59,519 nt of DNA from Frankiaceae bacterium (GTDB lineage: Bacteria; Actinomycetota; Actinomycetes; JAFAQI01). This document shows, piece by piece, positions 1 through 59,519 of this stretch; the first letter of the stretch is position 1, and every line of letters starts with the position of its first letter. Below the pieces are notes generated by a model that ran no database searches, was not told the DNA's origin, and was given only the letters and a program-made list of their open reading frames with translations. The translations under genes and the position numbers were made by a program. Where the stretch lies: positions 1-59,519 of the forward strand of contig JAFAZI010000135.1 of assembly GCA_019239875.1 (NCBI GenBank), in the 5' to 3' direction.

Positions 1-608
<608 letters not shown>

Positions 609-631
609 GGTTGGAAAGCGGTCGAGCGGCC

Positions 632-937
632 TTACTTGCCGACGATCGCGAGCACGTCGCGCGCCGACAGGATCAGGTACTCGTCGGCGCCGTACTTGAC
701 CTCGGTGCCGCCGTACTTGCTGAAAATCACGGTGTCACCCTCGGAGACGTCCATGGGGACACGCGAGCCGTCTTCGAAGCGGCCGGGGCCAACAGCGATG
801 ACGAGACCCTCCTGGGGCTTCTCCTTCGCCGTGTCCGGGATGACGATGCCTGACGCTGTGGTCTGCTCGCTGTCCTGGACCGAGACGACGATGCGGTCCT
901 CGAGCGGCTTGATGTTGGTCTTGGTGGCGGTGGCCAC
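632..937 (-). CDS. groES: Co-chaperonin GroES
   Basis: 10-kDa co-chaperonin that caps GroEL; 101 residues. KPLEDRIVV near the N-terminus, the mobile-loop region ([19 protein letters not shown]) and the C-terminal [15 protein letters not shown] are all typical. The GTG start at 937 is chosen because AGGAGG sits 8 bases upstream and the conserved fold begins there. The reading frame stays open for 37 more codons upstream, but that stretch encodes no GroES homology and crosses the upstream CIRCE. Its own CIRCE (972-998) and the following terminator make it a single-gene heat-shock unit ahead of groEL. Confidence 0.97.
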
Positions 938-971
938 GACTTGCCTCCTGCGAAGTAAGAAGGTGGGACGG

Positions 972-998
972 CTGGCACTCTGCCGTGCCGAGTGCCAA
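972..998. promoter_or_regulatory. CIRCE element (HrcA operator) for groES
   Basis: CTGGCACTC-N9-GAGTGCCAA, matching TTAGCACTC-N9-GAGTGCTAA at all but three positions while keeping most of the palindrome. It lies 34 bases upstream of the groES GTG, the usual distance for an operator at the transcription start. With the perfect CIRCE at groEL this gives two HrcA sites for the two chaperonin genes. Confidence 0.93.
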
Positions 999-1056
999 AG
1001 TACGTCAGGCCATCTCGCAGAGTCAATCCGGGTCCCCCACCAACCCACCCCCCGAT

Positions 1057-1120
1057 CGCCAAACCGTCTCGAATCGTTGGTTCCTGACGCCCGAAACCAA
1101 CGATTCGAGACGGTTTGGCG
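1057..1120. repeat. Long palindromic intergenic repeat, family A copy 1
   Basis: A perfect 26-bp inverted repeat (1057-1082 with 1095-1120) around a 12-base loop. The core of each arm reads CCGTCTCGAATCGTTGGTT. The same element, longer by 12 bp per arm, recurs at 26153-26240. Here it lies between the 3' end of the 1178-1447 gene and the groES promoter, so it probably also terminates transcription arriving from the right. A short tandem duplication with a 25-base unit starting GGCGGTACGTCGCC (1117-1166) abuts it. Confidence 0.95.
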
Positions 1121-1177
1121 GTACGTCGCCCGCGGCGGGTTGGCGGTACGTCGCCGGCGGCGGTTGGGGCGGGCGCG

Positions 1178-1447
1178 TCAGCCGGCGGCCAGGACGGCGT
1201 CAGGTACGGCGTCGAGCGAGCGGAGGATGGCCTCGGCGAGCTCTCTCGCCGCGGTGGGGTGCAGCTCGATCGCCACTCTCGCTGCGGGTCCCTCTGCCGG
1301 ATTGCGGAGGTCGATGTTCAAGGTGTGGCCGGCCATCGCGTGCACGGGGTGGTCGACGTAGACCTGGGCGTGCGTGACGCGCAGCCAGCTCGCCGGTCCC
1401 TTACCGCTGCCGGTGACCTCGAGGAACTCGGTCTGATAGGTGCACAC
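1178..1447 (-). CDS. Small conserved actinobacterial protein, DUF6295-like
   Basis: 89 residues with GTG start, no signal peptide or membrane segment. The pattern MCTYQTEFLEVTGSGKG, then YVDHPVHAMAGHTLNIDL, then a helix ending ARELAEAILRSL, resembles small actinobacterial proteins of the DUF6295 type. That assignment is from memory of the family and unchecked. The start lies 3 bases after the stop of the dienelactone hydrolase gene, so the two are co-transcribed and probably translationally coupled. The biochemical role is unknown; histidine-rich DHPVHAMAGH is the most notable stretch. Confidence 0.75.
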   Translation of the reverse strand: MCTYQTEFLEVTGSGKGPASWLRVTHAQVYVDHPVHAMAGHTLNIDLRNPAEGPAARVAIELHPTAARELAEAILRSLDAVPDAVLAAG

Positions 1448-1450
1448 CGG

Positions 1451-2194
1451 TCAGCCTCCGATGGTCGTGTCGAGGAAGGCCCAGATCTTCGCCCAGCCGT
1501 CGACGGCTGCCTCGGGCCGGTAGGCCGTGCGCTCCACGCAGAAGAACGCGTGGCCCGCCCCGTCGTACCGGTGGAACTCATAGGGCTTACCCGCGTCGCC
1601 GAGCACCGCCTCGAGGGCGTCCACCTGTTCGGGCGTGGGATACACGTCGTCGTTGCCGAACAGGCCGAGGATCGGACCGTGCATGGTCGACGCAAGGTGA
1701 CGGAGATCCTCGCGCGGCGGGAACCCCTCCGGCGTCTCACCGTTGATGAAGGCGCCGTAACACACGATCGCCCCGTCGAAGGGAAGATTGCCGTTGGCCA
1801 GCCACGCGTGCCGGCCTCCCGAGCAGTAGCCGATGATCGCGACTTTTCCGTTGCTGTTGCTGAGGTTCTTGAGGTAGTTCATCGCGCCTTCGGCATCACC
1901 GACGAAACGATCATCCGGTACGCCGCCCCGGGCTCGGGACTCGGCCGCCGCGTCATCCGGCGACGCGCCTGGCGCCTCTCTCCAGTACAGGTTCGGCATC
2001 ACGGCGTTGTAGCCGTGGAACGCGAAGTTGCGGGTGATCTCCTTGGTGCCCGCGTCGTAACCAGGCATGTGGTGGATCACCACGACACCGCCGCGCGGCG
2101 ACTCGTCGAGCGGTCGCGCGGCGTACGCCTCGATCTCGTCACCGCCATGCCCGGTGATCATCACGGTTTCGGAGATGAACGCGTCAGTAGCCAT
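1451..2194 (-). CDS. Dienelactone hydrolase family protein
   Basis: Alpha/beta hydrolase of the dienelactone hydrolase class, 247 residues. The nucleophile elbow is GYCSGG (Cys nucleophile, near residue 125), followed by a NDDVYP acid region and GAGHAFF carrying the catalytic His, which gives the Cys-Asp-His triad. Such enzymes open dienelactones in chlorocatechol breakdown or hydrolyse other esters; the substrate here cannot be told. ATG 2194 (MATDAFISETV) is preferred over an in-frame GTG-type start 11 codons upstream because family homology starts there. It lies 42 bases after the small membrane protein gene and 3 bases before the DUF6295-like gene. Confidence 0.9.
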   Translation of the reverse strand: MATDAFISETVMITGHGGDEIEAYAARPLDESPRGGVVVIHHMPGYDAGTKEITRNFAFHGYNAVMPNLYWREAPGASPDDAAAESRARGGVPDDRFVGDAEGAMNYLKNLSNSNGKVAIIGYCSGGRHAWLANGNLPFDGAIVCYGAFINGETPEGFPPREDLRHLASTMHGPILGLFGNDDVYPTPEQVDALEAVLGDAGKPYEFHRYDGAGHAFFCVERTAYRPEAAVDGWAKIWAFLDTTIGG

Positions 2195-2236
2195 GAGTTC
2201 GAACTTATGCGCTACGGCGACGAGCAACCAGCGTGG

Positions 2237-2434
2237 CTATGACGGCTGGGTCGCCCGTGGCGCGGGTCCGGGCGGGGTCTTGACGCCGTGGTTGTGCTGA
2301 CCGATCGCCACGACCAGCACGATGATGAATCCCAACAACAGCACGAACAACACGAACGCGCCGATCAGCCCACGACGACTGCTGGTCGGATCGGGATTCG
2401 GGTCTCGGCGCAGGTACGGCGTCGGGTCGCTCAC
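2237..2434 (-). CDS. Small single-pass membrane protein
   Basis: 65 residues with GTG start. A polar, proline-rich N-terminus (about residues 1-21), one strongly hydrophobic helix (about residues 22-44, [24 protein letters not shown]) and a short His/Pro-rich tail. Its GTG overlaps the TGA of tsaD by four bases (GTGA), so translation is coupled to tsaD. The function is unknown; the Arg-Arg before the helix predicts a cytoplasmic N-terminus. Confidence 0.75.
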
Positions 2435-3450
2435 GCCAGGGCCATCGACGAGTCAGCGGCGATGTCGAGTGGCGACGGCTCGAGTCCGCGCTCCACCAGC
2501 AACACCCCAAGCGCGGCCACCATTGCACCGTTGTCGGTGCACAGCTTCGGTGGTGGCATCCGCAGCGTGATGCCTTTGGCATCGCAACGCTCCTCGGCCA
2601 GCAGTCGCAACCGTGAATTCGCGGCGACCCCTCCACCGATCACCAGCGTGTCGACGCCGTGCTCGTTGCAGGCCGCGACGGCGCGGGCGGTCAGCACGTC
2701 GGCGACCGCCTCCTGGAATGACGCGGCGACGTCGTTGACCGGCACCGATTCACCCGCGCGCTCCTTGGCCTCGACCCAGCGGGCCACGGCGGTCTTCAAC
2801 CCGGAGAACGTGAAGGAGTACGGCGAGTCGCGAACCAACCCGCGCGGGAAGTCGATCGCCGCGGCATCACCTTCGGTTGCCGCGCGGTCGATGTACGGAC
2901 CGCCCGGGAAGGGCAGGCCGAGCACCCGCGCGACCTTGTCGAACGCCTCGCCGGCCGCGTCGTCAACGGTGGCGCCGAGCGACTCGACCGGCCCAGTGAC
3001 ATCCGGGACCAGCAGCAGCGACGAGTGGCCGCCGGAGACGAGCAACGCGACGCAGGGCTGCGGCAGGTCGCCATGCACCAGCCGGTCGACGGCGACGTGC
3101 GCCGACAGATGGTTCACGCCGTACAACGGCTTCCCGAGCGACAGCGCGTACGCCTTGGCCGCGGCGACGCCGACCAGCAGCGCACCCGCCAGGCCTGGCC
3201 CGGCAGTGACAGCGATCGCATCGATGTCGGCAAGGGTCAAGCCCGCATCCGACAGCGCCCGGTGCACGGTCGGCACCATCGCCTCGAGATGTGCGCGGCT
3301 GGCCACCTCGGGGACGACGCCACCGAATCTGGCGTGCTCGTCAACGCTGGAGGCGAGCGCGTCCGCGAGCAGCTCAGAGCCACGGACGATGCCGACCCCG
3401 GTCTCGTCACACGAGGTCTCGATGCCGAGGATCGTCGGGGGCAGGCTCAC
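2431..3450 (-). CDS. tsaD: tRNA N6-threonylcarbamoyladenosine transferase TsaD
   Basis: Catalytic subunit that transfers the threonylcarbamoyl group to A37 of ANN-decoding tRNAs (t6A), working with TsaB and TsaE. 339 residues, family length. The N-terminal [16 protein letters not shown] is the ASKHA phosphate-1 motif; the metal-binding HxxxH is in [12 protein letters not shown] (about residue 115); [22 protein letters not shown] and [13 protein letters not shown] follow. The GTG start overlaps the rimI TGA by four bases. The order tsaB-rimI-tsaD is standard in actinobacteria. Confidence 0.97.
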
Positions 3451-3890
3451 GGCGACAGCTCCTTGCGCATGACGATCGCATCGGTACCGCTCGGCTGGTA
3501 GTACTTGCGACGTACCGCGATCTTCGCGAAGCCATTGCGCGCGTATAGCCGTTGGGCGATGTCGTTGTCCGCCCGCACCTCCAGGTCGAGATGCTCGCAG
3601 CCACGTCGCTGTGCCTCGTCGATCAGCTCCTTGAGCAGAGCACTGCCGACCCCCTTGCCCTGCTGCGCCGGCGCGACGGCCATCGTCTGCACATACGCCT
3701 CGTACGGCGCGTACGCGCAGAGGCCGGCGTAGGCGGTGATGACGCCGTCGGTCTCGTCCACCAGATACATCCGCGTCGCCGTCTCGGCGAGCTCGGACGC
3801 GAACATCGTTGCCGACCAGGACTCGTCACCGAACAGCTCCTGTTCGAGCACCATCACGCCCTCGATGTCGGCCGGCAGCATCGCTCTCAT
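3447..3890 (-). CDS. rimI: Ribosomal protein S18-alanine N-acetyltransferase RimI (GNAT)
   Basis: GNAT-fold acetyltransferase, 147 residues, expected to acetylate the N-terminal alanine of ribosomal protein S18. The acetyl-CoA motif is [11 protein letters not shown] (about residues 77-87), preceded by the beta-4 strand VQTMAVAP and followed by [21 protein letters not shown], a RimI signature. ATG 3890 overlaps the tsaB stop (ATGA) and its own stop overlaps tsaD (GTGA). Its place between tsaB and tsaD supports the RimI name over a generic GNAT. Confidence 0.93.
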
Positions 3891-4666
3891 ACCGGCGTCA
3901 CCTTCTTGCGTTCGCCGGGTGGCCGCGCATCCGGCCGCCGCAAGTACATCGGCACCAGGGGTTCCGGTGACACCTTTCGAATCGCGGGCTCGACAACCAG
4001 CTGGGCGAGCTCTCCCGCCGCCGGGTAGGGCGCGCGTTCGACGATCGTGAAATCGGCGAGCTGCTCGCGATAGAGAACGGCACCTGCTCCGACCAGATGA
4101 GTGACGCGGCCACGCAGTCGTTCGGCGAGGATCGCCGGCGTGGCGAGATCGGGCCCGTCGAGAACCTGCAGCCCGTGCGCGTCGTAGACCGCCCAGTACA
4201 CCTGCTTGCGTCGGGCGTCGGTGAGCACCGCGAAGTCGTGCTCGATGTCGTGGTCGTGGTCGTACGCGACGAAGTCGTGCATCCGGGCCAGGACGTCCAG
4301 CGAGCTGACGCCGTACGCCGGGATCGCGAGCGCGTCGCTCATCGACTTCGCCGTCATGATCCCGACCCGAAGGCCGGTGAAGGGCCCGGGACCAAGCCCG
4401 ACCCCGATCGCGTCGAGGTCGGCCGCAGTGATGCCTGCCTCCGCGAGCACGTCGGCGATCATCGGGGCGAGCAGCTCGCCATGCCGGTTCGACGCCACTT
4501 CGGTGCGTTCCGCCCGTATGGCGGGGCCTTCCCCGGCCATCACGAAGCTGAACGACTCACCAGGCGTCGCCGTCGCGACGACCTCCGGCGGGATGCTCGG
4601 CTCCTGCCACTCGGCAACGGCCGCGGTGACCGCTGCCGACGAGGTGTCGAAAGCGAGAACATGCAC
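3887..4666 (-). CDS. tsaB: t6A biosynthesis dimerization protein TsaB
   Basis: Non-catalytic ASKHA partner that dimerises with TsaD in the t6A complex; 259 residues. MHVLAFDTSSAAVTAAV is the TsaB N-terminus; DAIGVGLGPGPFTGLRVGIMTAKSMSDALAIPAYGVSSLDVLA is the highly conserved GPGSFTGLR-type segment. The C-terminal part is variable, as usual. It is first gene of the tsaB-rimI-tsaD group. The upstream divergent region carries three operator-like palindromes (4689-4763). Confidence 0.95.
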   Translation of the reverse strand: MHVLAFDTSSAAVTAAVAEWQEPSIPPEVVATATPGESFSFVMAGEGPAIRAERTEVASNRHGELLAPMIADVLAEAGITAADLDAIGVGLGPGPFTGLRVGIMTAKSMSDALAIPAYGVSSLDVLARMHDFVAYDHDHDIEHDFAVLTDARRKQVYWAVYDAHGLQVLDGPDLATPAILAERLRGRVTHLVGAGAVLYREQLADFTIVERAPYPAAGELAQLVVEPAIRKVSPEPLVPMYLRRPDARPPGERKKVTPV

Positions 4667-4688
4667 CAGCCAACGCTAGTCGCCGCAA

Positions 4689-4763
4689 GCAATGTGGCAT
4701 CACCCGCCGTGAGAGCGAGCAATGCCACATCACTCGGCAAACAGCGAGGCAATGCCACATTGC
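4689..4763. repeat. Three 15-bp operator-like palindromes at 30-bp spacing
   Basis: Sites at 4689-4703 (GCAATGTGGCATCAC), 4719-4733 (GCAATGCCACATCAC) and 4749-4763 (GCAATGCCACATTGC). Each fits GCAATG-N3-CATYRC; the last is a perfect 6+3+6 palindrome. Starts are exactly 30 bp apart, about three helical turns, so the sites face one side of the DNA. They fill the 116-bp divergent space between tsaB and the plus-strand PH-domain genes. This is seen directly; a regulatory role is inference. Confidence 0.85.
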
Positions 4764-4782
4764 TTGAAGTAGGAATAGGGGC

Positions 4783-5250
4783 GTGGATCCGCAGTGGTGC
4801 TCGCCGTCACCGGCGATGTGGCGGGCTCGCCGCGCCGTCATCGGGCTGTTGTCCGTGGTGGTCCTGCTAGCGGTCGGCCTGCCGCTGGGGTTCGGAGCGG
4901 GCGCCGTCCCGGCTGTCATCGGCGTCGCGATCGTGCTGACGCTCTCGGCCGGCGCACTCCTGTTGGTGTGGCGGCGCTATCGGACGTGGGGCTACGCCGA
5001 ACGCGAGGAAGACCTGTTGGTTCGCCGCGGCGTGATGATCAAGCGGCTGACCGTCGTGCCCTACGGCCGGATGCAGTTCGTTGACGTCACCGCCGGGCCC
5101 GTGGACCGCATCTTCGGGCTGTCGACGGTCCAGCTTCACACCGCGGCCGCTGCGACCGACGCGAAGATCCCGGGCCTCGACGCCGCCGAAGCAGGCCGGC
5201 TTCGTGACTACCTCGCGGCACTCGGTGAGGCCAAGGCGTCCGGCCTGTGA
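4783..5250 (+). CDS. PH domain-containing membrane protein, YdbS-like
   Basis: 155 residues with GTG start. Two adjacent transmembrane helices (about residues 17-38 and 42-63), then a bacterial PH domain of the DUF304 type (about residues 70-150) with the typical RRGVMIKRLTVVPYGRMQFVDVTAGPVDRIFGLSTVQLHTA. This matches the smaller member of the Bacillus YdbS/YdbT pair. Biochemical function of the pair is not established beyond a proposed envelope role. The next gene overlaps it by four bases (GTGA). The three palindromes lie just upstream. Confidence 0.9.
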   Translation: MDPQWCSPSPAMWRARRAVIGLLSVVVLLAVGLPLGFGAGAVPAVIGVAIVLTLSAGALLLVWRRYRTWGYAEREEDLLVRRGVMIKRLTVVPYGRMQFVDVTAGPVDRIFGLSTVQLHTAAAATDAKIPGLDAAEAGRLRDYLAALGEAKASGL

Positions 5251-6566
5251 ATGATGGCATCCCGGTGACCAGTGGCGGGGCGCCGCTACCAGACGAGTGG
5301 GCGCGGCTGCACCCGATGTCACCAGTGATCCGCGCGGGTCGCGCCGCGGCAGGAGTCGCGACGATCTTCGGCATCCGAAGCGCTGCCGAACACCAGACTC
5401 CGTGGGATGCGATAGCCGTGTTCGCCATTGCCGTCGTCGCGGGCATCGTCTACTGGTCGGTCACGCGGTGGCGGGTGGACGGTGGTGAGCTCCAGATCGA
5501 CACCGGCTTGGTACGACGCCAGCAGGTTCGGGTCCCCCTCACGCGCATCCAAGGCATCGACCTCGTCCGCCCGCTGTTGGCCAGGGCGGTGGGTGTCTCA
5601 GAGCTGCGGCTCGTGCTCGCGGGCCACGGCACCGGGTCCGCTCGCCTGGCCTACCTCCACGAGGACCAGGCGGTGGCGGTCCGCGCCCAGCTCCTTGCGC
5701 TCGCGCATGGTCTGGACCATGCGACCCCCGAGCCGGCCGAACGGCCGATCCTCAGTGTCGCCTCGAGCACCCTCGTCGCGTCGTACTTGATCAGCCCACG
5801 CCTCGTCCTCGGATCGCTCCTCGTGACCGGATCGGTCATCGTGATGGTCCTGTATCCCAAACAGCTGGTGCCGACGGTGGGGCCAGTGCTCGCGATCTTC
5901 GCAATCTTCCTGCTCGGAGTGGCAAGACAGGCGGCCGCTGAATGGGACATGCAGATCGCCGAAGCCCCCGACGGGCTGCGGCTGCGAAGCGGACTGCTGC
6001 AAACGCGGGCGGAAACCGTTCCGCATGGCCGGGTGCAGGCGATCCGTTGGGTGGAGCCGTTGTGGTGGCGACCCTTCGGGTGGGTGCGGCTGGAGTTCGA
6101 TGTCGCCCGCCGCCGCAACGCCGACCCCACCGAGGAGCAGTCGGCGATGACGTCGAAGGCGCTGCTGCCGGTCGGCAGTCGAGCCGAGGCCCGCTACCTG
6201 CTCGGCCACGTCATGCCGGGTGCGACCGGCGAGCTCCCGCCCGCAGCCGGCGTCCCTGCGCGCGCCGTGTGGCGCGTGCCGTTGAAGCGACGATTCGCTC
6301 GCGTGTACGTCGACGAGAGCTACATCGCGTGCTGCCATGGCCGGGTCCGGCCGGACACCGTGATCGTGCCATTGCACAAGATTCAGAGCATGCGCTGGTC
6401 CCAAGGCCCGTGGTCGCGACGGCTGCGTCTCGGGAGCGTGCTGGTCGACACGGCGGGGCAGCGGTTCACCGGCAGCGCGCGATTCCGCGACGAGACGGAG
6501 GCACGCGAGCTCCTCGCGCGCCTCGCCGACCTGGCTCACGCCGCACGAAGCCGGACGACCTGCTGA
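5247..6566 (+). CDS. Multi-PH-domain membrane protein, YdbT-like
   Basis: 439 residues with GTG start overlapping the upstream stop. Paired hydrophobic helices (about residues 45-75 and 180-225) alternate with PH-like segments. At least three DUF304-type repeats are visible: GLVRRQQVRVPLTRIQGIDLVRP; SGLLQTRAETVPHGRVQAIRWVEP; and GRVRPDTVIVPLHKIQSMRWSQGP. It is the large partner of the YdbS-like protein before it, presumably forming one membrane complex. The gene pair is the only plus-strand transcription between ilvA and tsaB, apart from two small ORFs after it. Confidence 0.9.
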   Translation: MNDGIPVTSGGAPLPDEWARLHPMSPVIRAGRAAAGVATIFGIRSAAEHQTPWDAIAVFAIAVVAGIVYWSVTRWRVDGGELQIDTGLVRRQQVRVPLTRIQGIDLVRPLLARAVGVSELRLVLAGHGTGSARLAYLHEDQAVAVRAQLLALAHGLDHATPEPAERPILSVASSTLVASYLISPRLVLGSLLVTGSVIVMVLYPKQLVPTVGPVLAIFAIFLLGVARQAAAEWDMQIAEAPDGLRLRSGLLQTRAETVPHGRVQAIRWVEPLWWRPFGWVRLEFDVARRRNADPTEEQSAMTSKALLPVGSRAEARYLLGHVMPGATGELPPAAGVPARAVWRVPLKRRFARVYVDESYIACCHGRVRPDTVIVPLHKIQSMRWSQGPWSRRLRLGSVLVDTAGQRFTGSARFRDETEARELLARLADLAHAARSRTTC

Positions 6567-6597
6567 CAAATGTGGAGTGCTCTGGGATCGTCACGGC

Positions 6598-6846
6598 ATG
6601 GGCATTTTCCGGCGGTCGAAGACCGATCAGACCCCAGCCGTCATCGATCCGGGCGCCCCTGCCTCCGGTCCGACCGGGACACCGACGACGAGCTATCCCA
6701 CCCAGCGATCAGACCCATCCCTCGGCCTCGCCGTGAAGAAGTTGCGGGAGGGCGGCAGGCTGCACCGCAGCGTCGACGACGACGCCGCCGTCTACCCGAC
6801 TGAGGCCGTCGAGCCCGTCCCGGAGAACCAAAGCGCGTTGTTCTGA
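6598..6846 (+). CDS. Small hypothetical protein
   Basis: 82 residues, polar and Pro/Thr-rich at the N-terminus (MGIFRRSKTDQTP), with a short helix-like GLAVKKLREGG and an acidic end. No signal peptide, membrane segment or known motif recognised. Third-position GC is as high as in neighbouring genes, which supports coding. ATG 6598 is chosen over an in-frame TTG-type start seven codons upstream because the upstream codons look non-coding. It follows the PH-domain pair by 31 bases and may be co-transcribed. Confidence 0.5.
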   Translation: MGIFRRSKTDQTPAVIDPGAPASGPTGTPTTSYPTQRSDPSLGLAVKKLREGGRLHRSVDDDAAVYPTEAVEPVPENQSALF

Positions 6847-6856
6847 CGAGGCGGAA

Positions 6857-7078
6857 GTGAAGCGACGGCGGCCCACACGCCCACCAGAGCAGCCCGCGAC
6901 GCCGGGCATCCTCGAGACGCCGCAGGACGCGACCGAGACCGGACTGCTCATCGGCGTGCTCGGAAGCCCAGTTCTCGGAGTGGTGGTGAAGACCCTCAGA
7001 CGCGGTCGCGCTTCTGAGGGCGGTCCTCGAGTGAGTGGCGTCGCGCGCGGCCGTCGAGCTGGCCAACCGCCCAGCTAG
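6857..7078 (+). CDS. Small basic hypothetical protein
   Basis: 73 residues with GTG start, 10 bases after the previous ORF. Basic N-terminus (MKRRRPTRPPEQP), a weakly hydrophobic centre (GLLIGVLGSPVLGVVV) and an Arg/Gly-rich tail. GGAGG-like GAGGCGGAAG precedes the start. The stop shares the tetramer CTAG with the stop of the convergent ilvA gene, a tight packing also seen for the nnr/VOC pair, which modestly supports it being real. Function unknown. Confidence 0.4.
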   Translation: MKRRRPTRPPEQPATPGILETPQDATETGLLIGVLGSPVLGVVVKTLRRGRASEGGPRVSGVARGRRAGQPPS

Positions 7079-8308
7079 TGCACGAACGAGTACAACGGGC
7101 TACCAGGCTCCAAGTGCTGCACCTGGAGCGGGCTGTCCTCGATCCGCGCGAGTAGGGGCGCGAGGTCGGCCCGCCGGCTGAGCTCGATGCCGACGAGCGC
7201 CGGGCCGGTGTCCCGGTTGTTGCGTTTCACGTACTCGAACCGGGTGATGTCGTCGTCAGCTCCGAGCACCTCGTCGAGGAACCGACGCAGCGCGCCGGGC
7301 TCTTGCGGGAAGTCGACGAGGAAGTAGTGCTTCAGGCCCTCGTGCACCAGTGACCGCTCGAGGATCTCGCCGTATCTGCTGACGTCGTTGTTCCCGCCGG
7401 ACACGACGCAGACGACAGTGCTCCCTGGCCGCACCTGGACCTCGCCGAGCGCCGCGGAGGCGAGGGCGCCCGCCGGCTCCGCGATGATCCCCTCGGACTG
7501 GTACATCGCCAGCTGTTCGGAGCACAACGCACCCTCGTCCACTGCCAGGACCGGTACGCCGGACGACGCCACGATCGAGAACGTCATGTCACCGACCTGC
7601 CGCACCGCCGCGCCGTCGACGAACCCGTCCAGGTCGTCCAGTGCCACCGGCCGGCCCGCCTCGAGCGCTGCGGTCATGCTCGCTGCGCCTGCCGGCTCCA
7701 CGCCGATGATGCGCTCGGCCATATCGAGCCAGGACACGCATCCCGCGAGCAGCCCACCTCCACCGACCGGAACGAGCAACGCGTCCGGCAGACCGCCCAG
7801 CTGCGCGACGATCTCCCGCGCCACGGTTCCCTGTCCAGCGATGACCTCAGGGGCGTCGAACGGCGGGACGATCAACGACCCACTTGATGCTGCGTCCACC
7901 GACGCGGCAGCGGCGGCCTCGTCGTACGTGTCACCGACGAGGCGGATGTCGACCGACGTCCCACCGATGAAAGCGATCCGTTCCCGCTTCTGGCGGGGGG
8001 GTGGTCCGAGGCAGGTACACGCGCGCCAGGATCCCCAACCGGGCACATGCGAAGGCGACGCCTTGCGCATGATTGCCCGCCGAGGCACATACGACGCCGG
8101 CGCTCAGCTGGTCGTTCGGCACCTGGACCAAGAAGTTGTACGCGCCACGCAGCTTGTAGGAGCGAACCGCCTGCAGGTCCTCCCGCTTCAGGTAGACCTC
8201 GGCGCCGGTCTCGGCTGACAATCGGTCGCTTCGCTGCAGCGGCGTGACGTCCACGATGTCCCGCAGTCGCTCGGCCGCCGCCTCGACGTCGGCTCGGGTG
8301 ACGGTCAC
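7075..8308 (-). pseudogene. ilvA: Threonine ammonia-lyase with ACT-like domain, split by a frameshift
   Basis: PLP enzyme converting threonine to 2-oxobutanoate, first step of isoleucine synthesis. The N-terminal part (8308 to about 8002) reads VTVTRADVEAAAERLRD, then KREDLQAVRSYKLRGAYN with the PLP lysine, then SAGNHAQGVAFA. The rest lies in another frame: KRERIAFIGG, PVGGGGLLAG (PLP phosphate loop), VSGGNNDVSRYGEI, then a C-terminal ACT-like regulatory domain (HYFLVDFPQEPGALRRFLDEVLG). Frames join perfectly if one C is removed from a run of seven (7995-8001), giving about 410 residues, the normal length. The GTG start overlaps the tsaE stop (GTGA). It is either a sequencing indel or a recent inactivation; all motifs are intact on both sides. 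Confidence 0.9.
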
Positions 8309-8769
8309 GAACCAGTGTCCCAGAGCACGACGTCCGACCAGCGATCGCCGACGCCGGTTATCTCCACCGTCCGGACCTCCGAGGCGCCGTCCTCCGGTCG
8401 TCCGATGGTCACGTGCAGACGGTCGCCCGCGAGGCCTTCGACGAGGCCCTCGCCCCACTCGACGAGCGTGACCGACTCGTCGAGCACCGCGTCGAGGTCG
8501 AGGTCGTCGACCTCCTCGATCGACGACAGTCGATACGCGTCGACGTGCACCAGCGGGAGGCGGCCACCGCGGTGCACCCGGGCGATGACGAAAGTCGGGG
8601 AGACGACCGCGCCACTGACACCGAGCCCGCGGCCGATTCCTTGCGCGAGCGTCGTCTTGCCGGCTCCCAGCGGACCGCTGAGTACGACGAGGTCACCCGC
8701 TCGCAGGCCCGAGGCGATCCGCTCGCCGAGATCCCGCATCGCGTCGGGCGTCTCGATCACGACCGTCAT
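8305..8769 (-). CDS. tsaE: tRNA t6A ATPase TsaE
   Basis: P-loop ATPase that drives the TsaB-TsaD cycle of t6A synthesis; 154 residues. Walker A is SGPLGAGKTTLAQGIGRGL (about residues 33-51), followed by VVSPTFVIARVH and HVDAYRLSSIEEVDDLDLD, the TsaE Walker-B region, and VTLVEWGEGL. ATG 8769 (MTVVIETPDAM) overlaps the udg stop (ATGA); the longer open frame upstream is udg read out of frame. It sits apart from tsaB/tsaD, with the PH-domain genes and ilvA between. Confidence 0.95.
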   Translation of the reverse strand: MTVVIETPDAMRDLGERIASGLRAGDLVVLSGPLGAGKTTLAQGIGRGLGVSGAVVSPTFVIARVHRGGRLPLVHVDAYRLSSIEEVDDLDLDAVLDESVTLVEWGEGLVEGLAGDRLHVTIGRPEDGASEVRTVEITGVGDRWSDVVLWDTGS

Positions 8770-9380
8770 CTGAGTAGCTCGGCGAGGAAATGTAGGTCCG
8801 CCTCCAGGGCCTTGCGTGGCGCTCCGCTCGGGCCGAACCGGATCGCGGCGGACGGGTGATAGGAAACGACGAGCCGGCGCCGGCGCCAGTTGTGCTCGAC
8901 ACCGCGGGCGGCGTCGAGCGTCACCTTCGCGCCGAGCGCCCAGGTCAACGCCGTACGGCCGAGCGTCAGGACGAATGGCGGGTCGAGCAGCTCGACCTGG
9001 CGGTCCAGCCACCCGCTGCACCGCCGCGCTTCGGCGGTCGTCGGTGTGCGGTTCGCAGGGGGCCGACACTTGAGAACGTTGAGCACCGCCACGCGGCCAC
9101 GGTCGAGGCCCGCCTGCGACATCAGCTCGTCGAGCAACTGGCCGCCCTTGCCGATGAACGGCCGCCCGGCGAGGTCTTCGTTCGCACCCGGTGCCTCACC
9201 GACGACGAGCAGCTGAGGAGTGGGTGGCAGGTCTCCGACGACGACCGTCGTGCGAGAGATCGCAAGTTCGGGGCAGGCTTCGCACCCGCGAACGATCGAC
9301 CCGAGGGTGGCCAGATCCTGGCACTCGGCTGCCGCGCGGGCGATCAGCTCGATCGACGGATCAGCGACGCGCACACTCAT
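8766..9380 (-). CDS. Type-4 uracil-DNA glycosylase with 4Fe-4S cluster
   Basis: Removes uracil from DNA to start base-excision repair. 204 residues. Motif 1 is VVGEAPGANED (about residues 60-70) and motif 3 is VSYHPSAAIR. Four cysteines fit the family-4 cluster: CEAC near residues 33-36, then KC in LKCRPPANRTP and RRC about 15 residues on. Both ends overlap neighbours by four bases (hydrolase before, tsaE after), so it is embedded in the alr-hydrolase-udg-tsaE-ilvA unit. A second, unrelated glycosylase (Mug type) is at 54.6 kb. Confidence 0.93.
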   Translation of the reverse strand: MSVRVADPSIELIARAAAECQDLATLGSIVRGCEACPELAISRTTVVVGDLPPTPQLLVVGEAPGANEDLAGRPFIGKGGQLLDELMSQAGLDRGRVAVLNVLKCRPPANRTPTTAEARRCSGWLDRQVELLDPPFVLTLGRTALTWALGAKVTLDAARGVEHNWRRRRLVVSYHPSAAIRFGPSGAPRKALEADLHFLAELLR

Positions 9381-10441
9381 CCAGCCACAGCTGTTGACGA
9401 ATACTCGAGCGCCCGAGCGAAGAGCCGCCGCAGTGCGGCGTTGACCGCGGGGTATCGATCGATCTTTGCCATGTGACCAGCACCCTCGATCACCTGTAGC
9501 TCAGCGTGCGGCAAGGCTTTCGCCATGATCTTGCTGTGGTCGAGCGGAGTGAGCACATCGCCGGTCCCACACGAGATCAGAACCGGGATGTCGGTCAGAA
9601 CGTCGAGCGCTTCCAGCTTGTCGTGCGACAGGAAGGTGTCGAAGAACTCCGACATCACCTCGATCGACGTGCCGGTCAGCATCGTCTCCATGAAGTCGAC
9701 GAGTGAAGCCGGCACTTCCGGACCGTATGAGATTCGCCGCGTGACGATGTAAGCGAAGTCGGTACCGATCCGACGGTTGCGTTCCAGCAGCGTCGCGCGT
9801 CGCCGTACGGCCTTTGCCACCTGAGGGACGGCCGGGCTGATCGCACGAGTGACCCAGCCAGGCAGACCCACGATCGTCTTCGCGAGCTCGCCGGTCGACG
9901 TCGACACGAGTGCGACACCGACGACCCGGCTGCCGAACAGCTCAGGATGCTGATCTGCGAGCGCGAGGATGGTCATGCCACCCATCGAGTGCCCGACGAG
10001 AACGACTGGCCCAGTCGGAGCCACTGCCTGCAGGACGGAGTGCAGATCCTTGCCGAGCTGCTCGATCGTGCAGTTCTCGGGCGCCGACCGTCCTGACGCC
10101 CCGTGGCTGCGTTGGTCGTAGAACACGAGCCGGGCGGCGTCACCGAGGTCGCGCCGCTGGAAGTACCAGGCGTCCATCCGCAAGGTGAACCCGTGCGCGA
10201 ACACCACCGTGAGCGGCGCGTCTTTGTTGCCATCGACCTCGACGTGGATGGTCGTGCCGTCCGTCGCGACGACGTCGATCCCTTCGGTGTGGAGGCCGAA
10301 AAACGGTTCTTCGTTGAACGGGTCGGCTTTGCTGCGAGCCCTTCCGACGACGCGGTGCTCGGCGGCCAGGACACCGGCGGCCGCTGCGCCAACCGCACCG
10401 GCAGTCAGGGCAGCGAGCCCGATCTTGCGACGCCCGTTCAC
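9377..10441 (-). CDS. Alpha/beta hydrolase with N-terminal hydrophobic segment
   Basis: 354 residues. The N-terminal MNGRRKIGLAALTAGAVGAAAAGVLAAEH is a signal or anchor helix with a basic n-region and no obvious cleavage site, so it may be membrane-tethered. The catalytic fold follows: oxyanion HGFTLR, YDQRSHGASG, nucleophile GHSMGG (Ser near residue 155), acid in SCGTGDVLTP and His in EGAGHMAKID. The substrate is unknown. The gene overlaps alr (GTGA) and udg (ATGA); an alr-hydrolase-tsaE arrangement is common in actinobacteria. Confidence 0.9.
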   Translation of the reverse strand: MNGRRKIGLAALTAGAVGAAAAGVLAAEHRVVGRARSKADPFNEEPFFGLHTEGIDVVATDGTTIHVEVDGNKDAPLTVVFAHGFTLRMDAWYFQRRDLGDAARLVFYDQRSHGASGRSAPENCTIEQLGKDLHSVLQAVAPTGPVVLVGHSMGGMTILALADQHPELFGSRVVGVALVSTSTGELAKTIVGLPGWVTRAISPAVPQVAKAVRRRATLLERNRRIGTDFAYIVTRRISYGPEVPASLVDFMETMLTGTSIEVMSEFFDTFLSHDKLEALDVLTDIPVLISCGTGDVLTPLDHSKIMAKALPHAELQVIEGAGHMAKIDRYPAVNAALRRLFARALEYSSTAVAG

Positions 10442-11565
10442 CGTTCTCCTTCATAGATCCTGGGGACCCTCGCGCCGACGCGAGTCACGATCTCGTAGTT
10501 GATCGTGCCCATGGCGTCGGCCCAATCTGTCGCGGTCGGTTCGCCCGAGGTGCCCGGTCCGAACAACACCACGTCATCGCCGGCAGTGATCGGATCGTCG
10601 CCGACGTCGAGCACGAACTGGTCCATGCACACGGAACCGGCGATCGGATACCGCCGGCCGTTGACTGCCACCGCCCCGACATTGGTGAGATGACGAGGTA
10701 CGCCGTCGGCGTACCCGAGCGGTACCAACGCCAGTGTTGTCTCCTCTTCCGTCGTGTAGCGGTGGCCGTAGGACACCCCGTGTCCGCCCGGCACCCGCTT
10801 GGTCAGCGCGATCTGGCTGGTGAAGGTCATCGCGGGGATGAGGCCGAGATCAGCCGTCGTACCGACGTCGGGGCCTGGGGAGAGTCCGTAGATTGCGACG
10901 CCTGGCCGTACGAGGTCGTAGTGCGTCGCGGGCAGTACGAGGGTGGCAGCGGAGTTTGCCAGGTGCCGTAGCGGAGGGTCGAGGTCGGTCGCCGCGACGA
11001 CCTCGAGGGCAGCCTCGAACGCGAGGCGCTGGGCCTCGATCGTGGGGTGGCTCGGGCTGTCGGCGTACGCAAGGTGTGACCAGACGCCGACGACATCGAC
11101 CATCCCGTCAGCCTGGGCCTTGGCCGCAGCGTCGACGAGCGCCGGCCAGTCGTGCGGCTGGGCACCTGCCCGGCCGAGGCCGGTGTCGACCTTGAGGTGG
11201 ATCCGAACCGGGCGGCCGAGACCACGCGCCGCGGCAACCACACGATCCAGCGCCCATCCGGCGTTCACGCTGAGGTCGACGTCGGCCCGTGCAACAGCGG
11301 CCCAGTCGTCGTTGGGCCCGAGCAGCCAGGCCAGGGTCGGCGCATCGATGCCAGCCGCCCGGAGCTCGAGGGCTTCGTCGGCCATGGCCACTCCCAGCCA
11401 GGTCGCACCGCCGTCGAGTGCGGCGCGAGCAGCGGGCAACGTTCCGTGACCGTAGCCATCGGCCTTCACAACGGCCATGACCTGCGCCGTACCGGCCCGT
11501 GAGTCCAACGCCGACACGTTGGCGCGGATCGCATCGAGATTGATCCGCGCGGCCGACACGCTCAT
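10438..11565 (-). CDS. alr: Alanine racemase
   Basis: PLP-dependent fold-type III enzyme converting L- to D-alanine for peptidoglycan; 375 residues, family length. The PLP lysine is in VMAVVKADGYGHG (Lys about residue 34); the catalytic tyrosine is in GHGVSYGHRY; the PLP-phosphate region is YGLSP; SVCMDQFVLDVGD is the conserved C-terminal motif. First gene of a five-gene unit in which every junction is a four-base overlap. Upstream 127 bases separate it from the divergent small coiled-coil gene. Confidence 0.97.
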   Translation of the reverse strand: MSVSAARINLDAIRANVSALDSRAGTAQVMAVVKADGYGHGTLPAARAALDGGATWLGVAMADEALELRAAGIDAPTLAWLLGPNDDWAAVARADVDLSVNAGWALDRVVAAARGLGRPVRIHLKVDTGLGRAGAQPHDWPALVDAAAKAQADGMVDVVGVWSHLAYADSPSHPTIEAQRLAFEAALEVVAATDLDPPLRHLANSAATLVLPATHYDLVRPGVAIYGLSPGPDVGTTADLGLIPAMTFTSQIALTKRVPGGHGVSYGHRYTTEEETTLALVPLGYADGVPRHLTNVGAVAVNGRRYPIAGSVCMDQFVLDVGDDPITAGDDVVLFGPGTSGEPTATDWADAMGTINYEIVTRVGARVPRIYEGER

Positions 11566-11692
11566 GCCTGCATTGTCTCAGGTGATGCCTCTGGCACTGT
11601 CGGGTCGATGCCAGCCGAGGTGTGGATCGGTCGGTTTCGGGGAATCACGTGGTGACGCTCAAACCGTTCCGTTTGTCGATGAAGAAGGTCAC

Positions 11693-11911
11693 ATGACGAC
11701 GCCCAACACGCCCGAGGAGATTCGCAACGAGCTCTCGGAGCTCGAGGCGCAGATCGCGGAGCTGCAGAACCACGCGGATGACCTTCGCCGCGATCTTGCG
11801 GAGACCTCAGACAAGTCCGCGACGATCGAGGCAGCGGAGCAGCAGGAAGCATTGATCAGCCAGCTCGATGTGCGGCGGCGCGGCCTGATGGAGCGGCTCG
11901 AGAACGTCTGA
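11693..11911 (+). CDS. Small coiled-coil protein
   Basis: 72 residues starting MTTPNTPEEIRNEL. It is almost entirely charged helix with heptad-like leucines (ELSELEAQIAELQNHADDLRRDLAETSDK), then AAEQQEALISQLDVRRRGLMERLENV, so a helical hairpin or dimeric coiled coil is likely. GAAGAAGG 6 bases upstream supports ATG 11693 over the longer open frame, which begins inside alr antisense. It precedes the VOC gene by 19 bases and may be co-transcribed. Function unknown. Confidence 0.75.
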   Translation: MTTPNTPEEIRNELSELEAQIAELQNHADDLRRDLAETSDKSATIEAAEQQEALISQLDVRRRGLMERLENV

Positions 11912-11930
11912 CGGGTGCCAGACTCGGCGC

Positions 11931-12335
11931 ATGGCGTTAGGTCATCTCGGAATCAACGTCCCTGACCTCGTCGCTGCAAAGCAGTACTACGACGTGGTCA
12001 TGCCACTGGTCGGGTACGAGGAGTTCTTCGCGGCGAGCGATGAGTTCAGCTACCGTCCGGCTGGCGGCAAGCCAGGCACGTTCCTGTTCTTCTACCCGAG
12101 TACCGAGGCGGGGGACTACTCAAGGCACCGGCAAGGTCTGCAGCACCTTGCCTTCATCGTCAAGACTCGTCGCGAGGTGCACGCCATCCACGATGCCGCG
12201 ACCGCGCTGGGCAGCACGGTGCACATCGCCCCGAAAGAGTTTCCGGAGTACCACCCGGGCTACTACGCCGTGTTCTGGCTCGACCCCTTCGGCCACATGC
12301 TGGAGGCCGTCTGCCATCGACCGCCGGAGAGCTAG
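11931..12335 (+). CDS. VOC-family (glyoxalase-like) protein
   Basis: 134 residues, one vicinal-oxygen-chelate module pair. It starts MALGHLGINVPDLVAAKQYYDVVMPLVGYEE, with metal-ligand candidates His in GHLGINV, His in GLQHLAFIV and Glu in GHMLEAVCH. The fold is used by glyoxalase I, extradiol dioxygenases and resistance proteins; which activity applies here cannot be told. The stop overlaps the convergent nnr stop in the palindrome CTAG. Confidence 0.9.
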   Translation: MALGHLGINVPDLVAAKQYYDVVMPLVGYEEFFAASDEFSYRPAGGKPGTFLFFYPSTEAGDYSRHRQGLQHLAFIVKTRREVHAIHDAATALGSTVHIAPKEFPEYHPGYYAVFWLDPFGHMLEAVCHRPPES

Positions 12336-13801
12336 CGGCGAATCGCGCGCATCGCGGACGGAATCGCTTCGACGATCTCCAAGGCGGTGACCGTCGTCGC
12401 CGGCTCTCCCGTGGCCAGCAGGCCGGCCATCCCGTGGATGAACGCGCCAGCCGAGCCGGCGTCCAGGGGATCAAGCCCGGCCGCGAGCAGTGCGCCACAG
12501 ATCCCCGAAAGCACATCGCCGCTCCCGGCGGTGGCGAGGTACGGCGTCGACGCGGTGTTGATCCGGGTTGTGCCATCGGGATCGGCGACGATCGTCGACG
12601 CTCCCTTGAGCAACACCGTCACACCGAGGTGGGCCGCCGCCTGCCTGGCGTGGTGCAGGCGGTGCGCCTCGACGTCGCCTCGGTCGACATCCATCAGCCG
12701 GGCGAACTCCCCGGCGTGGGGCGTCAGCAGGGTCACCGCCGAGCGACTGGCGAGCGCGTCGCGATGATCAGCGAGCCAGGTGACGGCATCAGCGTCGAGC
12801 ACGACCGGTACGTCGGTGCCGAGCACGGCCGCGATCACCGCGCCGGCTGCGTCGTCGGTCCCCAAACCTGACCCGATCGCCCACGCCTGCACCCGGCCGG
12901 CGTGGATCACGGCTGCCCCATCGCCGGGATCGATCTCGGTCACGACCGCCTCGGGCCATCGTTGGCGGACCATCTCCGCCGGATGGGCGACGCCCGCGAA
13001 CCGCACCATCCCGACGCCGGTCGACAACGCGCCGCCGACAGCGAGCTGCGCCGCTCCGGTGTAGGTGTCGCTGCCGGCAACGATGCCGACCACCCCACGT
13101 CGATACTTGTCGCTCTCCGGATCCGGCTCCGCCACGAGCTCGGCGACATCGGCAGCATCAAGCACCGTCATCGTCGGCGGCGGGAGCGTGAGTCCGATGT
13201 CGACCACTTCGACGCGGCCGGCGTGCTCCGCCCCGGGCGACACGACCAGGCCGGGCTTCAGCACGCCGAAGGTGACGGTGACGTCAGCGGTCACCGCCTC
13301 TCCGTCGATGTCACCCGTCGAGGCGTTCACGCCACTGGGCACATCGACCGCGACCACCAGCCCGGCGGACTCACACATCGGCACCAGCCGCGCCATCGGC
13401 TCGCGCAGCGGTCCTGTCGCGCCGATGCCGAGCATGCCGTCGATGACGAGATCGGCGGCGGCCACCGTTGCAGCGTCGGCGTCACCGCCGGCCGGCCGGA
13501 CCCGCGCTCCAGATGCGCGAAGCTCGGCGAGCGCGTGTGGGTGCACCCTCTCCGAGAGCAGCAGCGCGTCGACCCGGGCGCCACGCGCGGCAAGCCGCGC
13601 GCCGGCATACATGGCATCACCGCCATTGCCGCCGGGCCCGGCGAGGACGACCACGCGGGCGCCGTAGACCCGACCGAGCAGGGCGGCGCACCGGCGCGCG
13701 AGGGCGAACGCGGCTCGCTGCATCAGCGTTCCGGCGGGCAACGTGTCGAGCAACGGTTGCTCGGCGGCGCGGACCGTCGCTGCGTCGTACGCCGGTCTCA
13801 T
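12332..13801 (-). CDS. nnr: Bifunctional NAD(P)H-hydrate epimerase/dehydratase
   Basis: Repairs hydrated, inactive NAD(P)H. 489 residues: N-terminal epimerase domain (about 1-210) with [27 protein letters not shown], then an ADP/ATP-dependent dehydratase domain (about 220-485) of the ribokinase fold with [37 protein letters not shown] and the catalytic [19 protein letters not shown] 13801 overlaps the acpS stop (ATGA). It closes the rplM-rpsI-glmM-glmS-acpS-nnr run and converges on the VOC gene with shared stops. Confidence 0.96.
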
Positions 13802-14154
13802 GTGTCGCCCTCCGCAACCACCATCGCGATCGCGGAGCCGGCGTCGTGGGAAAGGGAGAGGTGCCAGCGCAGGATGCCGCGGTCCGCGGCCGCCGCCGCG
13901 ACCGTTCCGGTGATGAGCAGGTAGGGACGGCCGCTGTCCTCATGTCGCACCTCGACGTCATGCCAGGCGAGACCCCCCGGCGCCCCGAGCACCTTCGCCA
14001 CCGCCTCCTTGGCCGCGAAGACCGCCGCCAGGCTTTCGGGTCGGCCGTCGGCTTCCGCGGAGCTGAACAACCGGTCGGCGAGATGCGGCGTCCGATCGAG
14101 GCTGCGGGCGAAGCGCTCCAGGTCGACCACGTCGACACCGATCCCGACGATCAT
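13798..14154 (-). CDS. acpS: Holo-[acyl-carrier-protein] synthase
   Basis: Transfers 4'-phosphopantetheine from CoA to acyl carrier protein. 118 residues. [15 protein letters not shown] carries the Mg-binding Asp; [12 protein letters not shown] holds the second metal ligand Glu; [20 protein letters not shown] is the conserved C-terminal strand. ATG 14154 is chosen since the family begins there; 15 more open codons upstream overlap the intergenic space after glmS and have no homology. It lies 19 bases after glmS and overlaps nnr. Confidence 0.95.
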
Positions 14155-14173
14155 GGTCAGCTGAGTCGGCAGG

Positions 14174-16012
14174 TCATTCGACGGTGACGCTCTTCGCAAG
14201 GTTTCGCGGCTGGTCGACGTCGAGGCCCCGTGCCATCGCGAACTCGGCGGCGAGGATCTGCATCGGAACCAACGTGAGGAGCGGCGACAGCAACGACTTG
14301 GTGTCCGGGATGCGGATCAGCTCGTCAGCGTGCGGAACCATGCTGTCGTCGCCGTCGGTCGCGATGACGATCGTTCGCGCACCACGAGCCCGGACCTCCT
14401 GGACGTTGGTGACGAGTTTGGGAGTCAGCGCGTGACGAGGGGCGATGACAACTACCGGCGTCCCCTTCTCGATCAGGGCGATCGGACCGTGTTTGATCTC
14501 ACCCGCAGGAAACCCTTCGGCGGAGACGTACGCGAGTTCCTTGAGCTTCAACGCCCCTTCCATCGCCATCGGATATCCGACATGGCGGCCGAGGAAGAGC
14601 ACACGCTCGCATGAGGCGATCTCGCGGGCGAGCTTGCGCACCGGGTCCATCCGACCGAGCACGGCTGCCACCAGATCGGGCGTGTGAGCCAGATCGGCGA
14701 AGTGCGAACGGATCTCGTCGCCGTCGCGGTAGCCACGGACTTGCGCGAGATAGAGGCCGACCAGATACACGGCGACGAGCTGCGTCATGACCGCCTTGGT
14801 CGACGCGACAGCCACCTCGGGCCCGCCGCGGGTGTAGAAGGTTGCGTCACTCTCGCGAGCAATCGACGACCCGACCGTGTTCGTGATCGCGAGCACCGAT
14901 GCGCGCTGGCGACGGGCGTGGCGTACCGCCTCGAGGGTGTCGGCCGTCTCGCCGCTCTGGCTGATCGCGACGACCAAGGTGTGCCGATCGAGCACGGGAT
15001 CGCGGTAGCGGAACTCGCTGGCCATCTCGACCTGCACCGGCAGCCTTGCCCACCGCTCGATGGCGTACTTCGCGACCAGTCCGGAGTGGTACGCCGAGCC
15101 GCAACCGACCACGATGACCTGCGAGAGGCCCTGCACGTCCTCGTCACTCATGGCGAGCTCATCGAGCATCAACCGGCCATGAACATCAACACGGCCGAGG
15201 GCGGTCTCGCGAAGTGCCTCCGGCTGCTCGTCGATCTCCTTGAGCATGAAGTACTCGTAGCCGGCCTTCTCTGCGGCCGCGGTGTCCCAATCGACGTGGA
15301 ACACCTCACCGTCCACCTCGGTCCCCTGCGCATCGGTGACCCGGACGCCTTCGCGACGGAGCTCGACGAACTGGTCCTGGTCGATCGCTCTGGCAGTGCG
15401 GGTGTGTGCGATGAACGCGGTGACGTCGCTCGCGAGGAAGTTCTCGCCCTCGCCGAGACCGACTACCAAGGGCAGGTTTCGACGTGCGCCGATCACCAGG
15501 TCGGGATGATCGCGGTGCGTGACGACGAGGACGTACGAGCCCTCGAGGCCGGCGCACACGGTGCGGACGGCCGCCGCGAGGTCGCCGTCGTACTGCTCCT
15601 CGATGAGATGGGCGACCGCTTCGGTGTCGGTCTCGCTCAGCAAGGTGTGGCCGCGATGCTCGAGGCCGTCGCGGAGCACCTCGAAGTTCTCGAGCGTCCC
15701 GTTGTGCACCACGGCGACGGCGCCCTGGCAGTCGGTGTGGGGGTGGGCGTTGCGGTCGGTCGGCGCACCGTGGGTCGCCCACCGCGTGTGGCCGATGCCG
15801 AGGGTCCCGGTCAGGTCCGCCTCGGATGCCTCAGCGAGCGCCGCCTGCAAGTTCGCCAGCTTGCCCGCCTTGCGGATCACCGTGAGCTCGCCCGCATCGT
15901 CACGAATCGCGACTCCGGCAGAGTCATATCCGCGGTATTCCAGGCGTTTCAGGCCCTCGACAACGACGTCGAGAGCCGAACGCTCACCGACGTAGCCGAC
16001 GATTCCGCACAT
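14174..16012 (-). CDS. glmS: Glutamine-fructose-6-phosphate aminotransferase (isomerizing)
   Basis: Makes glucosamine-6-phosphate from fructose-6-phosphate and glutamine, first step to UDP-GlcNAc. 612 residues. The glutaminase domain starts MCGIVGYVG with the nucleophile Cys as second residue, exposed after Met removal, which fixes the start at 16012. [11 protein letters not shown] and HNGTLENF follow. Two SIS domains come next, with [16 protein letters not shown] and [12 protein letters not shown], then a second at [27 protein letters not shown], and the C-terminal [15 protein letters not shown]. No glmS-ribozyme-like leader was recognised in the 111 bases to glmM. Confidence 0.97.
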
Positions 16013-16123
16013 GCGCAAAGCGTACGCCGAGGCGCTCACCAGATCGGGCGCGCCAACTCCGACACCGTGACGCCCGTGGTCCTCGACCCGGTTCGAGACG
16101 CTACGAGCGCCGAGACCCGCTAC

Positions 16124-17455
16124 CTATCGGAGGGCGTCCGCGATTCGTTCCGCGAGTTGCCGCGCGCGATCCTCGGTGAGCGCTTCCACCATCACGCGGA
16201 CTAGCGGCTCGGTGCCGCTCGCTCGGACCAGCACCCGACCGTCGTCACCGAGCTCAGCCGAGACCTCAGCGGTCAGGGCGCTCACCGCCTTCAGGGCCTT
16301 CGCACGGTCAGCGACCGGAACGTTGATCAGCACCTGCGGCAGCCGCTCGACGACTGCGGCGAGCTCTTCGAGCGAACGGCCGGACGAGGTGACGGCGTGC
16401 AGGAGGTGGAGGCCGGTGAGGATGCCGTCACCGGTCGTTGCGTGGTCGAGCAGAACGACGTGGCCGGACTGCTCACCACCGATGGACAACCCCTCCGAGC
16501 GCATCCGGTCCGCAACGCTCTTGTCCCCGACCGGCGTTGTCGCAACCGCGATGTCGTGCGCCTTCAGCGCCCGGATCAGGCCGAGGTTGCTCATCACCGT
16601 GGCAGCAATCGCACCACCGCTCAGTCGGCGGTTCGCCGCGGCGCCGATCGCCAGGATCGCGAGGATCGCGTCGCCGTCGACCACGTCGCCGGTGGCGGTG
16701 ACCGCAAGGCAACGGTCGGCATCGCCGTCATGCGCGATCCCGACCTCAGCGCCCGCCGCCGACACCGCGGCCTGGATCGCCGCCAGGTGGGTCGCGCCGC
16801 AGCCGTCGTTGATGTGCTCACCCGACAGGTCCGTGTTGATCACGGTTACGGCCGCACCCGCGCGCGCGTACGCCGTCTGGGCCACGGTGGCAGCGGCACC
16901 GTTCGCGCAGTCGACGACCACGCTGATCCCGTTCAGACGGCTCGGCAAGGTCGCGACGAGTGCCTCGGCGTACCAGTCGGTCTGATCCGCAAGATCCACC
17001 CGGATCGCTCCCGGTCGCTCCGCCTCGGTCAAGGCGCCGGCCGCCAGCCGCGCCTCGATGTTCGACTCGGCCTCGTCGCTGAGCTTCACACCACCCGGCC
17101 CGAACAGCTTGATGCCGTTGTCAGCCGCTGGGTTGTGACTTGCCGAGATCACGACGCCGAACGCAGCCGGCTGCGCCGACCCCGGTACGCCGTCGGCGAC
17201 GGCCCGTGCGACCGCTGGGGTCGGGATGACACCAAGCAAGGCCACGTCGGCGCCGGCCGTGATCAGGCCTTCGATGACAGCAGCTTCCAGCCAAGGCCCA
17301 GAGGGCCGCGGGTCGCGACCAACAACCACGAGCGGCCGTGGTTGATCGCCAGCGAGTTCCGCTACCGCCGCCGCTGCGATCGACCGCGCGAGATCGGCAG
17401 TGAGATCTACACCGGCAACACCCCGCACCCCGTCGGTCCCGAACAGGGTGGGCAT
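16124..17455 (-). CDS. glmM: Phosphoglucosamine mutase
   Basis: Interconverts glucosamine-6-phosphate and glucosamine-1-phosphate. 443 residues, family length. FGTDGVRGVAG at the N-terminus, the phosphoserine loop VISASHNPAADNGIK (Ser about residue 103), metal-binding HDGDADRCLAV, sugar loop GGEQSGHVVLLDH and the phosphate-binding VRASGTEPLVRVMVEA are all present. It starts 2 bases after the rpsI stop, so it is read from the rplM promoter, tying cell-wall precursor synthesis to ribosomal protein output. Confidence 0.97.
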   Translation of the reverse strand: MPTLFGTDGVRGVAGVDLTADLARSIAAAAVAELAGDQPRPLVVVGRDPRPSGPWLEAAVIEGLITAGADVALLGVIPTPAVARAVADGVPGSAQPAAFGVVISASHNPAADNGIKLFGPGGVKLSDEAESNIEARLAAGALTEAERPGAIRVDLADQTDWYAEALVATLPSRLNGISVVVDCANGAAATVAQTAYARAGAAVTVINTDLSGEHINDGCGATHLAAIQAAVSAAGAEVGIAHDGDADRCLAVTATGDVVDGDAILAILAIGAAANRRLSGGAIAATVMSNLGLIRALKAHDIAVATTPVGDKSVADRMRSEGLSIGGEQSGHVVLLDHATTGDGILTGLHLLHAVTSSGRSLEELAAVVERLPQVLINVPVADRAKALKAVSALTAEVSAELGDDGRVLVRASGTEPLVRVMVEALTEDRARQLAERIADALR

Positions 17456-17457
17456 GA

Positions 17458-17982
17458 CTACCGCTTGGAGTACTGCGGTGCTTTACGGGCCTTCTTCAGA
17501 CCGTACTTCTTGCGCTCCTTGGCCCGCGGATCACGAGTGAGGAAGCCAGCCTTCTTCAGCGGCGGACGAGCCTCGTCGTCGGTCTGGATGAGCGCGCGGG
17601 CGATGCCGAGCCGCACGGCGCCGGCCTGTCCGGAGATGCCACCGCCCTGGACGCGGACCAGCACGTCGTACCGGTCGGCGACGTCGAGGGTCACGAAAGG
17701 CTCGTTGACGATCTGCTGGTGGACCTTGTTCGGGAAGTAGTCCTCGAGGCTTCGGCCGTTGATCGACCAGACGCCGGTGCCAGGCACCAGGCGGACCCGG
17801 GCAATGGCCTCCTTGCGGCGGCCGGTCGCCGCGGCTGGAGCGGTCGACAGCGGACGGGAGACCTTGGGGGCGGGCGCCGGTGTTTCCTCGGCCGCGTCGT
17901 CGTCGAAGCCCAACGCCTCGACCTCTGTCGCGTCGTCCGCGTCCTCGTTGGCCACCTCGGGCTCGGTCACTGTCTCGCTCAC
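17458..17982 (-). CDS. rpsI: Ribosomal protein S9 (uS9)
   Basis: Small-subunit protein whose C-terminal tail reaches the P-site tRNA; ends [12 protein letters not shown] as expected. 174 residues; the conserved domain begins at about residue 48 ([17 protein letters not shown]). The first 45 residues are an acidic, low-complexity extension ([21 protein letters not shown]). The GTG start at 17982 shares one base with the rplM TAG. N-terminal extensions of S9 occur in actinobacteria. Confidence 0.96.
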
Positions 17983-18425
17983 TACTGCGCCACCTGAGAA
18001 ATCTCGTAGGGCACGGGCTTCTGCGCCGCGTGCGGATGTTCGGAGCCGGCGTAGACCTTGAGCTTGCTGGCCATCTGCCGACCGAGAGTGTTGTGCGGGA
18101 GCATCCCCTGAACCGCCTTCTCGACGACCTTCTCGGGGCGCTCGTCCATGAGCTTGGAGTACGGCGTCGCAGTCAGCCCGCCCGGGAAACCCGAGTGGCG
18201 GTAGGCGAGCTTGTCCTCGCGCTTGTTGCCGGACAGCGAGATCTTGTCAGCGTTGACGATGATGACGAAGTCACCCGTGTCCACGTGCGGAGCGAAGATC
18301 GCCTTGTGCTTGCCCCGAAGCAGGCGTGCGGTCTGGCTTGCCAGGCGGCCCAGGACGACGTCGGTCGCGTCGATGACGAGCCACTGACGCTCGATCTCGC
18401 CAGCCTTCGGTTGAAACGTACGCAC
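17982..18425 (-). CDS. rplM: Ribosomal protein L13 (uL13)
   Basis: Early assembly protein of the 50S subunit. 147 residues from the GTG at 18425, the normal length: [84 protein letters not shown] lies 6 bases before the GTG. The reading frame is open 30 codons further upstream but those codons lie in the leader between promoter and start. First gene of rplM-rpsI-glmM-glmS-acpS-nnr. Confidence 0.97.
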
Positions 18426-18518
18426 GGAGGTGCCTTCTTTAGGGTGTCGCTGTCGGATTTTCGGCCGCGAGGTGATCGCTACGCCGGCCGCGCAGGCTGA
18501 CGCCCGCGTGACCAAACG

Positions 18519-18547
18519 AGGCTACCCGCGCTCATTTCGAGGGTCAA
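18519..18547 (-). promoter_or_regulatory. Sigma-A-type promoter of rplM operon
   Basis: On the minus strand TTGACC (18547-18542), 17-base spacer, TAGCCT (18524-18519). The predicted start is near 18512, giving an 87-base leader before rplM. The same TTGACC -35 and TANNNT -10 pattern appears before rpsL, which supports the call. Confidence 0.75.
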
Positions 18548-18609
18548 AAGCCCGTTGCGAACGCCGTTGCGGGCGCCACGCGCCAGTGTCGCTGCCCGAA
18601 ACTGCGTTC

Positions 18610-19284
18610 TCAACCCTCGGCGAAGGCGCAGAACTCGTTGCCGTCCGGATCGGCGAGAACATGCCAGCGGATCTGCTCGTCCGGTGCCCGAAGAATCCTC
18701 GCGCCATTGCTCACCAGGGCCCCGACATCGGGCGCGACGACGTCCCAGTGGATCCGGTTCTTCACGACCTTCGGCTCAGGAACCGGGACGAAGTCCATCG
18801 TGAGAATCGGCATTCCCGGCACGTTCTCGACGGTGGCGTAGCCCTCGTCGTGGCGAACCAGGTCCGCGCCGTAGACCTCGGCCCACCAGGTCGCGATCGA
18901 CACGGGATCGGCGCAGTCGACGACCAGCCCGTGGAGCCGGTCGGCCGGCAGCTCGTCGCGGCGGAACGCGCAGAACTCGCCGCCTTCGGGGTCGGCCATG
19001 ACCGTCCAGCCCCACGCGTCATCGGTCGCCACGACGGTCGCGCCGATGTCCTCGAGGTCGGCGAGCCGCCGCGTGTAGATGTCCAGATGCACTCGCTGCT
19101 TGACGGTCTTGGGCTCCGGCACATGGTCGAACCAGATCGTGTGCTGTGGCGTCGGCCCGAGCACTCGGCCGACGTGCGGTTCGTTGGCATCCCAGCGCAG
19201 CCCGAGGACCGCTGCCCAGAACGGCCCGAGCACAGCAGCGTCGGTCGCGTCGAGGCACAGGTCCTTGAAGGCGGCGATCGGCAT
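18610..19284 (-). CDS. Two-domain glyoxalase-like (VOC) protein
   Basis: 224 residues, two tandem glyoxalase-like domains of the type common in actinobacteria. Domain 1 (about 1-110) begins MPIAAFKDLCLDATDAAVLGPFWAAVLGL and ends MADPEGGEFCAF; domain 2 (about 115-224) has LVVDCADPVSIATWWAEVYGADLV and ends LADPDGNEFCAFAEG. Each ends in the same ADPxGxEFCAF motif, an internal duplication. ATG 19284 is one base after the PaiB-like stop, so it is co-translated with that gene. Substrate unknown. Confidence 0.9.
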   Translation of the reverse strand: MPIAAFKDLCLDATDAAVLGPFWAAVLGLRWDANEPHVGRVLGPTPQHTIWFDHVPEPKTVKQRVHLDIYTRRLADLEDIGATVVATDDAWGWTVMADPEGGEFCAFRRDELPADRLHGLVVDCADPVSIATWWAEVYGADLVRHDEGYATVENVPGMPILTMDFVPVPEPKVVKNRIHWDVVAPDVGALVSNGARILRAPDEQIRWHVLADPDGNEFCAFAEG

Positions 19285-19285
19285 G

Positions 19286-19906
19286 TCAGTCCGCCTTGTC
19301 GGTACGGCGCAGGAGGTGCTCGCGCGCGGCGGCATCGCCGGGCCCTGACCGCGCCGACATCCGCTCGGCGATCGCGAGGCGGTGCTCGACGTCGACGTTG
19401 CCGCCGTACTTGAACTTCGCGGTCACCTCTCGAATCGCCAGCCGGAGCCCACGGATGCCCGGCAGCTTGCGGCGATGGACCGCTGGGTCTGCCGCCACGA
19501 TCTCCGGCTGGACCACCGCGAGCTGCCCGCGAAGGATTTCGAGCTTGCCCTCGTCGTCATCCACCACCGACGCCGTGCAGATCAGCTGTGCTGCCGCGTA
19601 GTAGGTGGTCGGGATCCCGACGAGGGGGTCCTCGTCACCGATCGCCTTCCAGGCGGACGGCACGTAGGACCAGTCGCCGGCGACCGACATGAGCACAGTC
19701 GGGTTCTCCTCCACCGGTTCCCAGATCGGGTTCGGACGGGCCAGATGGAGGACGAGCTCGTCCCCGTCGAGCACGTACTGCGTGGGTACGACGACGGGGA
19801 CGTCGCGGTTCCGCCCGGCGGCGATGAGCTGGCCGAATCCCTGCGAGACAACGAAGTCTCGCCACTCGTCGTCACCCGTGGATGCGTCCCAGGGATGGAC
19901 CAGCAT
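19286..19906 (-). CDS. FMN-binding PaiB-like protein
   Basis: 206 residues. The N-terminal LVHPWDASTGDDEWRDFV, central HLARPNPIW and DWSYVPSAWKAI, and TYYAAAQLICTASVVDD match the split-barrel FMN-binding PaiB family, named for a Bacillus regulator of sporulation and protease genes. Whether this member regulates transcription is unknown. ATG 19906 shares one base with the ABC-F stop (TGATG), so the longer open frame upstream is rejected. It lies between the ABC-F and VOC genes in one unit. Confidence 0.82.
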   Translation of the reverse strand: MLVHPWDASTGDDEWRDFVVSQGFGQLIAAGRNRDVPVVVPTQYVLDGDELVLHLARPNPIWEPVEENPTVLMSVAGDWSYVPSAWKAIGDEDPLVGIPTTYYAAAQLICTASVVDDDEGKLEILRGQLAVVQPEIVAADPAVHRRKLPGIRGLRLAIREVTAKFKYGGNVDVEHRLAIAERMSARSGPGDAAAREHLLRRTDKAD

Positions 19907-21588
19907 CAGCGGACCCGCTCCACGCGGCCCTCGTCCCACACCGCCTGGTCGGACTCCACCACGCTGCCGTCCGCGCGGAAGATCACGAACCGATCGAACG
20001 CTCGGGCGAACCAACGATCGTGCGTGACCGCGACCACCGAGCCCTCGAAGGCGTCGAGGCCGGCCTCAAGGGCATCCGCCGACGCGATGTCGAGGTTGTC
20101 GGTGGGCTCGTCGAGCAACAGGAGCGTCGCCCCCGAAAGCTCGAGCAGCAAGATCTGCAACCGCGCTTGCTGTCCGCCGGACAGCGTCTCGAATGGTTGC
20201 TCGGAGGCACCCGCCAGCTCGTAGCGATCGAGGACTTTGGCGGCCTGCTCGCGACCCATCCCCTCCCGGTGACGATCCCCTTTCCAGAGGATGTCGAGCA
20301 GGGTGCGGCCGAGCAGCTCAGGGTGCTCGTGGGTCTGTGCGAACCACCCCGGACGCACCCGAGCGCCGAGCCGGGCGTTACCGGTGTGGTCGACCGGGGT
20401 GATCGGCGTACCCGGCACGGGTCGATGCTCCGCGTCCGGATCCGACCCTCCAGCCGCAAGCAGTCGAAGAAAATGCGACTTGCCGGAGCCGTTGGAACCG
20501 AGCACCGCGACCCGCTCGCCGTACCAGACCTCGAGGTCGAACGGCTTCATCAAGCCGCTCAGCTCGAGGTCCTCGCAGATGACGGCGCGCTTGGCGGTCC
20601 GGCCACCACGCAACCGCATCTTGACGTCTTGTCGCTGCGGCACCGCTTGCGGCGGGCCGATCGCCTCGAACCGGTCCAGGCGCGTGCACGCCGCTTGATA
20701 GGCGCCGGACATGCCGTCGTTGTACTTCGCCATCTCGCGCAGGCGCAGCACGAGCGCCTTGAGCTTCGCGTGCTCCTCGTCCCAGCGCCGCTTGAGCTCC
20801 TCGAGCCGGCTGTTGCGGTCGGCTCGGGCGTCGGCGTACGACGCGAAGCCACCGCCGTGGACCCATGCGGTGTTGCCCGCACCGCCGAGCTCGAGGGTGA
20901 TGATTCGCGTGGCGCTGCGCGCGACGAGCTCGCGATCGTGAGAGACGAACAGCACCGTCTTCGGCGACTCGATCAGCTTGTCCTCGAGCCAACGCTTGGC
21001 CGGCACGTCGAGATAGTTGTCCGGCTCGTCGAGGAGCAGCACCTGGTCGGGGCCGCGGAGCAACGCTTCGAGCACGAGCCGCTTCTGCTCACCGCCGGAC
21101 AGCGTGCGCACCTCCCGGAAGCGGGCGCGGTCGTACGGCAGGCCGAACGCCTCGACAGTGCACGTGTCCCAGAGCACCTCGGCGTCCCAGCCGCCGGCGT
21201 CGGACCACTCGGCAAGCGCAGCGGCGTACTTCATCTGCGTTGGCTCGTCGTCGGTCTCCATCATCGCGAGCTCGGCGGCATCCACTGCGGCAGCCGCGGC
21301 TCGCAGCCGGGGCGGCGCCACCGACAGGAGAAGGTCACGCACGGTCGAGTCGTCACGGACGGACCCGACGAACTGGCGCATCACGCCCAGCCCGCCGGAG
21401 CCCGTGACGGCACCGGAGTCGGCAGCGAGGTCGCCCATGATGATCTTCAGCAGCGTTGTCTTGCCGGCGCCGTTCGGCCCGATCAGCGCAGCTTTCTGGC
21501 CGTCGCCAACACGGAAGGTGACCTCGTCGAGCAAGGGCCGGCCATCAGGCAGCGCGAAGCTGACCTTCTGTACGTCGATGTGGCCCAT
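19906..21588 (-). CDS. ABC-F family ATPase
   Basis: 560 residues with two ATP-binding domains and no membrane domain, the ABC-F layout. Domain 1: Walker A GPNGAGKTT, signature LSGGEQKRL, Walker B VLLLDEPDNYLD. A charged linker (about residues 245-300, RLEELKRRWDEEHAKLKALVLRLREM) is the ribosome-facing PtIM-like region. Domain 2: Walker A GSNGSGKSH, signature LSGGQQARL, Walker B LLLLDEPTDNLD. Members act on the ribosome as translation factors or antibiotic-protection proteins; the subfamily is not clear from sequence. First gene of the ABC-F/PaiB/VOC unit. Confidence 0.93.
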   Translation of the reverse strand: MGHIDVQKVSFALPDGRPLLDEVTFRVGDGQKAALIGPNGAGKTTLLKIIMGDLAADSGAVTGSGGLGVMRQFVGSVRDDSTVRDLLLSVAPPRLRAAAAAVDAAELAMMETDDEPTQMKYAAALAEWSDAGGWDAEVLWDTCTVEAFGLPYDRARFREVRTLSGGEQKRLVLEALLRGPDQVLLLDEPDNYLDVPAKRWLEDKLIESPKTVLFVSHDRELVARSATRIITLELGGAGNTAWVHGGGFASYADARADRNSRLEELKRRWDEEHAKLKALVLRLREMAKYNDGMSGAYQAACTRLDRFEAIGPPQAVPQRQDVKMRLRGGRTAKRAVICEDLELSGLMKPFDLEVWYGERVAVLGSNGSGKSHFLRLLAAGGSDPDAEHRPVPGTPITPVDHTGNARLGARVRPGWFAQTHEHPELLGRTLLDILWKGDRHREGMGREQAAKVLDRYELAGASEQPFETLSGGQQARLQILLLELSGATLLLLDEPTDNLDIASADALEAGLDAFEGSVVAVTHDRWFARAFDRFVIFRADGSVVESDQAVWDEGRVERVR

Positions 21589-21725
21589 GCAGTCATTGTC
21601 CCAGCGCTGGCGAGCGATTTTGGCGGGATCGTGTCAACCTCACGGATCTGTCCAACGTCGACATTCCAGACACCACCGGGCGCCGCCGGAGTCGACGGTG
21701 ATGGCCGCACGACCGAGGGATCGAG

Positions 21726-23987
21726 ATGTCAAAACGACCAGCCATCGTGCTCGGGGTTCTGACCGCCGTCGCCTCGACGCTGCCCGCAGCGGCTGCGACG
21801 CCGCCCGGAGCGGTACGGGTGAACCCCGTTCACCGAAGCACGGTCGGTGAACCGGTCGCTGTCCTCGCCGGTGCACCACGCTGGCTCGTGTTCAGGTTGG
21901 GCCACGGCAAGCACTCGAAGGTTCTCGTTCGATCTCGCAACGGAACGGTCCGCCCGCTGACCGACGCCGGGCACGACATGAGCTGGAGCGTTACCGGCCA
22001 CGTCGTTGCGGCTCAGCGGATCTCTCATCGGACGAGGCGGATCGACTGGTGGAATCTCGCCGACGATAAGTCCGGCAGCCACAGCGTGAGCCTCACGTCG
22101 ACCTTCATCGGTGCGACGCCGAACGGAATCGCGTGGATCACCCCGCGGCACCGGGTCCGGTCGCTGGCAGAGCCAACCGCGCACCGACCGAAGAGCTGGC
22201 GCATCACCGCCTGGTCATCGGCCGACGAGGTCCCCTACGGGTTCACCACCGTGAGTGGACTCGCAGCACGGACCCGACACGGCTACCGCTTCGCGCGGTA
22301 CGCGGCCCATCGGCATGCGGTTCGCCTCGACCTTCCAGACAGCAGTGCGAAACCAGTGCGATGCGCGGCGTCCAACCGTCGCTTCGTGGCATGCTCGCGC
22401 GGCTATGTCGATGACGACGCCAACGCACCGGACCGCGAGCTGATCGTGCCGCTCGACGGCGACGACAACACGCTGAGCCGGGACTGTCCCGGGCTTCCCG
22501 CAGTGAGCGCCGACACCTTGATCTGGGCCGCGAGCTTCAACCCGGTCGGGGAGACCGACTGCCCTGTCAACCACCCCACGATCGATCGGCTGAGGTCAGG
22601 AACGATGGCAGTCGAGACGTCGAGCACCGAGGTCACGGCTCCGACTGTCGGCGGTGCCAACTCAGCAGCGGCCTATGGCGACGCGATCTTCGCCGGACCG
22701 AATGGCGACACGATCCTGGGCATCGACGCCAACGGCAAGGCGTCCACTCTCTACACCGCACCGAAGGTCCCGGTCGCGGTTGCGGCCTTCGGGCTTTCTG
22801 CCGGCCGACTCGTCGATGCGGACACCCACACGGACCCGGCGCATCCCTCGCACGCTCTGCCGCTGCGCGAACGGGCGGTCGACAGTGACGGAAACACGCT
22901 CACGGTGGGTGAACCGGTCACGCTGGACCCGGCGAACGACGAGACGCTCCACGATGCGGACAGCAACGGCCTTCCCCAGCACCTCGCGACGTCTGGCGCG
23001 ACGACGGCGTACTTCATCAACGACCCGATCAGCGGCGTCGACCTCCGCATCGTCACCGCAACGCAAGCGATGACCATTGCCCACGTCAACGACCCCATCC
23101 TGCTCCTGTCCGGCAACCGGGTGTACTACCGAAGCGCGCTGCCGGCCGATCAGGACTACCACCTGCTGAACCTCGCGACCGGGCAGAACACGGACGCAAC
23201 ACTGATGTACGGCGCCGGGTCGTACACCGCTCTGTGGGGCAACTATCTCCTGTACCTCGTCACCGAGCCGACCAGGTCGCTGCACCGCATGGATCTGTCG
23301 ACCGGGATCGACACGATCTTGCCGACAGCCTCGCCGGTGGGCGAGTACGGCGACTTCGTCGTCACGCAGAACCGTGACGCGATCACCATCACCAACGTCG
23401 CCACCGACAGCCATTCGACCTTCAAGCAACCGAAGGATTCGCCATATTCGCTGACCGCACAGGTCTCCTCCTCCGGCGTGGTCTACCCGACCACCGCCGC
23501 GTGGATCCTCCACACCTGGGACGGCACCGCCCTACCGCTGATCGCGCAGGCTGACCTCGAGAAGTTCGAGCATCCGGAGGTGGATGGAAATGTCTACGCC
23601 TGGATCGGTCACGACTCGAACCTGCACGCCGCCCCAGTCGCCGTGAGCCGCCTCGCACCCCGAGGCCTTGGGGCTCCAGTCGCGCCGACGGAGTTCATTC
23701 GCGCCAGCGAGCCGCGTTGGGACGCCTCGATCCCCTACTCCCAACCCCTGACGTCGTGCACGGTGACGATCACCTCGCTCGTCACCACCGTGCGGACGCT
23801 TCCATGTGAAGACCGCGAGGCGTCGTTCGGAGTCGCGAGCGTCAGCTGGGACGGCAATGACAGCCACGGCGACCCCGTCGCGCCCGGCGCGTACACGTGG
23901 ACCGTCACGGCAGCCGGCGACGGCGGGGACGCCCTCGATGCCGCGGGCAAAGATCAGCCCGTCAGCGGAACCGTCACGGTGAGCTGA
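21726..23987 (+). CDS. Large secreted protein with FlgD/Ig-like C-terminal domain
   Basis: 753 residues. A Sec signal peptide is clear (MSKRPAIVLGVLTAVASTLPAAAA, likely cut after AAA). The body has repeated short beta-rich segments such as RNGTVRPLTDAGHDMSWS and LLNLATGQNTDATLMYG, the style of a beta-propeller-like extracellular protein, but no WD40 or NHL repeat is certain. The last 60 residues, SVSWDGNDSHGDPVAPGAYTW onward, match the FlgD-type Ig fold. Cysteines occur in pairs, consistent with disulfides outside the cell. Function unknown; adhesion or cell-surface binding is a guess. It stands alone between divergent and convergent neighbours. Confidence 0.75.
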   Translation: MSKRPAIVLGVLTAVASTLPAAAATPPGAVRVNPVHRSTVGEPVAVLAGAPRWLVFRLGHGKHSKVLVRSRNGTVRPLTDAGHDMSWSVTGHVVAAQRISHRTRRIDWWNLADDKSGSHSVSLTSTFIGATPNGIAWITPRHRVRSLAEPTAHRPKSWRITAWSSADEVPYGFTTVSGLAARTRHGYRFARYAAHRHAVRLDLPDSSAKPVRCAASNRRFVACSRGYVDDDANAPDRELIVPLDGDDNTLSRDCPGLPAVSADTLIWAASFNPVGETDCPVNHPTIDRLRSGTMAVETSSTEVTAPTVGGANSAAAYGDAIFAGPNGDTILGIDANGKASTLYTAPKVPVAVAAFGLSAGRLVDADTHTDPAHPSHALPLRERAVDSDGNTLTVGEPVTLDPANDETLHDADSNGLPQHLATSGATTAYFINDPISGVDLRIVTATQAMTIAHVNDPILLLSGNRVYYRSALPADQDYHLLNLATGQNTDATLMYGAGSYTALWGNYLLYLVTEPTRSLHRMDLSTGIDTILPTASPVGEYGDFVVTQNRDAITITNVATDSHSTFKQPKDSPYSLTAQVSSSGVVYPTTAAWILHTWDGTALPLIAQADLEKFEHPEVDGNVYAWIGHDSNLHAAPVAVSRLAPRGLGAPVAPTEFIRASEPRWDASIPYSQPLTSCTVTITSLVTTVRTLPCEDREASFGVASVSWDGNDSHGDPVAPGAYTWTVTAAGDGGDALDAAGKDQPVSGTVTVS

Positions 23988-23997
23988 TGGTTGCGGA

Positions 23998-24396
23998 TCA
24001 GGCTCGAGGACGATCCCAGAACAGGCAGAGCGCGATCCCGTCCGGATCCTTGAAGTTCAGGATCTGACCGGGCGGCACATCGATCGCGCCGGAGTGCTGG
24101 ATGCCCTTAGCCGCCAGGTGGTCTGACCATTGCTGCATGGCCTCGGGAGAGGAGACGGTGAAGCCGTAGTGGTCGAGCCCGACGACCGTAGGGTCGAAGC
24201 CCGGCTGAGTCGCGTGGTGCTGCACGAGACCTACCGACGAGCCTCCGCCCGGGAAGTTGAAGATCACCGCCTTGCGCTCCGGCGAATCCTCCCGAAAGCG
24301 CTCGACCATGCCGAGCACGTCGGCGTACCAAGCGGCACTCCGCTCGAGGTCGGACACGGTCAACGCGACGTGGTGAAACGCCGCGAGATTCTCCAT
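23998..24396 (-). CDS. VOC-family (glyoxalase/dioxygenase-like) protein
   Basis: 132 residues starting MENLAAFHHVALTVSDLERSAAWYADVLGM. Metal-ligand candidates are His in FHHVALTV, His in VGLDHYGFTV and a Glu/Asp-rich end DPDGIALCLFW. A glyoxalase I, extradiol dioxygenase or fosfomycin-resistance-like role cannot be separated. ATG 24396 is the first Met at family homology. It is divergent from the next VOC gene with 58 bases between; the two start regions likely share regulation. Confidence 0.88.
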   Translation of the reverse strand: MENLAAFHHVALTVSDLERSAAWYADVLGMVERFREDSPERKAVIFNFPGGGSSVGLVQHHATQPGFDPTVVGLDHYGFTVSSPEAMQQWSDHLAAKGIQHSGAIDVPPGQILNFKDPDGIALCLFWDRPRA

Positions 24397-24454
24397 CGCC
24401 AGATTGTCGCGGGTGCCGATACGGTCAGAGAAGTCCGGCACAGGAGGGATCGAG

Positions 24455-24913
24455 ATGCTGCTCAGCGGGTTCAATCACGTCGCAACGCTCACGAAGGACA
24501 CCGATCGCCTGTGCGCGTTCTACGAGGAGGTCTTCGAGGCCAAGATCGAGCGCGGCGTCATGCACGATGAGGGCGCCGAGCTGACCATGATCGACATCAG
24601 CCCGACTGCACAGTTCAACGTCTTCGAGTTCAAGGACAACACGGAAGCCGAGCGGCAGACCCCGATGTTCGGCCGGGGCCGCATTGATCATTTCGGCCTG
24701 GAGGCAGCCTCGCTCGAGTCCTTCGAGGAGATCCGACGTCGGCTGATCGCACGCGGAGCGGCCGATGAGTTCGTCACCGACTTCGGGCCGGTGCTGAGCT
24801 TGTTCTTCACCGACCCGGACGGCCTGGAAGGCGAGGTCTGCGTGCAGAATCCCGACGCCGTGCCTGGAGTGAACAATCCGCCGGGTACCCCGGCCAAGCG
24901 CTACGTGGCCTGA
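24455..24913 (+). CDS. VOC-family protein
   Basis: 152 residues starting MLLSGFNHVATLTKDTDRLCAFYEEVFEA. His in FNHVATLT, His in RIDHFGLEA and Glu in DPDGLEGEVCV are candidate metal ligands. ATG 24455 is fixed by CAGGAGGGAT nine bases upstream; a longer open frame begins 17 codons before but is inside the divergent spacer. The next gene starts 3 bases after the stop, so the VOC and zinc-ribbon proteins are co-translated. Confidence 0.9.
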   Translation: MLLSGFNHVATLTKDTDRLCAFYEEVFEAKIERGVMHDEGAELTMIDISPTAQFNVFEFKDNTEAERQTPMFGRGRIDHFGLEAASLESFEEIRRRLIARGAADEFVTDFGPVLSLFFTDPDGLEGEVCVQNPDAVPGVNNPPGTPAKRYVA

Positions 24914-24916
24914 CGT

Positions 24917-25150
24917 ATGGGTTTGTTCAGCAAGAAGCCGGTCACCGCTCGGGTCGGCGAAAGGGACGTCGCCTGCCTGATGTGTCAGGCGGGCGAGTTC
25001 TGGACCCGCGAGATCAAGTTGAACAGCACGGGGATGGAGCTGTTCGACCTCGGCTGGGCCAACGCATCGGCTACCGGCCTGATCTGCACGAGCTGCGGCT
25101 ACATCCACGAGTTCGTCGGCGACTCACTCACCCTGCACCAGGCGGGGTAG
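24917..25150 (+). CDS. Small zinc-ribbon protein
   Basis: 77 residues. Two CxxC knuckles, CLMC (residues 20-23) and CTSC (about 59-62), make a four-cysteine zinc ribbon. The rest is short beta strands, with GMELFDLGWANASATGLICTSCGYIHEFVGD. No enzymatic motif; the function is unknown, perhaps nucleic-acid or protein binding. The start is 3 bases after the VOC stop and the LLM oxidoreductase begins 33 bases downstream, so the three genes form a unit. Confidence 0.8.
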   Translation: MGLFSKKPVTARVGERDVACLMCQAGEFWTREIKLNSTGMELFDLGWANASATGLICTSCGYIHEFVGDSLTLHQAG

Positions 25151-25183
25151 CCGCCAGGCACGTCGCTGCGGTGGGATGGCGCG

Positions 25184-26125
25184 ATGCGTCCCTTCACATT
25201 CTCGGCAGACATCGGCGAGGTCGTCACCGGCGCGGAGCTCTCGGCTCGCGCCCGCCAAGCCGAGGACCTCGGCTACGCCACGGTCGTCGTGCCCGACCAT
25301 TTGCTGGGACGCCTGTCCCCCATCGCCACCATGGCAGCCGTGACCGCGACGACCACGACGTTGCGGGTCTCGGCCTTCGTCATGAACAACGATCTTCGTC
25401 ATCCCGCAGTCGTCGCCCAGGATCTTGCAATCATCGACGTGCTGTCCGGCGGCCGCCTCGACGTCGCGGTGGGCGCAGGGTGGAACCGTCCCGAGTACGA
25501 CGCGATCGGGCTGGCGTTCGACCCGCCGCCGGTGCGTCAAGCCCGGCTGGCCGAAGCCATCCAGATCCTCAAGCAATGCTTCAGCGGCGAGCAGTTCAGC
25601 TTCAACGGGGAGCACTACACGATCACTGAATTCACCGGCGGACCGGTGACGGCACAGCAGCCTCACCCGCCGTTCTTCATCGGCGGCGGCAGCCGTCGTA
25701 CCTTGCAGCTTGCCGCGAGAGAAGCCACCATCGTCGGCCTCGCACCACGCATCTCCTCCGCCGTCAGCGTTGACGCCAGATCGCTGACGCTCGACGCGAC
25801 AAGGGAGAAGATCGACTGGGTCAGGGAGGCGGCTGGTGACCGCTTCGCGGACCTGACGTTCAACATCTATCCGTCGGTGTGGCCGACCACCATCACCGAC
25901 GACCTGCGCGGCGAAGCGCGGCGCGTCGTCGACCATCTGCGCAAGCACACCGGGGTCGAGCTGACCGAGGCGGAGGTCATCGACTCGCCGCATCTGTTCA
26001 TCGGATCGATCGATCGCTTGGTCGAGAAGTTCCAGCAACTGCGGGAAGAGCTGGGCATCACCTCGATCATGCTCGGCGACATCGGCGAGCTCGCGCCGGT
26101 GGTCGCCCGCCTCGCCGGATCCTGA
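25184..26125 (+). CDS. F420-dependent LLM-class oxidoreductase
   Basis: 313 residues, TIM-barrel luciferase-like monooxygenase superfamily. FTFSADIGEVVTGAELSARARQAEDLGYATVVVPDHL opens the barrel; GGRLDVAVGAGWNRPEYDAIGLAF and PPFFIGGGSRRTLQLAAREA are typical of TIGR03621-type actinobacterial members that use deazaflavin F420. The substrate is unknown. A 38-bp palindromic repeat after its stop probably ends transcription and separates it from the amidohydrolase unit. Confidence 0.9.
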   Translation: MRPFTFSADIGEVVTGAELSARARQAEDLGYATVVVPDHLLGRLSPIATMAAVTATTTTLRVSAFVMNNDLRHPAVVAQDLAIIDVLSGGRLDVAVGAGWNRPEYDAIGLAFDPPPVRQARLAEAIQILKQCFSGEQFSFNGEHYTITEFTGGPVTAQQPHPPFFIGGGSRRTLQLAAREATIVGLAPRISSAVSVDARSLTLDATREKIDWVREAAGDRFADLTFNIYPSVWPTTITDDLRGEARRVVDHLRKHTGVELTEAEVIDSPHLFIGSIDRLVEKFQQLREELGITSIMLGDIGELAPVVARLAGS

Positions 26126-26152
26126 CCCACGCGCCACCCACCCGCCGACCCA

Positions 26153-26240
26153 CCCACCCCTTTTCGCCCAACCGTCTCGAATCGTTGGTTTGAAGCGTCG
26201 CGAACCAACGATTTGAGACGGTTGGGCGAAAAGGGGTGGG
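26153..26240. repeat. Long palindromic intergenic repeat, family A copy 2
   Basis: A 38-bp inverted repeat (26153-26190 with 26203-26240) with one mismatch and a 12-base loop. The inner 26 bp correspond to the repeat at 1057-1120, with one base pair changed from A:T to C:G on both arms together. The single arm mismatch is a G.U wobble in plus-strand RNA, consistent with use as a terminator for the LLM gene. Confidence 0.95.
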
Positions 26241-26250
26241 GCTAGGGGCG

Positions 26251-26292
26251 CTTGACGGATGTCAAGATCGCGGTACTGTAACGGCGTTACAG
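26251..26292 (+). promoter_or_regulatory. Promoter and operator of the amidohydrolase unit
   Basis: TTGACG (26252-26257), 16 bases, TACTGT (26274-26279) form a plausible promoter. Two palindromes overlap it: CTTGAC-GGAT-GTCAAG (26251-26266) on the -35, and CTGTAAC-GGC-GTTACAG (26276-26292) on the -10 and start. The second is a 17-bp perfect inverted repeat of the kind bound by TetR repressors; a TetR gene ends the operon. Binding is inference. Confidence 0.7.
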
Positions 26293-26315
26293 GGACTGCC
26301 CAGGGGGTACGCCGG

Positions 26316-27542
26316 ATGTCCGACCGGTACATGATCATCTCCGCCGACTGCCACGGCGGCGGCGCGATTCTCGACTACCGGCCCTACCTGCCGTCCAAGT
26401 GGCACGCCGCATTCGACGAGTGGGAGTCTTCGTACGAGATCCCGTACGAAGACATGAAAGGGCCGGACGGCGAACGCAACTGGAACTCCGACCGCCGACT
26501 GAAGGAGCTCGAGGCCGACGGCATCGTCGCGGAGGTGATCTTCCCCAACACCGTCCCGCCGTTCTTCCCCAAGGTCAGCCTCGCCGACCAGCCACCCGCC
26601 ATGTCCGCAGGCGACGTCGAAGCCCGATGGGCCGGCCTGCAGGCACACAACCGGTGGCTCGCGGACTTCTGCAACGACGCGCCCGGCCGCCGCGCCGGCA
26701 TCGCGCAGATCATGCTCCACGACATCGACGCCGCCGTCGCCGAGATCATGTGGGCCAAAGAGAACGGCCTGACCGGCGGTGTCCTGCTGCCAGGTGCGCC
26801 GCCGGGCTCTGGCCTCCCGCCGCTGTTCGACCCGAGCTACTACGAGCCGCTCTGGGCGATCTGCGCGGACCTCGACATGCCGGTCAACCACCACAGCGGC
26901 AGCGCCGCGCCAAACACCGGCGACCAGCCTGAGGACCAGGTGATCCTGATCCTGGAAGTCACGTGGTGGGCCCACCGGGCATTCACCCACCTCGTCGTCT
27001 CCGGCGCGTTCGAGCGCCACCCGAACCTTCATCTCGTCCTCACCGAGCAGGGCACTGCGTGGATCCCCGAGGAGCTCATGCGCCTCGACTACTTCTTCGA
27101 CCGGTTCCGCAACGCCACCGGCTCCCAAGAGGTCGAGTGGGGCCTGCCGGTCGTCGAGCGGATGTCGCTGAAGCCCAGCGAGTACTTCGCACGCCAGGTG
27201 TCGGTCGGCTCTTCGTTCATTCGTCCCGACGAGGTGAAGATCCGCCACGCCGTCGGCATCGACAAGATCATGTGGGGAAGCGACTACCCCCACAAGGAGG
27301 GGTCGATGCCGTTCACGCTGGAGGCGTTGCGCGCGAGCTTCGCCGGAATCGACCACGGCGAGGTCCAGACGATGCTGGCCGACAACGCGGCTGCCGTCTA
27401 CGGGTTCGATCTCGACGCACTGCGCCCACTCGGCGAGCAGATCGGCCCGCTCAAAGCCGAGGTCGACGTACCCCTGGCCCCACAGAGCCTTCCACCCGAA
27501 GCCGAGAGCTGCCCAGCACTCGTCGGGTTCAGCAAGCGCTAA
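26316..27542 (+). CDS. Amidohydrolase-2 family metal-dependent enzyme (1)
   Basis: 408 residues, ACMSD-like TIM-barrel family that includes hydrolases and non-oxidative decarboxylases. The N-terminal metal motif is reduced to ISADCHGGG, a D-x-H form rather than HxH; NHHSGS (about residue 195) and the late Asp motif MWGSDYPHKEG (about residue 320) are conserved. GGGGTAC upstream and family homology fix ATG 26316. First structural gene behind the palindromic operator. It is about 30% longer than ACMSD and a paralogue of the enzyme at 29249. Substrate unknown. Confidence 0.88.
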   Translation: MSDRYMIISADCHGGGAILDYRPYLPSKWHAAFDEWESSYEIPYEDMKGPDGERNWNSDRRLKELEADGIVAEVIFPNTVPPFFPKVSLADQPPAMSAGDVEARWAGLQAHNRWLADFCNDAPGRRAGIAQIMLHDIDAAVAEIMWAKENGLTGGVLLPGAPPGSGLPPLFDPSYYEPLWAICADLDMPVNHHSGSAAPNTGDQPEDQVILILEVTWWAHRAFTHLVVSGAFERHPNLHLVLTEQGTAWIPEELMRLDYFFDRFRNATGSQEVEWGLPVVERMSLKPSEYFARQVSVGSSFIRPDEVKIRHAVGIDKIMWGSDYPHKEGSMPFTLEALRASFAGIDHGEVQTMLADNAAAVYGFDLDALRPLGEQIGPLKAEVDVPLAPQSLPPEAESCPALVGFSKR

Positions 27543-27568
27543 CGGCACACCTCAAACCAAGGAGTCCC

Positions 27569-28351
27569 ATGGCAAAGATCCGGTACGGCGCACGCTCCCT
27601 CGACGAGCTTCGCAACCGTGAAGTCGAGGCCACGAAGGTCGACACGTGGGCGACCACCCTCGTCGCGATCTACGAGACCGATCCCGACGCGATCGCGGCC
27701 GTGCTGCCGCCGTTCCTCTCCCCTCCGAAAGAGCCATTGATCCGGGTCAACATCGCCACGGTCGAGCTGGGTCGCGGCATCCCCACCTTCGGCGCGGGAA
27801 CGTTCTCCGTCTACTGCAGCCACGAAGGCGTCGACGGCGACTACGCGCTGGTCATGCCGATGACGACCGAGCAGGCAGTGATCGGCGGCCGCGAGACCTT
27901 CGGCGAGCCGAAGAAGCTCGCGGACATCTCGCTGGATCGCGACGGCGACTCCATCCGCGGTCACTTCACGCGGATGGGTACGACGTTCGTCGAGGTCACC
28001 GGAACCATCACGGGTGAGATCGAGCCGACGCCGCAGACGACCCGCACGAGCTTCTACCTGAAGTTCCTGCCGTCGCCGACCGGAAAGGGCTTCGACGGCG
28101 AGCCGATGCTCGTCTACTGCCGTCGCGACGAGAAGACCAAGACGCTCTGGGGCGTCGACGGCGAGGTCATCCTCCGCGACTCGCGGTTCGACCCGGTCGC
28201 CGACCTGCCGGTGGTCAAGCTGCGCAGCATCGAGCTCGGCGAGCGATCCAGCATCCAGACCGGCGAAGTTGTCACGACGGTGCCGGCCGACTGGGTCACG
28301 CCGTACGTGCATCAGCGGTACGACGACCTGTCCCCTATCGGGTCAGACTGA
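27569..28351 (+). CDS. Acetoacetate decarboxylase (ADC) family protein
   Basis: 260 residues. The region GGRETFGEPKKLADISL carries the Lys-Lys pair where ADC enzymes form a Schiff base with a beta-keto acid; TSFYLKFLPSPTGKGFDGEPMLVYCRR is also characteristic. Family members act as decarboxylases, aldolases or dehydratases, so the reaction is open. AAGGAG lies 8 bases before ATG 27569, which is preferred to the longer open frame overlapping amidohydrolase 1. Spacing of 26 and 11 bases to its neighbours shows one operon. Confidence 0.88.
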   Translation: MAKIRYGARSLDELRNREVEATKVDTWATTLVAIYETDPDAIAAVLPPFLSPPKEPLIRVNIATVELGRGIPTFGAGTFSVYCSHEGVDGDYALVMPMTTEQAVIGGRETFGEPKKLADISLDRDGDSIRGHFTRMGTTFVEVTGTITGEIEPTPQTTRTSFYLKFLPSPTGKGFDGEPMLVYCRRDEKTKTLWGVDGEVILRDSRFDPVADLPVVKLRSIELGERSSIQTGEVVTTVPADWVTPYVHQRYDDLSPIGSD

Positions 28352-28362
28352 GGCAACGCTTG

Positions 28363-29235
28363 ATGGACGTTGCGGGCAAGGTCGCCGTCATCACCGGTGG
28401 CGCCGGCGGCATCGGCCGCGAGATGGGCGAGATCTTCGGCGCGGCCGGCATGAAGATCGTGCTGTCCGACGTCCAGCCCGAGCCGTTGCAGAAGACGGTC
28501 GACCATCTGAAGACCCACGGCATCGAGGTGATCGGGCATGCGACCGACGTCTCGCAGTGGGACTCGGTCTGTGAGCTGCGTGATGCCGCGGTCCAGGCGT
28601 TCGGCACCGTGCACGTCGTGTGCAACAACGCGGGCATCGGTGCCGGCGCCGAAGGCCCGATGTGGGAGCACGAGCTCCGCGACTGGGAGTGGGCGATCGG
28701 CGTCAACGTGTGGGGGGTCATCCACGGCATCAACGCGTTCGTACCAGTGATGCTCGCGAACGGCGAGCCCGGTCACATCGTCAACACGTCGTCTGGCAAC
28801 GGCGGGATCTCTCCGCTGCCATCGACCCCTCAGTACGCCGCGACGAAGGCCGCCGTCGTGACCATCACCGAGTGCCTCTACGGCCAGCTCGCCGGCACTC
28901 CGCTGTCGGCGAGCGTGCTCTTCCCTGGACCCAACATCCTGCGGACCGGACTGTTCGAGTCGTGGCGATCCCGGCCGGAACGGTTCGCAAAGACGCGGCC
29001 CAGACAGACGCCGTACACGACGGTCGAATCGCTCGAGGAGCAGATGAAGGCTGCCGGCGTCCAGATCGCCTACACCGAGCCGGTCGACGTCGCGGAGGCC
29101 ACGCTCGAGGGGATCGTCAACGACACGTTCTGGATCCATCCCGCCAGCGAGCGCACCGACTCGGCGCTCCGCGAGCGCACCGAGTCGATCCTCGCTCGGT
29201 CCCAGCCCGACTACCTGCGCGCCGTACCCGGTTAA
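28363..29235 (+). CDS. Short-chain dehydrogenase/reductase
   Basis: 290 residues, Rossmann-fold NAD(P)-dependent oxidoreductase. Cofactor motif TGGAGGIG (about residues 12-19), an acidic Asp after beta-2 (LSDVQPE) suggesting NAD preference, NNAGIG, the Ser of TSSGNGG, and the YAATK active site. The extra C-terminal 60 residues are longer than a minimal SDR. ATG 28363 is preferred to the TTG one codon earlier. It sits between the ADC gene and amidohydrolase 2, as expected for oxidation of a hydroxylated intermediate. Confidence 0.92.
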   Translation: MDVAGKVAVITGGAGGIGREMGEIFGAAGMKIVLSDVQPEPLQKTVDHLKTHGIEVIGHATDVSQWDSVCELRDAAVQAFGTVHVVCNNAGIGAGAEGPMWEHELRDWEWAIGVNVWGVIHGINAFVPVMLANGEPGHIVNTSSGNGGISPLPSTPQYAATKAAVVTITECLYGQLAGTPLSASVLFPGPNILRTGLFESWRSRPERFAKTRPRQTPYTTVESLEEQMKAAGVQIAYTEPVDVAEATLEGIVNDTFWIHPASERTDSALRERTESILARSQPDYLRAVPG

Positions 29236-29248
29236 GGAGCAGCACCAC

Positions 29249-30520
29249 ATGTCCGACGACGTCTACACCGTCATCTCCGCCGATGCCCACGCCGGCCTGC
29301 CGACACCGCAGTACCGCGAGTACCTCGAGCAGAAGTACTGGCCGCAGTTCGACGAGTTCCTCGAGGGTCGCGGGCAGGCACTCGAAGAAGTGCGCGCGAT
29401 GGGCACGTCCGACAAGGCCTTCGCGGACAAGTGGTTCGCGGAGAATGAGGAAGGCCTCGAGGGCGGGTGGGACGCACAGCGCCGCAACAAGGAGATGGAC
29501 AACGACGGCATCACCGCCGAGGTCATCTTTCCGGACGCCGACGCCGTGGAGAGCCGGACCTGCGCGCCGTTCGGTGTCGGCCTCGGCCTGTCCGGCGACA
29601 CCGACCCCGAGATCGGGCTCGCCGGCGCGAAGGCGCACAACCGCTGGCTCGCGGAGCTGTGCTCCGACTCTCCCGAGCGCCGCAAGGGAGTAGCGCTGAT
29701 CCAGATCACGGCCGACCTGCCGGACGTGCTCGCCGAGATCCGGCGCGCGCACGACTCCGGGCTGCGCGCCGTCATGATCCCGGCGATGTGGATGCAGGCG
29801 GAGCCGTATCACTCGCGGCACTACGACCCGGTGTGGGAGCTGTGCCAGGACCTCGAGATGCCGGTCTGCACGCACAGCGGCCCGGCCGACCGCGACTCCT
29901 ACGACAACCACCTCGGCATCTATGTCACGGAGGTCGTCTGGTGGCCCGCGCGGCCGATGTGGTTCATGATGTGGTCCGGCGTCTTTGACCGGTTCCCGCG
30001 CCTGAAGTTCGGCGTGACGGAAGCCGGCTGCTGGTGGGTGCCGAACCTGCTGTGGTTCTGGGACCGATTGTTCATGGGGCAGAAGGGCGCCGAGAAGCTG
30101 TCGGACATGGGCATCCAGACCCAGCCCAGCGAGCTGTTCGACCGCAACTGCTTCATCGGGTCGTCGAACACGAAGCGACGAGAGGTCGGCATGCGTTACG
30201 AGATCGGCCTTGACAACATGTTGTGGGGAAACGACTTCCCGCACCCCGAGGGCACCTGGCCACACTCGCGGGAGTGGCTGGCGAAGACCTACCACGACGT
30301 GCCCGTCGCCGAGACACGCCGGATGATCGGCGAGGCGTGTGCCGAGGTCTACGGCTTTGACCTCGCCTCCCTTCGACCACACGCGGAGCGCATCAACGTC
30401 ACACCCGCCTCCCTCGGCCAGACCGACGACGCCGCCAACGTCGCGAAATGGGCGGGGCACAAGGAGGTCGGCCGGCACTGGCTGACCGGGCACGACTTCC
30501 CCTTGGCGCCGGTCGGCTGA
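29249..30520 (+). CDS. Amidohydrolase-2 family metal-dependent enzyme (2)
   Basis: 423 residues, paralogue of the first enzyme: ISADAHAGL at the N-terminus, KAHNRWLAELCSDSPERRKG, THSGPADRDSYDNH and LWGNDFPHPEGTWPHS share order and wording with its counterpart. Here the metal motif is again D-x-H. AAGGAG lies 9 bases before the ATG, which follows the SDR stop by 13 bases. Two paralogues in one operon suggest successive steps on related intermediates or two subunits. Confidence 0.9.
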   Translation: MSDDVYTVISADAHAGLPTPQYREYLEQKYWPQFDEFLEGRGQALEEVRAMGTSDKAFADKWFAENEEGLEGGWDAQRRNKEMDNDGITAEVIFPDADAVESRTCAPFGVGLGLSGDTDPEIGLAGAKAHNRWLAELCSDSPERRKGVALIQITADLPDVLAEIRRAHDSGLRAVMIPAMWMQAEPYHSRHYDPVWELCQDLEMPVCTHSGPADRDSYDNHLGIYVTEVVWWPARPMWFMMWSGVFDRFPRLKFGVTEAGCWWVPNLLWFWDRLFMGQKGAEKLSDMGIQTQPSELFDRNCFIGSSNTKRREVGMRYEIGLDNMLWGNDFPHPEGTWPHSREWLAKTYHDVPVAETRRMIGEACAEVYGFDLASLRPHAERINVTPASLGQTDDAANVAKWAGHKEVGRHWLTGHDFPLAPVG

Positions 30521-30533
30521 GCCCGACGTACCC

Positions 30534-31157
30534 GTGACCGCCCAACCTGCCGAGCGAGGGCAGGTCAGCCGCGAGCTCGTCGTCGACACCGCACTGCGGC
30601 TGGTCGAGGAGAACGACATCTCGGCGCTCACGATGCGGCGACTCGCGGCCGAGCTCGGTACGGCGGTCACGGCGATCTACTGGCACGTTGGTAATCGCGA
30701 CGCGCTCCTCGATCTCCTCGTCGACCGACTGCTCGACGACCTCGGCGTGCCGGTGAAGGTGACGGGTCGCTCGCCGCGAACCCGCGTCGCGTCGATCGTG
30801 CGAGCGTGGCGGCAGCGGCTCTGGGAGCACCCGCACCTGATCGGTTTCGCGCACGAACGCGGCCGAACCGCGACCATGTTCCAGCCGATGCAGGCGCAAC
30901 TCGCGGAGGAGCTCGCTGCGCTCGGGCTGACCGGACCCAAGGCGGCGCCCGCCATCCGGGCACTGCAGCACCACGTGTCGTCGTCAGTGCTCATGCAGCG
31001 AACCGCAGAGCGCGGACCGACGAGCGGCGCGACCGATCCCGAGGCATGGGATGCCGAGAGCGACCGGCAGCTCGTGGACGCCCTGAGCACACCCGTCGAT
31101 CACGAGTCCATGTTCGACATCACCCTCGACGCACTGCTCGACCACCTGCTCCCTTGA
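30534..31157 (+). CDS. TetR/AcrR family transcriptional regulator
   Basis: 207 residues with GTG start. The N-terminal helix-turn-helix (about residues 12-58) reads RELVVDTALRLVEENDISALTMRRLAAELGTAVTAIYWHVGNRDALLDLL. The C-terminal ligand-binding region resembles TetR_C, with HPHLIGFAHERGR and a helical end. It lies 13 bases after amidohydrolase 2 in the same direction, so it is likely auto-regulated and the best candidate to bind the palindrome at 26276-26292. The effector is unknown. Confidence 0.93.
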   Translation: MTAQPAERGQVSRELVVDTALRLVEENDISALTMRRLAAELGTAVTAIYWHVGNRDALLDLLVDRLLDDLGVPVKVTGRSPRTRVASIVRAWRQRLWEHPHLIGFAHERGRTATMFQPMQAQLAEELAALGLTGPKAAPAIRALQHHVSSSVLMQRTAERGPTSGATDPEAWDAESDRQLVDALSTPVDHESMFDITLDALLDHLLP

Positions 31158-31216
31158 CGGGGTCGGCGGTTGAGCTTTACATCGTCGGGTAGTTCGTTGG
31201 CGAGAGGAGAATGATC

Positions 31217-31747
31217 ATGAGCGCCGACCTGCTGGACCTGTACCGGAAGTCGAGCGAGTGGACCGGCAGCAAGGTCGCCGGCATCACGGACCTCGACGCG
31301 CCAACACCGTGCGAGGAGTGGACGGCGCGCGACGTGCTCAACCACATTGTCGAGACTCAGCACTACTTTGTGGCTGCCGCGAGCGGGCAGGACGTCGCAC
31401 CGCCAGGCAAAGCTCCGGTCAACTCGATCGGCAACGATCCAGCGACCGACCTGTCGAAGGCGCAAGCAGCGGTGGTCGAGACGTTCAGCCCGGACGGCGT
31501 GATCGAGAAGACCGGCCCGTCACTGGGCATCGCGTTCTGCGATCAGTTGATCCATGGCTGGGACCTTGCCAAGGCCAGCGGCCAAGACGCCACGATGCCC
31601 GAAGGCCTCGCGCAGGCGGCGTACGACTTCATCCACGGCAAGTTCGGCGACCAGCGCGCTCAGTTCTTCAAGGACGAGGTGCCGGTTGGCGAGGACGCGA
31701 CCCCGCAGCAGCGCCTGCTCGGCTACACGGGACGCAACCCCGACTGA
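31217..31747 (+). CDS. TIGR03086-type DinB-like metal-binding protein
   Basis: 176 residues, four-helix DinB/mycothiol-dependent maleylpyruvate isomerase superfamily. PTPCEEWTARDVLNHIVETQHYF (first metal-ligand His) and QLIHGWDLAKA (second) are family marks. ATG 31217 (MSADLLDLYRKS) gives seven bases to AGGAG; the ATG two codons earlier would put the start on top of it. 59 bases separate it from the TetR stop, so it may be outside that operon. Thiol-transferase activity is possible but unproven. Confidence 0.85.
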   Translation: MSADLLDLYRKSSEWTGSKVAGITDLDAPTPCEEWTARDVLNHIVETQHYFVAAASGQDVAPPGKAPVNSIGNDPATDLSKAQAAVVETFSPDGVIEKTGPSLGIAFCDQLIHGWDLAKASGQDATMPEGLAQAAYDFIHGKFGDQRAQFFKDEVPVGEDATPQQRLLGYTGRNPD

Positions 31748-31760
31748 CCAGTTGGTCGTC

Positions 31761-32609
31761 TCAGGCGTCCCGGCGGCGGCGAGTTTGCGTCACTCGCGTG
31801 GCCAGTTCGCTGTCCGGGGGGTAGTCGACCGCGACGAGGGTCAGACCGTGTGCCGGCGCGACCCGTACGGCGCTGTCGCGCACACCGGCCGCGAGCACCT
31901 CGCCCGGCCATTCGACCGGCCGGCGGCCCTCGCCGACCGCGAGCAACGCGCCGACCATTGAGCGGACCTGGTTGTGACAGAACGCGTCGGCATGCGCGGT
32001 GACGACGACCGCGTCGGGATCGCGTCGTACCGACAGTTCGTGCAGCGTGCGGATGGTGGTGGCACCCGTACGAGGTTTCGCGTACGCCGCGAAGTCGTGC
32101 TCGCCAACGAGCGATTGGGCGGCGGTGTCCATCGCCTCCGCATCAAGCGGTCGTCCCCAGGCGACGGTGTCACGGCGGCGCAGCGGGTCGGGCGAAGCAT
32201 CGGTCAGGCGGTAGGCGTAGCGACGTCCAAGCGCAGCGAAGCGCGCGTCGAACCCCGGTGGAGCGACCGTGACCGCGCGAATGACCACGTCCTCGGCAAG
32301 CAGGCTGGTGAGCCGCCGCGGCAAGGCGTCGAGCGCCTCGGGCGCCTTCGGCAGGTCGAGGTGCGCGACCTGCCCAGCTGCGTGGACACCGGCGTCGGTT
32401 CGGCCGGCGACGGTGAGCTGCGCTGGATCAGCGAGTCGCAGGACTGTCGTGATCGCGTCCTCGACCACTTGCTGGACCGTGCGCAGGCCAGGCTGGCGAG
32501 CCCAGCCGGAGAACTCCGTCCCGTCGTAGGCGAGATCGATGCGCAAACGAACGAACCCGCCATCCCCTGAAGGGGAGGCGGGTTCGTTCGATGCGTTGCG
32601 GGTGGTCAC
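31761..32609 (-). CDS. truA: tRNA pseudouridine synthase A
   Basis: Makes pseudouridine at positions 38-40 of tRNA anticodon arms. 282 residues from the GTG at 32609, which overlaps the rplQ stop by four bases (GTGA). The catalytic Asp is in [30 protein letters not shown] and [19 protein letters not shown] are conserved. The true domain starts at [19 protein letters not shown], about residue 23, so the first 22 codons are dispensable and instead contain a 19-bp stem (32548-32590). A shorter start at an in-frame TTG near 32543 is possible. Confidence 0.93.
32548..32590 (-). terminator. Strong hairpin after rplQ, inside the 5' end of truA
   Basis: A perfect 14-bp stem (32548-32561 with 32577-32590) continues, after one bulged base, into a 5-bp stem (32563-32567 with 32572-32576) closed by a tetraloop. 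On the minus strand it is followed by TTTGCGC. It starts 16 bases after the rplQ stop, the normal place for an operon terminator, yet lies within the truA reading frame. Confidence 0.8.
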
Positions 32610-33358
32610 TCCTTCTCGGAGTCCTCGCCGTCTTCCTCGCCCATGACGTCGAGGCCGACGTCGGCCGAGTCCTCGTCATCGGCGTCATCCGCGGCCGGTT
32701 CCGCGACGTCGTCCGCCGCCGCCGGCTCGGTCGATGCTTCGGTCGCGTCAGTGTCCGCAGTGTCGGTCTCCGTGGCGTCAGTCTCCGTAGCGTCAGGCGC
32801 TGCCGCCTCAGCTTCGCTGGCCTCGACCTCTGCGCTCGCCGCGTCGGCCGCCTCGGCCTCGGCGACAACGTTCGCCGCAACCTCTGACTCGCCGGCGAGT
32901 GCCTCAGCGGCCTCGACCGTCGCGCCGGTCGGCTTGCGGCGACGCGCAAAGCGGGTGCCGCGAGCCGCCTCCGCCTCGGCGACGGCCTCCTGGGCGACCG
33001 TGCGGAACTCGACCAGCTCGATCTGCGCCATGGGGGCGTTGTCGCCCTTGCGTGGCCCGAGCTTGGTGATCCGGGTGTAGCCGCCGTTGCGGGCGGCGAA
33101 GCCGGGTCCGATCTCCGCAAACAGCGTGTGCACCACGCTCTTGTCCCGCACGACCGTCAACACCTGCCGCCGAGCGTGGATGTCACCACGCTTGGCGAAG
33201 GTGATGAGCCGGTCCGCGAGCGGCGAAAGCCGCTTGGCCTTCGCCAGGGTCGTGGTGATCTTTCCGTGCTCGAACAGCGACGTGGCGAGGTTCGCCAGCA
33301 TCAACCGCTCGTGCGCGGGACCGCTCCCGAGACGAGGACCCTTGGTGGGCGTAGGCAT
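32606..33358 (-). CDS. rplQ: Ribosomal protein L17 (bL17) with long acidic tail
   Basis: 250 residues. The conserved L17 domain is residues 1-118 ([31 protein letters not shown], then [27 protein letters not shown]). The remaining 130 residues are Ala/Glu/Asp-rich and highly acidic ([19 protein letters not shown]), about doubling the protein. Actinobacterial L17 often has such an extension, but this one is among the longer forms I know. It is the last ribosomal gene of the alpha operon; truA overlaps the stop. Confidence 0.95.
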
Positions 33359-33389
33359 CGCGTGCTCCTGAATCCAGCTGGTGGGTAGC

Positions 33390-34418
33390 TCAGTACTGCT
33401 CGGTCTCGGCGAAGCCGGCGTCGCCGCCCTCGTCGTAGTTGTCGTCGTACCCCTGGATCACCGACGTGGGGTCGAATCCGGGCGGGCTGTCCTTGAGCGC
33501 GAGGCCAAGACCGGCCAGCTTGCCCTTGACCTCGTCGATCGACTTCTGCCCGAAGTTGCGGATGTCCATCAGGTCGGCCTCGGAACGGGAGACGAGCTCG
33601 CCGACCGAGTGGATGCCCTCACGCTTGAGGCAGTTGTAGGAGCGGACGGTGAGGTCGAGCTCCTCGACCGGCAGCGCGAGATCCGCCATCAGCTGCGCGT
33701 CGGTCGGCGACGGGCCAATCTCGACACCCTCGGCGTTCTCGTCGAGCTCACGAGCCAGGCCGAACAGCTCGACCAGAGTGTGACCGGCGGACGCGAGCGC
33801 TGTGCGCGGCGTGATCGAGGACTTCGTCTCGACGTCGACCACGAGCCGGTCGAAGTCGGTGCGCTGCTCGACACGGGTCGCCTCGACCTTGTAGGTGACC
33901 TTAAGCACCGGCGAGTAGATCGAGTCGATCGGAATGACGCCGATCGGCTGGCCCGGCTGCTTGTTCTGCACGGCGGAGACGTAGCCACGGCCACGCTCGA
34001 CGGTGAACTCGATCTCGAGCTTGCCCTTGCCGTTCAGCGTGGCGATGTGCAGGTCGGGGTTGTGGATCTCGACACCGGCCGGGGGCGCGATGTCGGCGGC
34101 TGTCACGGCGCCCGGACCCTGCTTGCGCAGGTACATCACGACCGGCTCGTCGTGCTCCGAGGAGACGACAAGGTTCTTGATGTTGAGGATGAGGTCGGTG
34201 ACGTCTTCCTTCACCCCGGCCACGGTCGAGAACTCGTGGAGCACGTCAGCGATCCGCAGCGACGTGACCGCCGCGCCCGGGATCGAGGACAGCAGCGTGC
34301 GGCGAAGGGAATTGCCGAGCGTGTAGCCGAAGCCAGGCTCGAGCGGCTCGATGATGAACCGCGAACGGTTGGACTCGAGGGACTCTTCCGACAGAGTCGG
34401 ACGCTGTGCGATGAGCAA
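33390..34418 (-). CDS. rpoA: RNA polymerase alpha subunit
   Basis: 342 residues. N-terminal domain with [31 protein letters not shown] dimerisation region, C-terminal domain with [48 protein letters not shown], which contacts UP elements and activators. The tail is acidic and aromatic ([19 protein letters not shown]). The gap of 66 bases after rpsD and 31 bases to rplQ fit the standard rpsD-rpoA-rplQ order. Confidence 0.98.
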
Positions 34419-34484
34419 GGTGTTGCCTTCCTGTCTGGGGCGACCGCTATATGACGCCCTGTAGGTACTGCGGTGATGCAGGTT

Positions 34485-35111
34485 TTACTTCGAGTAGAGC
34501 TCGACGATCAGCTGTTCTTGGACCTGGGTGTCGATGACCTGGCGGGCAGGCATCGCGTGGACCAGAATGCGCATCCGGTTCGAGATGACCTCGATCCAGG
34601 CCGGCACCGTGCGCTCGCCGGCTTCCGCCCGCGCGATCACGAATGGCGTCAGCTCGACCGACGTCGGCTTGACCTCGATGATGTCGTTCTCGGACACGAG
34701 GTACGACGGGATGTCGACCTTGTGGCCGTTGACGATGAAGTGGCCGTGCTTCACGAGCTGGCGCGCCATGTCGCGGCTGTGCGCGAAGCCCGCGCGGTAG
34801 ACCACGTTGTCGAGCCGGCGCTCGAGGAGCTGGAGCAGGTTCTCGCCGGTCTTGCCGGGACGCCGGTTGGCCTCCTCGTAGTAACGGCGGAACTGCTTCT
34901 CGAGGACGCCGTAGATGCGCGCGCACTTCTGCTTCTCGCGCATCTGCAGCAAGTACTCGGAGTCCTTCGAACGCCCACGACCGTGCTCACCCGGCGGGTA
35001 GGGCCGGATCTCGATCGGGCACTTGGCGGACTCGCACTTGGCGCCCTTGAGGAACAGCTTGGTCTTCTCGCGACGGCAGCGCTTGCAGTCGGGACCGGTG
35101 TAGCGGGCCAT
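34485..35111 (-). CDS. rpsD: Ribosomal protein S4 (uS4), zinc-binding form
   Basis: 208 residues; primary 16S rRNA binder and, in many bacteria, translational repressor of this operon. The N-terminus holds a C4 zinc site (CKRC, then KCESAKC), so it is the C+ zinc-dependent version. The S4 RNA-binding domain LERRLDNVVYRAGFAHSRDMARQLVKHGHFIVNG follows. It starts 3 bases after rpsK. No S4-binding pseudoknot was recognised by eye in the infA leader. Confidence 0.97.
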   Translation of the reverse strand: MARYTGPDCKRCRREKTKLFLKGAKCESAKCPIEIRPYPPGEHGRGRSKDSEYLLQMREKQKCARIYGVLEKQFRRYYEEANRRPGKTGENLLQLLERRLDNVVYRAGFAHSRDMARQLVKHGHFIVNGHKVDIPSYLVSENDIIEVKPTSVELTPFVIARAEAGERTVPAWIEVISNRMRILVHAMPARQVIDTQVQEQLIVELYSK

Positions 35112-35114
35112 GGC

Positions 35115-35519
35115 TCAGACCCTCCGGCGCTTCGGCGGACGGCAGCCGTTGTGGGGCGCCGGTGTGACGTCAGAAATGGTGCCTACCTCCAGGCCGGTCG
35201 CCTGCAGCGACCGGATCGCAGTCTCGCGACCCGAGCCCGGGCCCTTCACGAACACGTCGACCTTGCGCATGCCGTGCTCCTGAGCCCGGCGAGCGGCGGC
35301 CTCGGCCGCCATCTGCGCGGCGAACGGCGTGGACTTGCGCGAGCCCTTGAAGCCGACCTGGCCGGCGCTCGCCCAGCTCACGACGTTGCCCATCGGGTCG
35401 GTGATGGACACGATCGTGTTGTTGAACGTGCTCTTGATGTGCGCGTGCCCGTGGGCGACGTTCTTCTTCTCCTTGCGACGGACCTTCTTGGCCGCGGCGC
35501 GCTTCTGTGCGGGAGGCAC
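35115..35519 (-). CDS. rpsK: Ribosomal protein S11 (uS11)
   Basis: 134 residues with GTG start overlapping the rpsM TAG by one base (TAGTG). The basic N-terminus ([17 protein letters not shown]) is followed by [90 protein letters not shown]. The C-terminal RPPKRRRV is the universal end. It forms the platform at the mRNA exit with S18. Confidence 0.98.
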
Positions 35520-35899
35520 TACTTCTTCCCTACCTTCTTCTTGCCGGCCACGGTCTTGCGCGGGCCCTTGCGGGTGCGAGCGTTGGTGTGCGTGCGCTGG
35601 CCACGGACCGGGAGGCCGCGACGATGGCGGATCCCCTGGTAGCAGCCGATCTCGATCTTGCGACGGATGTCGGAGGCGACCTCACGACGAAGGTCACCCT
35701 CGACCCGGTACGTCGCCTCGATCCAGTCACGCAGCTTGACCAGCTCGTCGTCGCTCAGGTCACGGACGCGGGTGTTCGGGTTGACGCCGGTCTGGGCAAG
35801 CGACTCCTGCGCCCGCGTTCGACCGATGCCAAAGATGTAGGTGAGCGCAACCTCGACCCGCTTGTCACGGGGAAGGTCGACGCCGACAAGGCGTGCCAT
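35519..35899 (-). CDS. rpsM: Ribosomal protein S13 (uS13)
   Basis: 126 residues; forms bridges to the 50S subunit and contacts tRNA in the P site. [31 protein letters not shown] starts at ATG 35899, preferred over an in-frame upstream Met because AAGGAG precedes the latter's codons and homology begins here. [23 protein letters not shown] is the tRNA-contacting tail, ending in lysines. Confidence 0.97.
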
Positions 35900-36037
35900 C
35901 CGGGCTTTAACTCCTTCTTTCACCGGAGGTCCGCCGCGTCACCGTCCCCACCAGCCCAGGTGGGGCCCCAGCCTCCGGGCCGGGGGTGGCCGTCGTACTT
36001 GCGTACGAGCGGTTGGTGCGCGCTTGTTGGTGGCTCG

Positions 36038-36151
36038 CTAGCCCTGCCGCTGCTTGTGGCGGAGGTTCTCGCAGATCACCATGACCCGCCCATGTCGGCG
36101 GATCACCTTGCACTTGTCACACATCTTCTTGACGCTCGGCTTGACCTTCAC
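36038..36151 (-). CDS. rpmJ: Ribosomal protein L36 (bL36), zinc-binding form
   Basis: 37 residues from GTG 36151: [19 protein letters not shown] then [18 protein letters not shown]. The C-x2-C, C and H ligands make it the zinc-dependent C+ form. It lies 10 bases after infA and 138 bases before rpsM, the only long gap inside the alpha operon. Confidence 0.96.
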
Positions 36152-36161
36152 GATCGGTTCC

Positions 36162-36383
36162 TCACTTGTACCTGTACACGATTCGACCGCGTGAAAGGTC
36201 GTACGGCGACAACTCGACGACGACCCGGTCCTCCGGAAGGATCCGAATGTAGTGCTGGCGCATCTTGCCGCTGATGTGGGCAAGGACCTTGTGACCGTTG
36301 GCGAGCTCAACCCGGAACATTGCGTTCGGGAGAGGTTCGACAACGCGCCCCTCGATCTCGATGGCGCCTTCCTTCTTCGGCAT
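36162..36383 (-). CDS. infA: Translation initiation factor IF-1
   Basis: 73-residue single OB-fold protein that blocks the ribosomal A site during initiation. [67 protein letters not shown] are essentially family consensus. First gene of infA-rpmJ-rpsM-rpsK-rpsD-rpoA-rplQ, read from the promoter at 36448-36476 with a 58-base leader. Confidence 0.98.
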
Positions 36384-36447
36384 GTCCTCCGTCGTTCCGG
36401 CTCAGTGGCGTGCAAGATTGACCCACCTGGTGGCAGGCCGACATAGG

Positions 36448-36476
36448 AGTCTACGGGAGCGTGCCGCCCCGTTCAA
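36448..36476 (-). promoter_or_regulatory. Sigma-A-type promoter of the infA/alpha operon
   Basis: On the minus strand TTGAAC (36476-36471), 17-base spacer, TAGACT (36453-36448). Predicted start near 36441. It explains why infA is separated from map by 379 bases. Confidence 0.8.
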
Positions 36477-36483
36477 ACGCGCT

Positions 36484-36762
36484 CAATAGCGCTTCGGTCA
36501 CGCTTGTCGGCCTGTCGTGGCCAGGCTCGGGTCGTGCAGGTCCAGGTTAGGTCAAGGGCGGCTAAGACCGGGGGCGGATTACCGCTCATTGCCGGTCGGT
36601 CTCGCCACTGCTGTCCGGTTCCACGACCTGCCGCGGGAAGTCAGCGCCGAGCGTGGCGAAAACCGCGCTTAGACCGCCCCTTCCATTCGACGATGGGGGA
36701 TTGACGACGTTTCTAGCGTCTCGAAACCCCCATGATCTTGAAAACGGGCCGTAGGCGAACGC
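36484..36762. other. Intergenic region map-infA, imperfect stem-loops
   Basis: No ORF with support. An imperfect long-range stem can be drawn between AAGGGCGGCTAAG (36554-36566) and CTTAGACCGCCCCTT (36668-36682), enclosing smaller stems such as GCGG-ATTA-CCGC (near 36574-36585). Family-B hairpin copy 1 lies at 36692-36735. The rest shows nothing recognised. Confidence 0.5.
36692..36735 (-). terminator. Imperfect terminator after map, family B copy 1
   Basis: ATGGGGG (36693-36699) pairs with CCCCCAT (36727-36733); the 27 bases between extend the stem imperfectly through GACG/CGTC. One arm reads GATGGGGGATTGACGACG, the same wording as the hairpin after rpoC (55785-55825). It lies 27 bases after the map stop. 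Confidence 0.65.
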
Positions 36763-37596
36763 TCAGGCGGAGGCGGTGACTCCGGAACCCGAGCGGATGG
36801 CGGCGATGCGCTCGCGGCCGCCGTCGAGGTCGGTCAGGACCCACGGCCCCTCGTCGGTGACGGTGAACGAGTGCTCGAAGTGAGCCGACACGGCACCGTC
36901 CTTCGTCACCACCGTCCAGCCGTCCTCCAGCACCCGGGTCAGCCGGGTTCCCAGGTTGACCATCGGCTCGACGGCTAAGGCGAGCCCCTTCACGATCTCC
37001 GGCCCCTTGGGCGCCCGCGGCGGCACGAAGTTGTGGACCTGCGGGTCCTGGTGCATCGCCGTGCCGATGCCATGCCCGACGTACTCCTCGACGATCCCCC
37101 ACGTGCCACCCGCCGGGTGCGGCTGCGAGCGGATGTAGGCCTCGATCGCCCGCGAGATGTCGATCAGCCGGCCGCCGAGCCGAGCCGCGGCCATGCCGTG
37201 CCACAACGACTCCTCCGTCACTCGCAGCAGCTCCAGCTTGTCCGGGGTCACCTCGCCCACGGGCACCGTGATCGCGGCGTCGCCGTGGTAGCCGTCGACG
37301 ATCGCGCCGCAGTCGATCGAGATCACGTCACCGTCGCGGATGACCGCGTCCTTCGACGGGATGCCGTGCACGATCTCGGAGTTGATCGACGTGCAGATCG
37401 TCGCGGGGAAGCCGTGGTAGCCCAGGAACGACGGCGTCGCGCCGGCGCCATAGATGACGCCGCGCGCAACCTCATCGAGATCGGCGGTGGACACTCCGGG
37501 TACGGCGGCCTCGCGCAGCGCCGCCAACGCCGTGCCGACGACGATGCCCGCCGCACGCATCAGCTCGATCTCTTCCGGACTCTTGTACTCGATCAT
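36763..37596 (-). CDS. map: Methionine aminopeptidase, type I
   Basis: Removes N-terminal methionine from new proteins; 277 residues. Metal ligands are visible: His in GYHGFPATICTS, Asp in VISIDCGAIVDGYHGDAAIT, His in GHGIGTAMHQDP, and Glu in AVEPMVNLG and EHSFTVTDEG. ATG 37596 (MIEYKSPEEIELM) has GGAGGAGG nine bases upstream and is chosen over an ATG at 37626 that overlaps the adk stop. Third gene of secY-adk-map. Confidence 0.96.
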   Translation of the reverse strand: MIEYKSPEEIELMRAAGIVVGTALAALREAAVPGVSTADLDEVARGVIYGAGATPSFLGYHGFPATICTSINSEIVHGIPSKDAVIRDGDVISIDCGAIVDGYHGDAAITVPVGEVTPDKLELLRVTEESLWHGMAAARLGGRLIDISRAIEAYIRSQPHPAGGTWGIVEEYVGHGIGTAMHQDPQVHNFVPPRAPKGPEIVKGLALAVEPMVNLGTRLTRVLEDGWTVVTKDGAVSAHFEHSFTVTDEGPWVLTDLDGGRERIAAIRSGSGVTASA

Positions 37597-37622
37597 CCGC
37601 GACCGCCTCCTCCGCGGGCCTT

Positions 37623-38279
37623 TCATGAGTGGGTGAAGCGCCGCAGCGCTGCCGATGCCCGCTCGGTCACGTCATCGACCGGGCCCATCGCGTCGATACC
37701 CACCAGGATGCCGCGTTCCGCGTAGTACCCCACCAGCGGCGCCGTCTGCTCGTAGTAGACCTCGAGGCGATGCTGGATCGTCGCCGGCTGGTCGTCGTCA
37801 CGCTGGAACAGCTCGCCCGCGCAGTTGTCGCACACCCCCTCCTTGGTCGGGGGGTCGAAGTCGACGTGCCAGATGTGACCGCAGCTGCGACAGGTACGAC
37901 GACCGGACAGCCGGCGGATCACCTCGGAGTCGTCCACGACGAGCTCCATGACCACGTCGAGCTTCGTGCCGAACTCCGACAGGATGTCGTCGAGCTGGCC
38001 CGCCTGCGGCACCGTGCGGGGGAAACCGTCGAGCAGGAAGCCGGTCTTCACGTCCGGTTCGCCGAGGCGGTCCTTCACCATCGCGACGGTCACCTCGTCC
38101 GGGACCAGGTCGCCCGCGTCCATGTACTCCTTCGCCTGCTTGCCCAGTGGCGTGCCCTGGCTCACGTTCGCGCGGAAGATGTCACCGGTCGAGATCTGCA
38201 CGACCGCGAGATGGGACGCCACGAACTGCGCCTGGGTTCCTTTTCCGGCGCCGGGGGGACCAACGAGGACGAGTCTCAT
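37623..38279 (-). CDS. adk: Adenylate kinase
   Basis: Interconverts ATP+AMP and two ADP; 218 residues. P-loop [13 protein letters not shown]-binding region [24 protein letters not shown] and [10 protein letters not shown] are present. The LID domain has CRSC and CDNC, so a four-cysteine zinc site, as in Gram-positive enzymes. It lies 52 bases after secY and overlaps, by four bases, an alternative map start. Confidence 0.97.
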
Positions 38280-38331
38280 GGGTGCCGCCGCACGGTGAAC
38301 CCGACCCCGGGCGCCGCTGCTCGGCGACCCA

Positions 38332-39654
38332 CTAGCGCAGGAAGCCTTCGTAATTGCGCAGCATGAGCTGACTCTCGATCTGCTTCGAGGTGTCCAACCC
38401 GACGCCCACGAGGATCAGCACAGAGGTGCCGCCGAACGGGAACGACTGGTTGTTGCCGGCTGCTGCGCCGGGAAGGAAGTGAAGAGCAAGGATGGGGAGT
38501 ACGGCGATCGCCGTCAGGTAGAGCGCGCCAGGCAGCGTGATCCGCGACAGGACGTACTCGAGGTACTCGGCGGTCGGCCGGCCGGGACGGATGCCCGGGA
38601 TGAACCCGCCGTACTTCCGCATGTTGTCGCTGACCTCGACCGGGTTGAACGTGATCGCGACATAGAAGTACGTGAAAAACATCGTCAACAGCGCGTAGGA
38701 CCCGATATAGGTCCAGCTGTCCGTGGCGGTGAAGTACTTCGCGACGAAGTTCGTGAACGTGTGGTTGGAGGTCCACACCTGCCCCAGCAGCTGCGGCAGA
38801 TAGAGCAGCGACGAGGAGAAGATGACCGGGATGACACCGGCCTGGTTGACCTTCAACGGGATGTAGGTCGAGGTGCCGCCGTACATCCGACGGCCGATCA
38901 TTCGTTTCGCGTATTGGACAGGGATCCGCCGTTGACCCTGTTCCATGAACACGATCCCGACGATGATCAGGAGGCCGGCGATCAGGACTGCGATGAAGGT
39001 CGCGGTCCCCCGGCTGCGCAGGATGTCCGTGCCCTGGCTGGGGAAGCGAGCCGCGATCGACGTGAAGATCAGCAGTGACATGCCGTTGCCGATGCCGCGG
39101 TCGGTGATCAGCTCACCGAGCCACATGATGACGGCGGTCCCGGCGGTCATCGTCACGACGAGCGTGATGATGCGGAAGACCGACGTGGAGTAGAGCAGGT
39201 CGATCTGAGCGCCCGTGCTGTCGGTGCAGGGCAGCAGCCGCCCGCTGCGCGCGAGCGCCACGATGCCCGTCGCCTGCAGGATCGCGAGCGCGACCGTGAG
39301 ATAGCGGGTGTACTGCGTGAGCTTGGCCTGACCGGACTGGCCCTGCTCCTTCAGCCGCTCCAGGCGCGGGATCACGACCACGAGCAGCTGGATGATGATG
39401 CTGCTCGTGATGTACGGCATGATGCCGAGCGCGAACACGGTGAGCTGGAGCAGCGCGCCGCCGCTGAACAGGTTCACCAGCGCCAGGACCGAGCTGTCCT
39501 TGTTCTGGATCAGGCAGTCATGGACGTGCTGGTAGTTCACGCCGGGTGCGGGGACCGTCGAGCCGAACCGGAACAACGCGAGGATGCCGAGCGTGAACAG
39601 CATCTTGTTCCGCAGGTCCGGCGTACGGAAAGCCCTGCCGAAAGCGGTAAGCAC
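38332..39654 (-). CDS. secY: Protein translocase subunit SecY
   Basis: Central channel of the Sec translocon, 440 residues with ten hydrophobic helices. The plug/TM2 region ([33 protein letters not shown]), the C4 loop TSIAARFP, and the C5/C6 regions with [37 protein letters not shown] and [18 protein letters not shown] are typical. GTG start with AGGAGGAG 5 bases upstream. It is separated from rplO by a strong terminator and heads secY-adk-map. Confidence 0.98.
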
Positions 39655-39701
39655 GGCTCCTCCTGGTAGGGCTATTCCGGTGCGGCGCCAGCCGATCGGG
39701 T

Positions 39702-39773
39702 GGGGTACGGCGAGACCATCCGATGCTCGCCGAGCGTACCCCGACGTCCGCTCCCGAGCGGAGCGGACGTCGG
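39702..39773 (-). terminator. Terminator after rplO, followed by a second hairpin
   Basis: A perfect 14-bp stem CCGACGTCCGCTCC / GGAGCGGACGTCGG (39741-39754 with 39760-39773) and 5-base loop begins five bases after the rplO stop. A second stem (GGGGTACG 39702-39709 with CGTACCCC 39735-39742) shares two bases with it. Together they separate the S10/spc series from secY-adk-map. Confidence 0.85.
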
Positions 39774-39777
39774 CGTA

Positions 39778-40218
39778 CTAGAGGTCTGTGGCCGTCCCAC
39801 CAGCCGCGGTGATCTTCTCGCGGGCGGTGCCGGAGAACGCGTGTGCGGTGACAGTCAGCTTGCTGGACACCTCGCCGGACCCGAGCACCTTCACGAGCTG
39901 GCCCTTGCGGACCGCGCCGCGCTCGGCGAGGACCTCGGGCGTCACGTCACCGCCGTCGGGGAACAGCTCGGCGAGCTTGTCGAGGTTCACGACCTGGTAC
40001 TCGGTCTTGAACGGGTTCTTGAAGCCCTTGAGCTTCGGCACCCGCATGAACAGCGGCATCTGGCCGCCCTCGAAGGCCGCCGGGACCTGGTACCGGGCCT
40101 TGGTGCCCTTGGTGCCCCGACCTGCGGTTTTACCCTTCGAGCCCTCGCCGCGACCCACGCGGGTCTTCGGCTTGTGCGCACCCTTGGCGGGACGCAGGTG
40201 ATGGACTTTCAGCGTCAT
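39778..40218 (-). CDS. rplO: Ribosomal protein L15 (uL15)
   Basis: 146 residues. [42 protein letters not shown] is the glycine/lysine-rich extended N-terminus; [43 protein letters not shown] is the globular start. Last gene of the fused S10-spc series, with a terminator right after its stop. It starts 2 bases after rpmD. Confidence 0.97.
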
Positions 40219-40220
40219 TG

Positions 40221-40403
40221 TTAGTCGACCTCCTCGACCGCGACCAGGTGCTGCACGGTACGGACCATGCCCCGGATCTCCGGCCGGTCTTCCTGCACCA
40301 CGACGTCACGCATGCGCTTGAGACCAAGCGTGCGCAGCGTCTGGCGCTGACTGTGCGTGCCGCCGATCGGCGACCTCGTCTGCGTGATCTTCAGGCGTGG
40401 CAT
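40221..40403 (-). CDS. rpmD: Ribosomal protein L30 (uL30)
   Basis: 60 residues: [60 protein letters not shown]. The KVTLVRSxIG-type strand and HxVxVEE end are typical. ATG 40403 shares one base with the rpsE TGA (TGATG), so the two are translated in series. Confidence 0.97.
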
Positions 40404-41026
40404 CAGGCCGTCACTCCGGCTCGGGCCCGCAGCATCGCCGCCGGGGCGACATCTTCGATCGGGAGGCCACGGCGGGCCGCGATCTCCTCGGGCCGGTGGA
40501 GGTCCTGCAGCGCCGCGACGGTCGCGTGGACGATGTTGATCGGGTTGGAGGATCCGAGCGACTTCGAGAGCACGTCGTGGATCCCCGCGCACTCCAGCAC
40601 GGCCCGCACCGGACCGCCGGCGATCACACCGGTACCCGGCGATGCCGGCTTGAGCAGCACGACGCCGGCCGCGGCCTCGCCCTGCACCGGGTGCGGGATG
40701 GTGCCCTGGATGCGAGGTACGGCGAAGAAGTGCTTCTTGGCCTCCTCGACGCCCTTGGCGATCGCCGCGGGCACCTCCTTGGCCTTGCCGTACCCGACGC
40801 CCACCTGGCCATCGCCGTCGCCGACGACCACCAGCGCGGTGAAGCTGAAGCGCCGGCCACCCTTGACGACCTTGGCGACACGGTTGATCGCGACGACCCG
40901 CTCGAGGTACGCCGAAGCCGGAGCCCCGCCGCGACCCCCACCGTCACGCCGGTCGCGCCGATCGCCACCGCCGGCGCCACCAGCGCCAGCACCGGCGCCG
41001 GTGCCCCGTCGTTGTGGTCCTGGCAT
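40403..41026 (-). CDS. rpsE: Ribosomal protein S5 (uS5)
   Basis: 207 residues. A Gly/Arg-rich N-terminal extension (about 35 residues, [24 protein letters not shown]) precedes [52 protein letters not shown], the conserved double-stranded RNA-binding fold, then [41 protein letters not shown]5 contributes to decoding fidelity with S4. Overlaps rplR (TAATG) and rpmD by one base each. Confidence 0.97.
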
Positions 41027-41397
41027 TAGAACTCCAATCCGGCTTCGCGCGCCGCGTCAGCGAGAGCGGCGATGCGGCCGTGGTAACGGTTGCCGCCACG
41101 GTCGAACACGACCTTGGCGATGCCGGCGCCCGAGGCGCGCTCGGCGACGAGCTTGCCGACCTGGGCGGCCTTCGCCTTCTTGTCCCCGCTCGCCCCTCGG
41201 ACGCTGTCGTCCATGGTCGAGGCGGACACGATGGTGTGACCCGCGGTGTCGTCGACGACCTGCACGTAGAGGTGCCGCGCGGAGCGCGTCACCACCATGC
41301 GCGGGCGGGCCGTCGTACCGGACACCTTCTTGCGAACCCGCAGGTGCCGGCGGGAGCGCGCATTGCGGCGCTGACCAGCAGTTTTGGGGGCGCTCAT
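41026..41397 (-). CDS. rplR: Ribosomal protein L18 (uL18)
   Basis: 123 residues; 5S rRNA-binding protein. Basic start [41 protein letters not shown]; end [29 protein letters not shown], the family hallmark. The ATG lies next to the rplF stop with no spacing and its stop shares a base with rpsE. Confidence 0.97.
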
Positions 41398-41934
41398 CTA
41401 CTTGCCTGCCTTTCCGGCCTTGCGGCGGACGACCTCGCCCGCGTACCGCACGCCCTTGCCCTTGTAGGGCTCCGGCTTGCGGATCTTTCGGATGTTGGCC
41501 GCGACCTCGCCGACCTGCTGCTTGTCGATGCCCGACACGACGAACCGAGTCGGGGCCTCGACCGCGAAGCTGATGCCGTCCGGCGCCTTGACGAGGACTG
41601 GGTGGCTGAAGCCGAGCGCGAACTCCAGGTCGCTGCCCTTCGCCTGCACGCGGTAACCGGTGCCGACGATCTCGAGCGTCTTGGAATAGCCCTCGGTCAC
41701 GCCGACGACCATGTTGTTGACCAGCGTTCGGGTCAGACCGTGGCGGGACTTGCTGTCACGGTCGTCGTCAGGACGGACCACGACCAGCTCGTTCTCACCC
41801 TGGGTGACCGTGATCGGCTCGACGACGGTGTGGGAGAGGGTCCCCTTCGGACCCTTCACCGTCACGTCACGACCGCTGATCGTCACCTCGACACCGGAGG
41901 GAACGGGAATGGGCATCTTGCCGATTCGGCTCAT
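41398..41934 (-). CDS. rplF: Ribosomal protein L6 (uL6)
   Basis: 178 residues, two similar alpha/beta domains. [35 protein letters not shown] at the start; [33 protein letters not shown] in the middle; the end [37 protein letters not shown] is family consensus. Sits between rpsH (13 bases) and rplR. Confidence 0.98.
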
Positions 41935-41947
41935 CTCAATCCTCCCG

Positions 41948-42367
41948 TCACCACACGTAGGCGAGGACTTCCCCGCCTACCCGCTGCTTCGAGCACTGCC
42001 GGTCGGTGCGCAGGCCGGTCGACGTCGAGATGATCGCCACGCCGAGACCGCCGAGCACCTTGGGCAGGTTGTTGGCCTTCGCGTACACGCGCAGACCGGG
42101 CTTGCTCACGCGCCGCACACCGGCGATGGAGCGTTCCCGGTTCGGGCCGTACTTCAGCGTGATCTGCAGCTGCTTGCCCGGGCTGCCGTGCTTGGCCTCC
42201 TCGGCCGGCTCGAGCACCTGCCAGCCGGAGATGTAACCCTCCTGCTGGAGGATCTCCGCGATGTGGACCTTCAACGTCGAATGCGGCATCACGACGGTGT
42301 CGTGATAGGCCGAGTTCGCGTTGCGCAGACGCGTCAGCATGTCTGCGATCGGGTCGGTCATTGTCAT
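41948..42367 (-). CDS. rpsH: Ribosomal protein S8 (uS8)
   Basis: 139 residues. [46 protein letters not shown], then [37 protein letters not shown], ending GGEVLAYVW, as in other actinobacteria. S8 is a central-domain binder and, in enterics, represses its own operon. A second Met (42361) is equally acceptable; the first is used by relatives. Confidence 0.97.
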
Positions 42368-42441
42368 GTGTACGAATCCATTTCCCGCCGCGGTTCCCCT
42401 GGTCTGTCTGAGCAGAGCCGAGGCCTACGACGAAGAGTCGA

Positions 42442-42627
42442 CTACCAGGAAGACTTCGTGATGCCGGGCAGCTCGCCGGCGTGCGCCATCTGACGGAAGC
42501 AGATGCGGCACAGGCCGAACGCGCGGTAGACCGCCCGTGACCGGCCACACCGCGAGCACCGGGTGTAGCTGCGTACGGCGAACTTCGGCTTGCGGCCCGC
42601 CTTGGCGATCCAGGCCTTTGTGGCCAT
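42442..42627 (-). CDS. rpsN: Ribosomal protein S14 type Z (uS14)
   Basis: 61 residues, the short zinc-binding form. CSRC (near residues 24-27) and CRIC (near 40-43) are the ligands; it ends [10 protein letters not shown] as usual. It starts 2 bases after rplE. A longer zinc-free paralogue is not in the window. Confidence 0.97.
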
Positions 42628-42629
42628 CC

Positions 42630-43199
42630 TCAGGCCTCCTTGAACGGGAAACCGAGGGCGCGCAGCAAGGCGCGTCCCTCGTCGTCGGTCTTGGCCGTGG
42701 TGACCAGGGTGATGTCCATGCCACGGACCCGGTCGATCGAGTCGGGGTCGATCTCATGGAACATCGACTGCTCGGTCAGGCCGAAGGTGTAGTTGCCGTT
42801 GCCGTCGAGCTTGCGCCCGTCGAGGCCACGGAAGTCGCGGATCCGGGGAAGCGCGATCGACAGCAGGCGGTCGACGAACTCCCACATGCGGTCACCGCGG
42901 AGGGTGACGTGCGCACCGATCGGCATGCCCTCGCGCAGCTTGAACTGCGCGATCGACAGCCGGGCGCGGGCCACTGCCGGCTTCTGGCCGGTGATTGCCG
43001 TCAGGTCGCGAATTGCGCCCTCGATCAGCTTGCCGTCCTTGGCCGCGTCGCCGACACCCATGTTGACCTTGACCTTCACCAAGGTCGGCACCTGCATGAC
43101 GTTGTCGTAGTTGAACTGCTCGCGCAGGGAGGCGACGATCTCGTCGCGGTATCGCTGCTTGAGCCGCGGCACTGCCGCTGCCTCAGTGGTGACCGTCAT
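42630..43199 (-). CDS. rplE: Ribosomal protein L5 (uL5)
   Basis: 189 residues; binds 5S rRNA and contacts P-site t[81 protein letters not shown], and [35 protein letters not shown] match the family. Starts 3 bases after rplX. Confidence 0.98.
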
Positions 43200-43202
43200 C
43201 GT

Positions 43203-43538
43203 CTACTCCCTGTCCAGGTCCTGGTCGCACTTGCGGCAGGTCCGGACGTTCTTGCCGTCCTCGTTGCGCCGGTGACCGACCCGCGTCGCCTCACCGCAGT
43301 GCGGGCAGACGACCTGGACGTTGCTCACGTGGATCGCGGCCTCCTGGTGGACGATGCCGCCCTCCTGCGCGCCACGGGTCGTGGTCTGGATCCGGGTGTG
43401 CTTCTTGACTCGGTTCACGCCCTCGACCAGCACCCGGTCGGTCGACGGCGAGGTGAGCAGCACCTTGCCCCGGGCACCGCGGTCCTTGCCCGCGCGCACC
43501 TGGACGGTGTCGCCCTTCTTCACAAACAGTCCAGCCAT
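43203..43538 (-). CDS. rplX: Ribosomal protein L24 (uL24)
   Basis: 111 residues; KOW-domain assembly initiator. [27 protein letters not shown] is the KOW motif. The C-terminal CPHC and CRKC pairs are a four-cysteine zinc finger, giving another zinc-dependent ribosomal protein beside S4, S14 and L36. Starts 3 bases after rplN. Confidence 0.96.
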
Positions 43539-43541
43539 GGC

Positions 43542-43910
43542 TTACAAAACCTCCGGCGCCAGCGAGATGATTCGCATGAAGCGCTTCTCACGCAGCTCGC
43601 GGCCGACCGGGCCGAAGATGCGAGTTCCCCGAGGGTCACCACCGTCCCGGATGAGGACGGCGGCGTTCTCGTCGAACTTGATGTAGGAGCCGTCGGGTCG
43701 GCGACGGCTCTTCGCGGTACGGACGACGACCGCCTTGACGACGTCACCCTTCTTCACACCGGCACCGGGCAGCGCGTCCTTCACGGTGCCGACGATGATG
43801 TCGCCGATTCCCGCGTAGCGACGGCCGGAGCCACCGAGCACGCGGATGCAAAGGATTTCCTTCGCACCGGTGTTGTCGGCGACCCGAAGCCGGGACTCCT
43901 GCTGGATCAT
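43542..43910 (-). CDS. rplN: Ribosomal protein L14 (uL14)
   Basis: 122 residues. [46 protein letters not shown], then [35 protein letters not shown], ending [16 protein letters not shown]. It starts 4 bases after rpsQ, so the S10 and spc operons run on without a break. Confidence 0.98.
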
Positions 43911-43914
43911 CTGT

Positions 43915-44208
43915 CTACTTCGCCTTCTCGAGAACCTGTACGACGCGCCAACGCTTGGTCGCCGACATCGGACGTGTCTCCATCAGCAGGACGCGGTCAC
44001 CCACGCCTGCAGTGCTCTGCTCGTCGTGCGCCTTCACCTTCTTGGTGCGGCGGATGGTCTTGCCGTAGCGGGCGTGGAGGATGCGGTCCTCCACCTCGAC
44101 CGTCACGGTCTTCTCCATCTTGTCGCTCACGACGTAGCCCTCGCGGGTCTTGCGGAACCCGCGGTCGCGGGCGGTGGTCGCGCTCTGCGCGGTGGTCGAC
44201 TCAGTCAT
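43915..44208 (-). CDS. rpsQ: Ribosomal protein S17 (uS17)
   Basis: 97 residues. [48 protein letters not shown] is the OB-fold core. ATG 44208 is preferred to a TTG seven codons upstream that would overlap rpmC by 14 bases; GAGGAGTGAGG lies just before the ATG. Slightly longer N-terminus than enteric S17. Confidence 0.95.
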
Positions 44209-44215
44209 CGTTTCC

Positions 44216-44452
44216 TCACTCCTCGCCAACTGCGGCCGGCGCGGAGGTCAAGCCGAGCTCACGCTCACGCATCACGGTGTAGATGCGTGCGATGTCGTGA
44301 CGCACGGTCTGTAGACGCTTGTTGTTGTCCAGCTGGCCGGTGGCCGACTGGAATCGAAGGTTGAACAGCTCTTCCTTGGACTCGCGGAGCCTGGTGATCA
44401 GCTCGTCGTCCTCGAGGCCGCGCAGCTCGATCGCGGGAGTTCCGGCCGCCAT
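44216..44452 (-). CDS. rpmC: Ribosomal protein L29 (uL29)
   Basis: 78 residues, two-helix protein at the tunnel exit. [56 protein letters not shown] is typical; a 12-residue tail follows. ATG 44452 shares a base with the rplP TGA; a GTG one codon earlier is the alternative. Confidence 0.95.
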
Positions 44453-44871
44453 CACGCCTCACCCACTTCGCGCGTCACGATGCGGCACTTCATCGGAAGC
44501 TTGTGAATCGCTCGCGTCAGCGCCGCCCGGGCAGTCGCCTCGTTCGGGTAGGACAGCTCGAACATCACCCGACCAGGCTTGACGTTGGCAATCCACCACT
44601 CCGGGGAGCCCTTGCCGGAACCCATCCGGGTCTCGGCCGGCTTCTTGGTGAGCGGGCGGTCCGGGTAGATGTTGATCCAGACCTTACCGCCACGCCGGAT
44701 GTGGCGGGTGATGGCGATACGGGCCGACTCGATCTGCCGGTTCGTCACGTAGGCAGGCTCGAGAGCCTGGATCCCGTACTCGCCGAACGTCACGCGGGTG
44801 CCGCCCTTGGCGGCGCCGGAGCGACCGGGGTGATGCTGCTTGCGGTGCTTGACCCGCCGCGGAATCAACAC
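44452..44871 (-). CDS. rplP: Ribosomal protein L16 (uL16)
   Basis: 139 residues from GTG 44871: [79 protein letters not shown]. Family length and start agree; the open frame upstream is rpsC in another frame. Contacts A-site tRNA. Four bases separate it from rpsC. Confidence 0.97.
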
Positions 44872-44875
44872 GGTG

Positions 44876-45763
44876 TCACTCCCCTTCCGTGGTCGGCGCA
44901 GCCGGCGCCTCAGTCGCATCAGCGGCCGGAGCCTCGGCGGCGACGGTCTCGATCGCCTCGTTGATGACCTCTGCCGGCGTCTCGGCGCCTGCTTCGGCAA
45001 CCGGCGCCTCGGTCGCGGTCGCGGCCGGACCGCCGTTCACGGCCGCACTCGCCGCAGTCGACGGACGGTCGCGGCGGGGCCGGCGGTTGCGCTGATCACG
45101 AGCCCGCAGCGCCGCCTGGGCCGCCTGCTCCTCGCGGGTCAGCACCTCGTCGCCGGTGTAGATCCACACCTTCACGCCGATCCGGCCGAACGTCGTACGG
45201 GCCTCGTAGAAGCCGAAGTCGATGTTGGCCCGCAGCGTGTGCAGCGGCACCCGGCCTTCGCGGTAGAACTCCGACCGGCTCATCTCGGCACCGCCGAGGC
45301 GGCCACCACACTGCACCCGGATGCCCTTGGCGCCGCCCTTCATGGCGGACTGCATCGCCTTGCGCATCGCGCGGCGGAAGCTGACCCGGCTCGAGAGCTG
45401 CTCAGCCACGCCCTGCGCGACCAGCTGAGCGTCGACCTCAGGGTTCTTCACCTCGAGGATGTTGAGGTTCACGTGCTTGTTGGTCAGCTTCTCCAGGTCG
45501 CCCCGGATGCGGTCTGCCTCAGCACCCCGACGCCCGATCACGATGCCGGGCCGTGCGGTGTGGATGTCGACGTTGACCCGGTCGCGGGTGCGCTCAATCT
45601 CGACCCGGCTGATGCCGGCGCGCTCCATGCCCTTCGTGAGCAGGCGACGGATCGCGACGTCTTCCTTCACGTAGTCGCGGTAGAGCTTGTCGGCGTACCA
45701 CCGGCTCTTGTGCCGCGTGGTCACGCCGAGGCGGAACCCGTTCGGGTTGACTTTCTGACCCAT
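44876..45763 (-). CDS. rpsC: Ribosomal protein S3 (uS3) with Ala/Glu-rich tail
   Basis: 295 residues. KH domain with [51 protein letters not shown] and the C-domain [44 protein letters not shown]. The last 80 residues (after [11 protein letters not shown]) are low-complexity Ala/Glu/Pro, matching acidic tails on L17 and S9. Overlaps rplV by one base. Confidence 0.97.
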
Positions 45764-46200
45764 TACCGGGCCTTCCTCTTGGAGCTGCCGGCCAGCGCTG
45801 CTTCGGAGTTGGCCGGGGAGACAGCAATCGTGATGTGCGAGGTCCGCTTGCGGATCCGATAGGCACGGCCCTGCGCGCGCGGCCGGAACCGCTTCAGGGT
45901 GGGCCCCTCGTCGGCGTAGGCCTCGATGACGATGAGGTCCTCGGTGTCCAGGCGCTGGCTGCGGACGTGAGCGAGGTGGCTCGCATTCGCGATGGCGGAG
46001 TCGAGCACCTTGCCGACCGGCTCGGCGGCGGCGTGGCCGTCGAAGCGCATGATCGCCTGCGCGTCGGTGGCCGGGAGACCGCGGATGATGTCGATGACCC
46101 GACGCACCTTCATCGGTGACATGCGGACGTACTTCGCGGTCGCTCGGCCGACGATCTCTTCGAGGTAGATCTCGGTGCCGGTGGCGGGGCGCTCAGCCAC
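45763..46200 (-). CDS. rplV: Ribosomal protein L22 (uL22)
   Basis: 145 residues; lines the peptide exit tunnel. [51 protein letters not shown], then the beta-hairpin region [33 protein letters not shown] start overlaps rpsS by eight bases. Confidence 0.97.
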
Positions 46201-46474
46201 GACGCGACCTCCGCTCGTCCTTGATGTGTCCGCGGAAGGTCCGCGTCGGTGCGAACTCCCCGAGCTTGTGGCCGACCATCGCCTCGGTCACGAAGACGGG
46301 GACGTGCTTGCGCCCGTCGTGGACAGCGATGGTGTGGCCGAGCATGGACGGCACGATCATCGAACGGCGCGACCACGTCTTGATGACGTTCTTGGTGCCC
46401 TTCTCGTTCTGGGCGTCCACCTTCTTGGAAAGGTGGTCGTCCACGAAGGGACCCTTCTTCAGGCTGCGTGGCAT
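46193..46474 (-). CDS. rpsS: Ribosomal protein S19 (uS19)
   Basis: 93 residues. [83 protein letters not shown] is nearly consensus. Forms the S13-S19 pair in the head. It starts 13 bases after rplB. Confidence 0.98.
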
Positions 46475-46487
46475 GTCTCAACTACTC

Positions 46488-47324
46488 CTAGCGCCGCTTG
46501 GTCCGACGACGACGACGAACGATCAGGCGGTCGCTCTCCTTGTGTGCCTGGCGGGTGCGTCCCTCAGGCTGACCCCATGGGCTCACCGGGTGGCGGCCAC
46601 CTGAGGTCTTTCCTTCACCACCGCCGTGCGGGTGGTCGATCGGGTTCATGGCGACACCGCGCACGGTTGGGCGCTTGCCCTTCCAACGCATCCGGCCGGC
46701 CTTGCCCCAGTTGATGTTCGACTGCTCCGCGTTGCCGACCTCACCGATGGTCGCGCGGCAACGTGCGTCGACGTTGCGGATCTCGCCGGACGGCATGCGG
46801 AGCTGGGCCAACCCAGCGTCCTTCGCGACGAGCTGGACGCTCGTGCCGGCGGAGCGGGCGATCTTCGCCCCGCCACCGGGCCGGAGCTCGATGGCGTGGA
46901 TGACCGTGCCGACCGGGATGTTGCGAAGCGGCAGGTTGTTGCCCGGCTTGATGTCGGCGCCCGGACCAGCCTCGACCGTGTCGCCCTGGTTCAGCCGAGC
47001 CGGCGCGATGATGTAGCGCTTCTCGCCGTCGGCGTAGTGCAGCAGCGCGATCCGCGCCGTACGGTTCGGGTCGTACTCGATGTGCGCGACCCGAGCCGGC
47101 ACGCCGTCCTTGTCATGACGCCGGAAGTCGATGACGCGGTAGGCGCGTTTGTGGCCGCCGCCTTGGTGGCGAACCGTCACGCGGCCGTGCACGTTGCGGC
47201 CGCCCTTGCTGTGCAGCGGGCGAACCAGCGACTTCTCCGGCTCCGAGCGGGTGATCTCGACGAAGTCCGAGACGCTGGAACCACGACGACCCGGGGTCGT
47301 CGGTTTGTATCGACGAACGCCCAT
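46488..47324 (-). CDS. rplB: Ribosomal protein L2 (uL2)
   Basis: 278 residues; needed for peptidyl-transferase-centre assembly. [43 protein letters not shown], and the conserved [33 protein letters not shown] with the functional His. Overlaps rplW by one base (TGATG). Confidence 0.98.
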
Positions 47325-47623
47325 CAGACTGGCCCTCCGAACAGATCGATGCGGTCACCCGAGGCCAGGCCGACGACAGCGCGCTTGGTGCGGTTGCGGG
47401 TGCCGTGACCGAACCGGGTGCGCTTGCGCTTGCCGGCCCGGTTCAGGGTGTTGACCGAGGTCACCCGAACGTTGAACACCTGCTCGACCGCGATCTTGAT
47501 CTGGGTCTTGTTGGCGTCCGGGCGGACCAGGAACGTGTACTTGCCCTCGTCGAGCAGGCCATAGCTCTTCTCGGAGATGACCGGTCCGATGAGGACGTCA
47601 CGAGGATCAGGGACGTTGGGCAC
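47324..47623 (-). CDS. rplW: Ribosomal protein L23 (uL23)
   Basis: 99 residues; tunnel-exit docking site for trigger factor and [67 protein letters not shown] is typical. Its start shares one base with the rplD stop. Confidence 0.97.
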
Positions 47624-48315
47624 TACTGCGCACCTCCCTCATCTGTCGAGACCGGCTTGGCAGCCTCGTCGGTCGATGCCGACGCCGACTTTGCCGGGCC
47701 CGCGATGAACGCAGCGAGCGCGCCCTCCGTGAACACGATGTCGTCAGCGACGAGCACGTCATAGGTGTTGAGCTGGTCCGGCGCGATGACATGGACGGTC
47801 TCGACGTTGCGCAGGCTCTTCCACGTCACGACGTCGGTGCGCTCGAGCACGACGAGCACGTGGCGGCTCGACGCGATGGTCGCGAGTGCCGTAGCGGCAC
47901 CCTTCGTCGACGGGGTGTCACCGTCGATCAGACCGGACACGACGTGCAGCTTGCCGCCGCGTGCGCGGTCGGACAGCGCCGAGCGAAGCGCCGCGGCCTT
48001 CATCTTCTTCGGCGTGCGCTGCGCGTAGGAGCGCGGCGTCGGGCCGTGGACGGTGCCACCGCCGACGAACTGCGGCGCACGGGTCGAACCCTGGCGGGCC
48101 CGGCCGGTGCCCTTCTGGCGGTACGGCTTGCGGCCACCACCCCGGACTTCGCCACGGGTCTTGGTGTCGTGCGTCCCCTGGCGCGCGGCCGCGAGCTGGG
48201 CGACGACGACCTGGTGCACGAGCGGGATGTTGACCTCGACGTCGAACAGCGCGTCGGGCAGCTCGACCGTGCCGGTCTTGGTGCCGGTCGGGGACTTCAC
48301 GTCGACGCTGGCCAT
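47623..48315 (-). CDS. rplD: Ribosomal protein L4 (uL4)
   Basis: 230 residues. [82 protein letters not shown] is the tunnel-loop region. ATG 48315 overlaps the rplC TGA. The C-terminal 25 residues ([23 protein letters not shown]) are low-complexity, like tails on S3 and L17. The much longer open frame upstream is rplC antiframe. Confidence 0.97.
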
Positions 48316-48983
48316 CAGGCAGCACCTCCTCGCGACAGCGAGACCTTGGCGGCGCTGCGGATCAGGACGAGGACGCCGGTCGGGCCAGGGATCGCACCCT
48401 TCACCAGTACGACGCCCTTCTCCGCATCTACGGAGTGCACTTTGAGGTTCAGCGTGGTGGTCTTCACGTTGCCCATGCGACCCGCCATCCGCGTGCCCTT
48501 GAACACGCGTGCCGGGGTGGCGCAGGCACCGATCGAGCCAGGCGAGCGATGCTTGCGCTGGACGCCGTGACCGGCACCGAGTCCGCCGAAGCCGTGCCGC
48601 TTCATGACACCGGCGTATCCCTTGCCCTTCGACGTCGAGACGACGTCGACGACGGCTCCCGGCTCGAACACGTCGGCAGTGATCTCCTGGCCGAGGGTGT
48701 AGGTCGACGCGTCGGACGTGCGGATCTCGACGAGGTGGCGGCGAGGTGGGACGCCGGCCGCGTCGTAGTGTCCGGTCAGCGGCTTGTTGACCTTGCGCGG
48801 GTCGATCGCACCGAAACCGAGCTGGATCGCGTCGTAACCGTCCCGGTCCGGGGTCCGGACCTGGGTGACGACGCACGGCCCGGCCTTCACGACCGTCACT
48901 GGCACAAGGCGGCCTGTCTCGTCCCAGACCTGGGTCATCCCGAGCTTCTCGCCCAGGATTCCCTTGCGTTCTCTGGTAGCCAT
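48315..48983 (-). CDS. rplC: Ribosomal protein L3 (uL3)
   Basis: 222 residues. [51 protein letters not shown], then [52 protein letters not shown], the classical core. Follows rpsJ by 10 bases. Confidence 0.98.
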
Positions 48984-48993
48984 CGCAAATGTC

Positions 48994-49302
48994 CTAGAGC
49001 TTGATCTCGATGTCGACGCCGGCGGGAAGGTCGAGGCGCATCAGCGAGTCGACCGTCTTCGGCGTGGGGTCAAGGATGTCGATCAGGCGCTTGTGCGTGC
49101 GCATCTCGAAGTGCTCGCGCGAGTCCTTGTACTTGTGCGGCGAGCGGATGACGCAGTAGACGTTCTTCTCCGTGGGCAGCGGCACCGGGCCCGCGACCTG
49201 CGCACCAGTGCGAGTCACCGTCTCGACGATCTTGCGCGCCGAGGAGTCGATGATCTCGTGGTCGTAGGCCTTGAGCCGGATGCGGATCTTTTGTCCCGCC
49301 AT
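48994..49302 (-). CDS. rpsJ: Ribosomal protein S10 (uS10)
   Basis: 102 residues; also known as NusE, part of transcription antitermination complexes. [76 protein letters not shown] is consensus. First gene of the long rpsJ-rplO series, after the tuf terminator; AAGAGG precedes the ATG. No convincing promoter was seen in the 58 bases after the terminator stem. Confidence 0.98.
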
Positions 49303-49360
49303 GGCTACCTCTTCACGTCCTTCGTGCTCTGGTACTGCGTCGTCTGAAAGCTGTGCTGTC

Positions 49361-49404
49361 GAGAGTGGGCGGCGGCCACCTCGTCTGGCGGCCGCCGCCC
49401 TCTC
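49361..49404 (-). terminator. Terminator-like hairpin after tuf
   Basis: GAGAG-TG-GGCGGCGGCC (49361-49377) pairs with GGCCGCCGCCCTCTC (49390-49404), a 15-bp stem with a two-base bulge and a 12-base loop, seven bases after the tuf stop. It lacks a clear T-run, as often in actinobacteria; partial read-through to rpsJ is likely. Confidence 0.7.
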
Positions 49405-49410
49405 GGCGTC

Positions 49411-50604
<1,194 letters not shown>

Positions 50605-50654
50605 TGCTGTCCCTCCTAAGGACTTTGTCTGGTCTGGTGTGAAGTTTGGGGTTG

Positions 50655-52763
<2,109 letters not shown>

Positions 52764-52811
52764 TGGTTCTCTTCTTCCTTTGCGAGCGGTTGTCTGGTGG
52801 TCTTAGTCCGC

Positions 52812-53282
52812 TTACCAGCGGTAGTGGGCGAAGGCCTTGTTGGACTCCGCCATCTTGTGGGTGTCCTCGCGGCGCTTCACGGCGGCGCCGAGGCCATTGC
52901 TGGCATCGAGCAGCTCGTTGGTGAGGCGTTCGGTCATCGTCTTCTCACGGCGCTGCCGGGAGTACATGACCAGCCAGCGCAGCGCGAGCGTGGTGCTGCG
53001 GCCGGGCTTGACCTCGACCGGGACCTGGTAGGTCGCACCGCCGACTCGGCGGCTCTTCACCTCGAGCGCTGGCTTGACGTTGTCCAAGGCGCGCTTGAGC
53101 GTGACGACCGGGTCGGTGCCGGTCTTCTCGCGGCATCCCTCGAGGGCGTCGTACACGATCTTCTGGGCGAGCGAGCGCTTGCCGCCGGTCAGGATCTTGT
53201 TGACCAGCGAAGTGACGATCGGCGAGCCGTAGACCGGGTCGATGATGACCGGGTGCTTGGCCGCTGGGCCTTTACGCGGCAT
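52812..53282 (-). CDS. rpsG: Ribosomal protein S7 (uS7)
   Basis: 156 residues; assembles the 30S head and can act as operon regulator. [58 protein letters not shown], then the C-terminal [48 protein letters not shown]. 48 bases before fusA, 32 after rpsL. Confidence 0.98.
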
Positions 53283-53314
53283 TCCTTACTTCCCCACTCT
53301 GTTCATGGAAGCGC

Positions 53315-53686
53315 TCACTTCTCGCGCTTTGCGCCGTAGCGGCTGCGCGCCTGCTTGCGGCCGCGGACACCCTGGGTGTCCAGCGAGCCGCGAATGATCT
53401 TGTAGCGGACGCCCGGCAGGTCCTTCACACGACCGCCACGCACCAGCACGATCGAGTGCTCCTGAAGGTTGTGACCGACGCCCGGGATGTACGCCGTGAC
53501 CTCGATGCCCGTCGTCAGCCGGACACGGGCCACCTTGCGCAGCGCGGAGTTCGGCTTCTTCGGCGTCGTCGTGTAGACGCGCGTGCAGACACCGCGACGC
53601 TGGGGGCTGCCCTTAAGCGCCGGCGTCTTGGTCTTGCCGATCTTGTCCTGCCGGCCCTTCCGGACCAGCTGAGAGATCGTAGGCAC
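53315..53686 (-). CDS. rpsL: Ribosomal protein S12 (uS12)
   Basis: 123 residues; decoding-centre protein. Lysine 43 in [13 protein letters not shown] and the later Lys in RVKDLPGV are unchanged, so no streptomycin-resistance substitution. GTG start with GAGGAG nine bases upstream. First gene of the str operon, behind a leader of about 250 bases from the promoter at 53942-53971. Confidence 0.98.
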
Positions 53687-53941
53687 TCGCCGTACTCCTC
53701 AGTTCTCGTGTGCTGCGCTGTTGTGTTGTGGCCGACCTCGCGGATCTTGCGACCCACGCGGTCGGGTGTGTCGTCCACTCCGTGCTCCGCCCACGCTCAG
53801 GAAGCGGTGGTTGGTCTGCCCGGATTACCGACACCCGGCCCCGCACAACCCGCCGGGACTGGGCCGCAGCGTCGATGCTGGTCACAAGCGTGTCGATGTA
53901 CGCACGACACTGTGCCGAGATTGCTCCAGGCACAATCGAAC
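53687..53941 (-). other. Leader region of the rpsL (str) operon
   Basis: No supported ORF in either strand, only short antisense shadows. It reads as about 250 bases of 5' untranslated RNA. I saw no textbook riboswitch; several GC-rich segments (CCCGGCGGG type) could pair. Length alone makes post-initiation control plausible. Confidence 0.5.
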
Positions 53942-53971
53942 ACCTTAGCCCGAGCGTGCGCACACGGTCAA
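53942..53971 (-). promoter_or_regulatory. Sigma-A-type promoter of the rpsL operon
   Basis: On the minus strand TTGACC (53971-53966), 18-base spacer, TAAGGT (53947-53942). The -35 is identical to that of the rplM promoter. The predicted start is near 53935. Confidence 0.75.
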
Positions 53972-54049
53972 AACGAGCCTGCGACCGGTAGTGGCGGGAT
54001 GGGTTTGTGCTGCGTCGCCGACCTTCAAGGGTAGGTCACGCAGCACAGA

Positions 54050-54496
54050 TCAGACCCCTCCAGCGAGGCCGCGGCCGGCGTACTGGAGCAGGAGGTACTC
54101 GGCGACCGCGGCGTGCGGAACGACGGCAGGATCGACGAGCGGAGCGGTCTGGGGCGCGAGATAACCCGGAAGCACCCGCGCGAGCAGCTGATCATCGGGA
54201 TGCTCGAAACCCATCGACCAATCGGGAAACTGTCGGTCGGCGATCGGCTCGACGACCAGGAGCCGCAGATCACGGTGCCGCGGATCGCGCTCGATTCGTG
54301 CGTAGGTCTCCTGGACAGCGGCGTCGGATCCCTCGAGGACCTGCATGAAGCTGTCGGCCACGCTCAGCAACAGGCCTGTTATCTGCGCGCGCTGGTTCAG
54401 CTCCCGCGATTGGCGGAGCAGGTCAGCCAGCGCGCCGTCCGACATCGGCGTCACCGCCCGGCTCGCGTAGATCAGGTGGATCACGTCGCAGATCAT
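54050..54496 (-). CDS. Stand-alone BLUF-domain blue-light sensor
   Basis: 148 residues. BLUF residues around FAD are present: Tyr10 in VIHLIYASRA, Asn34 in ELNQRAQITGLL, Gln52 in SFMQVLEGS, and Trp93/Met95 in FPDWSMGF. The Tyr-Gln switch that shifts hydrogen bonding under blue light is therefore intact. After the domain (about residues 1-97) a 50-residue helical tail has no effector domain, so output is through a partner. It lies divergent to the Mug-type glycosylase, with 54 bases between the starts, and after the str operon promoter. Function inferred from family. Confidence 0.9.
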   Translation of the reverse strand: MICDVIHLIYASRAVTPMSDGALADLLRQSRELNQRAQITGLLLSVADSFMQVLEGSDAAVQETYARIERDPRHRDLRLLVVEPIADRQFPDWSMGFEHPDDQLLARVLPGYLAPQTAPLVDPAVVPHAAVAEYLLLQYAGRGLAGGV

Positions 54497-54550
54497 TGCC
54501 GCGCAACCGCGTCTGCAAGCGTGGAATCTTCCTCACGCGACACTGGATTC

Positions 54551-55111
54551 GTGGAACCCGGCAGGCGGCCCAGTCGGGCCGAGTTACAAGCGGCGTACGG
54601 CGCGGTGATCCCGGACCTCGGCGGACCGGACACCCAGGTGCTGCTGGTCGGCATCAACCCGTCGCTGTACTCCGGCTGGTCCGGCCGCCACTTCGCGCGG
54701 CCGGGGAATCGCCTCTGGCGGACGCTGCACGACGCCGGGTTCACCGAGCGCCGGCTGCTGCCGAGCGAGACAGCGGAGATCCAGGCCGCTGGGCTCGGGA
54801 TCACGAACCTCGTCGCCCGCGCGACTGCCCGAGCCGACGAGCTCGACGACTCCGAGCTGCGGGCCGGCCTCGGCCCGCTCGGCGAGCTCATCGACGCTTG
54901 GCGGCCGGGCTACGTCGCGTTCCTCGGGATCTCGACCTACCGGATCGCCTTCGACCGGCGCAAGGCCGGCGTCGGTCCGCAGCCTGAGGCCTTCCACGGC
55001 GCCAGCACCTGGGTCCTGCCGAATCCGAGCGGCCTCAACGCCCACTACCAGCAGCCTGACCTCAACGCGGCCTACCGCGCGTTGCGTGATGCTGCGTTCG
55101 GTGCCGGCTGA
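54551..55111 (+). CDS. G/U mismatch-specific DNA glycosylase (Mug/TDG type)
   Basis: 186 residues from GTG 54551. VLLVGINPSLYSG is the family active-site motif with Asn, and WVLPNPSGLNAHY is the second motif; GRHFARPGNRLWRTLHDAGF lies between. These enzymes excise uracil, thymine or ethenocytosine from G mispairs. A GTG ten codons earlier (54521) is an alternative start; the longer frame runs through the divergent BLUF gene. Starts 54 bases from BLUF with the two sharing one intergenic promoter region. Confidence 0.88.
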   Translation: MEPGRRPSRAELQAAYGAVIPDLGGPDTQVLLVGINPSLYSGWSGRHFARPGNRLWRTLHDAGFTERRLLPSETAEIQAAGLGITNLVARATARADELDDSELRAGLGPLGELIDAWRPGYVAFLGISTYRIAFDRRKAGVGPQPEAFHGASTWVLPNPSGLNAHYQQPDLNAAYRALRDAAFGAG

Positions 55112-55113
55112 GC

Positions 55114-55758
55114 TCACCGAAGCTGCAGATGCACCGCCGTACCGAATGTCGTGTCGCTGTTTGACGAGGAATCGTCGACGGCCACCGAGATGAACGCGGC
55201 GACCCAGATCGCAAGGCCGATCCCGCCGATCACGATCCCCGCAATCGCCATGCCGCGACCGCGCTCGTTGTGCTCGCGGCACTGCTTGAGACCCAAAATC
55301 CCGAAGACGACACCGAGCAGACTGCCGATCCCGAACAACCACGACAGCACGATCGAGCAGACCAGCGACGCGATCGCGAATCCGCTCGTGGTGGTCGGCG
55401 GGTTGTAGCCGTAGGGCGGCATACCGGGGGCGTACTGACCCTGGCCCGGTCCCCAGCCCTGCGGCACGTGCGGGGCATACGTCGGCGGCGGCGCGCCGTA
55501 CCCGGTCGGCGGGGCGCCGTACCCCGGTGGCGGGGCGGTCGGCGGCGGCCCGTAGGCCGGCGCGCCGGGGGCGGACGGCGGCGGGCTGGGCGGTGGTGCG
55601 CCGTACGGCGGTGGCGCCGATCCGGGCGGCATCGGCGGCGGCGCCTGATAGGACGGCGGCGGCGATGGTGGTGCGCCAGGCGTCATCGGCGCCAACGGCT
55701 CCATCGGTGCCCGTGGCTCCTGCGGCTTCGGGGTCGCGTACGGGTCGTCGTCAGTCAC
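55114..55758 (-). CDS. Proline-rich DUF4190-like membrane protein
   Basis: 214 residues with GTG start. Residues 1-115 are Pro/Gly/Tyr/Ala-rich (many APPP and GYGAPP units), likely extracellular or unstructured cytoplasmic. Two membrane helices follow: SGFAIASLVCSIVLSWLFGIGSLLGVVFGILGL and MAIAGIVIGGIGLAIWVAAFISVAV, the DUF4190 form in which a short loop KQCREHNERGRG joins them. Function unknown. It sits between the rpoC terminator and the Mug-type gene. Confidence 0.85.
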   Translation of the reverse strand: MTDDDPYATPKPQEPRAPMEPLAPMTPGAPPSPPPSYQAPPPMPPGSAPPPYGAPPPSPPPSAPGAPAYGPPPTAPPPGYGAPPTGYGAPPPTYAPHVPQGWGPGQGQYAPGMPPYGYNPPTTTSGFAIASLVCSIVLSWLFGIGSLLGVVFGILGLKQCREHNERGRGMAIAGIVIGGIGLAIWVAAFISVAVDDSSSNSDTTFGTAVHLQLR

Positions 55759-55784
55759 GGGACCAAGTCTCCCCTACGAACGCC

Positions 55785-55825
55785 GATGGGGGACTGACCA
55801 CGCTCCACGTGGTCAATCCCCCATC
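55785..55825 (-). terminator. Terminator after rpoC, family B copy 2
   Basis: An 18-bp stem, GATGGGGGACTGACCACG (55785-55802) with its complement (55808-55825), five-base loop. The only mismatch becomes a U.G wobble in minus-strand RNA, so the stem is complete in the rpoC transcript. It starts 19 bases past the rpoC stop. Shares the GATGGGGGATTGAC-ACG wording with the hairpin after map. Confidence 0.85.
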
Positions 55826-55844
55826 AGATGGAGTCGATGGCGAC

Positions 55845-59519
<3,675 letters not shown>

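Follow-up and report, generated by a model that had tools for sequence, protein, structure and literature searches.

Dispersed palindromes at actinomycete gene ends are associated with the gene of an AbiEi-Vsr protein, a predicted nuclease

Introduction

Decades have passed since REPs and similar palindromes became known, and for those that lack a RAYT transposase, the CGTC-REPs among them, no mover is known. The closest described systems are the REPtrons, in which REP or REPIN palindromes are dispersed at the ends of convergent and codirectional genes, where they sometimes supply the stop codon, and in which the gene of the cognate enzyme, a RAYT (TnpA-REP), is flanked by the same palindromes. 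The elements described here share these traits. They differ in the enzyme, which is an HUH tyrosine transposase in REPtrons and a protein with an AbiEi and a Vsr-like nuclease part here, and in the repeat, which consists of two GTAG-tagged REPs of 20-40 bp in REPtrons and of one palindrome of 58-74 bp (mostly 62-64 bp) here. The CGTC-tagged REPs are also gene-end palindromes and have stems of 8-9 bp, loops of 4-5 bp and an unpaired CGTC tag, whereas the elements studied here have arms of 25-26 bp, a centre of 12-14 bp and no such tag (Di Nocera et al. 2013, PMC3733652). This review lists the CGTC-REPs as being without a transposase and makes no mention of Actinobacteria.

Two further systems resemble the protein. 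In the AbiE type IV toxin-antitoxin systems the antitoxin AbiEi is autoregulated and binds its own promoter at two inverted repeats of 23 bp, which are separated by 3 bp (PMC3985639). The protein found here has the AbiEi fold, and inverted repeats of about 23-25 bp with a fixed spacing are located close upstream of its gene, but the spacer is 12-14 bp long (25-13-25 versus 23-3-23), a nuclease domain is fused, a second palindrome follows the gene and copies are dispersed. The Vsr-like homing endonucleases, such as I-Bth0305I (PDB 3r3p), share the fold of the catalytic domain; the gene here differs in that it is free-standing, encodes an AbiEi domain and has palindromic flanks, and no intron was seen. 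In the part of the literature that was covered, no description of such elements or of their association with a nuclease was found, and a literature search with the sequence returned unrelated primer matches only.

Results

Two hairpins share a 64-bp palindromic unit

The window, i.e. the whole analysed stretch of 59,519 nucleotides from a Frankiaceae bacterium, contains the following features.

1057..1120, no strand assigned: copy 1 of the family A palindromic element, 64 bp, with arms at 1057-1082 and 1095-1120 and a variable centre at 1083-1094
26165..26228, no strand assigned: copy 2, the shared unit of 64 bp, with arms at 26165-26190 and 26203-26228 and the centre at 26191-26202
26153..26240, no strand assigned: copy 2 including its private extra pairing of 12 bp per side, C-rich on the left and G-rich on the right
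632..937, minus strand: Cpn10 (GroES) gene, the next gene downstream of copy 1
1178..1447, minus strand: DUF6295 gene, with its 3' end facing copy 1
25184..26125, plus strand: Bac_luciferase-like (LLM) oxidoreductase gene, which ends before copy 2
26316..27542, plus strand: Amidohydro_2 gene, the next gene downstream of copy 2

No other near-perfect inverted repeat in the window is as long as these two copies. The arms of copy 1 have 26 nt and are 100% complementary, those of copy 2 with the extra pairing (26153-26190 and 26203-26240) have 38 nt and are 97% complementary, and both enclose a loop of 12 nt. The first-pass annotation had described a common 26-bp arm core and 12-base loops of different sequence, and this was found again as the shared 64-bp unit. 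The A to C change in one arm that it had seen matched by T to G in the opposite arm is located at 1061 A and 1116 T in copy 1 versus 26169 C and 26224 G in copy 2. A one-sided change of copy 2, 26179 G opposite 26214 T, is absent from that annotation. The outer 12 bp of copy 2 are not a feature of the family, across which pairing between the outer flanks does not exceed that of shuffled partners.

As had been noted, each copy lies after a gene end: copy 1 is 57 nt past the stop codon of the DUF6295 gene and copy 2 is 39 nt past that of the Bac_luciferase gene. The predicted RNA hairpins are very stable (-51.8 and -80.0 kcal/mol). The lack of classic T-runs was also borne out: the T-run that follows the GC-rich stem of an intrinsic terminator was found at neither stem, and neither the window nor the related elements gave an Rfam 15 match above the gathering score. 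Two other repeats of the window were observed. A 20-nt hairpin at 570-613, between the groES-like gene and a gene ending at 535, differs from family A, and the inverted arms CAAGCAATGTGGCAT at 4686-4766, 51 nt apart, belong to a different repeat family, whose motif is repeated in the relative G001 (L104:363-441 and L107:16929-17007).

Family A is dispersed at gene ends of one genome

The genome of the window (G000, 4.15 Mb) contains 97 matches to the family A arm at up to 3 mismatches, compared to 0 for the reversed control pattern, and a covariance model detected 54 whole elements, each on both strands. A chance origin is therefore excluded. The same model found 0 family A elements in 12 other genomes of the order. 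All but 2 of the 50 aligned copies have a 12-bp spacer, and the mean identity among copies is 0.90 for the arms and 0.41 for the spacers. Changes on both arms were commoner than independence predicts at the arm positions -3 and +1 (p ≤ 0.0005), with a weak excess at position 6; part of the excess is subfamily structure. Of the 50 copies, 21 have the commonest arm variant, at position 17, on a single arm, and no copy has it on both. The genome search and the covariation check proposed by the first-pass annotation had been set against the outcome of only two copies with no covariation; instead, there are many copies, and the paired A/T to C/G change recurs.

The placement of the copies was determined with a custom coding-potential gene caller. 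The 49 placed copies lie between convergent (25), codirectional (23) and divergent genes (1), so that 48 have the extragenic position after genes that is a trait of REPs, mostly 0-50 nt past the upstream stop codon. In relatives the element often abuts the stop codon; where the gap is -6, the gene ends at a TGA of the element itself. The roughly 54 copies compare to several thousand gene ends in the genome. In sampled relatives, 15 gene ends orthologous to those with a copy were inspected, and none had a palindrome longer than 10 bp; the copies were therefore gained in this lineage. Target-site duplications as in MITEs were not found, with direct flanking repeats of 1.50 versus 1.47 in shuffled pairs. 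Insertion into terminator hairpins had no support, since the pairing of the outer flanks was not above that of shuffles. A separate observation is that the flanks are C-rich on the left and G-rich on the right to about 60-80 nt in all families looked at (L256-L264, L276-L285 and others), even at codirectional sites.

Related palindromes occur across the class

Other palindrome families, with the same build and different arms, were first found in relatives without covariance models, by a long-hairpin scan of random contigs. A covariance model made from the family TGATCTTGACG... (25-13-25 bp), a type of search that favours paired sequences, then gave hits in 29 of 297 genomes and 22 of 114 genera of the class. 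With this model a further family of G000, family B, was found, which has about 11 copies and looks older. Relatives of family A are present in two other families of the class. The related palindromes mostly have 62-64 bp (range 58-74 bp), and each genome has its own arm sequence or sequences. They are not built as a REP unit, a self-palindrome of 20-40 bp with an unpaired GTAG or CGTC tag: there is no GTAG tag, the single unit has 62-64 bp and single arms fold weakly (-0.6 to -6.7 kcal/mol; in family A a 5-bp stem with an 11-nt loop). The hairpins of the window are copies of a widespread and apparently undescribed kind of dispersed palindromic element.

When palindromes of the family A type were aligned across genera, both-side changes were observed at 23 of 26 pairs (78 cells versus 17.8 in shuffled alignments); a further count among related palindromes gave 10 of 25 pairs. 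In several genomes the similarity between copies ends at the edges of the element and the surroundings are unrelated. The copies of G179 are 97-98% identical over 66-68 bp, the spacer included, and occur in both orientations. Two species of one genus were compared at an orthologous dispersed site and at the orthologous locus of the partner gene described below; at both loci the inner arms are species-specific on both sides. Both arms were therefore replaced together, in place and genome-wide.

Copies in phages or plasmids were not found by blastn; one pattern match in a viral contig looked like unrelated AT-rich sequence. Other palindromes were noted in passing. Another family of about 64 bp, with CGTCTTCTGCCGCGKTGTGGGG arms, occurs in the order's other family (G012, L198:2940-3003 and L201:15571-15638). 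At L286-L290 of G241 the outer 17-19 bp pair, the inner arms do not, and the centre TGAACCGCGTTCA is self-complementary. In G006, two parS-like GTTTCACGTGAAAC sites are located 22 nt apart (L193:11278-11327).

The palindromes flank the gene of an AbiEi-Vsr protein

Some elements are paired at a distance of about 1 kb. The enclosed genes in G003, G008, G005, G204 and for both families of G000 encode homologous AbiEi-DUF559 proteins, in which an AbiEi-like winged-helix DNA-binding part is joined to a Vsr-like (DUF559/MTES_1575, homing-endonuclease-like) nuclease part. Proteins of this type were sought in 19 element-bearing genomes, and the flanks of 30 loci were scanned blind to the arm sequence. 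Palindromes were present on both sides of 16 of the 30 genes (13 strictly, and L326, L327 and L337 with the second palindrome just outside the strict window), compared to about 0.004 genes expected at the background rate of palindromes. The spacing is regular, with one palindrome 55-156 nt before the start codon and the other about 6-14 nt after the stop. A gene of this type is linked to every palindrome family that was sampled well. About 9-11 of the 30 related proteins are unflanked, and no flanked gene was observed among the loci examined in G004, G241 and G271.

Identity is 78-94% between the two palindromes that flank the same gene and 55% between those of different genes, and the similarity of the palindromes correlates with that of the proteins (Mantel r 0.51, 0 of 2000 permutations). 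Paralogues within one genome carry different palindromes, and the flanking arms match the dispersed copies of that genome. The association of the palindromes with the AbiEi-Vsr gene is hence, in our view, close to certain. The AbiEi-Vsr genes were the only gene family seen to lie regularly between palindromes, and no transposase was flanked by lone arms. Paired elements around a DEAD helicase gene, a cyclase-domain gene and a small lipoprotein-like gene occurred once each, and these genes were not treated as partners. A tblastn search of phages with the nuclease gave no match. A third AbiEi-Vsr gene of G000 (C204:24274-25143) is preceded, at a distance of 61 nt, by a 63-bp palindrome (L064:3151-3213) whose sequence is again a different one.

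For an independent test, three plasmid records were picked by protein search alone, and two of them have palindromes on both sides of the gene. In Tsukamurella tyrosinosolvens NZ_LR134454.1 the gene of WP_170181047.1 is flanked by palindromes of 62 bp each, and this palindrome is dispersed over 8 records of the strain; a second DUF559 gene of the record is not flanked on both sides. In Arthrobacter NZ_AP024649.1 the flanking palindromes have 53 and 57 bp. The third record, Arthrobacter NZ_AP024648.1 (L340), showed one weak palindrome on one side only.

The partner protein is predicted to combine an AbiEi fold and a nuclease

AlphaFold models of the family A and family B partners had a mean pLDDT of 93.6 and 92.8, respectively. 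In these predicted models the N-terminal part matched the AbiEi antitoxin (6y8q, Z 12.3) and Rv2827c (1zel, Z 8.4), and the C-terminal part matched the homing endonuclease I-Bth0305I (3r3p, Z 12.8) and Vsr (1cw0, Z 10.2). The AbiEi fold with its N-terminal winged helix was thus recovered, and PADLOC gave AbiEi hits in 22 of 23 members. In the motif SPxE..D..EYDG the acidic residues E192, D224, E235 and D237 are nearly invariant; with the PD-(D/E)XK/Vsr-like fold and these conserved residues a nuclease is predicted. The AbiEii nucleotidyltransferase gene that would mark an AbiE toxin-antitoxin pair is absent next to the gene in G003, located between hisG and infC, and at the same locus in G008. 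The gene linked to family A (C162 of G000) is flanked by diverged, partly decayed copies, and E235 is a D in its product; for these reasons, it may not drive the present majority subtype.

The paired changes point to symmetry of the DNA

The first-pass annotation had read the paired change as selection for pairing, in RNA or cruciform DNA. The paired changes themselves are real and general, within family A as well as between genera. The RNA part of this reading was not supported. On the transcribed strand of codirectional sites, G.U and A.C mismatches occurred 38:50 in the pooled families; the family A sites of G000 alone gave 14:8. G.U thus is not above A.C and no T-run is present, which disfavours selection of an RNA hairpin and favours a symmetry at the level of the DNA. 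In addition, the variant at position 17 is one-sided and the arm sequence itself is conserved. The cruciform reading is possible. Symmetric recognition of the double-stranded DNA by a protein, together with joint replacement of both arms, explains the paired changes better than RNA pairing. Joint replacement in place is therefore the best account of the compensatory change first seen in the window. Template switching between arms may contribute to the paired changes; it was rejected as the sole cause because it would not keep the arm sequence uniform across copies.

Discussion

The explanation that we favour as a whole, with reasonable though limited confidence, is that of dispersed palindromes with a linked AbiEi-Vsr nuclease, an arrangement like that of a REPtron. 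The protein encoded between two copies of a palindrome would spread the dispersed copies of the same palindrome. Its AbiEi-like part probably binds the palindrome, to judge from the precedent of AbiEi, and would contact both arms of the double-stranded DNA as an inverted repeat, with the upstream copy as the operator of the nuclease's own gene. The nuclease part would cut at palindromes or at target gene ends, and repair would then copy or convert the palindrome at the cut site. As both arms would have to be recognised, they would be replaced together, giving the paired arm changes. Spread driven by the nuclease is only somewhat favoured over its absence: no insertion footprint was found, which speaks against copying by the nuclease, and the spacers vary within family A of G000, which speaks against the copying of whole units.

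Could the palindromes instead be transcription terminators or 3' stabilisers of mRNA, bidirectional at convergent genes, with paired changes kept by selection for RNA pairing? Their narrow positioning behind stop codons or between converging genes, the very stable predicted hairpins and the mismatch ratio at the family A codirectional sites of G000 would fit this. The pooled ratio does not, nor do the missing U-tract and the G-rich sequence that follows the stems. Moreover, the arm sequence and not just its pairing is conserved, the spacer length is fixed, few of the gene ends carry the element and the orthologous ends are without it. Terminators would also leave unexplained why the genes of one protein family have a palindrome on either side, and we consider this explanation unlikely. 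We regard it as equally unlikely that the palindromes are sites of a regulon or of chromosome organisation, with the AbiEi-Vsr protein as a regulator or roadblock there and not as their mover. The AbiEi-like domain, with its known inverted-repeat operators (PMC3985639), the operator-like position of the upstream copy and the strict arms with free spacers agree with such a role. However, the copies were gained lineage by lineage, the arms were replaced genome-wide between sister species, and near-identical copies, the spacer included, lie in unrelated places; the conserved nuclease motif would have no role.

The size, copy number and gene-end bias of the elements are REP-like (PMC3733652), so that an ordinary MITE or REPIN/REP moved by a DDE transposase or a RAYT may also be considered, with the AbiEi-Vsr genes as cargo or frequent targets. 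Yet the Y1 (HUH) transposase PF01797 of a RAYT was absent from G000 and from 14 of 15 element-bearing genomes, with control genomes positive, the GTAG tag and target-site duplications are missing, and no other gene family lies regularly between the palindromes. This is the least probable of the explanations, and we think it very unlikely.

For the REPtron-like arrangement that we prefer, the consequences are as follows. The presence of compensatory changes in a hairpin is not by itself a sign of RNA structure. The tracking of a nuclease gene by the arms of the palindromes provides a concrete candidate mover for palindromes that have no RAYT, and it hints at what the AbiEi-DUF559 fusion proteins, very common in actinobacteria but unexplained, may do. 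We see an even chance that these elements are a new class of mobile DNA, in which an AbiEi-fused, Vsr-like nuclease would recognise, in double-stranded form, a palindrome of about 63 bp that is specific to the lineage, and would spread or convert its copies at actinomycete gene ends, by a mechanism unrelated to HUH, DDE, tyrosine and serine transposases. They would be such a class if the nuclease were shown to move the palindromes, and the public, named example of T. tyrosinosolvens makes the model directly testable.
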